From NCBI GenBank assembly GCA_025358925.1, contig JANYHT010000002.1, positions 62,001 to 126,000 of the forward strand: a stretch of 64,000 nucleotides of DNA, in the 5' to 3' direction. A program made the translations under genes and the position numbers. Positions 1-64,000 of the stretch are shown piece after piece. The notes under the pieces are model-generated. The model saw only the letters and a program-made list of their open reading frames with translations, was not told where the DNA came from and made no database searches. Source of the DNA: Gemmatimonadaceae bacterium (GTDB taxonomy: Bacteria > Gemmatimonadota > Gemmatimonadetes > Gemmatimonadales > Gemmatimonadaceae). Each line of letters starts with the position of its first letter. The stretch's first letter is position 1.

Positions 1-1715
1 ACGCCGCCGTCTGCGGGTGTTGCTGCGTCGGGAGGATCGATGACCGTTCTATCGTCGTTCATTAAATGCGCAATCTTGGTTGGCCATTCTGGCGCAACTG
101 TTTCAAACCACGCGAAAACCGTGGGGTCGAACATCGTGCCAATATCTTTCCGCAAAATGTCCATCGTTTCTTCGTGCGAGTGGGCTCGTTTGTAGCTGCG
201 GACCGACGTCAGCGCATCGTAGACATCCGCGATCGTCAGAATACGCGCGATGAGTGGAATGCTTTCGCCCGCCAGCCCGTGCGGATAACCGCGCCCATCC
301 CATCGTTCATGATGTGACTCGACCATCGGACGTACATCCCACGGAAACTCGATGTCCGCGAGCATCTCAACACCGGCGGTAGTATGGCTGCGCATGAGCT
401 GCCATTCGGAATCATCCAGCTTTCCTGGCTTGTTAAGCACTTCTTCTGGAATGACGAGTTTTCCGACATCGTGCAAGAGCGCGCCAATTCGAAACCAGAA
501 CATGGAATGCTCATCAAGTCCGCTCTGTTGTGCGATGGCGCAGGCCAACTCCGCGACGCGTTGGCAATGGCCCTGCGTGTATCGATCCTTTGCTTCAATC
601 GATTCACCCCAACGTCGCGCGACGTGCAGAAACTCCTGCTCCAAGTCCGACACGCGTTCGTCAACATCCGTGAGGTCGGGTTGCGCGCGCAGAATTGTAA
701 AGAGCCGATGGGAGCGATTGAGCTGTTGCAGCACTTCGCGATTCTTTCCCATACGCCGCGCAAGGTCGGCGCGTTCGCGTGCAACTTCCGCTTGCAATAG
801 TAATTCGCCACGAGCAGTTGCGACTTCGTCAGCGCGTTGAAAATGTCGATCCGCGTCATCAAAACTGCCGGTTTCGCGCGCAATCACGCCGAGTAACTTT
901 GTCGCCTTGCCGATGGCTGAGGCGTCGCCAGTCTGCGTTGCCGCATCGAGCGCTTTGCGCACTGCACCCTGCGCGCGCACGTATTCGCCGCGCCGCACCC
1001 ACAGTTCGGCAAGATTGATATCGAGCTGCGTCCGCGTCATCGGATCACCACTCAATTCGCATATCTGCACGCCTTCTAACAGAACACGTTCCGCACGATC
1101 CCATCGTTGTTGTGCAATATACAGCAGGCCAAGATTATTCAACGCCACGCACACATCGGTGGTGAGACCGAGCGAGCGGTACTCGGCGAGGCTAGTTGTG
1201 TATTGACGTTCTGCTAACTCGAAGTTTCCGCGAATATTTGCGAGTACCCCAAGATTTTGCGCCGTCATTGCCGCGAGTTTTGCATCGCCCGCGTGAATCG
1301 CGCGGCTCCGGGCGAGCAAATACAATCGCTCCGCATCGTCGAGCTCTCCCCGCTGCCAACTCACGATCGCTTGCAAATTGATGGCGTGCCCGGCCGACGC
1401 GCCGTCATTCCACGTTTCGGCAATGGCGAGGGCCGCCTCAAGACAATCGCGCGCCGCCTCAGCGTTGCCATCGACTTGGTGTGTCCGCGCAATCCAACGG
1501 ACCACGTTGGAAAGTTTCGCCGCGTCGTCAACCGTACGTGCGCTATACAGCGCTTGCTCATACGCGCCACGTGCTGCCTCGCGGTGTCCTGCCCGTTCCT
1601 CGTCTTGTGCCAGCGTTACGAGGTCGTCAAACATCAGGCCGCTCCGCGGAGACGCCTCATTGCTGCGCGATGCGGGAGACACGGGGGAAGGCGTGTGTGA
1701 CGTGGACGTGGCCAT
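1..1715 (-). CDS. TPR-repeat HD-GYP domain protein (3' end outside window)
   Basis: About 571 codons are visible and the C-terminus lies beyond base 1. Residues ~25-320 are Ala/Leu-rich helical repeats of tetratricopeptide type (for example NLGLLYIAQQRWDRAERVL). From ~370 there is an HD-GYP domain: HD in LLHDVGK (~413), then HHERWDGRGYP (~470) with the GYP signature, both intact. HD-GYP domains of this type hydrolyse cyclic di-GMP; no receiver, signal peptide or membrane segment is seen, so a cytoplasmic sensor-effector is inferred. The ATG at 1713-1715 overlaps the TAA stop of the upstream permease by one base (TAATG), so translation is probably coupled to the peptide importer. Confidence 0.88.
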   Translation of the reverse strand, partial: MATSTSHTPSPVSPASRSNEASPRSGLMFDDLVTLAQDEERAGHREAARGAYEQALYSARTVDDAAKLSNVVRWIARTHQVDGNAEAARDCLEAALAIAETWNDGASAGHAINLQAIVSWQRGELDDAERLYLLARSRAIHAGDAKLAAMTAQNLGVLANIRGNFELAERQYTTSLAEYRSLGLTTDVCVALNNLGLLYIAQQRWDRAERVLLEGVQICELSGDPMTRTQLDINLAELWVRRGEYVRAQGAVRKALDAATQTGDASAIGKATKLLGVIARETGSFDDADRHFQRADEVATARGELLLQAEVARERADLARRMGKNREVLQQLNRSHRLFTILRAQPDLTDVDERVSDLEQEFLHVARRWGESIEAKDRYTQGHCQRVAELACAIAQQSGLDEHSMFWFRIGALLHDVGKLVIPEEVLNKPGKLDDSEWQLMRSHTTAGVEMLADIEFPWDVRPMVESHHERWDGRGYPHGLAGESIPLIARILTIADVYDALTSVRSYKRAHSHEETMDILRKDIGTMFDPTVFAWFETVAPEWPTKIAHLMNDDRTVIDPPDAATPADGG

Positions 1716-2539
1716 TACGTGCGTGATCGAGCGGAAGGAGTCGATGTCAAGTGATCAGCGACGGTTGCAGCCGCGAGCACCGTCGTCATCAGCAGGACGC
1801 ATGGAACGGCTGCAAGCCACCAGGCCGATCGCAAATAGGGGACGGCGTCCTGTACCATGTTCCCCCAACTCGCTGTCGGGGGACGGACGCCGATCCCGAG
1901 AAACGACAATCCCGACTCGAGCGCGAGCATATCGGCGAAGAGCAAAACGCCTGATGCCGACAGCGGGCCGAGGAGGTGCGGCACGACCTGTTGCCGCAGC
2001 ACGCGCGAACGCGTCGCGCCGAGAGCACGCGCAGATTCGACAAATGGTCGCGTGTTGAGTTCAGCGATCCGTACGAAGACGAGACGGCTCGTCCCCGCCC
2101 ACGCGGATGCGCCAAGGACGATCGACAGCCCGAGGCTGTTGAAGACACCCATCACGACAAGCGCGCCAAAAAAGAAGAGCAAGCGCGGGACACTGCGTAG
2201 TACATCGACGGTCGACATCATCGCCGGTCCAATTCGACCGCGCAAGACTGCGGCGATCGCTCCCCACGCGACACCGATCATCGTGGCGATGATCGTGGCA
2301 AGACTCGCTACACCAAGCGAGGTTCTCGCGCCGAATAGTGCGCGACTCGCAATATCACGCGAGTACGGATCGGTGCCCAACCAATGTGACCACGATGGCG
2401 CACCATTTTTCAGCGCCACGATATCGAGCTGCGCGCTGGGATCAAAAGGCGCGAGCAACGGCGCGCACACTGCCGCGATAACAACAAGACTCAGCGCGAT
2501 CACGGCGCACTGCACTGGGCGTTTCATTGGGTACGTCAC
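1715..2539 (-). CDS. ABC transporter permease, DppC/OppC family
   Basis: Inner-membrane permease subunit of a peptide/nickel-type ABC importer, 274 aa. An N-terminal membrane segment is followed by the OppC-type periplasmic stretch (GTDPYSRDIASRALFGART), several membrane segments, and an EAA-type cytoplasmic loop near residues 165-195 (ESARALGATRSRVL) that docks the ATPase. The GTG start at 2537-2539 overlaps the TGA of the upstream DppB-type gene in a GTGA junction. An ATG five codons in is an alternative start. No ATP-binding gene is visible. Confidence 0.9.
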   Translation of the reverse strand: MTYPMKRPVQCAVIALSLVVIAAVCAPLLAPFDPSAQLDIVALKNGAPSWSHWLGTDPYSRDIASRALFGARTSLGVASLATIIATMIGVAWGAIAAVLRGRIGPAMMSTVDVLRSVPRLLFFFGALVVMGVFNSLGLSIVLGASAWAGTSRLVFVRIAELNTRPFVESARALGATRSRVLRQQVVPHLLGPLSASGVLLFADMLALESGLSFLGIGVRPPTASWGNMVQDAVPYLRSAWWLAAVPCVLLMTTVLAAATVADHLTSTPSARSRT

Positions 2540-3522
2540 GTTGCGTCGCGCAGTCGCGGATCGATCACGCGCAGCAGGAACTCAAGCGTCAAGCTACTGG
2601 CCGACACCATCGTGGCGATGACAATGATGGCACCAGCAACGACGGGTGCGTCGCGTTGCGCTACGGCGTGGAGGAGCAACGTGCCCATGCCGGGCCATGC
2701 GAACACCACCTCGACAACGACCGCGCCGCCAACCAACGATGGAAGCATCATTCCAAAAATCGTTGCCACGGCGGGCAACGATGGACGCATGGCGTGCCGA
2801 AGGAGTAATGTGCGAGGACGCACACCTTTCGCGCGCGCCGTGCGGAGAAACTCTTCGCGCGAAATGTCTTGCAGTGCGATGCGCTCTTGACGAGCAACAG
2901 CCGCACCCCAGCCGAGTGCGAGCGTCAGGACCGGGAGCACGAGATGATGCAAGGTATCAAACACTTGATCGATCGAACTGCCCGTGAGACGCACAATCGG
3001 ATCTGCAATGCCGCCGATTGGAAATATCGGTGCGGCGTACGCGAGCACACCGATCACGACAATCGCCAGTACAAACTCTGGCATGGCATACAGCGCCGTT
3101 AAGCCGGTACCGATCACGCGAGCCGTTCGCCATTCTGGGCGCCATCCCTGCGCCACTCCCACGCACAGGCCAAGCGTGACGGCAGCCAGCAGGCCACAAC
3201 CGGATAACACGAAACTGTTGCGCAGTGCGTTGGACAGCGCGGCGGTGACGAGTTGGCCGTCGGACTGTGATCGACCAAGATCGCCTCGCGCTGCGTTGCC
3301 GAGAAAACGACTGTATTGCACGAGCACTGATTGATCGAGCCCGCGGGCTGTACGAACACGAGCGCGAGCGTCGGCGCTGCGTCCGACCAGTGACGTTTCG
3401 CTGTTCACGCCATCACCGGGTGCGAGTCGCAACACCGCAAATCCAAGCGTCGTGGCAGTGAGGACAACGGCACACGCGTGCGTGACGCGTCGTACGACGA
3501 AAACCATCATCGCATCAATCAA
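2536..3522 (-). CDS. ABC transporter permease, DppB/OppB family
   Basis: Inner-membrane permease partner of the neighbouring DppC-like subunit. It has a first membrane helix, the family sequence VLRLAPGD near residue 30, multiple membrane segments and an EAA-type loop at ~225-250 (EEFLRTARAKGVRPRTLLLRH). The longest reading begins with TTG at 3522, which overlaps the TGA of the upstream binding-protein gene by four bases. ATG codons at 3510 and 3507 would remove only four or five residues, and no clear Shine-Dalgarno decides between them. Together with the flanking genes this forms a binding protein-permease-permease set. Confidence 0.9.
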   Translation of the reverse strand: MIDAMMVFVVRRVTHACAVVLTATTLGFAVLRLAPGDGVNSETSLVGRSADARARVRTARGLDQSVLVQYSRFLGNAARGDLGRSQSDGQLVTAALSNALRNSFVLSGCGLLAAVTLGLCVGVAQGWRPEWRTARVIGTGLTALYAMPEFVLAIVVIGVLAYAAPIFPIGGIADPIVRLTGSSIDQVFDTLHHLVLPVLTLALGWGAAVARQERIALQDISREEFLRTARAKGVRPRTLLLRHAMRPSLPAVATIFGMMLPSLVGGAVVVEVVFAWPGMGTLLLHAVAQRDAPVVAGAIIVIATMVSASSLTLEFLLRVIDPRLRDAT

Positions 3523-5165
3523 CGACTGTCGGGATTAGTGATACGCCATTGCGCGATCGACGCCCACCAGGCATCGGCACGCATACCGACGGGTGTCACG
3601 CGATTGTTAATCGCCGCAAAATTGCGCGGTTCATACAGCCATACGGCAGCCGCATCGTCAACGATCGTTTGATACGCTCGCCGAAAAAGGGCGCGTCGTT
3701 TGGCGACATCAAAGGTTGTGGCTGCGCTGTCGATCGCCGCATCGAAGCTCGCGTTCGCGTATCGCCCGAAGTTGGCACCGACGTCTGTACCATGGACGCT
3801 GCCCCACACCTGACGAATTGTCGTTGGACTGGGATCGGTTCGCCACATGTTGAGCGCCGCATCGAAGTCGCCTTTTTCCAATCGACTGCCAAACACTTGC
3901 GGCTCTACTGCTGCAACCTCCATCTGCACGCCGACGCGTCGCAACTGTTCCTGCAAGAGTACCGCAATTCGCTGTCGTGTGGCACTCGATGATGGTACGA
4001 GTACTTCAAAGGTGAGCGCGTGTCCTCCCTTATAACGTAGTCCATTCGCGTCTTTGCGTTGCCAGCCCAATGCGTCTAACGCGTGTGCCGTTGCCGCAGT
4101 ATCGAACGCGATTTGCCGCATGTGGCTGTCAATCGTTGGCGAAGCGCGCGTAAACGGACCTAACGCAACGCTGCCGAGTGAGTCGAGTGCGTTTGAGACA
4201 ACGGCGGCGCGATCAATGGCGTGCGTGAGCGCGATGCGAAGGGTACGATCACTAAAGAGTCGTTGTGTGCTACTTACGGTTTTCACGTGGTTGAACATGA
4301 GATACGCGTAGTCGAGCGACCCATATTCGACCGTACGCACCGTAGTTGATTTGTTGGACTGAGCAAATGCGTCGCCTCGCACTGATTCGAGGAGGTCTGC
4401 GTGACCGGCCAACACACTCAAGCTTGCCGCCGTTGGATCGGCTGACACAATCCACAGAACACGTAATGCATTTGGTGCACCACGATAATTCGTGGTGTCG
4501 GCGACAAGTACGAGATCATGCTGTCGGTGCCATTGCTCGAATCGATACCGCCCCGATCCAATAGGATGCGAAGCAAAATTGGAGTGCGCAAGTGAGTCGG
4601 GCGGCACCCGCGCGAGCAGATGTTCGGGCAATACCGCGAGGTTATACGCAATTTGAAAAAATTGCTCGGGGTGTCGATGACTCCACCAGACCACCGCCGT
4701 CAAGGAGTCACGCACAGATACAGAGTCGATACCAGTAAAGTTGCTGGCCTGTGGCGATGCGACGTTCGGATTTGTATAGAGCGCGAAAGAAAAACGAACG
4801 TCGTTTGCACGGACTGGCGCTCCGTCGTGCCAGCGCGCGCGCGGATCAATAGCGAAGGCAATGGACAATGAGTCTGCCGCCCATGCCCAGCGCGTGGCGA
4901 GTTGTGGGCGAAAGTGTTGATCGCCAACCGTTTCAATGGGCGATGTCGGCTCAGCCAACGCATCGAATATCAAATCGACGGCCTGCTTGCCTTGCGTGGT
5001 GCTCACAAGTGGCGGCACCAACGCGTCCGCATCGGCGGGCGTCGAAATGGTGAACACAGTCGCGCGACCGCGGCGGGTTGCACCCGATTGATCACCCGCG
5101 CAACTACAGACGGCCACCCACGTAACGAATCGAGCCAGATGGCGCAGGGAATTCGTGATGTTCAT
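3519..5165 (-). CDS. Peptide-type solute-binding lipoprotein (SBP_bac_5)
   Basis: Substrate-binding component of the importer, 548 aa. A short hydrophobic leader ends in a lipobox-like VCSC (Cys22), suggesting attachment to a membrane as a lipoprotein; Cys at the -2 position is unusual. Family 5 features include FDALAEP, ARWHDGAPVRANDVRFSF (~110), GSGRYRFEQW (~205) and RIALTHAIDRAAV (~315). The substrate cannot be told from sequence; di- or oligopeptides are typical, but nickel and sugar importers share the fold. First gene of a four-gene chain with four-, four- and one-base overlaps, ending in the HD-GYP gene. Confidence 0.9.
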   Translation of the reverse strand: MNITNSLRHLARFVTWVAVCSCAGDQSGATRRGRATVFTISTPADADALVPPLVSTTQGKQAVDLIFDALAEPTSPIETVGDQHFRPQLATRWAWAADSLSIAFAIDPRARWHDGAPVRANDVRFSFALYTNPNVASPQASNFTGIDSVSVRDSLTAVVWWSHRHPEQFFQIAYNLAVLPEHLLARVPPDSLAHSNFASHPIGSGRYRFEQWHRQHDLVLVADTTNYRGAPNALRVLWIVSADPTAASLSVLAGHADLLESVRGDAFAQSNKSTTVRTVEYGSLDYAYLMFNHVKTVSSTQRLFSDRTLRIALTHAIDRAAVVSNALDSLGSVALGPFTRASPTIDSHMRQIAFDTAATAHALDALGWQRKDANGLRYKGGHALTFEVLVPSSSATRQRIAVLLQEQLRRVGVQMEVAAVEPQVFGSRLEKGDFDAALNMWRTDPSPTTIRQVWGSVHGTDVGANFGRYANASFDAAIDSAATTFDVAKRRALFRRAYQTIVDDAAAVWLYEPRNFAAINNRVTPVGMRADAWWASIAQWRITNPDSR

Positions 5166-5398
5166 GCGTGTTTAGCGTCGAAAGACGAAGGGAATACTGG
5201 AGCTCTCGGACCACGAGTTTCCGAATTCACTTTGAACCGTCACTCGGTGGGCAACAACGTGCTGCTCCTCGAAAAGGTGTCGGCAGGTTGTCGCGTCTGC
5301 TTGAGTGTTTGCGTCACAACACGATGTCGCTGAACGCCGGCAAGGACGCCGGAGTCGAGAGAATCGCAAGCTCGACGACACCTATTCCAAGGATGGAT

Positions 5399-6031
5399 AT
5401 GCGTAAAGGCATTCGTAGCATGCAGGGCAAGTCGAGTCGCATGCGTTTCGTTCGTGCTGCACGTGTACTCATCGGCGCATCCGCTCTTGCGCTGTTCGCG
5501 GCCTGCTCGTCAGAGCCGCTGACAGCACCAGCAGCGGGCGCGCCCAGCAAAACGTTGTTGAGCGGTCTTCTCGGCGGGGTCACTGGTGTAGTGACGAACG
5601 TGACGGGATTGCTCCGTACCACCGCGGTCGTTGCACCGATTTCGCGTTCGCAGACGTTTGATCGCACCGGCGGGCAATTGAACATTCCGGAATTGGGCTT
5701 TTCGCTCACAGTGCCGACGGATGCGATTCCGGGCACAACGCTCACTATTACGGTAACCGCAATTGCTGGAAAAATAGTTGCGTATAACTTCGAGCCGCAT
5801 GGCACGCAGTTTCGTAAACCACTCACGTTCACCCAGGCGCTCAGCGGTACAAACTGGTTGACCAAGTTGCTGCGACCGCAACTCTCAGGCGGTTATTTCC
5901 AGAACGAGTCGCAGTTGGATGATCAGAACGGATCGGCGCTGATTAACGAGTCATTTCGTGCGTTGATCAACAACAATGCCGTCTCGTTCGACATTGGGCA
6001 CTTCTCGGGCTATATGGTCTCGAGCGGATGA
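5399..6031 (+). CDS. Secreted lipoprotein of unknown function
   Basis: 210 aa. A basic N-terminus and hydrophobic stretch end in the lipobox LFAAC followed by SSEP, so it is very probably a lipoprotein. The frame stays open upstream, but ATG 5399 is preferred because AAGGA lies five bases before it. The mature part has a beta-rich region (SLTVPTDAIPGTTLTITVTA) resembling ZU5-like beta-sandwich domains of Gemmatimonadota lipoproteins, which is a weak resemblance. No catalytic motif seen. Divergent from the ABC importer across a 233-base gap in which I see no convincing promoter. Confidence 0.75.
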   Translation: MRKGIRSMQGKSSRMRFVRAARVLIGASALALFAACSSEPLTAPAAGAPSKTLLSGLLGGVTGVVTNVTGLLRTTAVVAPISRSQTFDRTGGQLNIPELGFSLTVPTDAIPGTTLTITVTAIAGKIVAYNFEPHGTQFRKPLTFTQALSGTNWLTKLLRPQLSGGYFQNESQLDDQNGSALINESFRALINNNAVSFDIGHFSGYMVSSG

Positions 6032-6121
6032 GCGCGCACGTACTCAACGCCTACTGCATCATCGTGGGCTAACCGCGGTATTCGATGGCCTGCACCACAG
6101 CGGCGTTTGATGTAGCGAGGG

Positions 6122-6976
6122 CTACGTTGGGCGCCGCTGTGCATGCGCGATGCGATCTTGCTCATATAACAATGCGCCGAGCGCTGTACCGAAACCCGCG
6201 TTCTCCGGTAAGATAAGTTGCATGCCGTAGTAGTCACCAACGAGATCGAGTGTCTTGCGAAAACTGGCCATGTCGGTCATGTGACCGATGACCACCACGC
6301 GCTCCACACGTTCGGCGCGCGCGGCATTGATGGCGGTGATCGCAATGACTTGGCCAACAAGTGTCATCAGCGCTGCGGCAAGATCTTCACGACTGGCGGT
6401 ATGACCTTCGCGCGCGAGCTTACCGAAATTCACCGCAGTCGCGTCGGGCGGAAGATTCCCAATGGGTCCCGAGATTACGTCACGCAAACTTAAATCCGCA
6501 CCATTGCGATTCCCGCGCTGCGCGAGTGCGTCGATCTCGCGTGCATCAGCGGTCTGCAGCAGCAATCGACCGAGGCCAAGCAATGTCCCACCGCCCACAC
6601 CGGTGCCGGTGATGTGCGCGTACTTCGGACCGCGCGCGGTGATGATGGCTGTCCCCGAACCTGCACTTACGACGAGGATCGGTTCGTTAGCGTCATCCCC
6701 ACCAGATAACGCCTGACCACCGCGACCGATGGCGGTAATTTCATCGATGCCCGACAACGCGAGCGTACCAATGCGTGACGGTAGCGCGCGATGACGACCG
6801 CCGGTGACCGCCAGTTGTGTGAGCGACGCGAAGTCCACCCCGCCGACCTGCAGGATGTGGCGGACCACGAGCTCGTCGGGCGGCCCGTCCGATGGCTGTG
6901 TCCAGTGGTGGACGTGACCATTGATGGTCGCGACTGCGTCGGTGTTGCTGATACCGAAATCGATTGCGGCGTGCAT
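6122..6976 (-). CDS. coaW: Type II pantothenate kinase-like ATPase
   Basis: Predicted to phosphorylate pantothenate, the first step of coenzyme A synthesis, 284 aa. The fold signatures are those of eukaryotic/CoaW-type (type II) kinases in the ASKHA superfamily: an N-terminal phosphate loop DFGISNTD, GSGTAIITA, then the diagnostic GTGVGGGTLLGLGRLL, and a C-terminal VVVIGHMTDM segment. The reading frame is open further upstream to 7093, but the start at ATG 6976 is chosen because the fold begins there and a strong terminator for the upstream gene lies inside the longer reading. Biochemical confirmation would be needed to exclude another small-molecule kinase activity. Confidence 0.82.
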   Translation of the reverse strand: MHAAIDFGISNTDAVATINGHVHHWTQPSDGPPDELVVRHILQVGGVDFASLTQLAVTGGRHRALPSRIGTLALSGIDEITAIGRGGQALSGGDDANEPILVVSAGSGTAIITARGPKYAHITGTGVGGGTLLGLGRLLLQTADAREIDALAQRGNRNGADLSLRDVISGPIGNLPPDATAVNFGKLAREGHTASREDLAAALMTLVGQVIAITAINAARAERVERVVVIGHMTDMASFRKTLDLVGDYYGMQLILPENAGFGTALGALLYEQDRIAHAQRRPT

Positions 6977-7050
6977 GTCTCTGGGATGGGGATCAGCCAA
7001 GAGACACAATACTCGGCACTGGCTGCGTTTCGCGCCACTGGCATTGACGC

Positions 7051-7087
7051 GAAAACGCCCTGCTCGCAATGACGCGGGCAGGGCGTT
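7051..7087 (-). terminator. Rho-independent terminator after the glycine-rich lipoprotein gene
   Basis: On the minus strand a 14-base-pair stem (7087-7074 with 7067-7054, one T-G pair) has a six-base loop and is followed by TTTTC. It lies 18 bases beyond the lipoprotein stop codon and upstream of the chosen coaW start, separating the two transcription units. Confidence 0.75.
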
Positions 7088-7105
7088 CCACACACACGAC
7101 GTGAA

Positions 7106-7768
7106 CTAATAGCGAGGAAAGGGCGAACGACCACCAGGCGCACCAATACCACCGATAATGCCACCAATGATTCCACCGATACCACCCATGCCGCCGGTGT
7201 TCCGACCACGAGTATTACCACGCGGTTCACAGTGATCTTCACCAGCGCCACCACCACGAATAATCACCGTTGGTCCGCGACCGTAATCACCACGTCCGCG
7301 ACCGCGGTTGCCTTCGTCCCACACGCCGCCGCCGGGTCCAGGCAACGGTGCAGGCGAGACAGACGGACCATGCTCTGGAGCGACCGCCACCGGCTCCGGA
7401 ATTGGTTCTGGTGCCGACGCAGACTGCGTCACAGCAACCACAAAACGTGGGGCAGGCGACTCCGCCGACACGGCGTCAGCGGCAACTTCTTGCGTTACCT
7501 TCGATGGCGATTCAACCGGCGCGCGTTTGCGAACGCGAATAGATGCGCGAGCACCACGCGACGTGCCACTCGGCCCACCGTTGTCGAACTGCTCCAGCGC
7601 GCTCACTACGCCTGAACGCTGCGGGCGAACGGCGGACGCAAGTTGAAGATCGCGATCGAGGTCGGCTGTCATACCTTCACCTGGCGATCGTGCACTACTG
7701 CTGCACGCGACAAGCGAAACCGAAACGCCAAGTGCGGTGACAGCGGACAGCAGCGTGAGTTTGCGCAC
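7106..7768 (-). CDS. Glycine-rich lipoprotein of unknown function
   Basis: 220 aa. The start is set at GTG 7768 because GGAGGAG lies five to six bases upstream; the longer open frame to 7918 has no signal for initiation. The leader KLTLLSAVTALGVSVSLVAC is a lipoprotein signal with lipobox LVAC. The middle is Pro/Ala/Val-rich and probably disordered. The C-terminal ~60 residues are almost entirely Gly, Arg and Ile (GGMGGIGGIIGGIIGGIG). Compositional bias prevents a family assignment. A surface or envelope structural role is only a guess. Confidence 0.7.
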   Translation of the reverse strand: MRKLTLLSAVTALGVSVSLVACSSSARSPGEGMTADLDRDLQLASAVRPQRSGVVSALEQFDNGGPSGTSRGARASIRVRKRAPVESPSKVTQEVAADAVSAESPAPRFVVAVTQSASAPEPIPEPVAVAPEHGPSVSPAPLPGPGGGVWDEGNRGRGRGDYGRGPTVIIRGGGAGEDHCEPRGNTRGRNTGGMGGIGGIIGGIIGGIGAPGGRSPFPRY

Positions 7769-8011
7769 GTACTCCTCCTGGCCTACCAAGGCCGCGATCA
7801 TCACCGTCACTCGGCGCGTTTGCCGACGTTCGGAGCACGCCAGCCCAGCAGCGCACTTGTACCTAAGTAGGCACGGCAATTGACGCGCCACAAGGTGTAC
7901 TGCACATCGTCGTCGCAAACGTCAGCAGAGCGACAGCATTCGTCTTAAAAAGAGGACGAGGCGCTGTCTCTCAGAGATGACACATTCGTTTTCCTCTGCC
8001 CGAGCAACGAT

Positions 8012-8551
8012 ATGAATCGGCTCCTTCGCACCCGCCAAAGCCTTTTCGTATTTGCAACGGTTTTGGCGGGCGCTGTCTCGGCATGTGGCCGGATTGACTC
8101 GGGTCAAATCCCGACCGCGGAGCGACGCGCGATTGCGGCCACACTGGAGCACTTAGTCACGGAGGCATACGATTTTTCAAAACCTGACGTCGGCAAGCGA
8201 CTACTCGCGCTGTACGCAGACAGCGGGCGCGTGATTTCGGCGGCCGGCGGACGCGTTACGACGACACACGATGAGTTACAGGCAGAGATTTTCCGATTCT
8301 GGGGACGCGTTGGTCGCAATATGCGGCAACCACGATTTGTGTTAGGTTCCAACTATGTCGACATCATCACGCGCGATGCTGCAGTGATGACATTTACATA
8401 CAGTATTCCGCATCTCACACCGCAGGGCACCGCGCACACGGTCGGTGGTGCTTGGACAACATTTTGGCGACGGAATGGGGGGCGATGGATGATTGTGCAA
8501 GAGCATTTGAGTGACACGCCGGAATCGACGGCAGCGGGGCCGAGCACGTGA
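8012..8551 (+). CDS. NTF2-like (SnoaL/DUF4440-type) lipoprotein
   Basis: 179 aa with a lipoprotein leader (FVFATVLAGAVSAC, lipobox VSAC at ~25). The mature domain has the layout of the NTF2/SnoaL-like cone: an N-terminal helix pair, LLALYADSGRVISAAGG, then long strands ending WTTFWRRNGGRWMIVQEHLS, which is the usual final strand pair of DUF4440 proteins. Members of this fold bind small hydrophobic ligands or act as enzymes; nothing here fixes a substrate. Convergent with the cytochrome gene that follows; the 84 bases between hold two short inverted repeats but no clear T-run terminator. Confidence 0.75.
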   Translation: MNRLLRTRQSLFVFATVLAGAVSACGRIDSGQIPTAERRAIAATLEHLVTEAYDFSKPDVGKRLLALYADSGRVISAAGGRVTTTHDELQAEIFRFWGRVGRNMRQPRFVLGSNYVDIITRDAAVMTFTYSIPHLTPQGTAHTVGGAWTTFWRRNGGRWMIVQEHLSDTPESTAAGPST

Positions 8552-8635
8552 ACATGTGTTCGCTTCTTGCATGTTCGACGCCGCCGGAAACGCGGAGTAG
8601 AGTTTCCAGCAGCACCGAGGGACGCAGTCAAAAAA

Positions 8636-9070
8636 TTATTGGTGGCTCAGCGTCCAGACGTACGCCGCGACCGCTTTGATTTGCGGATCCGTCAGCGCGG
8701 CGCGTCCACCGCGCGCACCCATCGGATTTTTATGCGTTGGATCCTTGATGTTGGCCGCTGGCACGCCCGTCGTGACGATAGAAACAATTTCATCGTAGCT
8801 GCCGGTTTTCAGTTGCAGCCACTTCTTGCCATCTAATGCAGGAGCACCGGTGCCGCCAACGCCTAACAAGCCGTGACAGCGCTGGCAGTTGCCTCTATTG
8901 AACAACGAATCGCCCATCGCCACGTTGGCTGGTGTAACGTCAGCGGGTTTGGCGGCGGCCTTCGCCATCATCGGCGACCCCGCACCAACCGGCTTTGACG
9001 AGTGACAAGCGGCTAACACGAAGACGGCAATGCCCACAGCAACGTCCTGTAGCAGTGAACTTTTTTGCAT
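8636..9070 (-). CDS. Small c-type cytochrome lipoprotein
   Basis: 144 aa. A leader with lipobox VLAAC (~22) implies membrane anchoring on the outer face. There is one haem-binding CQRCH motif (~62) and a probable axial methionine in NPMGARGGRA (~117), the arrangement of class I cytochrome c. It would carry single electrons in the periplasm. It is divergent from the metallo-beta-lactamase-fold gene with only 41 bases between the starts, so the two probably share a control region. Confidence 0.88.
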   Translation of the reverse strand: MQKSSLLQDVAVGIAVFVLAACHSSKPVGAGSPMMAKAAAKPADVTPANVAMGDSLFNRGNCQRCHGLLGVGGTGAPALDGKKWLQLKTGSYDEIVSIVTTGVPAANIKDPTHKNPMGARGGRAALTDPQIKAVAAYVWTLSHQ

Positions 9071-9111
9071 CAGTCCGATCCGGGAAGAAGGGGGGTTCGC
9101 TAATATCTGTT

Positions 9112-10044
9112 ATGACATACGCTCGCATCTGGCTGGCCGCTGTGATTTTCACCATCGGTCCTGCCTCGTCGCTTGACGCGCAACCGCGCACCGCCTTTCC
9201 AGCATTGCGCGGTGTAGCGCTCACCGAATTTCCACGACTCGTGAGACTGACAGACAACGTTTACGGGTACGAGGAAATTCGCGCGCCCGGATTTACGACG
9301 GTGTCGCTCGTGGTGATTGGGTCGAACGGCATCCTCATTGCTGACGGACAAGGCAGCGTGCAGGCGACGCAAACGATGTTGACCAAGATTCATGAGGTCA
9401 GTCCGCTGCCCGTACGTTGGTATGTGGTGGGCTCGGATCATGGCGATCACACGGCGGGCAATTCGGCGCTACCAAAGAACATCACGTACACCGTGTCGCC
9501 TGCGTCAAAATTGCAATTGGAAAAAGACGCGAAAGGCGCCACACCGCCGCGTGTTGTCATTGTGCCCCCGACTGCCATGACAAGCAACAGCGAAATCATT
9601 GACGTTGGCGGCACCACGGTGCATGTGTTGAACCTCGGCCGCGCTCACACGGGCGGCGATATTCTGGTGCAATTGCCGAAAGAAAAAATCCTTTTTATGA
9701 GCGAAGTATTTTTGAACCGAGTGTTTCCAGCGATGCGCTCTGCGTATCCAACAGAATGGGTACACACGATTGACAATGCACTGGCGCTCCCGATTGATCG
9801 CTACGTACCGGGACACGGTTTCATTGAAGCACCCAAAGCGTCACGCGAGGAGCTGATCGTGTTTAAGGGCGCGCTGGTTGCCGTCATCAAAGAAGTCACG
9901 CGACTGCATACGCTTGGCCTATCGGTAGACGACGCGATCAAGCAAGCGAATTGGGGCGAATACAAGGAGTGGTTTCTCGCCGATCAGCAAGCCGCAGTTG
10001 CGGTGCGCAAAGTGTATGAGGAACTGGATGGCAAGTTGAAGTAG
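9112..10044 (+). CDS. Secreted metallo-beta-lactamase-fold protein with altered zinc motif
   Basis: 310 aa, start ATG 9112; the upstream open frame lies inside the divergent cytochrome gene. The signal peptide probably ends near LDAQ (~24). The MBL core is recognisable: VVIGSNGILIADGQG, then the metal motif, LGRAHTGGD (~182) and PGHG (~240). The usual HxHxDH reads SDHGDH (108-113), so the first histidine ligand is serine. The protein may bind one metal ion or use a substitute ligand. It resembles the quinoprotein relay system (SoxH-like) MBL proteins often found beside cytochromes, but function is unassigned. Confidence 0.82.
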   Translation: MTYARIWLAAVIFTIGPASSLDAQPRTAFPALRGVALTEFPRLVRLTDNVYGYEEIRAPGFTTVSLVVIGSNGILIADGQGSVQATQTMLTKIHEVSPLPVRWYVVGSDHGDHTAGNSALPKNITYTVSPASKLQLEKDAKGATPPRVVIVPPTAMTSNSEIIDVGGTTVHVLNLGRAHTGGDILVQLPKEKILFMSEVFLNRVFPAMRSAYPTEWVHTIDNALALPIDRYVPGHGFIEAPKASREELIVFKGALVAVIKEVTRLHTLGLSVDDAIKQANWGEYKEWFLADQQAAVAVRKVYEELDGKLK

Positions 10045-10149
10045 CGGCTACAGCAGGGTCTCGGCCGGTGGCGGACCATCATGGGTACACAGAAGCGGCG
10101 CCGCGCTGTCACATTACGGCATCTCTGACCACACCTATGAGCATGACCG

Positions 10150-11016
10150 ATGAGCATCGTTAAAAACCTGCTGAGCATCCTCGAGCTGGAACCGCTTGAG
10201 GTCAATATCTATCGCGGACAGAACCGTGACATCGGGACTGGGCGTGTCTTTGGCGGTCAGGTGTTTGCACAGGCGCTTGTCGCGGCTCGCCGCACGGTTG
10301 ATGCGCCGCGCGAGGCGCACTCGGTCCACGGATATTTTTTGCGTGCCGGCGACTTGGCGACGCCGATTGTGTTTTTTGTGGATCGGCCGCGTGATGGCGG
10401 GAGTTTCACCAGTCGACGCGTGACGGCCATTCAGCATGGAGAAGCGATCTTCCACTTGTCCGCATCGTTTCATGTGCATGAGGATGGTCCCGAGCATCAG
10501 GCGATGATGCCAGATGTACCGTCGCCTGAATCGCTGGCGCCAGAGCTCGATCAAATTCGTGAACGTGCGGCGCATCTGCCTGATGGCCTGCGCGAGGTGC
10601 TGACGCAAGATCGACCGATTGATTTTCGTCCGGTGTTGCCCGCTACGTGGTCGAGAGGCGACGACAGCGCGCCGATGCGTCACATGTGGTTTCGGACCAT
10701 TGCGCCGTTACCCGATGAAACCATCGTGCATCAAGCGGTATTGGCCTATGCGTCCGACTACGGCTTGCTACCGACCGCGCTACTGCCGCACGATATGGCC
10801 TACCATGATCCGCGCATGCAAATTGCGTCGCTCGATCACACGTTGTGGATGCATCGGCCGTTTCGCGCGGACGATTGGTTGTTGTATTCGATCGACAGTC
10901 CGTCGCTTGCCGGTTCGCGTGGCTTTGTACGAGGACAAGTGTTTACACGTGATGGTCGCTTGGTCGCGTCCGTTGCCCAAGAGGGCTTGCTCCGTTTTCG
11001 CGAAGGAAAAACCTGA
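10150..11016 (+). CDS. tesB: Acyl-CoA thioesterase II
   Basis: Hydrolyses medium- and long-chain acyl-CoA to free fatty acid and CoA in the cytoplasm; 288 aa, the usual length. It has the double hot-dog layout: RVFGGQVFAQALVAA (~35) with HSVHGYFLRAGD (~58) in the first domain, and DHTLWMHRPFRADDWLLY with GQVFTRDGRLVASVAQEGL (~265-280) in the second. The family catalytic Asp is expected in SLDHT (~232), with Thr/Ser and Gln near SVAQEG. Its TGA overlaps the tspO ATG by one base, so the two are translated together. Confidence 0.93.
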   Translation: MSIVKNLLSILELEPLEVNIYRGQNRDIGTGRVFGGQVFAQALVAARRTVDAPREAHSVHGYFLRAGDLATPIVFFVDRPRDGGSFTSRRVTAIQHGEAIFHLSASFHVHEDGPEHQAMMPDVPSPESLAPELDQIRERAAHLPDGLREVLTQDRPIDFRPVLPATWSRGDDSAPMRHMWFRTIAPLPDETIVHQAVLAYASDYGLLPTALLPHDMAYHDPRMQIASLDHTLWMHRPFRADDWLLYSIDSPSLAGSRGFVRGQVFTRDGRLVASVAQEGLLRFREGKT

Positions 11017-11639
11017 TGCGTCATGCCACGTTTGGCTTGATTGGATGGATTTTGTTCACGTGTTTGGCGTCGATCAGTGGCGCGGTCACGGCCAAGACGG
11101 CGCAATCATTTTATGCGGCACTGGACAAGCCGCGATGGGCGCCACCGGCGTGGCTGTTTGGGCCCGCGTGGGGGGTGTTGTATCTCTGCATGGCCGTTGC
11201 GGCGTGGAGTGTATGGCGCGACTACGGATTTGACGGCGCGCGTGGCGCGCTCGTACTGTACGTAGTGCATTTAATTTTTAATACGTCGTGGAGCTACTTT
11301 TTTTTTGCGCGACGCAGCGGACTCTGGTCAACGATTGATGCGGTACTGTTATCGATGTCTGTGTATGCAACAGGGATTGTGTTTTGGCAGTACAATCGCG
11401 GATCGGGGTTGTTATTTGTGCCGTATATGATGTGGGTGACCTTTGCGACGGCGTTGACGGTATCGGTCTGGCGGAGAAACCCGCAACTGCTAGGGATTAG
11501 GGGGCATCGTTTCGTTCAACTGCGCGTCATTCGCGGCCGACTGTTTGATGTGGTGTACCACAAACAACCGCACCGCGAACGACGGCACTCCGACGCGTGT
11601 AACTACTTCGGCGCCGGCACCAACAGCGTCACTCCGTAG
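11016..11639 (+). CDS. tspO: TspO/MBR family membrane protein with extended C-terminus
   Basis: Five-helix tryptophan-rich sensory protein that binds porphyrins or similar ligands. Conserved features: KPRWAPPAWLFGPAWGVLY (38-56), FNTSWSYFFF (88-97), and the final helix ending SVWRRNP (150-156), where the family normally ends. Here the frame runs another ~50 codons (161-207) with no hydrophobic segment and overlaps the 3' end of the convergent propeller gene by 37 bases. The extension begins at a G-rich repeat (11489-11504), suggesting the original stop was displaced. Coupled to tesB by a TGATG junction. Confidence 0.85.
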   Translation: MRHATFGLIGWILFTCLASISGAVTAKTAQSFYAALDKPRWAPPAWLFGPAWGVLYLCMAVAAWSVWRDYGFDGARGALVLYVVHLIFNTSWSYFFFARRSGLWSTIDAVLLSMSVYATGIVFWQYNRGSGLLFVPYMMWVTFATALTVSVWRRNPQLLGIRGHRFVQLRVIRGRLFDVVYHKQPHRERRHSDACNYFGAGTNSVTP

Positions 11640-14600
11640 CGCGCGAGCGCGAGGGACATCGCGCGGGCTTTCGCAACTAACGCGTTGGCTTCGGCAATCG
11701 CTATTGGTAGCGATGCCTTCGCGTCACTCACCTGCTTTAGCACGCTCGCGCTGGGCGTTTCCCACGTGCCCATGATGCCGGTTTTTATTATGCCCACGCG
11801 CGCTAACACGTTGCTATTGTCGCCCGCGGCACCACGACCACCAGCTCCCGCAGCGAACACGGCAAGTCCAACGCCGCCGCCCGTTGGCACGCCGAACTTT
11901 GTGCGCACACTATCAAAATCCTTGCGAAATGCAGCGAATGTTGTCTTCACGCTGTCTGGTGCTGCGCTGGAGTCGAGTTTCGCCGCGGCCTTCGTGATTT
12001 CGGCATACAATGTGTTCAATTGGCCTGCGGTTGCTGTGCCACGCGTTTGCAACGAATGCAACTCCATGATCAACGCGTTGTAGCTGACGCGAGCGTTGCC
12101 GGACAGTTGCACCACCGGGTCCATCACGATCTTGATAGGCTTGGTGTCGACCGTTTTTCCGTCAATCAACAACGCAACGCTGTACGTACCGGGCACGACC
12201 AACGGGCCGAGGTTCGTACTCGCAGCGCCACCGCGACCGCCGCCGCCGGTTGCTGCGCCACTTGGCGGCGCGCACGGATTTTCCGGCAGATATCCAATCG
12301 GCGGCAACGGCATCGGTACGTCGGTAATTGGGCCCCGAACTGCGGCACCACCACCTCCTGCACGACCGCCCGCAGGCACCGCTGATGGCGCACCATCGAT
12401 AGTCGGCACTGGATCCACACGCTGATCCCAACAAACCGTTTGAATGCCAGCCACGTTTCGCGTTGACGGAATCGCGAGGTCTCGAACGCGCGCGCCCTTC
12501 GCATCACTGATGCGCACCGTTGGATTCGTTACGGGCGATTTGAAATGCAACTGAATCACCGCTTCCGTTGGCGGATTTTCGCCGGTGAAATATTGATGAC
12601 CCCAAAATTCATCGTTGCGATCATCCTTCGCTTTCCATTGTAACGCCATGCCCGGCGTAAATAACGATGCGTCCGCCTTCAATGCCGCCGCATACTCTTG
12701 GATGGGCTCGAGATGATCGAGAATCCATAAGGCACGTCCATGTGTCGCAACAAGCAGCGCGTTGTCACGCGGGTGAATGGTGAGTTCGTCCACCCGCACT
12801 GTCGGAAAATTCGCTTTCAGTCGACGCCAACTGGTGCCACGATCAATCGTGAGAAAAATGCCAGTCTCCGTACCGATGTACAGCACATCCGGGTTGCGCG
12901 TATCCTCCGTCAGCGTCCGTACATTTTCGCCTCGTAAATTGCCGATCAGTGACCGAAACGTTGCGCCGAAATCACGGCTCACCCAAATGTACGATTCAAA
13001 ATCGTTCTGCCGATGATTGTCAACGGTGATGTACACCGTGCCGGCATCAAAGCGCGACGGGACAACTTCGGAGACAAATGCATTCCCGGACGGAAATCCC
13101 GGCAAATGCGATGTGATATTCTGCCACGTTTTGCCGCCATCTTTTGACGTGCTCACGGTGCCATCGTCCGTGCCCGTGTAATACACACCCGCTTGTCTTG
13201 GCGACTCGCTCGCCGCCACAATAGTGGGCCATGCGGACACGCCATCGTTACGCGAGAAGGCAATGTCACTGCCTTTCACACCCATCGTTACGATGTCGTT
13301 GCGATTTTCGTTTTTCGTGAGATCGGGGCTCAACGCCGTCCAGGAATCACCGCGATCTGTCGACTTAAACAAACGGTTCGCTGCAGCGAGCAACGTGCCA
13401 GGGTCGTTTGGCGATAAGAGCAACGGTGTATCCCAATGAAAACGATACGTTTCGCCGGCCGTCGCATTCACAACATTGGTCGTCGTGGGTCGAATACTTT
13501 TCGATTCACCGGTCACTTTGTTGCGACGAATCATGTTGCCGTCTTGCGACTCTGTATACACAATGCGCGAATCCTTCAAATCAGGAATGGCCACGAAACC
13601 ATCGCCGCCCTGAATTTGAAACCAATCGTAGTTGAAAATCCCACGGCCCATGCGCGATGCGCTCGGTCCACACCAGTCGTAATTGTCTTGCATGCCGCCG
13701 CACACGTTGTACGGGAACTCCATGTCGTACGCGACGTGATAAAACAGACCAACCGGCAAGTTGGGAATGAACATCCACGTTTTGCTCATGTCATACGACA
13801 CCGACACACCGCCATCATCGCCAATAATGAGATGATCGGCGTTGTTCGGATCAATCCAAATCGCGTGTACGTCATCATGCGCGACAAGCGTGGCGGACGT
13901 CTCAAATGTTTTCCCACCATCGATCGTCATTTGCATCTTCACGCCGCCCATGTACACGCGTTCTGGATTGGTGGGATCGATATGCACTTGACTGAAATAC
14001 AGCGGACGTGGATTGACGGTGCTGACTTTCGTCCACGACTGACCACCATCGTTCGAGCGATACAATCCCGTCGCGCCGCTCGTGCTTGCCGCCGCGGCGC
14101 CACCTCGCCCACCCGCGCCGCCACGTCCGCCAGCTCGTCCACCCGCCGCCGCAGAATCCGGCGCGCCCTCGTCACTCGGCGCCGCGCCACGACCCGCGAC
14201 TGCCGCACCCTCAATGGACGCGTACACGATCTTCGCGTCTTTGCGATAAATGTCGACAGCAATACGACCCAGTGCGCCTTCAGGAAAACCGTTGCCCGCA
14301 AGCCGCGTCCAGTTGTCGCCGCCATCGGTCGAGCGCCACAAGCCACTGCCCGGTCCACCACCATTCACACAACACGTCGTGCGGCGACGTTGATACATCG
14401 ACGCGTACAACAGTTTTGGATCGCTGGCCGACATGGCGATGTCGTTCGCACCCGTGTCGTCGTCAACCTTCAACACCTGCTTCCACGTGCGACCCCCGTC
14501 TAGCGTTTTGTAGACGCCGCGATCACCGCCAGGGCCGAACAACGAACCGGTCGCTGCAACAAGGACGATGTTATTATCGGTCGGATCCATCACAATACGA

Positions 14601-15064
14601 TTGATGTGCTTCGATGTGGTAAGTCCCATCAATTGAAATGTTGTACCGCCATCGGCGGATTTATACACGCCGCCACCCCACGAAATACTTTGTCGGTTGT
14701 TCGATTCGCCCGCACCCACCCAAACGAGATTCGGGTCCTTCTGCGAGACGGTCACATCGCCAACCGAAATGAGACCCTGATCCTGAAAAATTGGCGTAAA
14801 CAGTGCGCCGTTGCTGGTGGTCTTCCACACCCCACCGTGCGCACTGCCCACATAGTAGATCGACGGATTGGCTTCATACACGGCGAGATCGGCAATGCGA
14901 CCCGACATGGTGGCCGGTCCGATCGAGCGAAAGTGTAGTCGCTCAAACTCTTGCGCGAAGGGCATCGCGACCGGAGATGCGAGTGGCTGTGCGACGAGTC
15001 GCGGACCGCTAATGCTCGCCAACACTGCGGCGCTTACCGCAAGGCGAACCAAGTGTGTCGTCAT
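11603..15064 (-). CDS. Very large secreted Asp-box (sortilin/VPS10-like) beta-propeller protein
   Basis: 1153 aa with a signal peptide (cleavage probably after LVAQ, ~26). The first ~760 residues form beta-propeller blades with many Asp-box motifs: SADGGTTF, TLDGGRTW, STDGGDNW, SNDGGQSW, TIDGGKTF, STDRGDSW, SKDGGKTW and TIDRGTSW. The C-terminal ~300 residues look like a beta-sandwich and a helical tail (DSVRTKFG). Such proteins are annotated as glycosyl hydrolases or sortilin-like, but Asp-boxes are structural and prove no enzymatic activity. Four or more Gly/Ala/Arg-rich inserts interrupt loops, the longest near 14085-14190. Confidence 0.88.
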   Translation of the reverse strand: MTTHLVRLAVSAAVLASISGPRLVAQPLASPVAMPFAQEFERLHFRSIGPATMSGRIADLAVYEANPSIYYVGSAHGGVWKTTSNGALFTPIFQDQGLISVGDVTVSQKDPNLVWVGAGESNNRQSISWGGGVYKSADGGTTFQLMGLTTSKHINRIVMDPTDNNIVLVAATGSLFGPGGDRGVYKTLDGGRTWKQVLKVDDDTGANDIAMSASDPKLLYASMYQRRRTTCCVNGGGPGSGLWRSTDGGDNWTRLAGNGFPEGALGRIAVDIYRKDAKIVYASIEGAAVAGRGAAPSDEGAPDSAAAGGRAGGRGGAGGRGGAAAASTSGATGLYRSNDGGQSWTKVSTVNPRPLYFSQVHIDPTNPERVYMGGVKMQMTIDGGKTFETSATLVAHDDVHAIWIDPNNADHLIIGDDGGVSVSYDMSKTWMFIPNLPVGLFYHVAYDMEFPYNVCGGMQDNYDWCGPSASRMGRGIFNYDWFQIQGGDGFVAIPDLKDSRIVYTESQDGNMIRRNKVTGESKSIRPTTTNVVNATAGETYRFHWDTPLLLSPNDPGTLLAAANRLFKSTDRGDSWTALSPDLTKNENRNDIVTMGVKGSDIAFSRNDGVSAWPTIVAASESPRQAGVYYTGTDDGTVSTSKDGGKTWQNITSHLPGFPSGNAFVSEVVPSRFDAGTVYITVDNHRQNDFESYIWVSRDFGATFRSLIGNLRGENVRTLTEDTRNPDVLYIGTETGIFLTIDRGTSWRRLKANFPTVRVDELTIHPRDNALLVATHGRALWILDHLEPIQEYAAALKADASLFTPGMALQWKAKDDRNDEFWGHQYFTGENPPTEAVIQLHFKSPVTNPTVRISDAKGARVRDLAIPSTRNVAGIQTVCWDQRVDPVPTIDGAPSAVPAGGRAGGGGAAVRGPITDVPMPLPPIGYLPENPCAPPSGAATGGGGRGGAASTNLGPLVVPGTYSVALLIDGKTVDTKPIKIVMDPVVQLSGNARVSYNALIMELHSLQTRGTATAGQLNTLYAEITKAAAKLDSSAAPDSVKTTFAAFRKDFDSVRTKFGVPTGGGVGLAVFAAGAGGRGAAGDNSNVLARVGIIKTGIMGTWETPSASVLKQVSDAKASLPIAIAEANALVAKARAMSLALARYGVTLLVPAPK

Positions 15065-15163
15065 CGTGCCTCCAAGGGGCGAAGTGGGTGTCTGTCGAAA
15101 CTACGCGCGGTTTCCTACCTTCGCTGTTCCGTACCTGCGTCATGTCTCCTACGCTACCACTTG

Positions 15164-16111
15164 ATGGCTCCACTGTTGACTCCCCGCCGCGTCGTTATCG
15201 GCGCGAACGCGCACGCAGATCTCGCGTCGGCACTACACACGGCGCGTCCGGATCTCGAGATTCGCGGATCGAAATTCACCGACGTTACCCTCGAGGATCT
15301 CACGTGGGGAGACGCATACCTCGGCTTCAAACGCCCACCGGTACCAACCATGGGCAACATTCGGTGGGTGCATTCCACCGGCGCTGGGGTCGACGCGTGG
15401 TTTTCGCCCGACGTGTTGCCGCGCGACATCGTACTCACGCGATCATCGGAGTCGTTCGGTCCGATGATTGCCGAATGGGCCTTGGCGCGCGCGCTCGCGA
15501 TTTCGCAGCAACTTCTCGACTTGGCATTGTGTCAACAAGAACGCCGATGGGAACAGCGCGACATTGCAATGTTGCGCGGTACAACGGCTGTCGTTGTTGG
15601 CACGGGCGATGTCGGCGCGCATGTCGGTCGACTCTTCGCTGCACTCGGCTGCCATGTCATGGGCGTGTCGCGATCCGGCACCGGCGATCCCGCCATATTT
15701 AAGTCGGTGGTACGCGTGTCCGAGTTGTCGCGTGTGGTTGCCGAAGCGCACTGGGTGCTGCTCATGTTGCCACTCACGTCTGGCACGCGCGGCCTTATCA
15801 CGCGGGACATTCTCGCCGAGTGTCGTGGTGCGGTGCTGATTAATGCGGGGCGTGGCGCTGTGGTTGACGAAGCGGCAATTCCCGACGCCCTTGCGATGGG
15901 ATGGCTGTCAGGTGCCGCGCTCGATGTGTTTGAGGTGGAGCCATTGCCGGAGACATCGCCGCTCTGGAGCAATCCGCGCGTGATGATTTCGCCGCACATC
16001 TCGGGGCTGACAACGATTGATGGCGCCGTTGCGGGATTTGTGGAATGTCTCACAGCATTTGAACATGGCGAGTGGCCCAAATGGATTGTCGATCGAGACC
16101 AGCAGTATTGA
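15164..16111 (+). CDS. D-isomer-specific 2-hydroxyacid dehydrogenase
   Basis: Cytoplasmic NAD(P)-dependent oxidoreductase interconverting a 2-hydroxy and a 2-keto acid; 315 aa. The nucleotide fold carries VVVGTGDVGAHVGRLF (~143) and is inserted between two halves of the catalytic domain. Catalytic residues are in place: Arg in INAGRGAVVDE (~225), Glu in VFEVEPLPE (~255) and His in SPHISG (~280). ATG 15164 is chosen; upstream frame is open but has no better start and enters the divergent gene. Substrate unknown; the GhrA branch (glyoxylate/hydroxypyruvate) is one possibility. Confidence 0.88.
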   Translation: MAPLLTPRRVVIGANAHADLASALHTARPDLEIRGSKFTDVTLEDLTWGDAYLGFKRPPVPTMGNIRWVHSTGAGVDAWFSPDVLPRDIVLTRSSESFGPMIAEWALARALAISQQLLDLALCQQERRWEQRDIAMLRGTTAVVVGTGDVGAHVGRLFAALGCHVMGVSRSGTGDPAIFKSVVRVSELSRVVAEAHWVLLMLPLTSGTRGLITRDILAECRGAVLINAGRGAVVDEAAIPDALAMGWLSGAALDVFEVEPLPETSPLWSNPRVMISPHISGLTTIDGAVAGFVECLTAFEHGEWPKWIVDRDQQY

Positions 16112-16118
16112 AATCAGC

Positions 16119-16541
16119 TCATCGTAAGAACCGCGTACGTTCTTCCGCACTCGGCAACAAGCACGCCGGTGCCGCAATGGAAAGTCGTCGTTTTGCAATC
16201 ATGTCGTAAACGCTATCGCGAAGAACGCGCGGTACGAAACGACCAACCGCGGCCAGTGCTCGCCAAACGCCACCAAGGTGCGCCGCCGCCGACAACGCTG
16301 CGTCCGAACGAACACGCACGCGCGATAAACCATTCTGCTGTGGTTCAAACCACACCACCGAGTCAACGCCGATAAGCTCCGGGTGATGCACCAACACCGA
16401 TGCACCGAACTCGCCCTGCAACGGCGCGAACCGTAGGCGCAACCGCGCCGTCGCTGATTCGCGCGCGAGCAGAAACTGCACGCTGCCCGCACAGAAGCCG
16501 CAGTCCCCATCATAGAGCAGCACCGGCGAGTGTTCTAGCAT
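16119..16541 (-). CDS. DCC-family (DUF393) thiol-disulfide oxidoreductase-like protein
   Basis: 140 aa. It opens with the family signature VLLYDGDCGFCAGSV (~6-20), containing the DxDCxFC dithiol site, and continues with RLRFAPLQGEFG and VWFEPQQ typical of DUF393. The 'DCC' motif is proposed to act like a thioredoxin CxxC-type site; no substrate is established. ATG 16541 is preferred over the upstream ATG 16616, as the domain starts at once. Divergent from the patatin gene with a 44-base gap. Confidence 0.85.
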   Translation of the reverse strand: MLEHSPVLLYDGDCGFCAGSVQFLLARESATARLRLRFAPLQGEFGASVLVHHPELIGVDSVVWFEPQQNGLSRVRVRSDAALSAAAHLGGVWRALAAVGRFVPRVLRDSVYDMIAKRRLSIAAPACLLPSAEERTRFLR

Positions 16542-16585
16542 TATCGTTAATTGTCTCAGTGTCACTTCTCTTGGCAAGGTCCGAT

Positions 16586-18703
16586 ATGCGGCGTACGCGC
16601 AATTCTCATTTCTCATTACTTGCGCTTTCGCTCGCGAGCTGGTGCGTCCCGAGCCCGAGCATCGCGCAACAGACCTTGCTCAGTTGCACACCACTGAAAA
16701 CCGGACTCGTCCTCTCTGGCGGTGGCGCCAAGGGCTTTGCGCACGTCGGCGTGTTCAAAATCCTCGACTCGCTACACATCAAGCCGGACTTCATTGTCGG
16801 TTCGTCAATCGGTGCGATCACGGGAGCGATGTACGCGAGTGGGTATACCGGCAACGAGATTGATTCGATCGCGCGGAAGTTGCCGATCTCCAATGTGATT
16901 CGATCCTATAGCCCGCTGGCACCCGGTGTGATTGGTGCGTTGCCCGCCTTCGCGGTGTGGGAGAACAACGGCACTGGTTTTACACTGCAAACGGGCGCCG
17001 TTCGTGAAGGGGAAGTCAACGCGCTCATGTCGGCGCTGATGCTGCGCGGTAACCTGCTCGCGCGCGGAGATTTTGATCGCCTTCCTATTCCACTGCGCGT
17101 TATCGGCACCAAACTGTCGACGCGGAAAGCGGTGGTGCTGTCCAAGGGCGATCTCGCGCAAGCCGTGCGTGCATCGTTCGCTATTCCGCTCATCTTCGCG
17201 CCCGGTGTGATTGGCGGTGATGTCCTGATGGACGGCGGCGTGGCCGACAACATTCCAGTCGCCACGGCGCGCGCCATGGGAGCCGAACGCCTGATCATCT
17301 CGACACTGCCAACGGCAACCGTGAGCGATGAGCTCTTCGGCGATCCAATGAAAGTGGCGTTGCAGCTCACCGACTATTTGTTCCTCAACGATACGACCAC
17401 ATTTCGTCCGCAAGATCTCGTCATTCGCAATCGCACAGCCGATTTTAATCCGCTCGATTTTTCGCCAGCAACACTCGACTCGCTCGTGCGCAGCGGCATG
17501 CAAGTCGCGCGTGAAACATTTGCGAAAGCGGGATGTGTGCAAACCCTGCGCGGCGCGGCTGAACAGTCGCGCGCGATGAGCGTCGCCCGCGTTCCCTCGG
17601 TGTTGTCGGATATACAAGTGAACAGCAAGCGCCGACTTGAAGGGCAAACGATGCGCTTTGCATTGGGTGTGCGGCCCGGTCGTCGATTTAGCGAAGACAG
17701 TTTGCGGCAACGGCTTTTGCAGCTTGGTGAAGCTGACGACTATCGCGCCATCTGGCTCACCCCGTCTGGCCGTGATTCGTCCGTCAAGTTCAACGTGACG
17801 CCCGTGTATGGTGCCAAGCAAGCCATCGTTGTCGGACTCGCCTATGACAATGATTTGGGTGGACGATTATGGGGTGGTTTGGCGTGGCGCGATTTATTTA
17901 ATGCTGCAGTGGAGGGCGCGGTGGCGTTGGACATTGGCAAGTATCGGCAAGAGTTTCGCGGTGGCCTACTGCGTCGCATTCCCGCGTTGCAACGCGCCGC
18001 ACCACTTGTGGCAAGTTTTCGTACCGTGTCCGAAGACGTTCGTATTTTCACCGACAGCGGCGAACGCAATCCCGTCTTTACGCGATCGCTTGAACTGGCG
18101 GCCGGCGTTAGCGGACGATTGCCCCGCGGCTTCGCCGTTGCCATTACACCGATCGTACGCCTGTGGCGTGTCGCTGGTAGTGCGGCGATTGGTGCAGCAG
18201 GACTGAATGTTCGCATGGCCGACGGCGTGCGTATCGTTGATGCACGCACGGTGCTTGAGGGCGAAGTCAACTCCCGCTATCAGCGCGTACACTTCGACGG
18301 CAAACACACGTGGGGGCTTGGCGTTTTCGAGTTGGTGCCTCGTGTGCGCGTTGGTTGGTCACGTAACGCGCCACTGCAAGAACAATTCTTTCTTGGCGGT
18401 TACGATGGCTTTGGGGGACTGCGCACCACGCAGCGGAGGGGCGAGCAGGAAGCGATGGCTGGCCTTGCACTGAAACGTCCGCTGTTTGGTCCTATTCGCG
18501 CGTCCGGCGAAGTCACTGTTGGCGCGATCGGCGCTGGCAATGGTTTTCTCACGCGCCAGGTTGGCACGGTGTACGGGCAGGTGATTACCGGCTGGCGCGT
18601 GGGCGGCGAAATTCGCACCGGAGTGCTTGATGTACACGTCGAGCGCGGCTTCAATTCCGTACACGGCGATATCTGGTTCTTTCGACTTGGGCAGTGGTTT
18701 TAA
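16586..18703 (+). CDS. Patatin-like phospholipase with C-terminal outer-membrane barrel
   Basis: 705 aa, exported by a signal peptide (cleavage near SIAQ, ~28). Residues ~38-320 form a patatin domain: oxyanion loop GGGAKG (45-50), nucleophile Ser74 in GSSIG, and Asp216 in DGG, the complete Ser-Asp dyad. The second half has a POTRA-like segment (~390-460) and a beta-barrel of BamA/Omp85 type with repeated amphipathic strands, ending in aromatic FFRLGQWF. This is the PlpD-type architecture (type Vd secretion), except that many relatives keep the enzyme periplasmic. RBS AAGGT lies five bases upstream of the ATG. Confidence 0.9.
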   Translation: MRRTRNSHFSLLALSLASWCVPSPSIAQQTLLSCTPLKTGLVLSGGGAKGFAHVGVFKILDSLHIKPDFIVGSSIGAITGAMYASGYTGNEIDSIARKLPISNVIRSYSPLAPGVIGALPAFAVWENNGTGFTLQTGAVREGEVNALMSALMLRGNLLARGDFDRLPIPLRVIGTKLSTRKAVVLSKGDLAQAVRASFAIPLIFAPGVIGGDVLMDGGVADNIPVATARAMGAERLIISTLPTATVSDELFGDPMKVALQLTDYLFLNDTTTFRPQDLVIRNRTADFNPLDFSPATLDSLVRSGMQVARETFAKAGCVQTLRGAAEQSRAMSVARVPSVLSDIQVNSKRRLEGQTMRFALGVRPGRRFSEDSLRQRLLQLGEADDYRAIWLTPSGRDSSVKFNVTPVYGAKQAIVVGLAYDNDLGGRLWGGLAWRDLFNAAVEGAVALDIGKYRQEFRGGLLRRIPALQRAAPLVASFRTVSEDVRIFTDSGERNPVFTRSLELAAGVSGRLPRGFAVAITPIVRLWRVAGSAAIGAAGLNVRMADGVRIVDARTVLEGEVNSRYQRVHFDGKHTWGLGVFELVPRVRVGWSRNAPLQEQFFLGGYDGFGGLRTTQRRGEQEAMAGLALKRPLFGPIRASGEVTVGAIGAGNGFLTRQVGTVYGQVITGWRVGGEIRTGVLDVHVERGFNSVHGDIWFFRLGQWF

Positions 18704-18814
18704 GTACCATGCAGGCAACGGCAGGAGCAACACAATCGCCATCTCAGCCGTAGCCTTGTGATCGTCCGACGCGATGTACATCGCGTCGTTTGCTGACTCA
18801 TCTCTCCCTCCGTT

Positions 18815-19972
18815 ATGCCAGCCACCGCGAGTCGTCTGTCCGTTTTCACCGAGTCTGTTATTCGCGGAACCACGCGGATGGCGACGCAATATGGTGCCGT
18901 CAATCTCTCGCAAGGCTTTCCCGATTTCGATCCACCGCAAGAACTGTTGACCGCACTCGCCGCCGCAGCACGCGGGTCCAATCATCAATACGCCGTGACG
19001 TACGGTGCGGCCAATTTTCGGGAAGCACTCGCCGCAAAAATTTCGCGATTCACGGGTCTCAACGTGAACGCCGAAACAGAACTCGTCGTCACCTGTGGCA
19101 GCACGGAAGCCATGATGGTCGCGATGATGACGGCCTGCAATCCCGGCGATAAAGTGATCGTGTTCTCACCGTTTTACGAGAACTACGCGGCGGACGCCAT
19201 TCTGTCCGGTGCAATTCCGATCTACGTGCCATTGCACGCACCAACCTTTGATTTCGACCCTGACGAACTCGCGCGCGCCTTCGCGCAAAAACCGAAGGCC
19301 ATTGTTATCTGTAACCCCGGTAATCCCACGGGCAAAGTGTTCACGCGCGCCGAACTGCTGACCATTTTGCGGTTGGCCGAAGCGCACGATGCGTTTGTCA
19401 TTACCGACGAACCGTATGAACACATCGTGTATGCGCCGCACGAACATGTGTACTTCTCGACGTTGCCCGGCGCGTTTGAACGCACCATCACGTGCAATTC
19501 GTTATCGAAGACATACTCGATTACGGGCTGGCGATTGGGATACTGTCACGGCGCGCCGCACGTTATCGCACAAGCGCGAAAGGTGCACGATTTTCTAACC
19601 GTTGGTGCCGCCGCACCGCTGCAGGATGCCGCCATTGCCGGACTCGAATTGCCGGACAGCTATTACACAGGCCTCACGGAACTGTACACGAAAAAGCGTG
19701 AACTTTTCCTCGGCTATTTGCAGCAAATTGGGTTGCCGTACACCGAGCCGCAGGGTGCGTACTATGTCATGGTCGACATCGCGTCGCTTGGTTTTACGAC
19801 GGACACTGAGGCCTCGGAGTGGCTGATTAAAGATATCGGCGTCGCTGGTGTCGCGGGGTCCAGTTTCTTTCGTGAGTCTGTGCAAAATTTTATACGGTTT
19901 CACTTTGCGAAACGCGATGAGACCCTGCATGCGGCGGGTGAGCGCTTGTTACGACTGCGCTCCGGTCGCTAG
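18815..19972 (+). CDS. PLP-dependent class I aminotransferase (KAT/YbdL-like)
   Basis: Cytoplasmic transaminase, 385 aa. Shows NLSQGFPDFDPP (~30), the cofactor pocket CGSTEAM (~93), CNPGNPTGK (~168), TDEPYEHIVY (~198) and the Schiff-base lysine in SLSKTYSITGWRLGY (~230-244). The start and the GFPDF motif match the kynurenine/glutamine/methionine aminotransferase subgroup, so a broad-range amino-acid donor is likely; exact substrates cannot be read. Stops 10 bases before the phosphodiester glycosidase gene, a probable operon continuing to the SDR. Confidence 0.9.
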   Translation: MPATASRLSVFTESVIRGTTRMATQYGAVNLSQGFPDFDPPQELLTALAAAARGSNHQYAVTYGAANFREALAAKISRFTGLNVNAETELVVTCGSTEAMMVAMMTACNPGDKVIVFSPFYENYAADAILSGAIPIYVPLHAPTFDFDPDELARAFAQKPKAIVICNPGNPTGKVFTRAELLTILRLAEAHDAFVITDEPYEHIVYAPHEHVYFSTLPGAFERTITCNSLSKTYSITGWRLGYCHGAPHVIAQARKVHDFLTVGAAAPLQDAAIAGLELPDSYYTGLTELYTKKRELFLGYLQQIGLPYTEPQGAYYVMVDIASLGFTTDTEASEWLIKDIGVAGVAGSSFFRESVQNFIRFHFAKRDETLHAAGERLLRLRSGR

Positions 19973-19982
19973 CGCGTCGCCG

Positions 19983-21191
19983 ATGCAACAGCGCACACCA
20001 CCACGCGGTCGCGTTCTCACACCTGTTGTCGTGTTGGCGATGATTCTCGCCAGCTGCACGCACGCGACCACCTCCGCCACCGCGAACAAAGCGTGGACGG
20101 TTCCACGCAGTATTGCCGATTCGATTCGCACTGAATTGCTGGCGCCCGGTGTGCAGTTTCATCACTTGGTGCAGCTAAAAGCGCCGTGGCGTGCCGAAGT
20201 GCTCGATGTCGATCTGAATGCGTGTGTATCCGTGCGCAGTGTGAAAGGCAGTGCAACGGCGGTTGGGCGCGCCACCACGAGTGCGCTGTTCACGAGTCTT
20301 CCCGACGCCGATGCGCCCATCGCTGCGGTGAACGCAGACTTTTTTCTGTTCACGCCGCCGGGCGTTCCCGTCGGTGCGCTGATGGAAAGTGGAAAGCTCC
20401 TTGCCGGCCCCATTGAACGACCGGTGTTCGCGATGACGCGCGCGGGGCGACCATGGATTGGGACGATGGCGGCCGATGGCCGACTGCAAACAACGAAGGG
20501 CCGCATTACACTTGAAACGTGGAATCGACCGTCGTCGAAAGTGCCAGGTGTTGTCGATGCAAACTGGGGAATGCCACTCGACTCACTCGCGCAACGGGGC
20601 GCATGGATGCTCACGCCGCTGGCGCGTGACACGTCGGGGCCGCGGTATCTCGCGACGCCAGCGATCGGCACTGCACCACTCATGGCGCGCGGTGACACGC
20701 TATTAATCGTCGGAATCGCATCGAGTGCCGAGTATGCGGCGATGCTGACCAGTGGTGATACGGTACGTGTGCGCAAAGGGCTGCGTCCGTTTCAACCGCG
20801 CGAAGTGGTTGGTGGATTTCCACTATTACTCCGCGATAGTACCGTTGCCGGAAGTGTTGATTCGGCCGGCGCCGTTTCATTTCGTGCGCTTAATCCCCGC
20901 ACGGCCATTGGCTATGCGGCAGAGGGACGTCGACTGCTCATTGTGGTGATCGATGGACGGCAACCCGGCTACAGTATGGGCATGACACTGCGACAAACCG
21001 CCGATTTATTGCGTGCGCTCGGTGCAAGCGAGGCGATGAATCTCGATGGTGGCGGATCGTCCGCGATGGTGGCGCGCAACGCCGTGGCAGGTGCGAAGCC
21101 GCGTGTGATGAATCACCCGTCAGATTCGATCGGCGAGCGACCCGTTGCGGATGCACTGGCGCTCCTGCGCACGTGTGCAACACCTCGATGA
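19983..21191 (+). CDS. Phosphodiester glycosidase (NAGPA-domain) lipoprotein
   Basis: 402 aa. ATG 19983 is used; the frame is open earlier but overlaps the aminotransferase. The leader ends in lipobox ILASC (~24). The C-terminal half carries NAGPA-domain features: AAVNADFFL (~104), GGFPLLLRD (~280), [20 protein letters not shown] (~313) and [12 protein letters not shown] (~355). This fold cleaves sugar-phosphodiester bonds (human uncovering enzyme, bacterial YvcE/DUF2233 relatives). A role in exopolysaccharide or wall-polymer processing is inferred. Its TGA overlaps the next ATG (ATGA). Confidence 0.87.
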
Positions 21192-21439
21192 CCGAGCATC
21201 CAAAAAATCCGCTACATGGCGTGACGCTCGAGCGCATGCTCAATGAACTCGTCGAGTACTTCGGCTGGGAAGCGATGGGCGACCGTATCAATATTGGCTG
21301 TTTCACGAGCGATCCGAGTGTGAAATCCAGCCTCACGTTTTTGCGCAAAACTCCGTGGGCGCGCGAAAAAGTTGAAGCGATGTACCTCTTCATGTTGCGC
21401 GACAAAGCGCGCGCCGACCGGCAACGCGCGCAGACCTGA
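21188..21439 (+). CDS. VF530-family small DNA-binding-like protein (DUF2132)
   Basis: 83 aa, whole-length match by eye to the VF530/DUF2132 family: [21 protein letters not shown], then [34 protein letters not shown]. The family is described as having a DNA-binding-like fold, but a physiological function is not established. The ATG overlaps the stop of the preceding glycosidase gene by four bases, so it is translationally coupled to an unrelated exported enzyme. Confidence 0.88.
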
Positions 21440-21457
21440 GGTGTTAAACTTCAGGGT

Positions 21458-23017
21458 ATGACCACGCCCGACCTGAAGACCTCATCGCTGCTGGCGGATC
21501 GACTCCGCGCAGCCGCCGAATTGTTAGAACTCATCGCGAACGATCGTACGCTGTTGGCTGGTGTCGCCGAAGATGATCGCACGCGCTTGCTGTCGGCGGC
21601 GGGGCAGGTGTCGCGCCCTGATGCGATTGTGCGACGTGCGTTGGTGAAGGCTACCAAGCGGCAGCGAAAGGCCGCGAAAGTCAATCGCGAAGAGACGGTG
21701 TTACACGAAACCGGCATTCGCAAATTGCGGCGGCAAACCGTGTTCACCACGCCCAATGTTTTTCCGCCCGCGGACTTCGAGCAACAGGACGTTGAGGGGC
21801 AGCCAGAATTTCGCGAAGCGCTGGAGCCGCAAAACTGCTACGTCTGCAAGCAGAATTACAGCACGATCCATCATTTTTATGATCAATTGTGCCCTGATTG
21901 CGCGGAGTTGAATTATCGGAAACGCAGCGAGCTTGCGGATTTGCGCGGACGTGTTGCGTTGCTTACTGGTGGGCGCGTGAAAATCGGTTACCAAGCCGGC
22001 ATCAAATTGCTGCGCGCTGGTGCACAGCTCATTGTCACCACGCGCTTTCCGCGCGATTCGGCTGCACGGTTTGCGCAAGAACCGGATTTTGTGGAGTGGA
22101 GTGATCGACTGGAGATTTTTGGACTTGATTTGCGTCATACGCCAAGCGTTGAAGCGTTTTGTCATCATCTCATCACTACGCGTGATCGACTCGACTTCAT
22201 CATCAATAACGCATGTCAAACGGTGCGACGTCCGCCCGATTTTTACGCGCACATGATGGACGCCGAAAATGCGTCGTGGCAGGACATGCCCGCGCACGTG
22301 CGCAAGCTCATCGGCGCGTATGAAGGGTTACGTGGCTACAGTATGTTACCGGAGAGCGATCCGGCGACGGGCGCGATGACTGTACCGCAGGCGTTATCAG
22401 AAGTGGCGGGGCTCACGCACGCGGCGCAGCTATCGCAAGTGCGCTTGCTGCCCGAAGAACTCGCCGCGCAGAAGGCGTTGTTTCCTGAGGGACGTCTGGA
22501 TCAAGACATGCAGCAAGTGGATTTGCGCGATCGCAATTCGTGGCGGATGTTGATGACCGAGGTGCCAAGCGTTGAGCTGCTGGAGGTGCAATTGGTGAAT
22601 GCGATTGCGCCGTTCATTATCAACGCGCGTCTCAAGCCGCTCATGCTACGCACGTCCGATCGTGACAAGCACATCGTGAATGTATCGGCCGTGGAGGGAC
22701 AGTTTTATCGGAAGTTCAAGACGACACGTCATCCGCATACGAACATGGCGAAGGCCGCGCTGAACATGATGACGCGCACCGCCGCGGCGGACTATCACGC
22801 CGACGGTATTCACATGAACAGTGTGGACACGGGCTGGGTGACGGACGAAGATCCCGCCGAAATTGCGGCGCGCAAAGTAGCGGAGCATCGTTTTCATCCG
22901 CCGTTGGATATTGTGGATGGTGCCGCGCGCATTGTCGATCCAATAATTGCGGGGCTCAATACCGGCGAGCACATGTGGGGGAATTTCTTGAAGGATTATA
23001 CGCCGACGGACTGGTAG
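21458..23017 (+). CDS. SDR-family oxidoreductase with N-terminal helical/zinc-ribbon extension
   Basis: 519 aa, about twice the size of a classical SDR. Residues 1-125 are helical and charged; C127-x2-C130 and C145-x2-C148 look like a zinc ribbon; a Rossmann domain starts at ~163 with LTGGRVKIGYQAG in place of TGxxxGxG. NNACQTVRRPP (~250) corresponds to NNAG. Catalytic Ser is present (NVSAVEG, ~408), but the YxxxK tyrosine is replaced: the segment reads H-T428-N-M-A-K432. Glycine and Lys are kept, so NAD(P) binding is likely, classical catalysis uncertain. Follows the VF530 gene by 18 bases. Confidence 0.82.
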   Translation: MTTPDLKTSSLLADRLRAAAELLELIANDRTLLAGVAEDDRTRLLSAAGQVSRPDAIVRRALVKATKRQRKAAKVNREETVLHETGIRKLRRQTVFTTPNVFPPADFEQQDVEGQPEFREALEPQNCYVCKQNYSTIHHFYDQLCPDCAELNYRKRSELADLRGRVALLTGGRVKIGYQAGIKLLRAGAQLIVTTRFPRDSAARFAQEPDFVEWSDRLEIFGLDLRHTPSVEAFCHHLITTRDRLDFIINNACQTVRRPPDFYAHMMDAENASWQDMPAHVRKLIGAYEGLRGYSMLPESDPATGAMTVPQALSEVAGLTHAAQLSQVRLLPEELAAQKALFPEGRLDQDMQQVDLRDRNSWRMLMTEVPSVELLEVQLVNAIAPFIINARLKPLMLRTSDRDKHIVNVSAVEGQFYRKFKTTRHPHTNMAKAALNMMTRTAAADYHADGIHMNSVDTGWVTDEDPAEIAARKVAEHRFHPPLDIVDGAARIVDPIIAGLNTGEHMWGNFLKDYTPTDW

Positions 23018-23027
23018 GGCGGCGTAA

Positions 23028-23055
23028 CGGGCAGCGATCAAACGGACGCTGCCCG
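23028..23055. terminator. Possible bidirectional terminator hairpin
   Basis: A perfect nine-base-pair GC-rich stem (CGGGCAGCG with CGCTGCCCG) with a ten-base loop sits between the convergent SDR and S9 peptidase genes. No T-run follows on either strand, so it may act with Rho or only protect transcript ends. Confidence 0.4.
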
Positions 23056-23074
23056 CTTGCATGGGCGTCTCATT

Positions 23075-26038
23075 CTATGGCGTAATCCCCTTCACCACCG
23101 GTGCTACCTGATCCTTGCCTTTGTCCTTGGCCAAAATCCCTTTCACCATCCAATCCGGTGGCGCTGTTCCTTTCAACTTCGTGTCGAAGAATTGTTGCAT
23201 GCGCATCGCGATGTCCTTCTGATTCGCGCGGCTGGCCGGATTGTGCACGTCGTTGTTGTAATCAATGAGATACACCTCTTTGCCTAAACGACGCATCCCG
23301 ACAAACAGCTCGATGCCCTGATACCAAGGTACCGCATCGTCCGCATCATTGCTCATGATAAACAGCGGTGTGGTCACGCGTGGTAACCAAAATAGTGGAG
23401 AGTTTTCCATGTAGAGATTTGGCGCATCCCAAATGGTTTTACCAATGCGACTCTGCCCCTTCTCGTACTGCACCGCGCGCGCAATACCGCTGCCCCAGCG
23501 AATGCCACCGTACGCACTTGTCATGTTTGATACCGGCGCACCAGCCATCGCCGCACTGAACATCGACGTTTGCGTAATCATAAACGCGGCCTGATAACCG
23601 CCCCAACTCTGTCCTTGCAGTCCAAGTCCTTTCGGATCGACATACCCACGCTCCAACAACTTCTGCACACCCGGCACAATCGATTTCACCGCACTCGGCC
23701 CCGGATACCCGATCTCGTAGTGAATATCGGGCTCAAACACCAGATAGCCATTCGAGACGTAGTGCGTCGGGTTGATGACGTTCCGGCCCGTTGGTGCCAC
23801 GTAATTGTGCAAGCCATCCGATAGGTCTTCGTAGAAATACGACACCATGGGATACTTCTTTTTCGCATCAAAATTCTCGGGCTTGTACAGAATGCCTTGC
23901 AACGGAATGCCGTCCGCGCTGGTCCATGTCACAAGTTCGGCCGTGCCCCAGTTGTAATCCTTCTGCCAAGGATTCGCGTCGGAGATTTTCGATAACGACG
24001 TGAGACTCGAGCCCACCCACAAATTCGGAAAGTCGATGAACGTACTCTTGGTGAGCAGATACGTGTCGGCGTTGCGCGCCTTTTGCGGCGTGCCGTAGTT
24101 GAGATCGGCCATCACGATCTGTTCAGGCATACGCTTTACGCCCAACTGGTCACGATAGAATCCACTCCCCTTCGTCGCTTCGCTAAACGCGCGCAGTAAG
24201 AGTGGTTTCGTGGGGTCAATCGCACGTTCGTCATCACGATCAAGCGACACGACGCGAAATGTCAGACTCTCGCGGCGACCGAGTGAATCGGTAACCACCA
24301 CGGCAGGTTTGATGCCTGTGGGATCGAGTTCCCAAATGTCGAAACGGTCGTAGAGTAGCACCGATTTGTCGGCCTTTGTCCAACCCGCAACACCCCATGC
24401 GGCCGGCGTGTTCGGTGTGCTCCACGTTTCTTGGTCGAAGTGCACGTTTTTGAGCGCACCCGTGATGTTCGTGGTCTTCCTCGTCGCGATCGCGTACGTG
24501 AACCACTGTCCGTCATTGAAATAAATCGCGTATTTTCCGTCGACGGACAGTTGCGCTTGACCGGAAATCTTCTCTTTGATCAGTGTGCGTTTGCCCGTCG
24601 TCGCATCGATGACGTACACGTCGTTGCCGCCATCGCCCCACATGCGCTCGATGTTGTACGCCATGCCCGTCGACGCAAGACCAATCTTCCCGTCATCCGA
24701 GAGTGTGATGGTCGGCATCGAATCGTCGGTGAGCGCAACCAACTTTTTCGTCGCCAAGTGATACACCGCTTCGAACGTGCGATTGCGCTCGCGCCCCAAC
24801 TGTAGTTTTTGCGTGGGTTGCAGCGCGGGATCTTTGTAATGCCACAAGTCAAACACCGCTTTGCCGACCAGCGAATCGGCCGGGATGGTGTCCTCAGGCG
24901 GCGGCGCAATATTGAATTGCACCGCTGCGCCGTTGCGCGTGAATGCCACACTTGCGTTATCCGCAACGCGCATTCCTGTGGCTAACGCTGCCGACGTAAC
25001 AAACGGTGTCGCTATGCCTGTTTTTAGCGTGCCGTAGTACAGTGACGAGCGCGCATTGGGCTTGCCAAATTCATCATGATCGGACGTAAAGACAAACTGT
25101 TGTTGCGCGCGATCAAACGTGAAGTCGCGATAGTTACCGCGCCCTGTCATGATCGCTTGCGTTGCACCGCTCGTCATGTTGCGCACAAACACACCGTCTT
25201 TCGTACTGTCGCGCGACGCAACGGTATAGGCGAGCACTTTCGCACTATCGTCGAAAGTGAAGGCCAGTACGTCAGCCATTTTTTCTTCAATGCCGGTGTC
25301 GAGATTGCGGAGCACAATGTTGGTGCCGTACGTGCGACGTGGTCCGGTATTCGCGCCACCACCACCGCGACCACCACGACCGCCGGCCAATCCACCAGGC
25401 GCACCCGCGCGCGTCGTTGAATCCGCACCACGCGATGCAGAATCCGCCATCGGCGTGTACATGAGCCACTTGCCGTTGTCCTTCGGCAATCGGTACGAAC
25501 GCACATCCGGCAACGTCATCAGTTTGCCGTCGGCAAGCGCGATCAGTACCAATGACGTGCGCGACTCGGCGCCCGCGGCACCACCGCGACCAGTTGCGGC
25601 ACCGCGCGGTGTAGCGCGTTGCGCTCGCTCAACTTCATCTTTCGTGGGCTGCGTGGTCACGAAAGCAAAGCGTCCGTCCGACGTAAATGGACTTGCTGCA
25701 CCGGCGCCTCCGCGACCACCGCGTCCGCCACCACCGGCAGGTGGACCGCCTGCGCCAGCCGGACGCGCACCGCCCGGCGTATTGTTTGCGCGACCGATAT
25801 ATCCCATCGGCACCCGGTATTCAGTGTTGCCGCTGGTGGCACGCACGACAAATTCGCCATCACCAACTTGCGGACTAAGCGTGTAGGCGGCCCACTTGCC
25901 GTCATTTGATAATGTCGCGCCCTGAATCGAGCGCCATCGATCCCAATCGGCTTGCGTGAGAACTTTTTTCTGCGCAAATGCGGTGAGTGGAATCACGGCA
26001 GTGAGCAAAGCGAAACTGGCGCGGGCGATGGCGCTCAT
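23075..26038 (-). CDS. Secreted S9-family (prolyl oligopeptidase-like) peptidase
   Basis: 987 aa. Signal peptide to TAFAQ (~23), a seven- or eight-bladed WD40-like propeller (~35-690), then an alpha/beta-hydrolase domain. The catalytic triad can be placed: Ser in GQSWGGY (~810), Asp in NDADDAVPW (~900) and His in NNDVHNP (~937). Expected to hydrolyse short peptides outside the cytoplasm. The propeller is interrupted by at least three Gly/Ala/Arg-rich inserts (around 25690-25770, 25570-25610 and 25350-25430), like those in the Asp-box protein. Confidence 0.92.
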   Translation of the reverse strand: MSAIARASFALLTAVIPLTAFAQKKVLTQADWDRWRSIQGATLSNDGKWAAYTLSPQVGDGEFVVRATSGNTEYRVPMGYIGRANNTPGGARPAGAGGPPAGGGGRGGRGGAGAASPFTSDGRFAFVTTQPTKDEVERAQRATPRGAATGRGGAAGAESRTSLVLIALADGKLMTLPDVRSYRLPKDNGKWLMYTPMADSASRGADSTTRAGAPGGLAGGRGGRGGGGANTGPRRTYGTNIVLRNLDTGIEEKMADVLAFTFDDSAKVLAYTVASRDSTKDGVFVRNMTSGATQAIMTGRGNYRDFTFDRAQQQFVFTSDHDEFGKPNARSSLYYGTLKTGIATPFVTSAALATGMRVADNASVAFTRNGAAVQFNIAPPPEDTIPADSLVGKAVFDLWHYKDPALQPTQKLQLGRERNRTFEAVYHLATKKLVALTDDSMPTITLSDDGKIGLASTGMAYNIERMWGDGGNDVYVIDATTGKRTLIKEKISGQAQLSVDGKYAIYFNDGQWFTYAIATRKTTNITGALKNVHFDQETWSTPNTPAAWGVAGWTKADKSVLLYDRFDIWELDPTGIKPAVVVTDSLGRRESLTFRVVSLDRDDERAIDPTKPLLLRAFSEATKGSGFYRDQLGVKRMPEQIVMADLNYGTPQKARNADTYLLTKSTFIDFPNLWVGSSLTSLSKISDANPWQKDYNWGTAELVTWTSADGIPLQGILYKPENFDAKKKYPMVSYFYEDLSDGLHNYVAPTGRNVINPTHYVSNGYLVFEPDIHYEIGYPGPSAVKSIVPGVQKLLERGYVDPKGLGLQGQSWGGYQAAFMITQTSMFSAAMAGAPVSNMTSAYGGIRWGSGIARAVQYEKGQSRIGKTIWDAPNLYMENSPLFWLPRVTTPLFIMSNDADDAVPWYQGIELFVGMRRLGKEVYLIDYNNDVHNPASRANQKDIAMRMQQFFDTKLKGTAPPDWMVKGILAKDKGKDQVAPVVKGITP

Positions 26039-26112
26039 GAAAACCTTCGGGGCTCGGGTAGTGGAGACCGAGAGTTACGGAGCAAAATGCCGTCGCGTTG
26101 ACCGCGTGAGTG

Positions 26113-26715
26113 TTATTCGGACGGTGATGTTGTCGACGACGCTGACGAGGGCGCCTTCACCCACCGTTCCACCGCACTGGCACCTCCATGTCGCACGAGC
26201 CACGCGAGACCAAGACCGCGTGTCAGTCGGCCAGCAATGAGCGCGCCGACAAACTGCGGCCACGGCACACCGATCGCACCAGAGGCAACACTCGTCAACT
26301 TCGTTGAAATCGGACTCATGGTGCTTGCAAAAATTGCCCACGCACCGTACTTCGCGAGCGTTGCACGCGACTCATCCAGACGCGCGGCGGACACACCCAA
26401 CCACTCAGCCACCGGTCCTTGCAACAACGAGAGCGCTTGCGATCCAACGGCATACAATATCACGCTACCAATGAGCGTGCCCGCTGATGCAACGAGTGCT
26501 AATCGATACGCTTGCTTTGGGCGCGCGATGGCGAGCGGCAAGAAAAATAGATCGACGAATCCCGGAAAAATGCACCCCTGCAGCAGACCCCACGCGAACA
26601 CCACGCTGCCCGACCATCCGGCGTCGGCCCAGCGCTGCAACGTGGCAAGACTGCGTGCGATACGCGACTGCGGTTGTGTTGCCGCAGGTGGTGGCGTTGG
26701 TGGCACCACTGGCAT
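26113..26715 (-). CDS. DedA/VTT-type small membrane protein (YqaA-like)
   Basis: 200 aa. A Pro/Ala-rich N-terminus is followed by about four to five membrane helices. The features GCIFPGFVDLFFLPLAIARPKQAYRLA and YGAWAIFASTMSPISTKLTSVASGA match the DedA/SNARE-associated pattern, with the conserved Arg-like turn replaced by MSPIST. The ATG at 26715 comes two bases after the YCII stop codon. An in-frame ATG at 26760 would overlap that gene. Such proteins are linked to lipid scrambling or membrane homeostasis; here this is inference. Confidence 0.72.
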   Translation of the reverse strand: MPVVPPTPPPAATQPQSRIARSLATLQRWADAGWSGSVVFAWGLLQGCIFPGFVDLFFLPLAIARPKQAYRLALVASAGTLIGSVILYAVGSQALSLLQGPVAEWLGVSAARLDESRATLAKYGAWAIFASTMSPISTKLTSVASGAIGVPWPQFVGALIAGRLTRGLGLAWLVRHGGASAVERWVKAPSSASSTTSPSE

Positions 26716-26717
26716 AC

Positions 26718-27011
26718 TCACAGGCGATCGAGCTTGTCTTTGCCAATGACCGGTGCCCACGGCAGCAGTTCGTACTGCGCGAGTCCGCGTTTCGTAAACG
26801 GGTCGTTGTCACGAATGGTATCGAGCGCGGCAAGTGTGTCCGTGTCTGGCACGCGGAGCAAGAGGCCGCCACCATTGCGCGGATCGAATGGTCCGCTTGC
26901 GAGCAGCACACCGGCCGCTTGCAGTTCGCGAAGGTAGGCGCGGTGTTCGTCGACGTGCGGCGCAATGTCGTCAAACGGTTTGCGGTAACGAATGATGGCG
27001 ATGGCGTACAT
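26718..27011 (-). CDS. YCII-related small protein
   Basis: 97 aa, starting MYAIAIIRYRKP. The YCII-fold pattern is complete: an alternating first strand, HVDEHRAYLRELQAAGVLLASGPFDP with the family His/Asp pair, and a C-terminal DPFTKRGLAQYELLPW. Family members are dimeric ferredoxin-like proteins; most lack an assigned reaction. Start ATG 27011 is preferred to 27068, as the fold begins there. Overlap-free but two bases from the following membrane protein gene, so probably one operon. Confidence 0.85.
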   Translation of the reverse strand: MYAIAIIRYRKPFDDIAPHVDEHRAYLRELQAAGVLLASGPFDPRNGGGLLLRVPDTDTLAALDTIRDNDPFTKRGLAQYELLPWAPVIGKDKLDRL

Positions 27012-27115
27012 GGAGGCTTGCGGTGGAAGGTGGGTCTGGTGAAGACGCTCCGTAGAAAGTAACGTCAAGCGGGTACGAAGACCGACCGTAAGTTCCTCAC
27101 GCCGGTATCAATTCA

Positions 27116-27408
27116 ATGGGCAGTGTATCTCGAGTTGTTTTTTTGCGGCTGGTGTTCTCGCCGTGGTCAGCGCGGCCGTCGGAATGCGAATCGCAAGCAA
27201 TCGGAAACAACGCTACGGCGCGCGCGTGAATTTTGTCGCCGGCCTTTATTTTATCGGCATTACGCTCGTCACGCTCACGGCGCAGCAAAGCACCGTCGCC
27301 ATAATGTCCGGGTGCGTCGTGGCGTTTGTTGGCACCTTAGTCAGTGCACTCGGCCAACTGCAGCAGAACCGTGAGAACGCGAGAGGGCGCAACGCGAATT
27401 CGAACTAA
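27116..27408 (+). pseudogene. Two-helix membrane protein gene split by a T-tract frameshift
   Basis: The downstream frame (27145-27408) encodes the C-terminal half of a first membrane helix, ARVNFVAGLYFIGITLVTLT, a second hydrophobic stretch and a polar tail, but has no ATG before the helix. ATG 27116 in the neighbouring frame encodes MGSVSRVVF. Adding one T to the seven-T run at 27138-27144 joins both into one ~98-residue protein with a continuous leader helix. Either a one-base deletion, a slippage-controlled switch, or a sequencing error. A shorter product could begin at GTG 27163. Function unknown. Confidence 0.6.
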
Positions 27409-27911
27409 CCACATGGCGGTGCTCATCTGCGCGAGTATTTGGCGATGGCACATTGCTCATCGCGGACGCTGGCGCCACAGGAGTATTTTACATTTCTGCG
27501 CAAGGCACTGCCATTCGCGCCATTGGACGAATTGGGTCCGGTCCCGCCGAGTATCGCACCACGCAAAGCGTGCAGTTTTTCCCCGATGGAGCGACTCTGC
27601 TCACCGATCCGGCACTGCGCAGGTTTCTCGTTCTCGATTCGCTCGGACAAGCCATTCGCACCATTCTCTTTGCGCCGAGTGCGAACGGACTCAGTGGTCG
27701 GCGCGCGTCTGTCCACCTTGGTCGCGTGTACTATTCGGCGATCGCGCAAAATCCGCTGCTCGCGCGCAATGTGGGTCTTTCTCGATTTGACATTGCAACG
27801 GGAAAATTTGATAGCCTCGCGAGCCTTCTGGAAATTCAACTCGTCGATGTGTCGATGCTGCCGAGCAATGTGCAGCAGCGGCCATTCACGCACTATCGCA
27901 CGAATTACTAA
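27375..27911 (+). pseudogene. Fragment of a six-bladed beta-propeller protein
   Basis: The open frame after a stop at 27372 reads VFGDGTLLIADAGATGVFYI, then GRIGSGPAEYRTTQSVQFFPDG and FLVLDSLGQ. These are the repeating GDGT...D...G and GRxGxGPxEF motifs of NHL-type six-bladed propeller proteins common in this phylum. No start codon, signal peptide or first blades precede it (first possible initiator TTG 27453), and it ends after about two to three blades instead of six. It is probably a remnant truncated at both ends. Its TAA overlaps the convergent sufU stop. Confidence 0.6.
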
Positions 27912-28321
27912 CGCGCCCCGCCCATCACCGCCTCACGCATCGCGCGCCACGCCATCACCGCACACCCGTGCCGCGCCGCAAACGGCGCGACCCCCCGCAG
28001 CGCTGCCAATCCATCCGGCAGCGTGACCTCCGCGCCCGCCAGCATGGCCTCCACACGTTCCGCCATCGCGATCGCATCCTCGCGCGACAGTCCCCGTAGC
28101 ACCTCAGTCATCATCGACGCCGACGCCACGGCAATGGAACATCCATTGCCAACAAACGCTGCATCCTCCACGCGCTCACCAACAACGCGCACCATCACAC
28201 GCATAGCATCACCGCACAATGGATTTTTTCGCGACGCACTCCCCGATGCATCAACAATCTCTCGGCGATTTTTCGGCGCACGATAATGGGCGAGTAGCGT
28301 TTCCTGATACATCGCCGACAT
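27908..28321 (-). CDS. sufU: SufU-type iron-sulfur assembly protein, copy 1
   Basis: 137 aa (ATG 28321). It carries the IscU/SufU fold with zinc/cluster ligands in NPLCGD (~36), GNGCSIA (~63) and RHGCAVMAW (~123), and the ~20-residue spacing between second and third Cys typical of SufU rather than IscU. SufU accepts sulfur from SufS using a zinc site. The third Cys region (RHGCAVMAW) departs more from the consensus than in copy 2. Last gene of the SUF operon, 36 bases after sufS, at a G-rich direct repeat. Confidence 0.9.
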   Translation of the reverse strand: MSAMYQETLLAHYRAPKNRREIVDASGSASRKNPLCGDAMRVMVRVVGERVEDAAFVGNGCSIAVASASMMTEVLRGLSREDAIAMAERVEAMLAGAEVTLPDGLAALRGVAPFAARHGCAVMAWRAMREAVMGGAR

Positions 28322-28330
28322 ATCCGTCAA

Positions 28331-28360
28331 ACTACGGACTCCCACTACCGACTCCCACTA
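28331..28360 (-). repeat. Short G-rich direct repeat at the sufS stop
   Basis: On the minus strand two copies of GTAGTGGGAGTC (plus a partial third) lie head to tail. The first TAG is the sufS stop codon. The stretch also forms the 36-base spacer and part of an upstream extension of the sufU frame. Confidence 0.6.
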
Positions 28361-29575
28361 CGCACTCGCGAATAACGACTGCGCGGCGACCAACGCTGTC
28401 GCCAGTGCATCAGCGTCCTTCTGCTCGCTGTAGACGTAAAACGATGCACGCGCCGTAGCACTCACCCCCAACCGACGCATCAGCGGCTGCGCGCAATGAT
28501 GCCCCGCCCGCACGCACACCCCGTGCTGATCGAGAATCGTGGCTAAGTCGTGCGGATGCACATCCATTAACGAAAAACTGATCACACCACTGCGACGCGA
28601 CGGCGGTGGACCGTACACCGTACACTCGGGCAACGCGCGCAGTCGCGCTTCGGTGCGCTCAAGCAGCGCCACCTCATGTGCGCGCACTTTCGCCATATCA
28701 AGCGCCGCGAGATACCGCACCGCCGCACCAAGTCCCACCGCGTCCGCTGCATTGGGCGTGCCCGCCTCCAACTTGTGCGGCAACACATTCCACGTGCTGT
28801 CAAAATCTTGCACCCACTCAATCATGTCGCCACCAAATTGGTACGGCGGCATCGCCTCAAGGAGCGCACGCTTCCCAATCAAGCCGCCAATGCCCATCGG
28901 TCCCAACATTTTGTGGCCGCTAAACGCGTAGAAGTCGATGTCGAGCGCATCGAACGCGACAGGCAAATGTGGCGCACCCTGCGCACCGTCCACAAAAATC
29001 ACGGCGGACGAATGCGTGCGCACAATGCGCACGACTTCATCCAGCGGCGTAATGGCGCCCACCGCATTGGACACGTGCGTGATGGCGACCACCTTGGTAC
29101 GCGGGCCAACCACGTCGCGCAGGTGATCAAGATCAATTTCCTGCAGCTCCGAGAGTTCAACAATACGTAACGTTGCACCCGTGGACAGCGCGAGCTGTTG
29201 CCACGGCACAAAGTTGGCGTGATGCTCCAACGCGGTGACGACAATCTCATCACCGGCCTTCACGTTCGCGTGTCCCCACGATGACGCCACCACATTCACG
29301 GATTCCGTGGTGCCGCGCGTAAAAATCAGGCAATCGGTATCGCGCACACCGAGGAATTGCGCAATATCGACTCGGGCCTGATGGTAGGCGTCGGTCGCCG
29401 CCGCACTCAACGCATATGCACCACGATGCGGATTGGCGTTCGCGGTTTCGTAAAATTCACGCACAGCATCCAACACAACTTTCGGCTTCTGTGACGTGGC
29501 CGCAGAATCGAGATAGTGCAGCGATGGATTCCGCACGAGGAGCGGAAAATCAGAACGCGGGGCGAGCGAGCTCAT
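28358..29575 (-). CDS. sufS: Cysteine desulfurase SufS
   Basis: PLP enzyme that takes sulfur from cysteine for cluster assembly; 405 aa from ATG 29575. Landmarks: LDSAATSQKP (~22), TRGTTESVN (~86), the cofactor aspartate and lysine in VDGAQ (195-199) and FSGHK222M, and the persulfide Cys361 in RAGHHCAQPLM, the SufS (group II) active loop. The gene lies between the Rieske gene and sufU, its expected partner. Upstream in-frame extension to 29659 is ignored because it enters the spacer after the Rieske gene. Confidence 0.95.
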   Translation of the reverse strand: MSSLAPRSDFPLLVRNPSLHYLDSAATSQKPKVVLDAVREFYETANANPHRGAYALSAAATDAYHQARVDIAQFLGVRDTDCLIFTRGTTESVNVVASSWGHANVKAGDEIVVTALEHHANFVPWQQLALSTGATLRIVELSELQEIDLDHLRDVVGPRTKVVAITHVSNAVGAITPLDEVVRIVRTHSSAVIFVDGAQGAPHLPVAFDALDIDFYAFSGHKMLGPMGIGGLIGKRALLEAMPPYQFGGDMIEWVQDFDSTWNVLPHKLEAGTPNAADAVGLGAAVRYLAALDMAKVRAHEVALLERTEARLRALPECTVYGPPPSRRSGVISFSLMDVHPHDLATILDQHGVCVRAGHHCAQPLMRRLGVSATARASFYVYSEQKDADALATALVAAQSLFASA

Positions 29576-29612
29576 ACCAACTCCGTGCGAAAAAAAGAAA
29601 AATCGAACGAAC

Positions 29613-29951
29613 TCACGCCGCACCCGCGCGACGCGGACCCACAAACACCTCTCCCCCAACCAACCGCACCGAATACGTCACCAGCGGATCCGTCGCGGGC
29701 CCCATCACCACTTCACCCGTTCGCACATCGAACCGCGCACCATGCCACGGACATTCGAGAATACACGTGTCGACGATATCACCACTCGACAGCGCAAAGT
29801 CACGATGCGGACACCGATCCGCGACTGCATAAACGCGCTCGCCATCACGCACCAAACAGAGGCGTATGCCGTCATTCAGCGTTACAGCAAGCGGAATACC
29901 CTCTTCCACATCGGCGACTCGCGCCGCCCGCTGAAACGCCCCGCTGCTCAC
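29613..29951 (-). CDS. Rieske [2Fe-2S] ferredoxin-like protein of the SUF operon
   Basis: 112 aa. The two Rieske half-sites are intact: CPHRDFALSSGD (~47) and CPWHGARFD (~67), giving two Cys and two His ligands, as in dioxygenase-type ferredoxins (BphF/NirD class). No signal peptide, so cytoplasmic. GTG start at 29949-29951 overlaps the sufU copy 2 stop (GTGA). Similar Rieske genes occur within SUF operons of Actinobacteria, so a role in supplying electrons during cluster assembly is plausible but not proven. Confidence 0.9.
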   Translation of the reverse strand: MSSGAFQRAARVADVEEGIPLAVTLNDGIRLCLVRDGERVYAVADRCPHRDFALSSGDIVDTCILECPWHGARFDVRTGEVVMGPATDPLVTYSVRLVGGEVFVGPRRAGAA

Positions 29952-30412
29952 TCGGTTGTTACTGTTGCCGGACTGGTGGTGACAATCGCTTCACTCGCTA
30001 ACGCCGCTTTGAGGGTGTGCCAGGCCAACGACGCACACTTCACGCGCACTGGAAACCGCGACACGCCCTCGAACACCACCAGTTGTCCAAGATCTTTCCC
30101 TCCGCCCACATCTTGACCAAGCACGAGCGCATGAAACCGCTCAAACAGTGCCTCGGCGTCGGTGCGCGTTTTGCCTTTCACCGCGGTGGTCATTAGCGAC
30201 GCCGATGCTTTCGAAATCGCGCACCCATGACCCGAGAACTTCACATCGGTAATGCGATCGCCGTCTAAGTGCAGCGAGATGAGTACCTGGTCGCCACAGA
30301 GCGGATTTTTCCCCTCGGCAACACGATTCGCGCCATCCGCCGCCCCGAAATTGCGCGGCTTACGATTGTGGTCGAGGATAACGGACTGATACAACTCTTG
30401 CAGGTCGGACAT
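29948..30412 (-). CDS. sufU: SufU-type iron-sulfur assembly protein, copy 2
   Basis: 154 aa from ATG 30412. It matches SufU closely: SVILDHNRKPRNFG (~14), NPLCGDQV (~37), GHGCAISKASASLM (~64) and VKCASLAWHTL (~126). Compared with copy 1 it keeps the standard KCAxLAW third site and has a longer C-terminus (SEAIVTTSPATV). Two different sufU genes in one operon is unusual; one may act as scaffold or carrier and the other as the zinc-dependent sulfur acceptor (inference). Confidence 0.9.
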   Translation of the reverse strand: MSDLQELYQSVILDHNRKPRNFGAADGANRVAEGKNPLCGDQVLISLHLDGDRITDVKFSGHGCAISKASASLMTTAVKGKTRTDAEALFERFHALVLGQDVGGGKDLGQLVVFEGVSRFPVRVKCASLAWHTLKAALASEAIVTTSPATVTTE

Positions 30413-30451
30413 GGCACCCGTCAAATGAATGTTGCGAACGCAACACGAAGC

Positions 30452-31753
30452 TTACGCTTTCTCGCCCGTAAACAGCACAAGCGTCATGCGCTCCAACTCG
30501 TCCTTTACACTGTCGTTTTCGATCGTTTCGATCACGTCGGCCGCAAACGCATACATCAACAACTGCTTGGCCAACACGGCACCGACGCCACGACTCTTGA
30601 GATAAAACAACGACGTCTCGTCCATGCGACCGACAGTGGCGCCGTGCGTGCACTTCACATCGTCCGCATAAATCTCCAACTGCGGCTTCGTATCAATCTG
30701 CGCCTTTTCTGACAGCAGCAACGTGTTGTTTGTTTGCTTTCCATCAGTTTTTTGCGCTTCTGGATGCACAAAGACTTTGCCGTTAAACACTCCGTGCGAC
30801 GACCCATCCAAGAGCCCCTTATACAGCTCTCGGCTAAAGCAATTGGGCGCCACATGCTCGACGCGCGTTTGATGGTCGCCGTGTTGATCGCCATCCAGCA
30901 TGTACAAACCGTTCAACGTTGTGCCGCAGCCATCACCTTCCAACACGGTGTAGACGTTTGAACGTGATAGCTGTGCACCGGTCTGAAAGGTGAACTGCAA
31001 GAAATGGCTATCACGACCCTGTCTCGCCTCAATGGTGCCAACGTGCGATGCAGCGCGGGCTTCCCGTTGGATTCGTGTATGATGCAACGTGGCGCCGTCT
31101 TCGACGTACACTTCTGTCACCGTGTTGGTGAAGTACGTCACGTTGTCGAGCGCGACGTAACTCTCGATGACACTCGCCTTCGCGTGACGCTCAATCACGA
31201 TCACGTGACGCGGATGCGACATCATCCCCGCGCCCGCCGCGTTCGTCACGTGCAGGATGTGGACTGGGATGTCAATGACCATCTCTTTGGCCACATGCAC
31301 TAATGTGCCTTCACTGGCAAATGCCGCATTGAGCGCCGTGAAGCCGTCACGATCGGACGGCGCGGCAACACCCAAGTGACGCTGCAACAATTCTGGCTCA
31401 TCGACACTCGCATGCGCCAAATCGAGGACGCGAATACCCTCGGGCAGCACCGACAGTGACGACAGTGACGGTGCATAGCGCCCGTTCAAAAACACCACCG
31501 TCGGCCACGCGCTACCAAACATGAATGGCGCTAACACGGCGACATCGACCAGCGTGCCGACCGCGCGCGCTGTTGCCTCAACGAAGGACGCGTCGGCAAT
31601 GAATGAGACGTTGGTGTACTTCCACTCTTCACCGCGCGTGGTGGGAAAGCCAAGTCGTGCGAATGCTGCGGCGCCCGCGGCGCGCAATGCCTTCAACGGC
31701 GCAGTCGACGAGGCGGCCGACGCCGTAGCCTGCTCGAGAAACGCCGTAGTCAC
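30452..31753 (-). CDS. sufD: SufD, Fe-S scaffold complex subunit
   Basis: 433 aa. A partner of SufB in the SufBC2D complex; the right-handed beta-helix core is seen in the central region (VYVEDGATLHHTRIQREA, HFLQFTFQTGAQLSRSN). The C-terminal RGVGAVLAKQLLMYAFAADVIE is the SufC-contacting helical part, and TRGEEWKYTN near residue 45 is a family signature. GTG 31753 overlaps the sufC stop by four bases (GTGA), and is preferred to the longer reading. Confidence 0.94.
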   Translation of the reverse strand: MTTAFLEQATASAASSTAPLKALRAAGAAAFARLGFPTTRGEEWKYTNVSFIADASFVEATARAVGTLVDVAVLAPFMFGSAWPTVVFLNGRYAPSLSSLSVLPEGIRVLDLAHASVDEPELLQRHLGVAAPSDRDGFTALNAAFASEGTLVHVAKEMVIDIPVHILHVTNAAGAGMMSHPRHVIVIERHAKASVIESYVALDNVTYFTNTVTEVYVEDGATLHHTRIQREARAASHVGTIEARQGRDSHFLQFTFQTGAQLSRSNVYTVLEGDGCGTTLNGLYMLDGDQHGDHQTRVEHVAPNCFSRELYKGLLDGSSHGVFNGKVFVHPEAQKTDGKQTNNTLLLSEKAQIDTKPQLEIYADDVKCTHGATVGRMDETSLFYLKSRGVGAVLAKQLLMYAFAADVIETIENDSVKDELERMTLVLFTGEKA

Positions 31754-32502
31754 GCGGCCTCCAACACCCAATCATAGCCGCGCGCTTCAAGTTCGAGCGC
31801 GAGTGTCTTGTCGCCCGACTTGACGATGCGGCCACCAGCCAACACATGCACGAAGTCCGGCACGATGTAGTTAAGCAGCCGCTGATAGTGCGTCACCACG
31901 ATGGTCGCGTTGGTTGGCTTTTTGAGCGCGTTCACCCCGTTCGCAACAATGCGCAGCGCATCGATGTCGAGACCAGAATCTGTCTCGTCGAGAATGGCCA
32001 GCGTTGGCTCGAGAACCGCCATCTGTAAAATCTCGTTGCGCTTTTTCTCGCCACCAGAAAACCCAACGTTGACGGAACGATTCATCATCGAGACGTCCAT
32101 GTCGACCAACGCGAGCTTCTGTTCGACTAAGTCGAGAAACTCCATGGGATCGACTTCTTCGATGCCTTTTGCACGACGAATTTCGTTGTAGGCCGCGCGC
32201 AAGAAATATGCGTTGGTGACGCCGGGAATCTCGACCGGATATTGGAACGCGAGAAACACACCCTGTTGGGCGCGCACTTCCGGCGCGAGCTCGAGCAGAT
32301 TGGCGCCGTTGTAGAGCACCTCACCACCAGTAATCTCGTAGGCCGGATGCCCGGCCAATACTTGCGCAAGCGTGCTCTTGCCGGAGCCATTGGGGCCCAT
32401 GATGGCATGCACTTCGCCGGCCTTCACCGTGAGTGAAATGCCTTGCAAAATGGGCTTACCGTCGATGGCAGCGTGGAGATCGTGAATTTCGAGCATGCTC
32501 AT
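31750..32502 (-). CDS. sufC: SufC, ABC-type ATPase of the SUF machine
   Basis: Cytoplasmic ATPase that drives the SufB-SufD scaffold; 250 aa. Walker A GPNGSGKST (~36-44), Q-loop in FQYPVEIPG (~87), the ABC signature FSGGEKKRNEI (~148), Walker B AILDETDSGLD (~168) and the switch His in VVTHYQRLL (~204) are all present. The IPGVTN and DETDSGLDIDAL wording is specific to SufC. 63 bases separate it from sufB. Confidence 0.97.
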   Translation of the reverse strand: MSMLEIHDLHAAIDGKPILQGISLTVKAGEVHAIMGPNGSGKSTLAQVLAGHPAYEITGGEVLYNGANLLELAPEVRAQQGVFLAFQYPVEIPGVTNAYFLRAAYNEIRRAKGIEEVDPMEFLDLVEQKLALVDMDVSMMNRSVNVGFSGGEKKRNEILQMAVLEPTLAILDETDSGLDIDALRIVANGVNALKKPTNATIVVTHYQRLLNYIVPDFVHVLAGGRIVKSGDKTLALELEARGYDWVLEAA

Positions 32503-32565
32503 ATGAAAAAAAGAACCGTGAAGTCGTGGAGGACGTGCGAACTGTTTCGTGGAACGGAAAATCGA

Positions 32566-33999
32566 CTACCCAACGCTACCTTCGAGTGTGATGCCCAAGA
32601 GCTGTTGCGCTTCGAGCGCAAACTCCATTGGCAGCTCTTTGAACACTTCTTTGCAGAAGCCGCTCACGATCATCGAGACCGCTTGCTCAGGATCGAGCCC
32701 ACGCGCCTTCAAATAAAAGATTTGGTCTTCACCAATCTTGGACGTGGACGCTTCGTGCTCGAGAATCGCGCTGTTGTTGCCAACTTCGACGTACGGAAAC
32801 GTGTGGGCACCGCACGCGTTGCCGACCAACATCGAGTCGCATTGCGTGTAGTTGCGCGCGCCATGCGCCTTTGGCAAAATCTGCACCTTGCCACGATAGC
32901 TGTTCTGCCCGTGCATCGCCGAAATACCCTTCGACACGATCGTGGACTTCGTGTTGCGACCAATGTGAATCATCTTCGTGCCCGTATCGGCCTGCTGTCG
33001 CTTGGACGCCACCGCGACGGAGTAAAACTCGCCGATGCTGTTGTCGCCTTGCAAAATGACGCTGGGATATTTCCACGTAATGGCGGAGCCGGTCTCAACC
33101 TGCGTCCACGAGATTTTCGCATTCGCCATCGCTTTGCCACGTTTCGTGACAAAGTTGTAGATGCCGCCCACGCCGTTCTCGTCGCCCGCGTACCAATTCT
33201 GCACCGTGCTGTATTTCACCGTCGCCCCGTCAAGCGCGATGATTTCCACGACCGCCGCGTGCAACTGATTGGTGTCGCGCTTCGGCGCCGTACACCCTTC
33301 GAGATAGCTCACGTACGACCCTTCATCCGCCACAATCAACGTGCGCTCAAACTGTCCCGTCTCCGCCGAATTGATGCGGAAGTACGTCGACAACTCCATC
33401 GGACAACGCACACCCTTAGGGATGTAGCAAAACGAGCCGTCTGAAAACACCGCGCTGTTCAGCGCGGCAAAAAAGTTGTCGCTGTACGGCACCACCGAGC
33501 CCAAATACTTCTGCACCAACTCGGGATACTCACGCACTGCTTCCCCGAGTGACATGAAGATTACGCCAAACTTGGACAGCTCTTCCTTATACGTTGTGCC
33601 GACCGAGACCGAGTCAAATACGGCGTCCACCGCGACGTTATTAAGACGCTTCTGCTCATTGAGCGAAATGCCAAGCTTCGCGTACGTCTCAAGCAACTTG
33701 GGATCGACATCATCCAGCGAACCGAGTGGCTTCACCGACTTGGGCGCAGACCAATAACTCGCTGCCTGATAATCGATGGGCGGATACTGCACGTTGCTCC
33801 AGTGCGGCTCCGTCATGGTCAGCCAACGGCGAAACGCCTTCAGCCGCCAATCCAGCAACCACTGCGGTTCACCTTTTTTCGCCGAAATAAATCGCACGGT
33901 CTCTTCGCTGAGCCCTGGAGGCAGCGTCTCCGTTTCGATGTCGGTAGAGAAGCCGTATTGGTACTCGCGATTGACGAGCGCGTCGATGGTCGTACTCAT
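32566..33999 (-). CDS. sufB: SufB, Fe-S scaffold complex subunit
   Basis: 477 aa, main cluster-assembly scaffold. Highly conserved SufB sequences are seen: [57 protein letters not shown], and near the C-terminus [17 protein letters not shown]. The functional Cys region ([11 protein letters not shown]) and His/Glu residues around ILEHEAS are retained. ATG 33999 overlaps the sufR stop in an ATGA junction, so repressor and target are translationally coupled. Confidence 0.97.
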
Positions 34000-34706
34000 G
34001 CCTGCTCCTGTTGCCACGTCATAGTGTCATCGGTCGCCATTGAGGCGACGCCGTCCTGCGGAACCGCGTACTCACATCGTCCACAGCCATCTTGCCGATG
34101 CCGACCGCGTACCAGTGGCACCCCTAATAACTCCTCCACGTACTTCGCTTCCACCGCACACGCCTCCGGAAACCGCTCGGCGATTTCGCGCATCGTGCAA
34201 TTGTGAATGCGCAGCGTGGTGGTCACTGTGTCACCAACCGCGCCGTCGTGCACGACGTCGGCCATATACCCTTTCGACGTCAACAACTCCGCGACCAACG
34301 CCACACGCTCACTTAACGGCAACTCACGCAACACGGGTCCCGCCTCTTCCACCAAGCGAGCCCAATCTGCTGCAAGCACCTCCGTCACGGCCGCATCGCC
34401 AAGCTCGCGCTGCACTAACTCCAACGTCGTCGTGAGCACGCTTAAATAGCTTCGCGGAAAAAGCGCCTCTCCCGCCGCGCTCAGTGAGTAGCAGTACACC
34501 GGCGCTCCCACGCCACGCACTTCACGTGCGAACCGCACCAACCCGTCGTCTTCCAACACTTTTAAATGGCGACGTAACGCATTGGCGGTGAGCCCGAATT
34601 GCGCACCAAGTTCGTGCGCGCTGAGGGGTTGGAGTTTCTTCAACGCGACCAACAGGTCAGCGCGTAACCCCCGAAAACCGCCAAGTGCTCCTATCACATC
34701 CTGCAT
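33996..34706 (-). CDS. sufR: SufR-type iron-sulfur-sensing transcriptional repressor
   Basis: 236 aa. A winged-helix domain occupies ~20-85 ([30 protein letters not shown]). The C-terminal half carries Cys170, Cys183, Cys208 and Cys211 in a C-x12-C-x24-C-x2-C arrangement expected to hold a cluster. As first gene of the suf operon, it should repress the operon when clusters are abundant. ATG 34706 is chosen over 34763; the latter lies upstream of the -10 box found here. A CAAC-N6-GTTG palindrome overlaps the -35 box. Confidence 0.9.
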
Positions 34707-34712
34707 GGGGAC

Positions 34713-34742
34713 AATATAGCTCGGCTTTCCGGAGTACGTCAA
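34713..34742 (-). promoter_or_regulatory. Predicted sufR-suf operon promoter
   Basis: On the minus strand TTGACG (34742-34737) and TATATT (34718-34713) are separated by 18 bases. The expected start point, about seven bases past the -10 box, coincides with the A of the sufR ATG at 34706, so the operon transcript may be leaderless; no Shine-Dalgarno is present upstream of that ATG. Confidence 0.6.
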
Positions 34743-34756
34743 CGAAAGCGTTGACG
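34737..34756. promoter_or_regulatory. Predicted SufR operator (CAAC-N6-GTTG)
   Basis: A perfect eight-base inverted repeat, CGTCAACG and CGTTGACG around AAAG, contains CAAC-N6-GTTG at 34740-34753, the site reported for cyanobacterial SufR. It covers the -35 box of the suf promoter, which fits repression by blocking RNA polymerase. Confidence 0.75.
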
Positions 34757-34845
34757 AATTCATTCCCCGTCACCGAAATTATACGCTTACGTGACCTGTT
34801 CGAGAAAATATTTGCAGGATTCAGGGTGCTACCCGTCGCGTTTGT

Positions 34846-34880
34846 GAGGAATATCGCGTAGCGTACCCTCGCTATTCCTC
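34846..34880. repeat. Imperfect inverted repeat between sufR and the next plus-strand gene
   Basis: Arms GAGGAATA and TATTCCTC, each extended by two further pairs after one mismatch, enclose a loop of about 13 bases. No T-run follows. It may be an operator or a transcript hairpin for the gene at 34967; purpose unknown. Confidence 0.4.
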
Positions 34881-34966
34881 CACTCGACATCACCGGTTCG
34901 CAGGATTCTGCGGTGCAGGCGTCAGAGTTCCATCCGTCCCGTTCGGAGGCGAGGCCAGAAGTGCGA

Positions 34967-35374
34967 ATGTCCTACCTAGTTGCCACGGTTGTGCTCGTTG
35001 TAGCGCTCGGAGCACTGTTCAGAGCGTGGCGGATGAACCAGGCGTCGATCGAACGTGATGGGCTCTCTCGCTTTCGAGACAGCTTCCGTGGACGCTACCC
35101 CGAGCTGTTATTGTCGCAAACCTACGGCTATCTCGCCGAGCGGCACGGCATGTCAGAGCCGCACTATCGGGTGTTGCCCAACGACAATCTCGAAGGCGTT
35201 TATCAGCTCGCGGGACTCGATTTGGAAGACGCCGTACTGGTCATCGCCGACCGCGCGGGCGCTCGGTTGCCGAGGGCCAACGAGCTGGACGAACTGAAGG
35301 CGCGTGTACAGTCGGTCGACGACTTGTTGCGCTTTCTCGAGCCATTCTTTCGTCCGGAAGTGGTCAGGGGCTAA
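34967..35374 (+). CDS. Membrane-anchored protein of unknown function
   Basis: 135 aa. One N-terminal helix (SYLVATVVLVVALGALFRAW, residues 2-21) is followed by a soluble, charged domain with several Leu-rich helices and ALARADEL-type loops (LVIADRAGARLPRANELDEL). I do not recognise the family. The start is placed at ATG 34967 because the membrane helix begins immediately; the frame is open back to GTG 34913. Thirty-four bases separate its end from the LytM lipoprotein gene. Confidence 0.6.
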   Translation: MSYLVATVVLVVALGALFRAWRMNQASIERDGLSRFRDSFRGRYPELLLSQTYGYLAERHGMSEPHYRVLPNDNLEGVYQLAGLDLEDAVLVIADRAGARLPRANELDELKARVQSVDDLLRFLEPFFRPEVVRG

Positions 35375-35408
35375 CTCGTACCAACCAAGTCGCCTGTTGA
35401 CGACGCGC

Positions 35409-36041
35409 ATGGTAATCCTCGGCGGGCTGCTCATCAGCGCCGCGTGTAATCGCGGGGTGTTGAGACCTCCCGCCGAGTCTGTACGCCCGATAGACGCCTC
35501 TCCGTGGACAACGAACGCGGGGGCAATTGCGCCGACGCCCGCGCACGTGGGCCCGCGCAATGCTGCCCTGTCTGACAGTGACCTCGATGCATTGTGGGAG
35601 CGGCAATTGATGGTGCCCGTCGCCGGAATGGTGCGCGCATCGTTGCACGATGACTTCACGTCCAAGCGCGGCAGCGATCGCATTCACGGCGCGCTGGATA
35701 TTTTGGCGTCGCGTTCCACACCGGTACTCGCGCCAGACGACTGCGTGATCGGACGCATGTTTGCTGGCCCCGTTGGCGGAATTGTGATTTATGCAACCGA
35801 CGTGACATCGCACTTTGTCTACTACTTCGCACATCTCGACGGCTACCTTCTAGGGTTGGCCGTTGGTGATCGGGTCGCAAAGGGGTCGGTCATCGGCTAC
35901 GTTGGCTCTACGGGCAATGCGTCAGCCGATACGCCACATCTGCACTTTCAAGTGATGAAGCGTGGAGCTGGACGTGCGTGGTGGGACGGTCCACCAATCA
36001 ACCCGGTTTCTTTTTTCGCACTCGACGGATCCAGGCCATGA
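35409..36041 (+). CDS. LytM/M23-family peptidase lipoprotein
   Basis: 210 aa with a short leader and lipobox ISAAC (~13), so probably bound to a membrane facing the wall. The M23 zinc site is complete: HGALDI (His-x3-Asp, ~97), YYFAHLDGY (~143) and HLHF (~180). The domain cleaves peptidoglycan cross-bridges or acts as an amidase activator when degenerate; here ligands look intact. ATG 35409 is used, since the upstream frame overlaps the previous gene. Its TGA overlaps the following ATG in an ATGA junction. Confidence 0.87.
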   Translation: MVILGGLLISAACNRGVLRPPAESVRPIDASPWTTNAGAIAPTPAHVGPRNAALSDSDLDALWERQLMVPVAGMVRASLHDDFTSKRGSDRIHGALDILASRSTPVLAPDDCVIGRMFAGPVGGIVIYATDVTSHFVYYFAHLDGYLLGLAVGDRVAKGSVIGYVGSTGNASADTPHLHFQVMKRGAGRAWWDGPPINPVSFFALDGSRP

Positions 36042-36343
36042 CGATGAAAGGCAAGGAGCGCGCAGCACTGCGTTCTGAAGCGCACCACCTCGATGTGCAC
36101 GTGCACATCGGCCATCAGGGGATTACTCCCGCCATTCTGCAAAGCATGGACGACGTGTTGCGCACGCACGAATTGGTGAAGTCGCAAGTCGCGCGCGCCG
36201 GCGAATTGACGGCGCGAGACGCAGCGCACGCGATGGCCGAGCAGATGGGAGCGGACGTGGTGCAGGTAATTGGTCGAACGTTTACGATCTATCGGGAAAA
36301 CCCCGAATTGAAGCGCGGCGATCTACCGCCATGGCGCGTCTGA
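36038..36343 (+). CDS. yhbY: YhbY/CRS1-type RNA-binding protein
   Basis: 101 aa, single CRM domain. Pattern: LRSEAHHLDVHVHIGHQGITPAIL, then LRTHELVKSQV (RNA-binding strand; usually HELIKVKV) and VQVIGRTFTIYRENPE. CRM proteins of this size associate with ribosomal precursor particles. It is coupled by a four-base overlap to an envelope peptidase gene, which probably reflects compact organisation rather than function. A weak hairpin (36357-36375) follows. Confidence 0.9.
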   Translation: MTMKGKERAALRSEAHHLDVHVHIGHQGITPAILQSMDDVLRTHELVKSQVARAGELTARDAAHAMAEQMGADVVQVIGRTFTIYRENPELKRGDLPPWRV

Positions 36344-36356
36344 CGATTGTGTAGAC

Positions 36357-36375
36357 GTTTCCGTTTGCCGGAAAC
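36357..36375 (+). terminator. Weak hairpin after yhbY
   Basis: A seven-base-pair stem (GTTTCCG/CGGAAAC) with a five-base loop lies 14 bases past the yhbY stop. The downstream tract CTTGT is not a proper T-run, so terminator function is uncertain. Confidence 0.3.
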
Positions 36376-36457
36376 CTTGTAGCGCGCGACGTCCTTTAAG
36401 TACTTTGCCACGACCCAGCCCCAGTCGTTCCGGGCGCGTCAGACACGAGATCTCTCT

Positions 36458-36721
36458 ATGCCATACGTTATCACCGAAGCCTGCATTTCCGTCAAGGACA
36501 AGTCGTGCGTTGACGTGTGTCCTGTTGACTGCATCTACGAGGGTCCGGATCAGCTTTTCATCCACCCCGACGAATGCATTGATTGCGGCGCATGCGAACC
36601 TGAGTGCCCTGTCACGGCAATCTTCCCCGAAGAAGACGTCCCCGTGAAGCTGAAGAGCTTTATTGGACTGAACAAAGATGTGTTTACGGGCCCAACACCG
36701 CCGGGTCGCCCAACACGCTAG
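36458..36721 (+). CDS. 7Fe ferredoxin
   Basis: 87 aa electron carrier with one [3Fe-4S] and one [4Fe-4S] cluster. The ligand pattern CVDVCPVDC (17-25) followed by CIDCGACEPECP (~40-51) is the FdxA-type arrangement; the C-terminal tail (KSFIGLNKDVFTGP) also fits the short bacterial 7Fe form. Separated by ~114 bases from yhbY and convergent with the ICMT-like gene. It is not in the SUF operon, although it would depend on it for clusters. Confidence 0.93.
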   Translation: MPYVITEACISVKDKSCVDVCPVDCIYEGPDQLFIHPDECIDCGACEPECPVTAIFPEEDVPVKLKSFIGLNKDVFTGPTPPGRPTR

Positions 36722-36741
36722 CGCACAGCAAACGCGCGACG

Positions 36742-37347
36742 CTACTGGTACATGTAGTTCGCTTTGGCGATGAATGCACCAATCAACACGATGTACTGTA
36801 AGAACGTGCTGCGCTCACTCCACACGGCTTCGGCCCAATCATGCTGCCCCTGCGTGGAGTTTTTTGGTGGACGACCAAACCACCGGGGTGTACGCGCCTT
36901 GTACGCGAGATATTCCGCGCCGAAAATAGATTCCAAGACCCCTTCTTCGTAGCGCACAATGAGCGTGTACTCGATGGCGAAAATCACGATTGCCACGGGC
37001 GTAAACCAGATCACGCCAGACACCACCGTAAAGCCGATCCACGCGAGAAAATTTCCGACATACAGCGGATTGCGACACCACGCAAACGCTCCATAGGTCA
37101 CCAGGCGTTGCACGTCGCGAGACCGACGACGCGTCACGGTACCTGCGGCCGCAACACCGGCCGTGCGCACGGCTTCGCCGACGAGCACGAGCAGCAATCC
37201 GATCACCCACGTACGAAACGATTGCACGCCTGGCACCAGAAGCGACACCGCCAAGAACGGCACAGGCAACCAGCCGCGATTCTTGAAGAGCACTTGGCCC
37301 ACACGGGCCGCGGTTGTTTTTTCCGATTCGGAAACGGGAGCAGTCAT
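36742..37347 (-). CDS. ICMT/PEMT-family membrane methyltransferase-like protein
   Basis: 201 aa with four to five membrane segments. The diagnostic region is the C-terminal RNPLYVGNFLAWIG followed by RYEEGVLESIFGAEYLAYKARTPRWF, the SAM-binding signature of isoprenylcysteine carboxyl methyltransferase relatives. Bacterial members methylate lipids or unknown targets; a protein substrate is unlikely. ATG 37347 is chosen, because longer starts overlap the hydrolase gene upstream. The final ~25 residues add one more hydrophobic stretch ending in YMYQ. Confidence 0.78.
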   Translation of the reverse strand: MTAPVSESEKTTAARVGQVLFKNRGWLPVPFLAVSLLVPGVQSFRTWVIGLLLVLVGEAVRTAGVAAAGTVTRRRSRDVQRLVTYGAFAWCRNPLYVGNFLAWIGFTVVSGVIWFTPVAIVIFAIEYTLIVRYEEGVLESIFGAEYLAYKARTPRWFGRPPKNSTQGQHDWAEAVWSERSTFLQYIVLIGAFIAKANYMYQ

Positions 37348-37393
37348 CGACGGCGGCAGATCAAAGTGTGTGTCCAGCGTGTAGTGCGCGACA

Positions 37394-38203
37394 TCATGGA
37401 CGCTCAACATCGAGCGTTGCGAGAAAATCTGCGATGGCGTGCGTGACTGCCGCTGGTCGTTCGACGCACGACGCGTGACCAGACGCCGCCACAATCTCAA
37501 ACATCGGTATTGCTTGGGCCGACAGCGCTGCGAACATCACCTGCGCGTCGCTCGGCGGCGTAAGCACATCTTCTTCGCCGACCAACACGAGCGTGGGAAC
37601 GGTAATGGAACCCATCGTGTCGTGCGAGTTTGGACGCTCGCGCAGTGCCTCGAGCGCCCCCACGATCCCGGGCACCGACTGCCGGATCATCATCGCTCGC
37701 ATAAACTCCACCACGTCCGGTTGCCGCTCGCGCGTAGACTTACCCACCATACCGCCGATCTGTTTTTCTGCCACCGCTGCCGCCCCGTCGGACTGCGCCA
37801 GCGCGATCAGCTCATCGCGCTTCCCGCGACCTTCGGGCGTATCCGCGCTGCTCTTGGTATCGCATAACACGAGACCGTGCACACGCGCCGCGTGACGGCG
37901 CCACATCGCCATCGCCACATAGCCGCCCATCGACAATCCGCAGACAACGGCCTTGTCGATATCCAACACATCAAGCAGTGCGGCAACATCATCGGCGTAG
38001 ACGTCCATCGAGACCGGACCCGCAAATGTTGATTCACCAAAGCCGCGCAAGTCCGGAGTGATGCAGCGAACATGCGAGGAGAGTGCGCGACGTTGTTGCG
38101 CCCAGAGCGACCGGTCATGCGGGAAGCCGTGTAAAAAAACCACCGGCAGTCCACTCCCATCGTCGTCAACGCCCAATTGCACATCACCAACATTCACGAT
38201 CAT
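37394..38203 (-). CDS. Alpha/beta-hydrolase
   Basis: Cytoplasmic hydrolase, 269 aa. Features: HGFPHDRSLW (oxyanion HG, ~25), the nucleophile in CGLSMGGY (~91), Asp in LVLVGEEDVLTPP (~212) and His in ASGHASCVERP (~241), so the triad is complete. The cap is short. This group includes lactonases, haloalkane-like and ester hydrolases; the substrate is not apparent. The ATG overlaps the stop of the upstream AI-2E family gene by four bases. Confidence 0.87.
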   Translation of the reverse strand: MIVNVGDVQLGVDDDGSGLPVVFLHGFPHDRSLWAQQRRALSSHVRCITPDLRGFGESTFAGPVSMDVYADDVAALLDVLDIDKAVVCGLSMGGYVAMAMWRRHAARVHGLVLCDTKSSADTPEGRGKRDELIALAQSDGAAAVAEKQIGGMVGKSTRERQPDVVEFMRAMMIRQSVPGIVGALEALRERPNSHDTMGSITVPTLVLVGEEDVLTPPSDAQVMFAALSAQAIPMFEIVAASGHASCVERPAAVTHAIADFLATLDVERP

Positions 38204-39537
38204 GGCGTCACATCCTTCTGGGCTGGTGAGCGCTTGGGTCCGTGATCCGCTTGCGATACCACCACCAAGGGATTCACGTCGTCGGTCAACATATTCTGCT
38301 CCTGCAATTTGCTAAGCTTTCGCAAATCGCGTTCACGTTCGTTCTCGCGCTCTGCGATCATGCGCAGCGGCACTAATACCGCTGCAGTGAGCGGCACGGC
38401 CACCATCAACCCGATAAATCCAAACACTAACGTCATCACCGACTGCGCGATAATCGTAATGGCCGGTGGTAAGTCCATCTCACCACGCATCAGAAATGGA
38501 ATGAGCAAATTGTTCTCGACAAACTGAATGCCCCAGTAAGCAACGAGGACTGTCAACGCTTTTTCTGGTGAATCCACGAAGCCCATCGCGACCGCCGGAA
38601 TCGCACTTAAAATAGGTCCCACGGTCGGAATAAATTCGAGCAAGCCGGCAATGAACCCCAGTGCGTACGGTGCTTTCACACCGAGCAACAGCAGCACGAT
38701 GGTGACTCCTCCGCCAATCACCAACATTGCAATCAGCTGCGTCACCAACCATTTCCGCAAGACGGTCGACATCTCCGCTAGCACAATGCGCACTTGCGCA
38801 CGAGAGCTCGCAGGAACGGTCGAGAGCATCCAACCGCGATACACATCTGGTTCGGCGCCGATGTAGATGGCGAGAAAGACGATCAGGACGAACGCGGTAA
38901 AAACGGTTATGGTGTTCGACACAAACGACAACACGTACTTGCTCGCGCCCGACATGGCATCAGTGATGCGCTGTTTGATCGCTTCACTCGCCGATGGCGC
39001 ACCAGCAATCGGTTTGACACCTTGCCGTGTCTCCGCGCCCGTTGTGCTCGGTGGGGCAGCATCGACGGGCAGGGCTGGCACGACGGCGCCGGATGGAGCG
39101 GGCGCGGCCGCAGTCTTGATGATCGACCCGAGCAGGCCGCCGCGTTTCGAATCGATCCAACGCTGAGCCTGCGAAATTGCCGACGGGAATTCGTTCTGGA
39201 GTTCCTTGCCTTGCTCGATCAACGTCGGCGCGGTAAGCGCGAGTCCGCCACCGATCAGTCCAAGCGTGCCCAAAACAATGATTGCCGCGCCGATGCCACG
39301 TCGGATCTTCAATCGCTCCAAATAGTCGGTGCCGCGAGCCGCGGCGAGCCCAAAGAGCGTAGCCAAGAAGACCAGAAAGACAAGCGAAGACACCGACCAG
39401 AGCAGTTGCAATCCGAACCAAACGGCAAGCGCTACGAGGGCGGCCCGGGCGATATCGCCCATGCGCCAGCCACGGACCGCCGACATTGGTGCCGGCGGCG
39501 ATGGAGCAGGGATGAGATCCGGCGTGTTATCGGTCAT
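38200..39537 (-). CDS. AI-2E family (PerM-type) transporter
   Basis: 445 aa inner-membrane protein. Two N-terminal helices, a long soluble loop, then a cluster of C-terminal helices carrying the family core: PYALGFIAGLLEFIPTVGPILSAIPA and PPAITIIAQSV. Despite the family name, autoinducer export is shown for only a few members; others move sodium/protons or are unassigned. Within the soluble loop is an Ala/Pro-rich insert (AAPAPSGAVVPALPVDAAPPS). ATG 39537 is used; ATG 39555 is also possible. Divergent from RNase D, 107 bases apart. Confidence 0.85.
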   Translation of the reverse strand: MTDNTPDLIPAPSPPAPMSAVRGWRMGDIARAALVALAVWFGLQLLWSVSSLVFLVFLATLFGLAAARGTDYLERLKIRRGIGAAIIVLGTLGLIGGGLALTAPTLIEQGKELQNEFPSAISQAQRWIDSKRGGLLGSIIKTAAAPAPSGAVVPALPVDAAPPSTTGAETRQGVKPIAGAPSASEAIKQRITDAMSGASKYVLSFVSNTITVFTAFVLIVFLAIYIGAEPDVYRGWMLSTVPASSRAQVRIVLAEMSTVLRKWLVTQLIAMLVIGGGVTIVLLLLGVKAPYALGFIAGLLEFIPTVGPILSAIPAVAMGFVDSPEKALTVLVAYWGIQFVENNLLIPFLMRGEMDLPPAITIIAQSVMTLVFGFIGLMVAVPLTAAVLVPLRMIAERENERERDLRKLSKLQEQNMLTDDVNPLVVVSQADHGPKRSPAQKDVTP

Positions 39538-39644
39538 GGACGCGGAACTCTCCATCGCTGACGGGCGTCGAGCAAGGGGTTGAGGCAGGATCCGTTGCCC
39601 GTGCGCACCATGTGCCGGGCGTCCGGTGTACCTTTGGTGCACTC

Positions 39645-40841
39645 ATGCATGCTCCCGTTTCGTTGTATCTCGACACGGCCGACGCCGTCGACCGATTTTT
39701 AGCGGACATCTCGGATACGCGCGCCATCGCGCTCGATACCGAGGGCGCGAGCTTTCACCGTTTCGTTGATCGTATTTACCTCCTGCAGCTGTCGACAGAC
39801 AGTCATGAGGCGATCATCGATCCGCTCCCCATCGGCACGCCGAGCAAACTTGGTGCGATGTTGGAAGACCGAGCGGTGGAAGTAATTTTGCACGATGCCG
39901 ACTATGATCTTCGGTTGCTGCACAAAGACTACGGTTGGCGCGTTACGCATCTCTTCGACACGCGCGTTGCTGCACAGATGCTGGGCATCAAAGCGTTCGG
40001 GCTTGCCGCGTTGCTCGAGCAATTTTTCGGCTTGAAGCTCGATAAGAAGCATCAGCGGGCTGATTGGAGCATGCGTCCACTCACCGCCGATATGCTCGAC
40101 TACGCGGCGCAGGATACGCGCCACTTGCTCGGCCTTCGCGACATACTGCGCGCGGAGCTGGAGAAGAAGGGACGTTTGCATTGGGCGCAAGAAGAATTCC
40201 AGCGCGCCGAAGGAACACAGTGGGATGTTGAGGAGCCCGACACGAGTTTTTATCGCTTAAAGGGCGCGCGCGATCTCACGCGCCGTGAACTTGCCCGCCT
40301 TCGTGACCTGGTGCGCTGGCGCGATGGCATTGCGGCAGAGCTGGATCGTGCGACTTTTCGCGTCGCGGGCAATGAAGTGTTGTTCGAGCTTGTGCGCTTG
40401 GCGCCCACAACACGCGACGGATTGTTTGGCGTGAAAGGGTTTCCGCGCGGAATGTCGGACGCGCGCGCAGCCGAAGCGTTGCAAGCGATCGCACGTGGTA
40501 ATGCGATTGCGGAAGCGGATCTGCCACGATTTCCGAAGTCGGCGCGCTGGGAGCGCGACCCAGATTTCGACGATCGTGTGGCGCGGCTGAAGACGTTTCG
40601 CGATCACATGGCCGTCCACCTAGACCTCGATCCTGGCGTACTGTGCTCGCGAGATCGCATGGAAGCAGCGGCGCGCCGCAATCCGAAGCATGCGGACGAG
40701 CTATTGGAGGTCTCGGAGCTCAGGCGCTGGCAAGTCGAGGTTTTGGGTGAGGGCTTCGTAAAGGCCTTGGCCACGAGCGTCGGTACCTCGACAGCGACAA
40801 AAGTGGCCGCACCAGCGACCGAGTCTCCTTACAAGGTGTAG
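39645..40841 (+). CDS. rnd: Ribonuclease D
   Basis: 3'-5' exoribonuclease that trims structured RNA ends; 398 aa. DEDD residues are in LDTEGASF (~29-31), ILHDADYDLRLL (~87), and DYAAQDTRHLL (~150). An HRDC domain follows (~205-285, LTRRELARLRDLVRWRD) and a second HRDC-like region ends the protein. The short C-terminal tail is Thr/Ala-rich. ATG 39645 is preferred to GTG/ATG 39612. Complete by family standards. Confidence 0.92.
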   Translation: MHAPVSLYLDTADAVDRFLADISDTRAIALDTEGASFHRFVDRIYLLQLSTDSHEAIIDPLPIGTPSKLGAMLEDRAVEVILHDADYDLRLLHKDYGWRVTHLFDTRVAAQMLGIKAFGLAALLEQFFGLKLDKKHQRADWSMRPLTADMLDYAAQDTRHLLGLRDILRAELEKKGRLHWAQEEFQRAEGTQWDVEEPDTSFYRLKGARDLTRRELARLRDLVRWRDGIAAELDRATFRVAGNEVLFELVRLAPTTRDGLFGVKGFPRGMSDARAAEALQAIARGNAIAEADLPRFPKSARWERDPDFDDRVARLKTFRDHMAVHLDLDPGVLCSRDRMEAAARRNPKHADELLEVSELRRWQVEVLGEGFVKALATSVGTSTATKVAAPATESPYKV

Positions 40842-41111
40842 CGTTCGTCATGACCAGACTGTTGACGGCGCGCTACAAATCCGTCACCTGTTGACCGTGC
40901 GCAACGCCTCTCGGTCGCTCGAAAGCCGTTTCTAGTTGAGCTTGCTGAGCTACGAAGTGAGTGAAATCATTACACGACAACGACTTGTAGTTGCGATAAG
41001 AATCGGCCCACCTTATCAAGCAGACGCGGCACGCGGGGTGCTTTGCAGTATGCTGTGAGCGACAATGCACTCGTCGCTGGGTCCCTCTCGCTTCTTCCGA
41101 GCCCGACTGAC

Positions 41112-41666
41112 ATGCGACCGACTGCTGCAAGATCGTCCAGCGTCAACATCTTCGCCTCTCAGCGTGCGCTGCTGAAGTACTTCGGTATCGCGGCGATTGT
41201 CGCCGCTGTCGACTTGCTTTCGAAGTTTTTGGTCGTGCGGTTTCTTGGAATTGGAGTGGCGCTGCCTATCTCTGAGCGATTGGCACTGTTTGTGACTTTC
41301 AACACCGGGTCGGCCGGTGGTGTGCTCATTGGCCCTTACACTTGGCATTTGAACGTGGTTGTTACGACGGTGGCGATGTTGTTGATCACCACCATCGTGC
41401 GGCAGTTAGCAGCGGTCGATCCACGCGCGACGATTGCACTCGGCTTCGTGTTGGGCGGCGCTGTAGGCAATTTGTGCAGCATGTTATTTGGCCCCGAGGG
41501 CGTCGCGGACTTTTTTGCGATCAAGCTGAACGACGGCAATACGATGATCATGAACGGCGCTGACGCCGCCCTGTGGATTGGCGCGCTCCTACTCATTCCC
41601 GTCGTCGCACGATTGCTTCGCGCCATTCGCGCAGAGCGTCGTGTGGGTGCTCTCGCCGCACGCTAA
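41112..41666 (+). CDS. LspA-like membrane protein lacking one catalytic Asp
   Basis: 184 aa with four membrane helices in the order of signal peptidase II. Conserved framework is clear: AAVDLLSKFLVVRFL (~31), FNTGSAGGVL (~63), LGGAVGNL (114-121) and MNGAD (147-151) plus a last helix. LspA normally has GNxxDR with the first catalytic Asp; here positions 122-124 are Cys-Ser-Met. The second Asp (151) is kept. Proteolysis of prolipoproteins is therefore unlikely unless another residue replaces Asp; a separate functional lspA should exist elsewhere. About 270 bases precede it without a gene or visible signal. Confidence 0.8.
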   Translation: MRPTAARSSSVNIFASQRALLKYFGIAAIVAAVDLLSKFLVVRFLGIGVALPISERLALFVTFNTGSAGGVLIGPYTWHLNVVVTTVAMLLITTIVRQLAAVDPRATIALGFVLGGAVGNLCSMLFGPEGVADFFAIKLNDGNTMIMNGADAALWIGALLLIPVVARLLRAIRAERRVGALAAR

Positions 41667-41685
41667 CCTCACGGTCTGACTGCTG

Positions 41686-42081
41686 CTAAAACCCCATGTA
41701 GGCGCGCACGCGTGGCTCGATGCGCTCGGGCGTCCAAGGCGGCGACCAGATCAGATTCATCACCACATCAGTGACCCCCGGAATGGTACGCACTTGTTGC
41801 TCGGCTTCACCCATAATTTCGGGGCCGGACGGACAACCGGGCGAGGTGAGGCTCATGTCAATGCGAACGACAGAGCCGTCGACCGTGACGTCGTAAACCA
41901 GCCCAAGATCAACAATATTGAGATTGAGCTCCGGGTCCTTCACTCGACGCAGGACGAGGCGCGCCTGATCGGCGGTAATGGCACCGCCGTCGTTCTCGAC
42001 CGGCACTACGACATCGATAGGCTCAGCGTCTGGCGCGAACTCGCCGGTGTGCGACGCATCGGTGGCAGTAAAATCGTCCAT
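41686..42081 (-). CDS. sufT: SufT-like MIP18/DUF59 iron-sulfur assembly factor
   Basis: 131 aa. A MIP18 domain fills ~35-125: KDPELNLNIVDLGLVYDV, TSPGCPSGP with the reactive Cys, and IWSPPWTPERIEPRVRAYMGF. The family helps mature Fe-S proteins, particularly as SufT in SUF-dependent bacteria. The N-terminal ~30 residues are acidic and probably disordered. It is not in the SUF operon but lies about 7 kb from it. The gene symbol reflects the family, not demonstrated function. Confidence 0.85.
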   Translation of the reverse strand: MDDFTATDASHTGEFAPDAEPIDVVVPVENDGGAITADQARLVLRRVKDPELNLNIVDLGLVYDVTVDGSVVRIDMSLTSPGCPSGPEIMGEAEQQVRTIPGVTDVVMNLIWSPPWTPERIEPRVRAYMGF

Positions 42082-42109
42082 ACCGAAACATAGCGGAGAC
42101 GCGAAGCAA

Positions 42110-43477
42110 CTACGACTGCTTCGTCGACTTTCGGACGGGCTTGTGCGCTGCCTTTTTCGTTGGGCGCTTCTTCGTCGCGCCGACTTTCTTCTTCGCAGTG
42201 GCCTTGGACGACGCTGCGGACTTGCCCTTCGACGCGCTCACTGATGATCGGCTGCGCTTGGATTTGATCAGCGCGTGTTTCCCAGTGCGCCGAGCCGCCG
42301 CTTCCCGTCGTCGCGCTGCCGCACTTTTCGCGCGGCTGGCCCGAAGCGGACGATTCCAGTCTTCGGCGATGTCGGCGCGGAAACTCACCGGCATGGCGAG
42401 CACACCATTCGGATCGTCCATCACCGCCAGCGCCGCTGCGTCGGCAAGGTCACTGCGAACATCGGCGATCACCTTGGACGGGCGACGCGCACGCGACGCG
42501 TAGACGCGATTGGTGAGAAGAATGACAAACATTTGGCGGTCAGGGTCGAGCCAGAGCGACGTACCGGTGAATCCAGTATGACCGTACGCGCGCTCCGACA
42601 TGTACTGACCGCAACCCAAATGCCCTTCGCACGTATCCCACCCCAACGCTCGGTGTCCCGCCGCGCGTCGCGTAAACAGCGCAACGGTAGAATCGGCAAT
42701 GATGCGAACGCCGCTGTACTTGCCACCGTCGAGCAGCATTTGCGCGAACACAGACAAATCGGCGGCGGTACTGAAAAGCCCTGCGTGACCCGCAACGCCA
42801 CCGAGCGCCCACGCATTTTCATCGTGCACCTCACCGCGCAATGGATATCCACGCGGCGGCGCGATCTCAGTGGGCGCGGTGCGCTGCACATCGGCGACAT
42901 TTAAACGATAGTGGGTATCGCTCATACCCAATTTCGCGAACACTTCTCGCTCGAGAAACGTATCAAGCGGTTCGCCGCTGACCGCCTCTGCAACGAAACC
43001 CAAAATATCGGCGCCGAGGTCGGAATATTCGTAACAATTGCCAGGCGTGCACTGAATGGGTGACGATAGGACCGCGGCGCGCGCTTCGGCCGGTGTGCTC
43101 GCAATACGCCACAATTCGCGTCCGGCTGGCAGCCCCGCGCGATGTGTGAGCAAATGACGCACCGTGACTTGATCTTTCAGACCACCGGAAAATGTCGCGA
43201 GGTATCGGGATACGGGCGCATCGAGATCAATCTTGCCTTGGTCAAACAACAGCATGATCGCTGTCGTCGTGCCAATCACTTTCGTCAGCGATGCCAGATC
43301 GTAAATGCTTTCTTTCGCGGTGACAGCGCTCTTGCCCGACCAGTCCAGCGATCCAAATCCTTTGGACCATACGGCGAAACCTTTCCGTCCCACGACCACT
43401 GCGGCGCCAGGATATCCACCGGCGTCAAGACCGCGCTGTACGACGCGATCAATGTTGGTGAGTCGCGTCGACGACAT
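42110..43477 (-). CDS. Beta-lactamase-fold serine hydrolase with basic C-terminal tail
   Basis: 455 aa. The penicillin-binding-like domain shows SLTK (63-66, SxxK), YSD (151-153, the YxN equivalent) and HTGFTG near 295. Such proteins act as esterases, D-aminopeptidases or cell-wall hydrolases. After ~380 the chain becomes almost purely Arg, Lys, Ala and Ser (KKKVGATKKRPTKKAAHK), like histone H1 tails. In frame immediately upstream of ATG 43477 are codons for a hydrophobic leader (LFLVAALLLAVA) but these follow a TAG at 43570-43568 and lack a normal start, so export status and true start are uncertain. Confidence 0.8.
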   Translation of the reverse strand: MSSTRLTNIDRVVQRGLDAGGYPGAAVVVGRKGFAVWSKGFGSLDWSGKSAVTAKESIYDLASLTKVIGTTTAIMLLFDQGKIDLDAPVSRYLATFSGGLKDQVTVRHLLTHRAGLPAGRELWRIASTPAEARAAVLSSPIQCTPGNCYEYSDLGADILGFVAEAVSGEPLDTFLEREVFAKLGMSDTHYRLNVADVQRTAPTEIAPPRGYPLRGEVHDENAWALGGVAGHAGLFSTAADLSVFAQMLLDGGKYSGVRIIADSTVALFTRRAAGHRALGWDTCEGHLGCGQYMSERAYGHTGFTGTSLWLDPDRQMFVILLTNRVYASRARRPSKVIADVRSDLADAAALAVMDDPNGVLAMPVSFRADIAEDWNRPLRASRAKSAAARRREAAARRTGKHALIKSKRSRSSVSASKGKSAASSKATAKKKVGATKKRPTKKAAHKPVRKSTKQS

Positions 43478-43704
43478 GCCGACGGCAGACGGCTCCCGGG
43501 CAGGAAGCCCGATGGACCCGGAGTCAGCAACGGCGAGCAGTAAGGCGGCGACGAGGAACAGAGGCGGCTAACCGGCCAAGGTGGGCGGCACGACACTACG
43601 ATCTCTAATACAACGGTGCCACACTCGAAGTGTACGCACAACTACCTAATCCACGATTCTTCGAAGATAAGGCAACCCGTGGGCCGTATCTCGTGACAGA
43701 TTCG

Positions 43705-44334
43705 ATGGAACCCATGGAAACCGACACCACTATCGTTCGCCGAGCTATCGAAGGTGATGAGCGCGCCATGCGCATGCTGTGGAATCAGCATTCGCGACAT
43801 GTCGACGCCGTTGTCTATAGACTCGCCGGAGAATCCGATCTTGCCGAGGACATCGCGCAAGAGGTGTGGATTCAGATTTTTCGTGCGCTACCGTCGTGGC
43901 GTGGTGACGCGAAGTTCAGTACGTGGATACACCGCGTGGCCGTAAATCGCACGCTGAACGCATTGCGGAGTGCGCGACGAACATCGGCGATCGAAACCAA
44001 CATTGACGAAAACTCGGCGAGTGTTGAGCAGGATGGAGAGCACACCATGTTGGCGGCTACCATCGATGATGCGGCGCGACAATTATCGCCAGGCGCGCGC
44101 ACGGTCTTTCTCTTGCACGATGTGGAAGGCTACACGCACGAAGAGATTGCGACCGCGTTGGGCATTACGAGTGGTGGATCCAAATCGCAACTCTTTAAAG
44201 CGCGCGCGAAACTACGTCGATTGCTCGCGCCGCTGATCGACCGGACGGACGCCAGCGCGCAAGAACGCAGTAATACGAGAAGCTACGGGACGGGTCATGT
44301 CACTCGATATGCAACAGGCCATGCAGCACCTTGA
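43705..44334 (+). CDS. ECF-type RNA polymerase sigma factor
   Basis: 209 aa. Region 2 shows DLAEDIAQEVWIQIFRALPSW with the -10 recognising segment FSTWIHRVAVNRTLNALR, and region 4 the -35-binding helix-turn-helix YTHEEIATALGITSGGSKSQLFKARAKLRRLL. There is no 1.1 or 3 region, as normal for the group. The start at ATG 43705 gives a standard N-terminus. The C-terminal ~30 residues are an extension overlapping the anti-sigma gene by 38 bases. It is followed by its probable regulator and a PDZ protein. Confidence 0.92.
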   Translation: MEPMETDTTIVRRAIEGDERAMRMLWNQHSRHVDAVVYRLAGESDLAEDIAQEVWIQIFRALPSWRGDAKFSTWIHRVAVNRTLNALRSARRTSAIETNIDENSASVEQDGEHTMLAATIDDAARQLSPGARTVFLLHDVEGYTHEEIATALGITSGGSKSQLFKARAKLRRLLAPLIDRTDASAQERSNTRSYGTGHVTRYATGHAAP

Positions 44335-45028
44335 TCCGGAGCGGCTTGCCGCCTTCGACCACGACGCGCCCTCGGTGGACGAACTTGCGCATCTCGCATC
44401 GTGTGCGGCGTGTCGCAGCGAACGCGATGCATTTACGGCGCTTGGCCTGTTGACGATGCGTGACGCGGTTCCGCGACTAACGGAGTGGGACGCCCTTGCT
44501 ACCGCATTGCGCGCGGACGGGCTGCTGACACTTGCGCCGACCGCCGCAGCGAGCGTGCGGACGTCACGTGCGGTGATGCGACCATGGCGTCGTGTTGCGG
44601 CTGCCGCTGCGGTATTGGTGGGAGGCGCGATGGCCGGGCGTGTGTCTGCGGGTGCTTCCGCGCTGCCGTTCATCGCGCGGAGCGCGGACAGCGTTCGGGC
44701 CTCGGTGCGTGCAGTATCCACCGGCGTTGGTGACACTTTCGTCTCGGTTGGGCAGGCCACCGACGTCTTGCGCAGCGCGCAGCGCAACTACGAAAACGCT
44801 TCGCTCTGGTTGGCGGCGAACGACACGACCGTACGTTCGTCCGATGTGTATCGGGCGCGTTTAGCGGCGTTGGATCAAATGATGACGGCGTCGCGTGCAG
44901 CACTACGTGATGCGCCGCAAGACCCTGTGCTCAATCACTACTATCTCGCGGCATATACGGCGCGCGAGGCCACGCTACAACAGCTCGGCGGCACCTTACC
45001 TGTCGACAAGACCATCGAAGGTTACTGA
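44297..45028 (+). CDS. Membrane-bound zinc-finger anti-sigma factor
   Basis: 243 aa. HxxxCxxC in HLASCAAC (~32-39) marks a zinc-binding anti-sigma domain (zf-HC2) expected to hold the adjacent ECF sigma factor. A membrane helix (AAAAAVLVGGAMAGR, ~100) follows. The remaining ~130 residues, outside the membrane, are helical and probably coiled (RSAQRNYENASLWL). Release by proteolysis under envelope stress is usual for this class. The gene begins inside the sigma gene and ends nine bases before the PDZ gene. Confidence 0.85.
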   Translation: MSLDMQQAMQHLDPERLAAFDHDAPSVDELAHLASCAACRSERDAFTALGLLTMRDAVPRLTEWDALATALRADGLLTLAPTAAASVRTSRAVMRPWRRVAAAAAVLVGGAMAGRVSAGASALPFIARSADSVRASVRAVSTGVGDTFVSVGQATDVLRSAQRNYENASLWLAANDTTVRSSDVYRARLAALDQMMTASRAALRDAPQDPVLNHYYLAAYTAREATLQQLGGTLPVDKTIEGY

Positions 45029-45037
45029 GGGCGGATC

Positions 45038-46228
45038 ATGCAACTATTTCTGCAACCAATCCTAAAACATTCCTTCGTGGCGCTCGTGCTGACGCCGGTG
45101 GTGCTCGCGGCGCAAGAGTCGCGCGTGCACGTGACGGTCAACCACGCGTGCTCGCAGTTGGCATCGTCGCCAACCATGCTGATGCAAGGACCGGAAGGAC
45201 GCGCGTTATTGCGTTTCAAGCGCGAGCTCGACGGCGCGATGGAAGTGGTGGTACAGCGCTCAGACTCCAATCGCCACGTGGACATCAACCGCTTGGTGCA
45301 TGCGCAACGCGACGTGGATTCGTTGATGCAAATCGTTGTGCGATACAAACGTGCCGATGGAATGATGTCCGACACCGTAGACCGCGACATGCGCGTGTTC
45401 GTGCGAATGATGGACAGCAGTACACGGTCAAGCGCGCCCAACGTCGAGGCAGCCATTCGCACGATGCAGCCGCACATCACGGCGTTTTCCGACGAGGCGC
45501 GCTCACGGTTGCCATCGCGATTGGCCATGCCTACCGGCTACGTCGGCATGCACTTGTCGGAGTCGAAAATTATGATCGTGTCGGCCACCGGCGCGATGAT
45601 CAATTACTGCGATTATCCCGTTGTCGAGTCGGTGGATCCGAGTTCGCCTGCCGAAAAAGCAGGGCTTACGGCGGGTGATACCGTGCTCGCCTACAATGGA
45701 AATGATGTACAAAAGGTGCCGGTAATTTACAACGAGATTTTTGTGGCGGGTCAGACGGTGAAAATGCGCGTGAAGCGCGCGGGGAAAGTGCGCGAGCTCA
45801 ACGTGGTGGTCAGCGAGCGGCGCGATGCTCGCACCCAATTTTTCATATCGGGTCAAGCGTCTGGGGATCGCACATGGTTCTCAGTGAATCCCCGTTTTCC
45901 ATTGCCGTCACCTGACGCGATGACGACGAACAGCAGCATGGGGCTCATTGCGGGCGCACAGATGTCGGTCATTGACGATGAATTCGCCCAGAGTCTCGGC
46001 GTCGAACCTGGCGTGCTCATTATTCGCGTACCGCTTGGCACGGCCGCGGCAGAAGCGGGACTTCGTGGGGGCGAAATCATTCGTGCGGTGAACGGCACTC
46101 CCATCCGTGATCTGTCGCTGTTGCGACGTGCGTTTAGCACGCCCAGCGCACGCGAAGTGAAGTTGACGGTGACCGGTAAGACGACGGGGACGCGGGTAGT
46201 GGCCGTAAAGTTGGGGAATAGGGAATGA
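45038..46228 (+). CDS. Secreted double-PDZ protein in sigma-factor operon
   Basis: 396 aa with a signal peptide (VALVLTPVVLAAQ, ~25). The first ~170 residues form an Ala/Arg-rich helical region with MRVFVRMMD; two PDZ domains follow, at ~195-265 (VDPSSPAEKAGLTAGDTVLAYNG) and ~310-395 (GTAAAEAGLRGGEIIRAVNG). No protease domain is present, so it is likely an adaptor, possibly presenting misfolded proteins that trigger anti-sigma cleavage (inference from context). The C-terminal GNRE and stop are encoded by a G-rich repeat. Confidence 0.82.
   Translation: MQLFLQPILKHSFVALVLTPVVLAAQESRVHVTVNHACSQLASSPTMLMQGPEGRALLRFKRELDGAMEVVVQRSDSNRHVDINRLVHAQRDVDSLMQIVVRYKRADGMMSDTVDRDMRVFVRMMDSSTRSSAPNVEAAIRTMQPHITAFSDEARSRLPSRLAMPTGYVGMHLSESKIMIVSATGAMINYCDYPVVESVDPSSPAEKAGLTAGDTVLAYNGNDVQKVPVIYNEIFVAGQTVKMRVKRAGKVRELNVVVSERRDARTQFFISGQASGDRTWFSVNPRFPLPSPDAMTTNSSMGLIAGAQMSVIDDEFAQSLGVEPGVLIIRVPLGTAAAEAGLRGGEIIRAVNGTPIRDLSLLRRAFSTPSAREVKLTVTGKTTGTRVVAVKLGNRE
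46213..46228 (+). repeat. GGGAATA-type repeat at the PDZ gene stop
   Basis: GGGGAATAGGGAATGA supplies the final codons and the TGA stop. The same GGGAATA heptad occurs at 48778-48798 and (opposite strand) 62469-62500. Confidence 0.55.
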
Positions 46229-46243
46229 ACACCCGTCCAACCC

Positions 46244-47047
46244 CTACTCCTTGGTCGTGCCCGCCGGCATCGAGTACAACAGGCGCGCCGTTGCGCGATC
46301 GGCGTCTGACAATTCGCGCACATGTACGTGTGCGGCCATAATGTCATCCGCAGTACGTGAGTGATCGAGGCCGAGCAAGTGGCCGACCTCGTGCATGGCG
46401 ATCGCGCGCATTTGCGGTGCGGTGACATTTCCGCCACCGGGATGTGAGAGTGCCAATTCGATTTCACCGCTCACGAGCCACCAGCTGACGTCGCGGCTCC
46501 AAACGGTTTTGCCGCTGATTCCGTTTGGAAAACGTTCGATGAATCGCACGTGTACGTCAGCGGTGGCTGAATCAGCGATAAAATCAAATCGTATAGGAAT
46601 GCCGACCGCGACCCACGCTTGAAAGGCATCGCGCACCGATGTTGTGAAGTCGGCGTTCGATCCGCGAACACGCTCAGGTGCAGCAATCCATATTCGGAGT
46701 GGATGCGATACGCGGTTGGGCCATCGCGTGATCGCCGAGTCACGTTCGACAAGCAGTTCGGCGATGTAGGTCCCGGCCGCACCCCGTGCAATGCGTTGTC
46801 GCAAGTCGCGTGCGCTGATGCTACGCGTCGGTCGATTGGCGTCGGGCGCAGCGGCAACGCGACGTACCTCGGGTCGTGTGGTGCCAAACGATTCCATCGT
46901 CGCAACGGCGTTCGGGCTTGACGCCGTTGCGATCGCACCAGCAGAGACGCTGAGTATCACTCCGCGACGAACTCCGAGTGTTTGTCCACCAATAAAACAA
47001 GCTAGTCCCACGACGCACGCGAGGAGCAGCGATTCGGCAACCTTCAT
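46244..47047 (-). CDS. Matrixin-like (M10) metalloprotease
   Basis: 267 aa with an N-terminal hydrophobic leader (~5-25), so membrane-anchored or secreted. The metzincin site HEVGHLLGLDHS (~214-225) gives three His ligands and the catalytic Glu; ADDIMAAHV supplies the Met-turn. The central part (ERVRGSNADFTTSVRDAFQAWVAVG and DVHVRFIERFPNG) matches the M10A catalytic fold. No cysteine-switch prodomain seen. ATG 47047 is used; ATG 47110 adds a basic 21-residue stretch. Converges on the PDZ operon. Confidence 0.87.
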   Translation of the reverse strand: MKVAESLLLACVVGLACFIGGQTLGVRRGVILSVSAGAIATASSPNAVATMESFGTTRPEVRRVAAAPDANRPTRSISARDLRQRIARGAAGTYIAELLVERDSAITRWPNRVSHPLRIWIAAPERVRGSNADFTTSVRDAFQAWVAVGIPIRFDFIADSATADVHVRFIERFPNGISGKTVWSRDVSWWLVSGEIELALSHPGGGNVTAPQMRAIAMHEVGHLLGLDHSRTADDIMAAHVHVRELSDADRATARLLYSMPAGTTKE

Positions 47048-47151
47048 AAACACGCGAGGGTAGCGGTGGCGGCTTCTCTCGGAAGTCGTCCTGCGCAGTG
47101 TGAGCAACACCGCAGGAGCAGGACGAGTCGCGCGCGTGGTCCGTCACGCGG

Positions 47152-48834
<1,683 letters not shown>

Positions 48835-48872
48835 CTAAATGTCGCAACCGAACGAGACAAAGACACCCTTCG

Positions 48873-49277
48873 TTGCGAGACGTTGTGATGAGCGTGCTGC
48901 CGTTGTACGTCGTGGTCTTTGCAGGTGGCGTGCTCACCATACTAAGCCCGTGCATCCTGCCGGTGCTACCGTTCGTCTTCACGCGCGCGGCGCGACCGTT
49001 TTTGCGCGAAACACGACCGATGCTCGCGGAAAAAAATTATTGCGTCACAACCACCGTCGCGACCGCCGGTCTCGACGCCAGACGAAGCTATGTGAAGGCG
49101 CTACATGCGATTAAAAGGTCTAGTCGTGATAGGTGTTGGCCCGCTGCGTACATCGTCGACAAGCAGAGGCAGTTGGTCAACGGACGGGCCGAGGCATCGG
49201 GCACGCACGAAGAACTGTTATCACAACGCGGTCGATGTGCGGAGCTGTTCGAATTGCAAGCGGCGCGCTATCGGTGA
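48873..49277 (+). pseudogene. Fused remnants of a CcdA-like gene and an ABC exporter gene
   Basis: The 134-codon frame begins as a cytochrome c biogenesis/DsbD-type membrane protein: LYVVVFAGGVLTILSPCILPVLP, then TRAARPFLRETRPMLA. Homology stops near 49020, after one helix of about six. A non-matching middle follows, and the end GTHEELLSQRGRCAELFELQAARYR is the classical C-terminus of an ABC exporter ATPase. Neither half could function. A deletion joining two neighbouring genes is the simplest explanation. Located between pgm and a redox cluster. Confidence 0.7.
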
Positions 49278-49291
49278 GTACGCACGACTAG

Positions 49292-50428
49292 TTACCAGCC
49301 GATGTAACGTGCCACAAATCGCCGATCAATAGCGCGCTTCAATTGTAGCGCCCAGCGCGAATCACTCAGCATACCGCGCCAGCGCAACAGGGCCCGTCCG
49401 TCGGCCGTGTCGAGAATGAACATCGTGTGACGTTGCGGCGTAAAGGCGCGGACTCGACCCAGCGTGTTGCCGGTCACGCAGCGTAGGTTATGGGCGAGCA
49501 CGGCGCCACCACGAACCGCGTATACGCCGGATCGAGTTACCCACGGCGAAGCCACGTGTGAGACGCAATCGCCAGCGCCCCACAAGGCGTCACCGTTTAC
49601 GGCTCGAAGCGTCGCATCAACCGCTAAAAATCCCTCGGCGTCCGTCGCGCACTGTGAAGCCAGAAAAAGTGGAGGTGCCGCAGCGCCCGTGAGCCACAAC
49701 GTAAGCTCACTGGCGATACTGCGTCCGTCCGATAGCTGCACGTCGCGCGCCGTTACACGCGTCCCGGTCGCACTCGTTTCGACGCGCACCCCTCGAGCTG
49801 CGAAGCGGGCGACAATGCGACTCGACATGCGCGTGCTGAATTCGGGCAAGAGTCGCGGCGATGCGCTGAGCATGGTCAGCGACAACGTGCGATTGAGCGT
49901 GTGTGCGCGAGCCAGCAGTGCTAAAGCGAGTTCGCAACCCGCCGCTCCACCGCCCACGACGCAGCACGACAACGGCGCGCCCTCGGAACGCGACGTAAGT
50001 AGGTCGGTCACTCGTTCCAACAACGCATGCCAAGCGCCAAGCGGGCGCGTCGCATACGCGTAGTCGTGAACACCTGGCAGCTCTTGCCCCGTAGACACCG
50101 CACCAATGTCCACCGAACACCAATTGCCGTCGATTGATGCATTGTCTGCGAGTACGTGCGCATCGATGTTCGTCACCGCAATGCGATGGACGGTCCCTTC
50201 GACAAATTGCGCACCAGCGGCACGGCACAGGGCCGCAAGGTCAATGCTCAGCGCACGCTCGGTGACCGCACCACGCAACTGCGCTGGCATCATCCCCGAA
50301 TACAGCTGCTGCGCATCGGGCGACACGAGTACAAGCTCACCGTCAAACCGACGTTGCGCCGCAGACCGCAAGACCTCAATGTGCGCGTGTCCGCCGCCAA
50401 TCAGAATCAGTCGGCGGGTCGCGCTCAC
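49292..50428 (-). CDS. NDH-2/SelD-N-terminal-like FAD-dependent oxidoreductase
   Basis: 378 aa from GTG 50428. Opens with the dinucleotide-binding LILIGGGHAHIEVLR (~6), an FAD-binding signature shared by type II NADH dehydrogenases and the flavoprotein half of some SelD proteins. A second Rossmann motif CCVVGGGAAGCELAL (~155) binds NAD(P)H; GDALWGAGDC (~300) contacts FAD. A quinone or thiol may be the acceptor, not decidable. Third gene of the minus-strand arm, 19 bases after the mercuric-reductase-like gene. Confidence 0.82.
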   Translation of the reverse strand: MSATRRLILIGGGHAHIEVLRSAAQRRFDGELVLVSPDAQQLYSGMMPAQLRGAVTERALSIDLAALCRAAGAQFVEGTVHRIAVTNIDAHVLADNASIDGNWCSVDIGAVSTGQELPGVHDYAYATRPLGAWHALLERVTDLLTSRSEGAPLSCCVVGGGAAGCELALALLARAHTLNRTLSLTMLSASPRLLPEFSTRMSSRIVARFAARGVRVETSATGTRVTARDVQLSDGRSIASELTLWLTGAAAPPLFLASQCATDAEGFLAVDATLRAVNGDALWGAGDCVSHVASPWVTRSGVYAVRGGAVLAHNLRCVTGNTLGRVRAFTPQRHTMFILDTADGRALLRWRGMLSDSRWALQLKRAIDRRFVARYIGW

Positions 50429-50447
50429 AAGGCGATCGCGTTGAAAT

Positions 50448-51986
50448 TCAACCAAGCCATCGAAAATATCTGGCGAACAGTGACTTGACCATTGGGGTGA
50501 GCTTGCGTCGTCGCCAAGCGTCCGCGCTCCTGCGCAACATTTCGCCTTGCGTCGGATAGGGATGCATGGTGCGACCAATTGCGCTGAGACCAAGTTTGGC
50601 CGTCATCGCCAACACCACTTCGCCAATATTTTCACCCGCATGTTCGGCCACGATGGTCGCGCCGAGAATGCGATCAGTTCCTTTCGCGATCACGATGCGA
50701 CAAAATCCCTCAGTCTCATCGTCCAGTCGTGCGCGATCAACGTCATGCAAGGGCACCGTCACGATATCCGTCGGCACACCACCCGTGCGTGCATCGTCTT
50801 CCAACATTCCCACGCTGGCCACTTCGGGACTGGTGAACGTGACTCGCGGCGTCACCAGCGCGCTGGCTTTGCCGCGTCCAAAGAACAGCGCGTTCTGCAC
50901 AACGAGCCGCGCCTGAAAATCCGCCGCATGCGTGAACTGCAGCGGTGAGCACACATCACCAACGGCGTAAATACGGCGATTCGACGAACGCAATCGATCA
51001 TTTACGTGCACGCCGCGCGTTGCATCGAACGTTACGTGCGCCGCGTCCAGTCCAAGGCCATGCACGTTTGGGGTACGGCCAACTGCCAGCAACAGCGCAT
51101 CCGTCGTGAGCGTCTCCGCAACATCGCCATATCGCACATCGAGGTGAACAAGCAATCCGCCATTCGTGACTCGCTCAATCTGCACATCGTGCAATACTCG
51201 AACGCCATCGCGCGCGAGCGCGTGCTCAACCACTCCCGCTGCATCAAACGACTCGCGCGGCAGGAGTTGCGCACCACGATTCAGTAGCGTTACACGAGTG
51301 CCCAGTCGCACGAACGCCTGCGCCAGCTCGCAGCCGATTGGCCCGCCGCCAACAACGACGAGATGCGTCGGTCGTTGGGTGAGCGAGAAAATAGTCTCGT
51401 TGGTGAAAAACGGGAGGTCGGTGAGGCCGACAATCGACGGCACCGTGGCCCGCGCACCAGTCGCGATCACACCACGACGAAACACGAGTCGGTGCTCGCC
51501 CACGAGCACCGCATCGTCCGCAACAAAAAGACCATCACCAAGAAACACATCAACACCAAGGTCGCGAAAACGAGCGGCGCTATCAACGGGCGAAAGATCT
51601 GCGCGCAATTTGCGCATGCGTTCCATTGCAGCGGAAAAATCGCCGTCGCCGTGCGCCTGCGGTCCGCCAAAACGTGCCGCCGCCGTACGTGTCTCGTGCC
51701 ATGAGCGCGCCGCTCGAATCACAGCCTTCGACGGCACGCACCCCACATTGAGACAATCACCACCCATGAGATGGCGCTCCACGAGCGCGACGCGGGCGCC
51801 GAGTCCGGCAGCAGCAGCAGCGGTCACAAGTCCGCCCGTACCGGCGCCGATCACCACCAGATGGTAGCGCGCGGCGGGCGCGGGATTGACCCACGACGGA
51901 GGCTGGACTTGCTCGCGCAAGCGTTGATCATGCGCGCTGTCTGTGAGCAGTGTGGGAACGGTTCCAACACGAGTCAGCACGTTCAT
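50448..51986 (-). CDS. Mercuric reductase-like pyridine nucleotide-disulfide oxidoreductase
   Basis: 512 aa. A ~40-residue extension precedes the FAD motif VVIGAGTGGLVTAAAAAG (~45). The redox disulfide is C78-LNVG-C83, NAD(P)H site VVVGGGPIGCELAQAF (~220) and the C-terminal dimer partner site reads HPYPTQGE instead of HxHPTxxE. No HMA domain or C-terminal vicinal Cys pair, so mercury reduction is unlikely. Similar proteins are found fused to TVP38 domains, and here the ATG overlaps the TVP38 gene stop (ATGA). Confidence 0.87.
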   Translation of the reverse strand: MNVLTRVGTVPTLLTDSAHDQRLREQVQPPSWVNPAPAARYHLVVIGAGTGGLVTAAAAAGLGARVALVERHLMGGDCLNVGCVPSKAVIRAARSWHETRTAAARFGGPQAHGDGDFSAAMERMRKLRADLSPVDSAARFRDLGVDVFLGDGLFVADDAVLVGEHRLVFRRGVIATGARATVPSIVGLTDLPFFTNETIFSLTQRPTHLVVVGGGPIGCELAQAFVRLGTRVTLLNRGAQLLPRESFDAAGVVEHALARDGVRVLHDVQIERVTNGGLLVHLDVRYGDVAETLTTDALLLAVGRTPNVHGLGLDAAHVTFDATRGVHVNDRLRSSNRRIYAVGDVCSPLQFTHAADFQARLVVQNALFFGRGKASALVTPRVTFTSPEVASVGMLEDDARTGGVPTDIVTVPLHDVDRARLDDETEGFCRIVIAKGTDRILGATIVAEHAGENIGEVVLAMTAKLGLSAIGRTMHPYPTQGEMLRRSADAWRRRKLTPMVKSLFARYFRWLG

Positions 51987-52705
51987 TGTGCTTGCTCCGA
52001 TTCAGCGAGCGCGCGACGAGCGACCCGCGTAACGAGGGTGGTTACAGCGATGGTGGCGAGTAGACCGAGCACGAGCACCGCATAGTAGCCCGCATCGCGG
52101 ACTGGTGCGCCGCCACCCGCCACCGCCGCGACATCACCCGCAAGCTTGCCGTAATACACATACAACACGGTGCCGGGCAACATGCCAACGGATGCGATGA
52201 CGTAGTCGACCAATCGCACTCGCGACAATCCCAGCGCGTAATTGAGCAGCGAAAACGGAAAGATTGGCGAGAGCCGCAGCAAAAACACAATTTTACGCCC
52301 GTTGTGCGCGATGGCCTGATCCAACGCGCGAAAGCGCGCGTTCCCGGCCAAGCGTCGCTCGACAAACCCGCGCGCGACATACCGCGAGACAAGGAACGCG
52401 GCCGTCGCGCCAAGCGTTGCTCCGATTAACACGTAGGCCACGCCCAAACTGAGTCCGAAGATGGCGCCGGCTGCCAACGTGAGCAGAGAACCAGGAACGC
52501 CTACGACCGCCGCGACCACATAACCGCCGATGAAGACAATTGGGCCGAGCGCCCCCAACTCATGGACCCAGTTGGCAAATATGGGAACGTATCGTGCCCC
52601 AAACCGACCGAAGAGTACGAGTGCGAAAAGCGCGAGTGCCGCGATGGCAAGCATGCGCATTCGGCGCGGCGTGCTCGTCGGCGTTGACGTGATGAGTGGC
52701 GGCAT
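51983..52705 (-). CDS. TVP38/TMEM64 (DedA-like) membrane protein
   Basis: 240 aa with five to six membrane helices. VTT-domain signatures: PGSLLTLAAGAIFGLSLGVAYVLIGATLGATAAFLVSRY (~70-110) and FLLRLSPIFPFSLLNYALGLSRV (~140), in which Arg and Pro residues lie in the re-entrant helices. Members are probable lipid scramblases or proton-dependent carriers. It heads the minus-strand arm of the redox cluster and shares a ~115-base control region with the divergent DUF547 gene. Confidence 0.88.
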   Translation of the reverse strand: MPPLITSTPTSTPRRMRMLAIAALALFALVLFGRFGARYVPIFANWVHELGALGPIVFIGGYVVAAVVGVPGSLLTLAAGAIFGLSLGVAYVLIGATLGATAAFLVSRYVARGFVERRLAGNARFRALDQAIAHNGRKIVFLLRLSPIFPFSLLNYALGLSRVRLVDYVIASVGMLPGTVLYVYYGKLAGDVAAVAGGGAPVRDAGYYAVLVLGLLATIAVTTLVTRVARRALAESEQAQ

Positions 52706-52820
52706 GGCGGTAAATCAGGAGGTGGAAACTTCGGCTTCTAAGTGGCGTTGGCGCCGCGTCCCTGCAGAAATCTGTATGCAAACGAGTGGCGTAGTATCCG
52801 TAACTCTTACCAATTAGACC

Positions 52821-53663
52821 ATGCCTCTCGGTTTCCGGCTTTTCGCGCACAGGGTGCGCATTCTTGGCCTTGCGGCTTGCAACGCGGGTGTCATGGCCGT
52901 GTCCCTGCCCGCGTTGACAACGCTTTCTGCGCAATCACGTCCCATGGACCATTCCGCATTTGACGCGCTTCTGCACGCCAACGTGAGCCGCGGTATGGTG
53001 GACTATGACGCCTTCGCGAAGGCGCCAGAGTTTAAGGCGTATCTCGCCCAATTGTCCGCGACCGATCCGGCGACGCTGGCACGCGCTGACCAGTTGGCGT
53101 TTTGGATCAACGCGTATAACGCGTACACGATTCAGCTGATTAACGCGCATGGTGAGCGCGAATCGATTCGCAATATCAACAAAAGTTATGGTGTCGTCAA
53201 AGCGTATGGACCGTGGAAAGAAAAGCTGGCGATAGTTGGCGGGAAAGCCTACGGACTTGACGACATTGAACAGGATATCATTCGGAAACGCTATCTAGAG
53301 CCGCGCATTCATTTCGCGCTGGTGTGCGCCGCGATGGGTTGTCCGCCGTTGCGCAGCGAAGCGTATGTCGGCCAAAAAATCGATGCGCAGCTCGATGAAC
53401 AGGCGCAGATATTCTTGCTGAAGTCACCCACGAAAAATCGTGTTGACGTCGCGTCAAAAACGTTGTATGTCAGTCCAATCTTTGTTGAGTTTCGCGACTA
53501 CATCAAAGATTTTGGTGGCTCAAACGCGACGGTCGGCAAGTTTATCGCAACATTTTATCCGGCTGGTCCAGTGCGCGACCTGCTCAACAGCGGCGCGTTC
53601 ACAGTATCCAAGACAAACTACGACTGGTCGTTGAACAGCAAGGCGCACGCGGAGAAGAAATAG
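52821..53663 (+). CDS. Secreted DUF547 protein
   Basis: 280 aa with a signal peptide (cleavage near TLSAQ, ~38). The DUF547 domain is complete: AFWINAYNAYTIQLI (~93), WKEKLAIVGGKAYGLDDIE (~134), EPRIHFALVCAAMGCPPLRSEAY (~162) and FVEFRDYIKDFGG. The conserved His, Cys (AMGCPP) and Asn residues suggest an enzyme related to cysteine-protease/transglutaminase-like folds, but no activity is established. Its TAG overlaps the radical SAM start (TAGTG). Confidence 0.87.
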   Translation: MPLGFRLFAHRVRILGLAACNAGVMAVSLPALTTLSAQSRPMDHSAFDALLHANVSRGMVDYDAFAKAPEFKAYLAQLSATDPATLARADQLAFWINAYNAYTIQLINAHGERESIRNINKSYGVVKAYGPWKEKLAIVGGKAYGLDDIEQDIIRKRYLEPRIHFALVCAAMGCPPLRSEAYVGQKIDAQLDEQAQIFLLKSPTKNRVDVASKTLYVSPIFVEFRDYIKDFGGSNATVGKFIATFYPAGPVRDLLNSGAFTVSKTNYDWSLNSKAHAEKK

Positions 53664-55033
53664 TGGCTGGCGCAATGGCTCGCGTCCCGCAACTGTACCG
53701 TATCGCGCGCAAACCGGTTGGCGATGAAGCGCGGCGGCTGCTTAACGCGAATTGGGACGCACTCGCCCCGTCGATGCGGGTGCCGCAACAGATGTTCGGC
53801 AAGCAGGGCAACGGCTGTGGCGCCACCATCGGTGCAATGCCGCGTTGCGACTTTGCATGCCGCGGCTGCTACCTCAACGCGGACGCCAATAAAATTCCGG
53901 CCGAGTCGGTGAGCGCGATCAAGGCGCAGATGCGTGCGTTGCGACCGGTGTTGGGCAACGCAGGCAACTTACAACTGACCGACGGCGAGGTCACGCTCCG
54001 TCCGGTTGAAGAGATCATTGAATTGCTGCGGTACGCGCAGTCACTCGGCCTCATTCCGATGTTGATGACACATGGCGATTCGTTTCGTCGTCGTCCGGGA
54101 CTGCTTGAACAGTTAATGGTGAAAGGCGGACTCATTGAAGTCAGCATTCACGTGGACACAACGCAGCGAGGTCGCGTTGGTGAACAATGGCGCCGTGCCA
54201 AGACCGAGGCGGATCTGAATCCATTGCGCGAGGAGTTTGCGCGCCTGATTCGCGACGCGCAGCGCAGCACGGGCCTGCCGCTGCGCGCAGCGACGACGAT
54301 GACCGTCACGCGCGACAATTTACACGGCGTGGCTGACGTGGTGCGCTGGCTCACACATAACACCGACGCATTTCGACTGATCAGTTTCCAACCCATCGCG
54401 CAGGTCGGTCGCACTGAAGAAGGATATGGCGGTGGCGTTGATGTTGAGGCCTTGTGGGACCACGTTGCGGATGGCCTGAACGTGGCGGGTGGTGCGACGC
54501 GTATGGCAGAGATGGGTGTCTGGTTTGGGCACCAGTCATGCAATCGCATGGTGAATGGCGTGGTGATGCATGCCGTCAATCGCGAGCCGGTCTTTCATGC
54601 GGTCCGTGATTCGGCGTCCTCGACCGACGTGCGTGTGGTCGACGGCTTCCTGCAACGTTTCGGCGGCATATCGTTTCGCTTGGACTCCGCGAGCGAGCGC
54701 GTCGCGCGCAGCGTCGGTATTGTCGTCGCCTCCCCTGCATTCATTTTCCGAAGCGTGCTCGCCTTTGCTCGGCAGTGGACGCAGCGGGCGGGGGCCGGGT
54801 CATCATGGCGTGGTGCGTGGCGCCTGTTGCGCGGCAAGGCGCGTATGACCCCACTCGTATTAGTGAGTCATCACTTCATGAACCGCGATCAATTATCGTC
54901 GCCTGAGGGACAAGAACGACTATCGCATTGCGTCTTCAAGGTGCCAATCAACGACCAGATGTTGTCGATGTGCGAAGTCAACGCACTTGGCGTTCGCGAA
55001 CAGTACTACACAGAGCTCGCGAACGCCGGTTGA
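53663..55033 (+). CDS. Radical SAM enzyme
   Basis: 456 aa, GTG start preceded by GGAG. The cluster motif C62-x3-C66-x2-C69 in RCDFACRGCYLN is canonical; LTDGEVTLRP (~110) provides the GGE-like SAM site, and further strands (LMTHGDSFRR, VSIHVDTTQRG) complete the barrel. Additional Cys in QSCNRMV (~294), SHCVFKVP (~427) and SMCEVN (~438) could bind an auxiliary cluster. The C-terminal ~60 residues are strongly ordered but unfamiliar. Translationally coupled to DUF547, so they probably act on a common pathway. Confidence 0.88.
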   Translation: MAGAMARVPQLYRIARKPVGDEARRLLNANWDALAPSMRVPQQMFGKQGNGCGATIGAMPRCDFACRGCYLNADANKIPAESVSAIKAQMRALRPVLGNAGNLQLTDGEVTLRPVEEIIELLRYAQSLGLIPMLMTHGDSFRRRPGLLEQLMVKGGLIEVSIHVDTTQRGRVGEQWRRAKTEADLNPLREEFARLIRDAQRSTGLPLRAATTMTVTRDNLHGVADVVRWLTHNTDAFRLISFQPIAQVGRTEEGYGGGVDVEALWDHVADGLNVAGGATRMAEMGVWFGHQSCNRMVNGVVMHAVNREPVFHAVRDSASSTDVRVVDGFLQRFGGISFRLDSASERVARSVGIVVASPAFIFRSVLAFARQWTQRAGAGSSWRGAWRLLRGKARMTPLVLVSHHFMNRDQLSSPEGQERLSHCVFKVPINDQMLSMCEVNALGVREQYYTELANAG

Positions 55034-55064
55034 CGCAGTGCGCGCTTAAAACGCTGAACGTGGT

Positions 55065-55268
55065 CTAGCGCTTGGGTTTCGGCGCAAGTTTTTGTTCAAC
55101 TTTGCCGAGCGCCTGCTGCGCTTTGCCTTTGAGTTGTTCGCCTTTGCCTTTCATCTGTTGACTCATGTCACCGGTGAGCTCAGCCGCGGCGCTACGTACG
55201 CGGCCTTTGCCTTCCGTCACCGCGCCGTCGACGCGATTTTTCGCGCCTTTGTCGTTCATGTCCGACAT
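55065..55268 (-). CDS. CsbD-like stress protein
   Basis: 67 aa. Fits the CsbD family: GAVTEGKGRVRSAAAELTGD (residues 15-34) followed by repeated GKGEQLKGKAQQALGKVEQ, a Lys/Gln-rich helix. Small hydrophilic proteins of this type accumulate during stress; their action is not understood. It stands alone, convergent with the radical SAM gene over 31 bases. Confidence 0.88.
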   Translation of the reverse strand: MSDMNDKGAKNRVDGAVTEGKGRVRSAAAELTGDMSQQMKGKGEQLKGKAQQALGKVEQKLAPKPKR

Positions 55269-55456
55269 GTCATGACTCCTTCCCTAGAATGGTCGCGTGC
55301 CCGGTCAAGTAGATCGGGTCGGCGTGGTGGACGCCGCGAGCGCGCTGGGAGCAAAATCTAGGCCGAATCAAGATGGGGCGCGAATCCTACGAACGAAGAA
55401 AGTGTTCGTGTTATACGCGATTCCTTTCTGAAATTGGTCGTGCACATATCCTCCGA

Positions 55457-56911
55457 TCACTTTGGCTTTTCGTACTCCTCCGTCGGCATCTTGAATGCTT
55501 TCACCAGTTTGGCATCCCCCTCAATGCCCAGCACTCGCTGCGCCACATAGTCACCGACGACTGGACCAAACTTGAAGCCTTCGGCCTGACCAACGCCCGC
55601 AATCCATGCGTTGTGCGCATCAGGGAGCCGATCAATGATGAAGTTCTGGTTCACGCTCGATTCGTAGTGGCATGATCGCGTCTCAATGAGTGGCGCTTTC
55701 GCCAGCGTTGGGAAACGGAGCGTCACGAATCGACGGGAACCCTCGATGCGTTCCTGACTGGCCCAACGCGTGCTTGTATCCGGATCCCCTTGTAGGGGAT
55801 CTACGGGCGGTGCTGGTGGCGACACGGCTGGCTTAGCCGCAGCGACTGGGGTGCCCGCCACGATCGGTGGCGTCGGCGGTGCGGGTGGTGCAGGTGGTGC
55901 AATGGCACCGCGCACCCGAAAGCCGCGCGCGTCCACCGGCAATACTGGCCAACCCGTCACGCCCGGAAAGTTAAAGCTGGGCAGATTGGGATATGTGAAC
56001 CGTGTGTCACCTTCGGGTACGCCGAAGTAGCACACATACCCCAGCGGCACGCGCATGCGATTCTCCATCAGCGCCGGAAAGAGTTTTTTCAACCATGGGC
56101 CGCATGCGAAGACATACGCATCTCCGCGAATGGTTGTGCCGTCATCCATGACGACGCCGTCGAGTTGACCATTGCGGATGGATCCTAAATGGGCTCGACC
56201 GACGACCAATTTGACGCCCATGGATTGGCCAATCGCCGCCACGGCCTGCGTGCTCGCTCGAGCGCGCACCACACCGGCATCGGGCTCGGTGATGGCGATT
56301 GTGATGTCGTCCGCACCAATCACCGGCCAGCGTTTGCGCACCTCAGCGCCATTGATCACTTCGTGCTTCACGCCATTGGCTTTCCACAGATCGATCGTGT
56401 TCTTAATAAAAGGTTCGTCGGCCGCACGCATGATGACGTCGCCCGTTTCATGAAAGAATTTCGTTTTGAACACCGGACCCCACTCGGCTTCGAAGAGGCG
56501 CCAGCGTTCTAACGCGCTACGTGCCCACGGCGTCCACAGTTCGCCAACGGCGCGATCACCATACGATGAGCGCACGCCGCGAGTCTCATCGCCGCTCGTT
56601 GAACGGGAGTTGCCCGCCCCGTACGCATCAATGAGAGTGACGCGCGCGCCACGTGCGCGCAGATGATAGGCAGTCCATCCGCCCCACGCACCCGCGCCGA
56701 TGACCACCACGTGCCCAACGCCGCTGTCGCGAGCGCGCCGCTGTGATTCGATGCCTTGCACGGGCGCCGCGTGCGCAAACGTGCTGCCTGTGGCGCAGCC
56801 AGTGGCCAGTAGCGCGCCAGCGCCGACACCGGCGATTTTAAAAAATTCACGTCGAGCAATGGCGTCGGCGTCGGGCGTTTCAACGTCGGACGGAACGCGG
56901 TCGTACTTCAT
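55457..56911 (-). CDS. Tat-exported FAD-dependent (DAO-family) oxidoreductase lipoprotein
   Basis: 484 aa. The leader combines a twin-arginine motif R20-R-E-F-F-K25 with a lipobox LATGC39, so it is likely folded in the cytoplasm, exported by Tat and lipid-anchored. The flavin site is VVVIGAGAWGGWTAYHLRARG (~74), and SGDETRGVRSSYGD resembles monomeric sarcosine oxidase/MSOX-type enzymes; C-terminal AGVGQAEGFKFGP also fits. A ~35-residue Pro/Ala run interrupts the substrate domain around 55795-55910. Substrate unknown, probably a secondary amine or amino acid. Divergent cytochrome c could accept electrons. Confidence 0.85.
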   Translation of the reverse strand: MKYDRVPSDVETPDADAIARREFFKIAGVGAGALLATGCATGSTFAHAAPVQGIESQRRARDSGVGHVVVIGAGAWGGWTAYHLRARGARVTLIDAYGAGNSRSTSGDETRGVRSSYGDRAVGELWTPWARSALERWRLFEAEWGPVFKTKFFHETGDVIMRAADEPFIKNTIDLWKANGVKHEVINGAEVRKRWPVIGADDITIAITEPDAGVVRARASTQAVAAIGQSMGVKLVVGRAHLGSIRNGQLDGVVMDDGTTIRGDAYVFACGPWLKKLFPALMENRMRVPLGYVCYFGVPEGDTRFTYPNLPSFNFPGVTGWPVLPVDARGFRVRGAIAPPAPPAPPTPPIVAGTPVAAAKPAVSPPAPPVDPLQGDPDTSTRWASQERIEGSRRFVTLRFPTLAKAPLIETRSCHYESSVNQNFIIDRLPDAHNAWIAGVGQAEGFKFGPVVGDYVAQRVLGIEGDAKLVKAFKMPTEEYEKPK

Positions 56912-57060
56912 AATGGTTAGTGGCTGAAGGGTTCGCGCGAAGATGCGAGTCGAGAACACCGACCGCAATCGTTGCACGCTCCCAGTCTTCCGGCATATCC
57001 GTTGCGGTAGCGTCTACGCAAGGCATTGCCAGCCACCTGTCGCTTCCCCACGTTCAGATC

Positions 57061-57504
57061 ATGCCCACCAGGATTCCTATTCGGCGTCGATTCCGACGCA
57101 TCAGCCTTGTCATCACGCTTTTGGCAGTACCGGCCGTGGGTGCGCAGCCCCCAGTCACAGCGGTTGTCAGCGGCGCGTTTACCGACGAGCAGGCGGCGCG
57201 AGGTGAAAAGATATTTGGCGGCAAGTGTGCCGAATGTCACGAGAAAAAGGACGTGACCAATCCTGACTTTCGAAAGAAGTGGAACGGTCGCACCGCGAGA
57301 GATTTGTATGAGCTGATACGTACAACGATGCCGGACGACAATCCGGGATCGATGACGCCCGATGAGTACCTCGACATCGTGACGTATTTACTCAAGGTCA
57401 ATGGACTACCGTCCGGCACGACCTTGTTAGTTGCGGATTCGACGATGCTTAGCGCCACCAAGCTGGATTTCCCACCTTCCGCAGCGCCACCATCGCAACG
57501 CTGA
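57061..57504 (+). CDS. Secreted small cytochrome c
   Basis: 147 aa. A basic leader (RIPIRRRFRRI) and hydrophobic stretch end near VGAQ. A single haem motif CAECH lies at ~58; the likely axial ligand is Met in TTMPDDNPGSM (~90). The fold pattern (YLDIVTYLLKVNGLP) is class I cytochrome c. ATG 57061 is preferred over an upstream in-frame start. It faces the Tat flavoenzyme gene across 149 bases, which suggests joint control, and precedes the SusC leader. Confidence 0.85.
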   Translation: MPTRIPIRRRFRRISLVITLLAVPAVGAQPPVTAVVSGAFTDEQAARGEKIFGGKCAECHEKKDVTNPDFRKKWNGRTARDLYELIRTTMPDDNPGSMTPDEYLDIVTYLLKVNGLPSGTTLLVADSTMLSATKLDFPPSAAPPSQR

Positions 57505-57874
57505 TCACCAAACGCCGACTCGTCTTGGGACACTGCTGCGTATTTTTTCGTAGCACTCCGTCCCAAACGTATTGACAGTGAGATATGGTTACCGTACCGT
57601 GACGCGTCCGAGCGAATGCCGTTGATGGCGGTCGGTTCGAGTCATGCTTTTTTGATCTATCCCGCCAGCACGTCGTACCACCAGACTCCGCGCGCCTCGC
57701 GTGCGTGACTCTCCTCTCTTCGCTCATCGTCGAGCGCGATTGCGCTCGCTCCACACGATGTACCCAGCGTTGGTGACCGCAAATCCACGTACGTGGTTGC
57801 GTGCATAACGGCTGTTGTTGGTTCCGACCACATCGCGGTGGTCGGTACGCGTTCCTGCCCAGGGGAGTAACCAG
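57505..57874 (+). promoter_or_regulatory. Gene-free 370-base leader of the SusC/SusD pair with stacked inverted repeats
   Basis: Contains four clear inverted repeats: a two-tier hairpin 57525-57566 (7-bp outer stem, 6-bp inner stem, T-rich loop), a seven-base stem 57731-57748, a 12-base palindrome 57785-57796, and an eight-base stem 57824-57845, followed by AGGGGAG (57861-57867) before ATG 57875. TTGACA at 57572 could be a -35 box, but the -10 position is weak. Likely a transcribed, folded leader; no known riboswitch recognised. Confidence 0.5.
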
Positions 57875-60800
57875 ATGCATATAGGTCGGCTGGTCCAAGG
57901 AGTGACACGCACTACGCGTCGTGTGCTACGGCACTGTTGGAGTACAGGTGTGCTCGCAATTGTTGGTTTGACAGTCGTCTCGTCGACTCCGGTCTTGGCG
58001 CAAGCGCCGGGATCAGTCGCTGGGCGCGTGACGGACGTGGCCACGGGCGCGCCGGTATCGGCGGTGCGCGTGTTGGTGAGCGGCACACAAAACGGTGCGC
58101 TGACGGGCGACGATGGTCGCTTCACATTGCGAATTGCCAACGCTGGCGCGATTGAGCTTGAGATCTCTCGCATCGGCTATGTCGCCAAGCGTGTGCCAGT
58201 TACAGTCGTCGCCGGACAACCGGCGGCGGTGAATATCACAATTGCGCAGGCGCCATTCTCGCTTGCGGCGGTTGTCACGACCGTCACGGGTCAGACCAAG
58301 AAAGTGGAGCTCGCGAACGCCACTACGCAGATCAACGTCGGCGCAAAGCTCGCCGACCTCCCCGTTACGAACATGGGAGGATTGCTGTCAGGCCGCGCCT
58401 CGAGCGTACAAGTCGTCTCAACGGGCGCGACGGGCACCGGTTCACGTATTCGTATTCGCGGCCAGAACTCGCTCTCGCTCAGCAACGATCCGATCGTCGT
58501 CATCGACGGTGTACGTGCGACGTCCACGACCAACAATGGTATCGGCGTTGGTGGATCGGGAGCGTCTCGGTTGGACGACATCAACCCGGCGGAGATCGAG
58601 AATATCGAAATCATCAAGGGTCCGTCGGCCGCAACGCTGTACGGCACTGAAGCGGCCAATGGCGTTATTGTCATTACCACCAAGCGTGGCAAGTCCGGCG
58701 CAACGAAGTACAACGTGTCGGTAGAAAACGGTGTCATCACCGACCCGAATACCTATCCTGAGCTCTACTCGCTCTGGGGGAAGACGGGCACGTCGACCGT
58801 GTCGAACATCTGCTTGCTGACCGCCGTCTCAAGTGGCGCGTGCAAAGCGGACTCGCTATCACATGGCGACGTACTCAACATCAAGGGGCTGTCGCCGATT
58901 GATCAAGGCGCCCGCCAGCAGTACAACTTCCAAGCATCTGGCGGCAACGACCGCACGCAGTTTTTCGTGTCAGCGCAGACGGAAAATGAGACCGGTACAT
59001 ATAAGATGCCTAGCCGTGAAATAACGCGTCTGCTTGCGTATCGCGGTGTCGATGCGTTGCCGTCCAGCCAGATTCGTCCGAATGCGCTCGCGCGCAACAG
59101 TCTGCGCGCGAACTTGAGCACGCAACTGGCCTCCAACTGGTTTGTGCAAGTGTCGTCGGCGTATGTCAACAGCAACACACGTTTGCCGCAAAACGAAGAC
59201 AACTCGAACGGTTTGATGGTGAACGCGCTCGGGTCGACGTGGCGCCAAGACTTGGTGGATGCCGTGAGCGGTGACTCGCTCAAGGGATATCGCGCGTTCC
59301 AAATGGGCGATGTGCTCTCGCAGACCACAACGCTTGGCATTAACCGCTTCATCAATAGTGTCGCGACGCAGTATTCGCCGTTCAAGTGGCTGGCAACGCG
59401 CGCCACGTTTGGTTCGGACTATACCGCACGCGGCGAACTGTTCCTGTCGAAAGTTGGAGAAGGACCGGCAGCCGGAACGACGCGTACCGGAAATATCACG
59501 AGCCAACAGGCGGGCATCAACCAACAGTCCTCCGACCTCGGTGCCACTGCCACATGGCAAGTGCTTGGCTGGCTGAACGCGAAGTCGTCGGTCGGCATGC
59601 AGTACATTCGCGCAGCTATTAACAGCACCACCGGCACGGGCATTGGTTTGCCGCCTGGTGGCGTGACCGTTTCTGCTGCAGCAACGCGCTCCAGCACGCA
59701 AACGCAAAGCGAGAAGCGCACCCTCGGCTATTATGCCGAAGAGGTCGTGAGCGTCAACGACAAACTATTCTTGACGGCTGGCGTGCGTCGTGATGCGGCA
59801 AACGCCTTTGGTAAGAACTTCAACGCGGTGTACTACCCGAAGTTCGGCGCGTCGTGGGTCGTCTCGGACCAAGCGTTTTTCCATAAGCCCGACTTCATTA
59901 ACTCGCTGCGTCTTCGGGGCACGTACGGCGCCTCGGGACAGATTCCGGGAGCGACGGACGCTGTGCGATTCTACAATCCCGGCCCCACGACGCTGCCGAA
60001 CGGCAGTGACACACCGGGCGCGTCGCTTGGTTCGTTGGGCAATGCGTTACTCAAGCCCGAATTCTCCGCCGAAACTGAAGCGGGTTTCGACCTGACGATG
60101 TTCTCGAGTCGCACAAATATTGAAGTCACGTCGTACAACAAGAAGACCACCGACGCGCTCATCAGCCGTGGCATTGCACCATCGCTGTCCGGCTTGACGA
60201 GTCAGTTCGCGAACATCGGCAATATCCAGAACACGGGTATTGAAATGACGTTCAACCAAAAGGTGATCGATCGCAATTCCATCGCGATTGATTTTGCGCT
60301 GAGTGCGTCGACCAACAAGAACCGTTTGCTCAAGTTGGGCGAAGGCGTGTCACCGATTGCGACGGGTAATCGTAACACGCAGCGCAACCTGCCCGGCTAT
60401 CCGCTGTACGGGTTGTGGGATAAGAACTACACGTATGCCGATGCGAACGGCGATGGCATCATCACGCTCAACGAGATGAAGTTCACGGACACGACCGTGT
60501 TCCAAGGCGCGACCTTCCCGCAACGCGAGATGGCGTTCACGCCCTCCATCGAACTGTTCAATCACAAGCTGCGCTTCTCGTCGCAGTTCGATCACAAGTG
60601 GAACTTCCTCAAGTTCAACAACACGCTGCGTCACATGTGCATGAACGGTATTTCGTGCCGTGGGCGCTATGATCAGAGTGCACCGCTCGCGACGCAGGCG
60701 GCCGCGCTGGCCACATCGCAGTCGGTGTACACGGGCATGTTCGAAAACGGTGCGTTTACGCGGTGGCGTGAAGCGTCGGTGTCGTACGAACTCCCAACAA

Positions 60801-60991
60801 AGTGGGCCAATGCGGTGCGTGCGTCGCGTTGGAACGTGGTACTCACGGGGCGGAACCTCGGCGTTTCCACCAAATACAGCGGCGTAGATCCGGAAGCGGC
60901 GCAGAGCAACAACGATGCGCGTGGTAACGAGGAATACTTCTCGACTCCACCCCTGCGCTACTTCACGCTGCGCATGAACTTCTCCTTCTGA
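57875..60991 (+). CDS. SusC/RagA-type TonB-dependent outer-membrane receptor
   Basis: 1038 aa. After a signal peptide (cleavage near PVLAQ, ~43), a carboxypeptidase-regulatory-like domain (GSVAGRVTDVATGAPVSAV, ~47-125) precedes the plug (SRIRIRGQNSL, VVIDGVRA and IEIIKGPSAATLYGTEAANGVIVITTKRG, ~190-285), which is the SusC signature. The barrel ends in aromatic YFTLRMNFSF. It imports oligosaccharides or peptides with its SusD-like lipoprotein partner and TonB energy. The next gene follows after 13 bases. RBS AGGGGAG. Confidence 0.93.
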   Translation: MHIGRLVQGVTRTTRRVLRHCWSTGVLAIVGLTVVSSTPVLAQAPGSVAGRVTDVATGAPVSAVRVLVSGTQNGALTGDDGRFTLRIANAGAIELEISRIGYVAKRVPVTVVAGQPAAVNITIAQAPFSLAAVVTTVTGQTKKVELANATTQINVGAKLADLPVTNMGGLLSGRASSVQVVSTGATGTGSRIRIRGQNSLSLSNDPIVVIDGVRATSTTNNGIGVGGSGASRLDDINPAEIENIEIIKGPSAATLYGTEAANGVIVITTKRGKSGATKYNVSVENGVITDPNTYPELYSLWGKTGTSTVSNICLLTAVSSGACKADSLSHGDVLNIKGLSPIDQGARQQYNFQASGGNDRTQFFVSAQTENETGTYKMPSREITRLLAYRGVDALPSSQIRPNALARNSLRANLSTQLASNWFVQVSSAYVNSNTRLPQNEDNSNGLMVNALGSTWRQDLVDAVSGDSLKGYRAFQMGDVLSQTTTLGINRFINSVATQYSPFKWLATRATFGSDYTARGELFLSKVGEGPAAGTTRTGNITSQQAGINQQSSDLGATATWQVLGWLNAKSSVGMQYIRAAINSTTGTGIGLPPGGVTVSAAATRSSTQTQSEKRTLGYYAEEVVSVNDKLFLTAGVRRDAANAFGKNFNAVYYPKFGASWVVSDQAFFHKPDFINSLRLRGTYGASGQIPGATDAVRFYNPGPTTLPNGSDTPGASLGSLGNALLKPEFSAETEAGFDLTMFSSRTNIEVTSYNKKTTDALISRGIAPSLSGLTSQFANIGNIQNTGIEMTFNQKVIDRNSIAIDFALSASTNKNRLLKLGEGVSPIATGNRNTQRNLPGYPLYGLWDKNYTYADANGDGIITLNEMKFTDTTVFQGATFPQREMAFTPSIELFNHKLRFSSQFDHKWNFLKFNNTLRHMCMNGISCRGRYDQSAPLATQAAALATSQSVYTGMFENGAFTRWREASVSYELPTKWANAVRASRWNVVLTGRNLGVSTKYSGVDPEAAQSNNDARGNEEYFSTPPLRYFTLRMNFSF

Positions 60992-61004
60992 GGCGCGCGA
61001 CCAC

Positions 61005-62363
61005 ATGAGCTTTTACTCTACGGCCCGCCGAGCGCTTCGCCCGGTCGGCACTCTGGCTGCTGCATTCACGCTAGCCAGTTGCTCCAACGACATTCTCAAC
61101 GTGGGCACCCCCGATGTGCTCTCCTCCGACGTGCTTGGCGGACCGCTCGGGGCGACCACGCTGCGCAACGGCGCACAGCAGGATTTCGTCGTGGGATTCT
61201 CAGGAACGCAAGACGGGTTCCTCGTATCCACTGGCAACATGTCCGACGAAATCCAGACATCGGATACGTTCGCAGACCGCTACTTCACCGACGGTCGAAA
61301 GCAAAACGAAGTGCTCGGCGGTGCAACGAATACCCTGTACAACGGGTTGCATTTGGCGCGCACTGGATTGACGGCCGCCATCCAAGCGTGGACCAAAGCA
61401 AAGTCCGCCACGAACACAACCGTCCGGGATTCGTTGAGCGAGATGTATTCGTTGCGTGGATACGCCGAAGACTTCTTTGCTGAAGCGTATTGCTCCGGCG
61501 TGCCATTTAGCTCCACCACTGCTGACGGCACACCGGTCTACGGTCAGCCGCTGACAACCGCGCAGATGTTGGCTATCTCGAGCGCCACGTTCGATACCGC
61601 GAACTCGTTAGCCACTGGTGTTTCAGTCAAGAGCCTTGCCGCCATCGGCAAGGCGCGTGCACTGCTGAACCTCGGGCAGTTTGCGCAGGCGGCGGCAGCC
61701 GTTTCTGGTGTGGCCACCAACTACAAGTACACGGTGTTTCACTCGATTGCGACGACGCGCCAGCAAAACGGTTTGTTTAACGCGGCGTTTCAGGCCAACT
61801 CTCGATACACCGTGGGAACGAAGGAAGGCGTTAATGGTCTCGACTTCCTGACAACGCCGGCCGATCCGCGTGTCCCGTGGTCGCCATCTACGCGTACGGG
61901 CTTTAACGCTGACCCGAACTTGCCATTGGAGCTCAAGTATCCGGCGCAGAACTCCAACGTGGTGCTCGCAGATGGCATCGAAGCGCGTCTCATTGAAGCC
62001 GAGGCGCGCCTGCAGGGCGCAGCGCAGGCTGATCGCGATGCCGTGTTCGCCAGCTTAAATGCGCTGCGTGCGACGGGCTTTGCTACAGCCATTGCGCCAC
62101 TGGCCGCTTCTCCGCAGACGCAGGATGCGGCAGTTGATATGCTTTTCAAGGAACGCGCATTCTGGATGTGGCTCACCGGCCATCGCATGGGCGACATGCG
62201 CCGTTTGGTTCGCCAGTACAAGCGCGATCAAGCAACGGTCTTTCCGGTGGGCGTGATGCCACTGCGTAAGGGCGAGTCGTTCGGATCAGATGTGAACTTC
62301 GTGGTGCCGTTCACGGAGCGCAACAATCCGAACTTCAACGGCTGCATCGACCGCAACCCGTAG
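61005..62363 (+). CDS. SusD/RagB-type substrate-binding lipoprotein
   Basis: 452 aa. Lipobox LASC at ~26 anchors it on the outer membrane. The TPR-like helical scaffold is seen with SusD-style regions: ALGATTLRNGAQQ, LRGYAEDFFAEAYCSGVPF (~140), and the C-terminal LFKERAFWMWLTGHRMGDMRRLVR (~375), a hallmark of RagB/SusD proteins. It forms a lid over the SusC-type barrel encoded just upstream. A strong terminator follows 18 bases after the stop. Confidence 0.9.
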   Translation: MSFYSTARRALRPVGTLAAAFTLASCSNDILNVGTPDVLSSDVLGGPLGATTLRNGAQQDFVVGFSGTQDGFLVSTGNMSDEIQTSDTFADRYFTDGRKQNEVLGGATNTLYNGLHLARTGLTAAIQAWTKAKSATNTTVRDSLSEMYSLRGYAEDFFAEAYCSGVPFSSTTADGTPVYGQPLTTAQMLAISSATFDTANSLATGVSVKSLAAIGKARALLNLGQFAQAAAAVSGVATNYKYTVFHSIATTRQQNGLFNAAFQANSRYTVGTKEGVNGLDFLTTPADPRVPWSPSTRTGFNADPNLPLELKYPAQNSNVVLADGIEARLIEAEARLQGAAQADRDAVFASLNALRATGFATAIAPLAASPQTQDAAVDMLFKERAFWMWLTGHRMGDMRRLVRQYKRDQATVFPVGVMPLRKGESFGSDVNFVVPFTERNNPNFNGCIDRNP

Positions 62364-62381
62364 TCGTTCGCGGTTGTGCAG

Positions 62382-62423
62382 CACAACAAAAGGGCACCCG
62401 AGATTGGGTGCCCTTTTGTTGTG
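62382..62423. terminator. Strong (probably bidirectional) terminator
   Basis: A perfect 18-base-pair stem (62382-62399 with 62406-62423) encloses a six-base loop. The stem includes AAAA/TTTT blocks so either strand carries a T-rich end. Lies between the convergent susD-like and HpcH/HpaI-like genes. Confidence 0.85.
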
Positions 62424-62468
62424 TGCGGCAGTGCCAATGTTCCGGCGGCGTCGATCGTTTACTAATCC

Positions 62469-62500
62469 ATTCCCTAATCCCTATTCCCTATTCCCTATTG
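62469..62500 (-). repeat. GGGAATA tandem repeat (potential G-quadruplex) at gene end
   Basis: On the minus strand four to five GGG tracts spaced by AATA or ATTA run through the last codons and stop (TAG) of the HpcH/HpaI-like gene. The spacing would allow a G-quadruplex in DNA or RNA. Confidence 0.65.
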
Positions 62501-63465
62501 CCCGCCTTCCGCCCCATCTCGACCGCCTTAAATCCTGCATCACCCCAGTTAATCACGAACACGCTGAAGCCTTGTTTCATGCGCATCTCAATGTCCGCCG
62601 TGGTCGCGGGATATCCGCATGGCACCTTGAACTCTTTGCACGCAGCCAGGACCTGCTGGATGGCCTCTTCCCAGCCCTTCTCGTCGAGCGTGCGCTTGCC
62701 GGCGGCGTCGGTGGTGCTGAACACGCCACGTAGCGTGCCCGCGCCCGGAAACAGCACGCCAATGCCCTTTACTTGCGCGATTTCACGAATGTGTTTGAGC
62801 CCCTCTTTACTCTCGACAATCGTAAAATTCACTAACTCGCCCTTGGGGTTTAGGCCGAAGACATCGGCTTTATCCTTGTAGTCTTTCTCGCTCATGCCCC
62901 ACCGTGCCGGTGCGTCACCCACGTCGTCGGAGCGCGTGCCACCCTTCGCCTTAAAACGCATTGCAGCGAGGCCCGTTTGTACCTCGGCCGCGCTTTCAAC
63001 GCCGACAAACGTGATGTTGCTCACGCCCAAATTGAGTTGATGACCGATCCGATCGTGCGCCTTCGCAGGATCGGGTGCAATTTCTGGGGTCTTCACAAAC
63101 AACGGATGCGTGAGGTGAACGTACGGCGTCTTCGACACATTGCCCGCCGCGAAAATGCCCGTCGCAAACTCTGAAAACGCGGGAAGGGCTCCGTCATAAT
63201 TGCCTTCCATGCTGCCATCGAACACATAGTCGCCCAACGTGTAGCCCACCGCATCTTTGGCGAGCTGCGCGGGGTTCTTCACCGAATCCGCCGGCAACGC
63301 CGGCGCACCACGGCCCGCCCGACGATTGCTTGGCGCATACACACCAAAGACCGGCTTCTTCCCTTCCAGCAAGTCAACCACCGGGTTGAAATGACGCTGC
63401 GCATGCGCCACAGCGGCTTGACTCATCGTTACGGCCGCAGCCGTCAAAATCCAGCGAACACGCAC
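62488..63465 (-). CDS. Secreted HpcH/HpaI aldolase-like TIM-barrel protein
   Basis: 325 aa. GTG 63465 is chosen because GGAGG lies seven bases upstream. It has a signal peptide (ILTAAAVTMSQAAVAHAQ), unusual for this normally cytoplasmic family. The barrel shows FGVYAPSNRR, the conserved VESKEGLKHI with metal-binding Glu, and GVLFPGAGTLRG where relatives have GPxDLS; the metal-ligand Asp appears to be Thr. Aldolase activity is thus doubtful. The product ends in GNRE encoded by a G-rich repeat. Confidence 0.82.
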   Translation of the reverse strand: MRVRWILTAAAVTMSQAAVAHAQRHFNPVVDLLEGKKPVFGVYAPSNRRAGRGAPALPADSVKNPAQLAKDAVGYTLGDYVFDGSMEGNYDGALPAFSEFATGIFAAGNVSKTPYVHLTHPLFVKTPEIAPDPAKAHDRIGHQLNLGVSNITFVGVESAAEVQTGLAAMRFKAKGGTRSDDVGDAPARWGMSEKDYKDKADVFGLNPKGELVNFTIVESKEGLKHIREIAQVKGIGVLFPGAGTLRGVFSTTDAAGKRTLDEKGWEEAIQQVLAACKEFKVPCGYPATTADIEMRMKQGFSVFVINWGDAGFKAVEMGRKAGNRE

Positions 63466-63573
63466 GGTGTTTCCTCCACGAAGCGTGATGTACGTCCCAC
63501 GGGCGGGTGAGTGGGACCAAAGGGGCACGAGGCCCAACAGCTGGCAATGATCTTGCCGATACATATGAATACG

Positions 63574-63612
63574 CGCTCCTCGTCACATTCGCTCCTCGTC
63601 ACATTCGCTCCT
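63574..63612. repeat. 16-base tandem repeat
   Basis: CGCTCCTCGTCACATT is present twice in tandem, with a third copy cut after seven bases, in the 259-base gap between the HpcH/HpaI-like gene and the final cytochrome gene. Nothing else was recognised in this gap. Confidence 0.8.
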
Positions 63613-63724
63613 GTACCGGGTCTCATATTTCCAACCTTCTGACTGCCATCCGCGTTCTTTATAAAGAAGTCGCCCGCCTCACTGTTGTTCGCCTCGCTTC
63701 GCCTCTCGTCTGATCGATCCCGCC

Positions 63725-64000
63725 ATGAAAGTATTTCTTGTTGCCGGATCCGGCCTGTTGTTAGTGCTTGCCGGCACCGCCGTGTACAACGGCCCTGTTC
63801 ACATAGAAGGTGCAGCCGCCCGCTTCACGCCAACGTTTGTCGCGAGTCGCATGGTGGTGCCGCCATCGTTGCGCCGCATTCCGCGCATTCCGTACGAGCG
63901 AGCGCCACTGCGCCCGGTGATGTCGTCCATCGCGAACACCGTGCTCGATGATGTTGTCAAGAAAAATTGCGCGGGCTGTCACAGCGATTCGCGCAAACTT
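63725..64000 (+). CDS. Secreted cytochrome c-type protein (5' end only)
   Basis: 92 codons visible, the rest lies beyond the window. A hydrophobic leader (LVAGSGLLLVLAGTAVY, ~5-21) exports it. A haem-binding CAGCH motif is found at ~82, preceded by SIANTVLDDVVKKN. The placement of the motif after ~80 residues resembles the N-terminal cytochrome domain of large DUF1587/DUF1592-type proteins, but the visible part does not settle it. Confidence 0.8.
   Translation, partial: MKVFLVAGSGLLLVLAGTAVYNGPVHIEGAAARFTPTFVASRMVVPPSLRRIPRIPYERAPLRPVMSSIANTVLDDVVKKNCAGCHSDSRKL

Follow-up and report, generated by a model that had tools for sequence, protein, structure and literature searches.

A conserved gene pair encoding DUF547 and a radical SAM enzyme of predicted tetraether synthase-like fold as the core of a candidate membrane-linked redox module in Gemmatimonadota

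Tetraether synthase (Tes) makes archaeal membrane-spanning lipids. Two N-terminal metal sites have been described for this enzyme, namely a rubredoxin site (C9, C12, C33, H36) and a [4Fe-4S] site (C73, C77, C80) (PMC9433317). TVP38/DedA proteins include flippases and scramblases, and the COG0398 proteins are commonly fused to reductases of the mercuric reductase (MerA) type and are tied to aerobic metabolism (PMC10127716). In a 64,000-nucleotide stretch of DNA from a soil-type Gemmatimonadaceae bacterium, which was analyzed as a whole and is called the window here, relatives of both systems meet in one divergent gene cluster:

49292 to 50428, minus strand: NDH-2/"N-terminal-to-SelD" pyridine nucleotide-disulfide oxidoreductase, 378 aa, GTG start
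50448 to 51986, minus strand: MerA/dihydrolipoamide-dehydrogenase-like FAD disulfide reductase, 512 aa, redox CX4C C78/C83
51983 to 52705, minus strand: TVP38/DedA-type (COG0398-like) VTT membrane protein, 240 aa
52706 to 52820, no strand: divergent intergenic region, 115 bases
52821 to 53663, plus strand: exported DUF547 protein, 280 aa
53663 to 55033, plus strand: Tes-like radical SAM enzyme, 456 aa, PF04055 match

All five reading frames are open at these positions, and the layout given by an earlier, sequence-only reading of this DNA was borne out: five divergent genes around a 115-base gap, with the TVP38 and reductase genes overlapping in ATGA and the DUF547 and radical SAM genes sharing one base in TAGTG. 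The frame of the NDH-2/SelD-type gene extends upstream to a TTG at 50593; judged from the sequence, the GTG at 50428, 19 nt past the reductase gene, is the more likely start, because the homologue in locus L101 (2192-3334) begins at about the same residue. Within the intergenic region, about 75 bases 5' of the DUF547 gene form a block that shows strong conservation in the near relative L010. A promoter scan of this region yielded no significant match, and its matches were no more numerous than in shuffled sequences; neither RNA elements nor tRNAs were found in the window.

Beyond the CX3CX2C motif (C62/C66/C69) the radical SAM enzyme contains four further cysteines (C52, C293, C423, C437), which confirms the extra cysteines noticed previously; in an alignment of 20 sequences of 27-92% identity, none of the seven cysteines varies, and H403 is likewise invariant. 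The AlphaFold model (pLDDT 91.3) matches Tes with Z 29.1 over 343 residues (7tol 55-488), with the next family at Z 16; Foldseek found 7tom with E 1e-16, and Tes is the only convincing sequence match in the PDB (E 1e-24). Like Tes (GDGT-MAS; 7TOL, 7TOM), the enzyme is predicted to fold into a CX3CX2C core followed by a C-terminal auxiliary-cluster domain (residues 40-456), and both share a C-terminal HxFM...C...C..N signature in which C423 and C437 align to Tes cysteines. The two also differ: Identity is only 17-19%, the score against the Tes family NF045702 is 53.9 bits with a cut-off of 450, and in the profile alignment the labile ligand Met439 of Tes is replaced by the invariant H403 and Tyr459 is not kept, the numbering offset of 20 having been derived from both of these Tes residues. 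Moreover, the rubredoxin and N-terminal [4Fe-4S] domains of Tes are missing: The N-terminus consists of two helices, and a single cysteine (C52) precedes CX3CX2C, so that the N-terminal metal sites of Tes have no counterpart. The modeled enzyme thus is a Tes fold minus two N-terminal metal domains. Among the other radical SAM families considered, ArsS (TIGR04167) gave no match at E 0.01 and TrsS (NF045646) matched the core only (45.5 bits, cut-off 490); the relatives in group B match the TrsS model over most of its length, at 100-106 bits and hence also below 490. None of the curated families gives the enzyme a name.

The neighboring proteins are readily placed in families. The MerA-like reductase belongs to NCBIfam NF004991 (FAD-containing oxidoreductase; 701.7 bits, cut-off 620) and shares with MerA and dihydrolipoamide dehydrogenase a redox CX4C as well as the FAD, NAD(P), and dimer domains; unlike MerA, it has neither an HMA domain nor C-terminal vicinal cysteines, its last cysteine being C429 of 512, and it stays below the cut-off of the MerA family TIGR02053 (380 versus 454 bits). 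Domain and cysteine content hence agree with the description as a mercuric-reductase-like enzyme without mercury-binding parts, and classical mercury detoxification is ruled out on these same grounds. The TVP38 protein carries a VTT domain (PF09335; 94.5 bits, Pfam gathering cut-off 33.9) and five to six hydrophobic stretches. Its fusion to the reductase in other bacteria, stated in the sequence-only reading, proved correct (PMC10127716) and was also observed among our loci (L015, L017, L018, and L029, with frames of 709-747 aa); in L086, L089, L090, L092, L096, and L098 it is fused to DUF547 instead. The DUF547 protein (PF04784; 96.9 bits, gathering cut-off 27) has an N-terminal hydrophobic stretch (residues 14-32), and its alignments reveal a conserved EPRxHFALxCaaxGCP motif (C169, C174, H164) plus Y227/D230; its predicted structure (pLDDT 86.5) matched no PDB fold at any useful score. 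The NDH-2/SelD-type protein aligns over its full length with TIGR03169 and scores 267.5 bits, below the cut-off of 310.

The gene arrangement is conserved far beyond chance. No more than 1 kb separates a DUF547 gene from the radical SAM gene in 21 of 26 loci, which come from Gemmatimonadota, Planctomycetota, Pseudomonadota, Verrucomicrobia, and Myxococcota; the same holds for five of six loci of the distant group B. Within Gemmatimonadota, all nine genomes with the radical SAM gene have a close DUF547 gene (Fisher p 3e-10, kinship ignored). TVP38/MerA-like genes adjoin the radical SAM gene in 8-9 of the 26 loci, often in fused form. The DUF547–radical SAM pair forms the core, which TVP38-MerA frequently joins as a partner, in many cases fused. 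The NDH-2/SelD-type gene belongs to the cluster more loosely: It is clustered only in the window, in the near relative L010, and in genome G244. It occurs in 23 of 298 Gemmatimonadota genomes and is enriched among those with the radical SAM gene (five of the nine, against 18 of the 289 others). Co-occurrence in other genomes holds for four of the five families. A scan of 68 neighbors of group A loci showed two-component systems, acyltransferases, MauE/DoxX, phytoene synthases, and CDP-alcohol transferases to be recurrent, and nothing else. Seen once or twice each are a nucleoside hydrolase between the radical SAM and DUF547 genes (L022) and a rhodanese 3' of the radical SAM gene (L013, L021). 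Our literature search returned no paper treating DUF547 together with radical SAM enzymes and none on Tes homologues of Gemmatimonadota.

Several loci associate this gene team with arsenic genes. On the Cupriavidus plasmid L109 the order is ArsM-CMD-ArsS-MerA-like-TVP38-TIGR04283-TIGR04282-MTAP-radical SAM-DUF547, in which the radical SAM protein is a homologue of that of the window; TIGR04282 and TIGR04283 are the two arsenosugar glycosyltransferases, and MTAP is MTA phosphorylase. A sister species in the window's own family has ArsM within the same operon; in G244, whose radical SAM enzyme is 71% identical to that of the window, ArsM (355 bits, cut-off 263) lies between the NDH-2 and MerA-like genes. 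ArsS is found 2 kb from radical SAM-DUF547 in Burkholderia glumae (L108), and Roseomonas (L107) combines TIGR04282-DUF547-radical SAM with VTT-FAD-DUF547-MauE. In the Alphaproteobacteria loci L025 and L030, TIGR04283 and TIGR04282 matches lie 1.5-6 kb from a group A radical SAM gene (TIGR04283 exceeds its cut-off in the two loci; for TIGR04282 a score was taken in L025 alone, where it exceeds the cut-off as well), and in L024 a TIGR04283 homologue is 1.6 kb away from one. Three Gemmatimonadota ArsS clusters (L067, L075, L076) contain TVP38, MerA-like, or DUF547 genes. Several findings count against an arsenic role: None of ArsM, ArsS, TIGR04282, and TIGR04283 scores above cut-off in the window's genome (G000, assembly 96% complete), where a profile search for ArsS itself came out negative; radical SAM enzyme and ArsS do not overlap among 200 Gemmatimonadota, and ArsS is absent from three group B genomes. 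In the nearest relative (G298), ArsM is located away from the cluster in an apparently ordinary ArsR-ArsM-aquaporin operon.

Because relatives of the gene team occur among arsenic-sugar genes, an unusual organic arsenic or lipid compound is its probable product or substrate. Our preferred reading, to which we assign a probability of roughly 40%, is a conserved membrane-linked radical/redox module that tailors a lipid-like organoarsenical or a lipid-linked metabolite. The radical SAM enzyme would use its N-terminal [4Fe-4S] cluster to cleave SAM and would abstract hydrogen from an unactivated carbon; an auxiliary C-terminal cluster (C293, C423, C437, perhaps His403) might act as a radical sink or coupling site, as in Tes. 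The reductase could provide dithiol reducing power at the membrane for As(III)-thiol or sulfur chemistry, TVP38 may move or expose the lipid-like substrate across the bilayer, and DUF547 would work on the outer side. The likeliest substrate class would be an arsenosugar/arsenolipid-type organoarsenical or a closely related lipid-linked metabolite. The arsenic step is the weakest for the window's species, since ArsM and ArsS are absent from its assembly. In a bolder version, which we consider improbable, a lipid-linked organoarsenical would receive a new carbon-arsenic or carbon-carbon bond from a pared-down, hitherto unnamed bacterial branch of the Tes radical SAM enzymes, which would amount to arsenolipid synthesis; a TVP38-reductase unit acting as flippase and reductant would take part, as would an exported DUF547 enzyme.

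Arsenic might also play no part: A bacterial Tes relative could join, crosslink, or otherwise alter the alkyl or isoprenoid chains in membrane lipids. TVP38 would then be the lipid scramblase, and the membrane side would be served by DUF547 and the reductases. This account, somewhat less probable than the preferred one, draws on Tes being by far the closest known structure, on the flippases and scramblases of the TVP38/DedA family (PMC10127716), on several loci with genes for an acyltransferase, a CDP-alcohol phosphatidyltransferase, or a phytoene/squalene synthase no more than 7 kb away, and on the arsenic-sugar genes missing from the window's genome; it is weakened by the low identity and bit score to Tes and the absence of Met439, Tyr459, and both N-terminal domains, and leaves the repeated adjacency to ArsM, ArsS, TIGR04282, and TIGR04283 unexplained. 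Of the substrates proposed in the sequence-only reading for a membrane-linked redox modification, a lipid fits the Tes fold, and nothing supports a quinone or an exported peptide; an organoarsenical, which was missed there, is at least as likely because of the repeated association with arsenosugar-type genes.

TVP38-MerA and DUF547 are much commoner than the radical SAM or arsenosugar genes (TVP38 in 144, DUF547 in 98, and the radical SAM gene in 9 of 298 Gemmatimonadota), and therefore the arsenic link may be partly generic. TVP38-reductase-DUF547 would then be a general thiol-redox or detoxification module of the membrane, handling metalloid- or oxidant-stressed thiols in many settings, the radical SAM enzyme being one of several unrelated users and arsenic only one such setting. 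TVP38-DUF547 and DUF547-DUF1223 fusions, seen without or beside the radical SAM gene, are consistent with this, as are the common COG0398-reductase fusions with their link to aerobic metabolism (PMC10127716). DUF547-radical SAM is, however, maintained across phyla even without TVP38 and the reductase; the radical SAM enzyme is thus no incidental passenger, and we regard such a general thiol function as unlikely. Modification of a peptide or protein by a RiPP-like or cofactor maturase is the least credible account by far: The enzyme resembles SkfB and SuiB weakly in sequence and fold, as any radical SAM enzyme does, whereas PF04055 is the sole domain found, SPASM and RRE domains are absent, the C-terminal domain is predicted to be of the Tes type rather than SPASM, and no small gene recurs next to the radical SAM gene among neighbors of at least 90 aa in the 26 loci. 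RiPP maturation was rejected on these grounds.

DUF547, TVP38-reductase fusions, and bacterial Tes-type radical SAM enzymes thus travel together across phyla, repeatedly among arsenosugar genes, which gives each of them a context and provides candidate genes for tailoring steps in bacterial organoarsenical or arsenolipid synthesis. Compared with Tes, an enzyme of this type that appears to lack two metal domains and to place a histidine at the auxiliary-cluster position may help to narrow down what Tes requires for its radical coupling. Compared with arsenosugar clusters, the window differs in that its genome has none of the four marker genes above cut-off; the likeness consists in TVP38, MerA-like, DUF547, and radical SAM homologues lying inside one such cluster in L109 and in parts of the module standing beside arsenosugar-type genes in L025, L030, L101, L107, and L108.

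The cluster lies in the window's own genome (Gemmatimonadota; 4.0 Mb, 96% complete) and comprises a leftward and a rightward gene set 115 bases apart, with firm domain assignments:

51983..52705 (-), TVP38 membrane protein
50448..51986 (-), MerA-like FAD reductase
49292..50428 (-), NDH-2/SelD-type flavoprotein
52821..53663 (+), DUF547 protein
53663..55033 (+), radical SAM (rSAM) enzyme

Checking the window sequence bore out the gene overlaps of the sequence-only reading as well as its description of a reductase devoid of mercury-binding parts: the redox cysteines C78/C83 are kept and the mercury-specific parts are all absent. A block of ~75 bases upstream of DUF547 is almost identical in the close relative L010. 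Between phosphoglucomutase and the cluster, 48839-49277 (+) holds apparent gene debris and no intact gene, an N-terminal CcdA/DsbD-like stretch leading into the apparent C-terminal end of an ABC transporter.

These genes form a unit in which a core can be told from looser members. Scanning genome contigs gave 26 rSAM relatives, from Gemmatimonadota, Planctomycetota, Alpha- and Gammaproteobacteria, a deltaproteobacterium, Verrucomicrobia and Myxococcota. DUF547 lies ≤1 kb from the rSAM gene in 21 loci and 6.4 kb away in one, and was not seen in three, the remaining locus being truncated on one side. Eight of the 26 have TVP38 and the reductase within 3 kb (L012 by a short match only), and one more has them 7-9 kb away. 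Apparent TVP38-reductase fusions occur as single ORFs of 709-747 aa in L015, L017, L018 and L029; such fusions, mentioned in the sequence-only reading, are already published, reductases of this sort being the commonest fusion partners of the TVP38 family (PMC10127716). Six other Gemmatimonadota loci (L086, L089, L090, L092, L096, L098), from the window's genus and beyond, carry a TVP38-DUF547 fusion (~500-590 aa), which would likely place DUF547 at the outer face of the membrane, and a MauE/DoxX membrane protein belongs to the group in L027, L029, L035 and L107. Few Gemmatimonadota genomes (9 of 298) have the rSAM gene, which is patchily distributed, and all nine have a close DUF547. The NDH-2/SelD-type gene is a cluster member in just three cases, the window, L010 and G244, the last with an rSAM 71% identical to the window's; the gene occurs in 5/9 rSAM genomes versus 18/289 others (p 2e-4, kinship not corrected for).

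DUF547 also occurs in other settings. The window's genome has a second copy (G000:C50:118646-119428; L091:6599-7441) in which both conserved cysteines are gone and FALVFAALGSPP replaces FALVCAAxGCPP; judged by these residues, it may be non-catalytic or repurposed. A DUF547-DUF1223 fusion immediately follows distant (group B) rSAM genes at L114:10637-12385 and L115:7592-9286.

The extra cysteines ascribed to the rSAM enzyme are real: it has exactly seven, and relatives with as little as 27% identity keep every one of them. Against curated families no cut-off was reached, the best being the tetraether lipid synthase Tes (GDGT-MAS; 54/450 bits), then TrsS (45/490). When a profile of 20 relatives was run against the PDB, Tes (E 1e-24) was practically the sole match, and the AlphaFold model (pLDDT 91.3, pTM 0.90) is by far closest to Tes (7tol; Z 29.1, residues 40-456), the next family following at Z 16. 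We infer that C293, C423, C437 and perhaps H403 ligate a C-terminal cluster.

Neighbouring genes hint at arsenic. Group B relatives (27-28% identity) on plasmids are embedded in arsenosugar-type genes; in arsenosugar synthesis, arsenic is adenosylated by ArsS (PMC12159101). Cupriavidus sp. KK10 (L109) has the order ArsM, CMD-family protein, ArsS, MerA-like reductase, TVP38, TIGR04283, TIGR04282, MTA phosphorylase, rSAM, DUF547; in B. glumae (L108) rSAM-DUF547 lies 2 kb from ArsS, and in Roseomonas (L107) TIGR04282-DUF547-rSAM stands near a second set, VTT-FAD-DUF547-MauE. The association is present in the window's own kind (group A) too. G244 encodes a full ArsM (355 bits, cut-off 263) in the same gene run, flanked by the NDH-2-type gene and the reductase; alphaproteobacterial L025 and L030 have TIGR04283 above its cut-off of 182 (205 and 192) and TIGR04282 (148 against 134 in L025, a homologue in L030), all 1.5-6 kb from rSAM; in L024 a homologue of TIGR04283 lies 1.6 kb away. 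Gemmatimonadota ArsS clusters (L067, L075, L076) in turn include TVP38, reductase or DUF547.

Several further features were seen around these loci. Further along the Roseomonas cluster, L107:9242-13268 encodes a second, small rSAM enzyme, an ABC importer of the phosphonate type and a metallophosphoesterase, a homologue of which (28%) comes after ArsM in L120. The alphaproteobacterial rSAM loci L024-L026, L030 and L031 have in common YCII and cupin genes towards the glycosyltransferases and, on their other flank, a large PAS histidine kinase, which adjoins a LuxR-type regulator in L024-L026 and L030. ArsM genes with one in-frame TGA read through (G155:C6:145304-146128, G217:C50:17537-18409, and G306-G308, the genomes of L024-L026), all from rSAM-bearing genomes, suggest putative selenocysteine-containing arsenite methyltransferases.

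An organoarsenical is our leading candidate for the substrate class, with a probability of about 40%. ArsM was found in 12 and ArsS in 5 of 19 rSAM-carrying genomes tested through their loci, the former count being qualified by the frequency of ArsM in this family regardless of rSAM. In the window's genome none of ArsM, ArsS, TIGR04282 and TIGR04283 scored above cut-off; its nearest relative has ArsM away from the cluster, in an apparently ordinary ars operon; across 200 Gemmatimonadota there is no overlap between rSAM and ArsS, and ArsS is missing from three group B genomes. A lipid without arsenic is a somewhat less probable substrate, to which the kinship with a lipid synthase is relevant, as are several group A loci with lipid-type neighbours rather than arsenic ones. 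In some Gemmatimonadales (L013, L019, L021) phytoene/squalene-type synthase, acyltransferase or DUF2269 genes precede DUF547-rSAM, and a rhodanese follows the pair in L013 and L021. That the genes form a generic redox module is unlikely, and a peptide substrate very improbable.

A most likely mechanism can be proposed wholly from families, fold and gene order. The rSAM enzyme would act on a lipid-like or lipid-linked substrate and form a radical at one of its unactivated carbons, employing its C-terminal cluster as in Tes. The membrane-sited disulfide reductase would supply the dithiol reductant required for trivalent arsenic or sulfur chemistry, and TVP38, whose family includes flippases (PMC10127716), would move the substrate. 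The exported DUF547 protein would work on the outside, its conserved C169/C174/H164 probably being involved in its chemistry.

Every gene of the cluster falls in a known family. The literature and family libraries searched gave no match to the whole unit, to a pared-down Tes-type enzyme with His at the ligand position or to a tie between the unit and arsenosugar genes. The rSAM enzyme is built on the Tes plan, yet it is not a Tes, because it shares the fold but has neither the rubredoxin site nor the N-terminal cluster of Tes, carries the invariant His403 opposite the labile ligand Met439 of Tes (PMC9433317) and does not conserve Tyr459.
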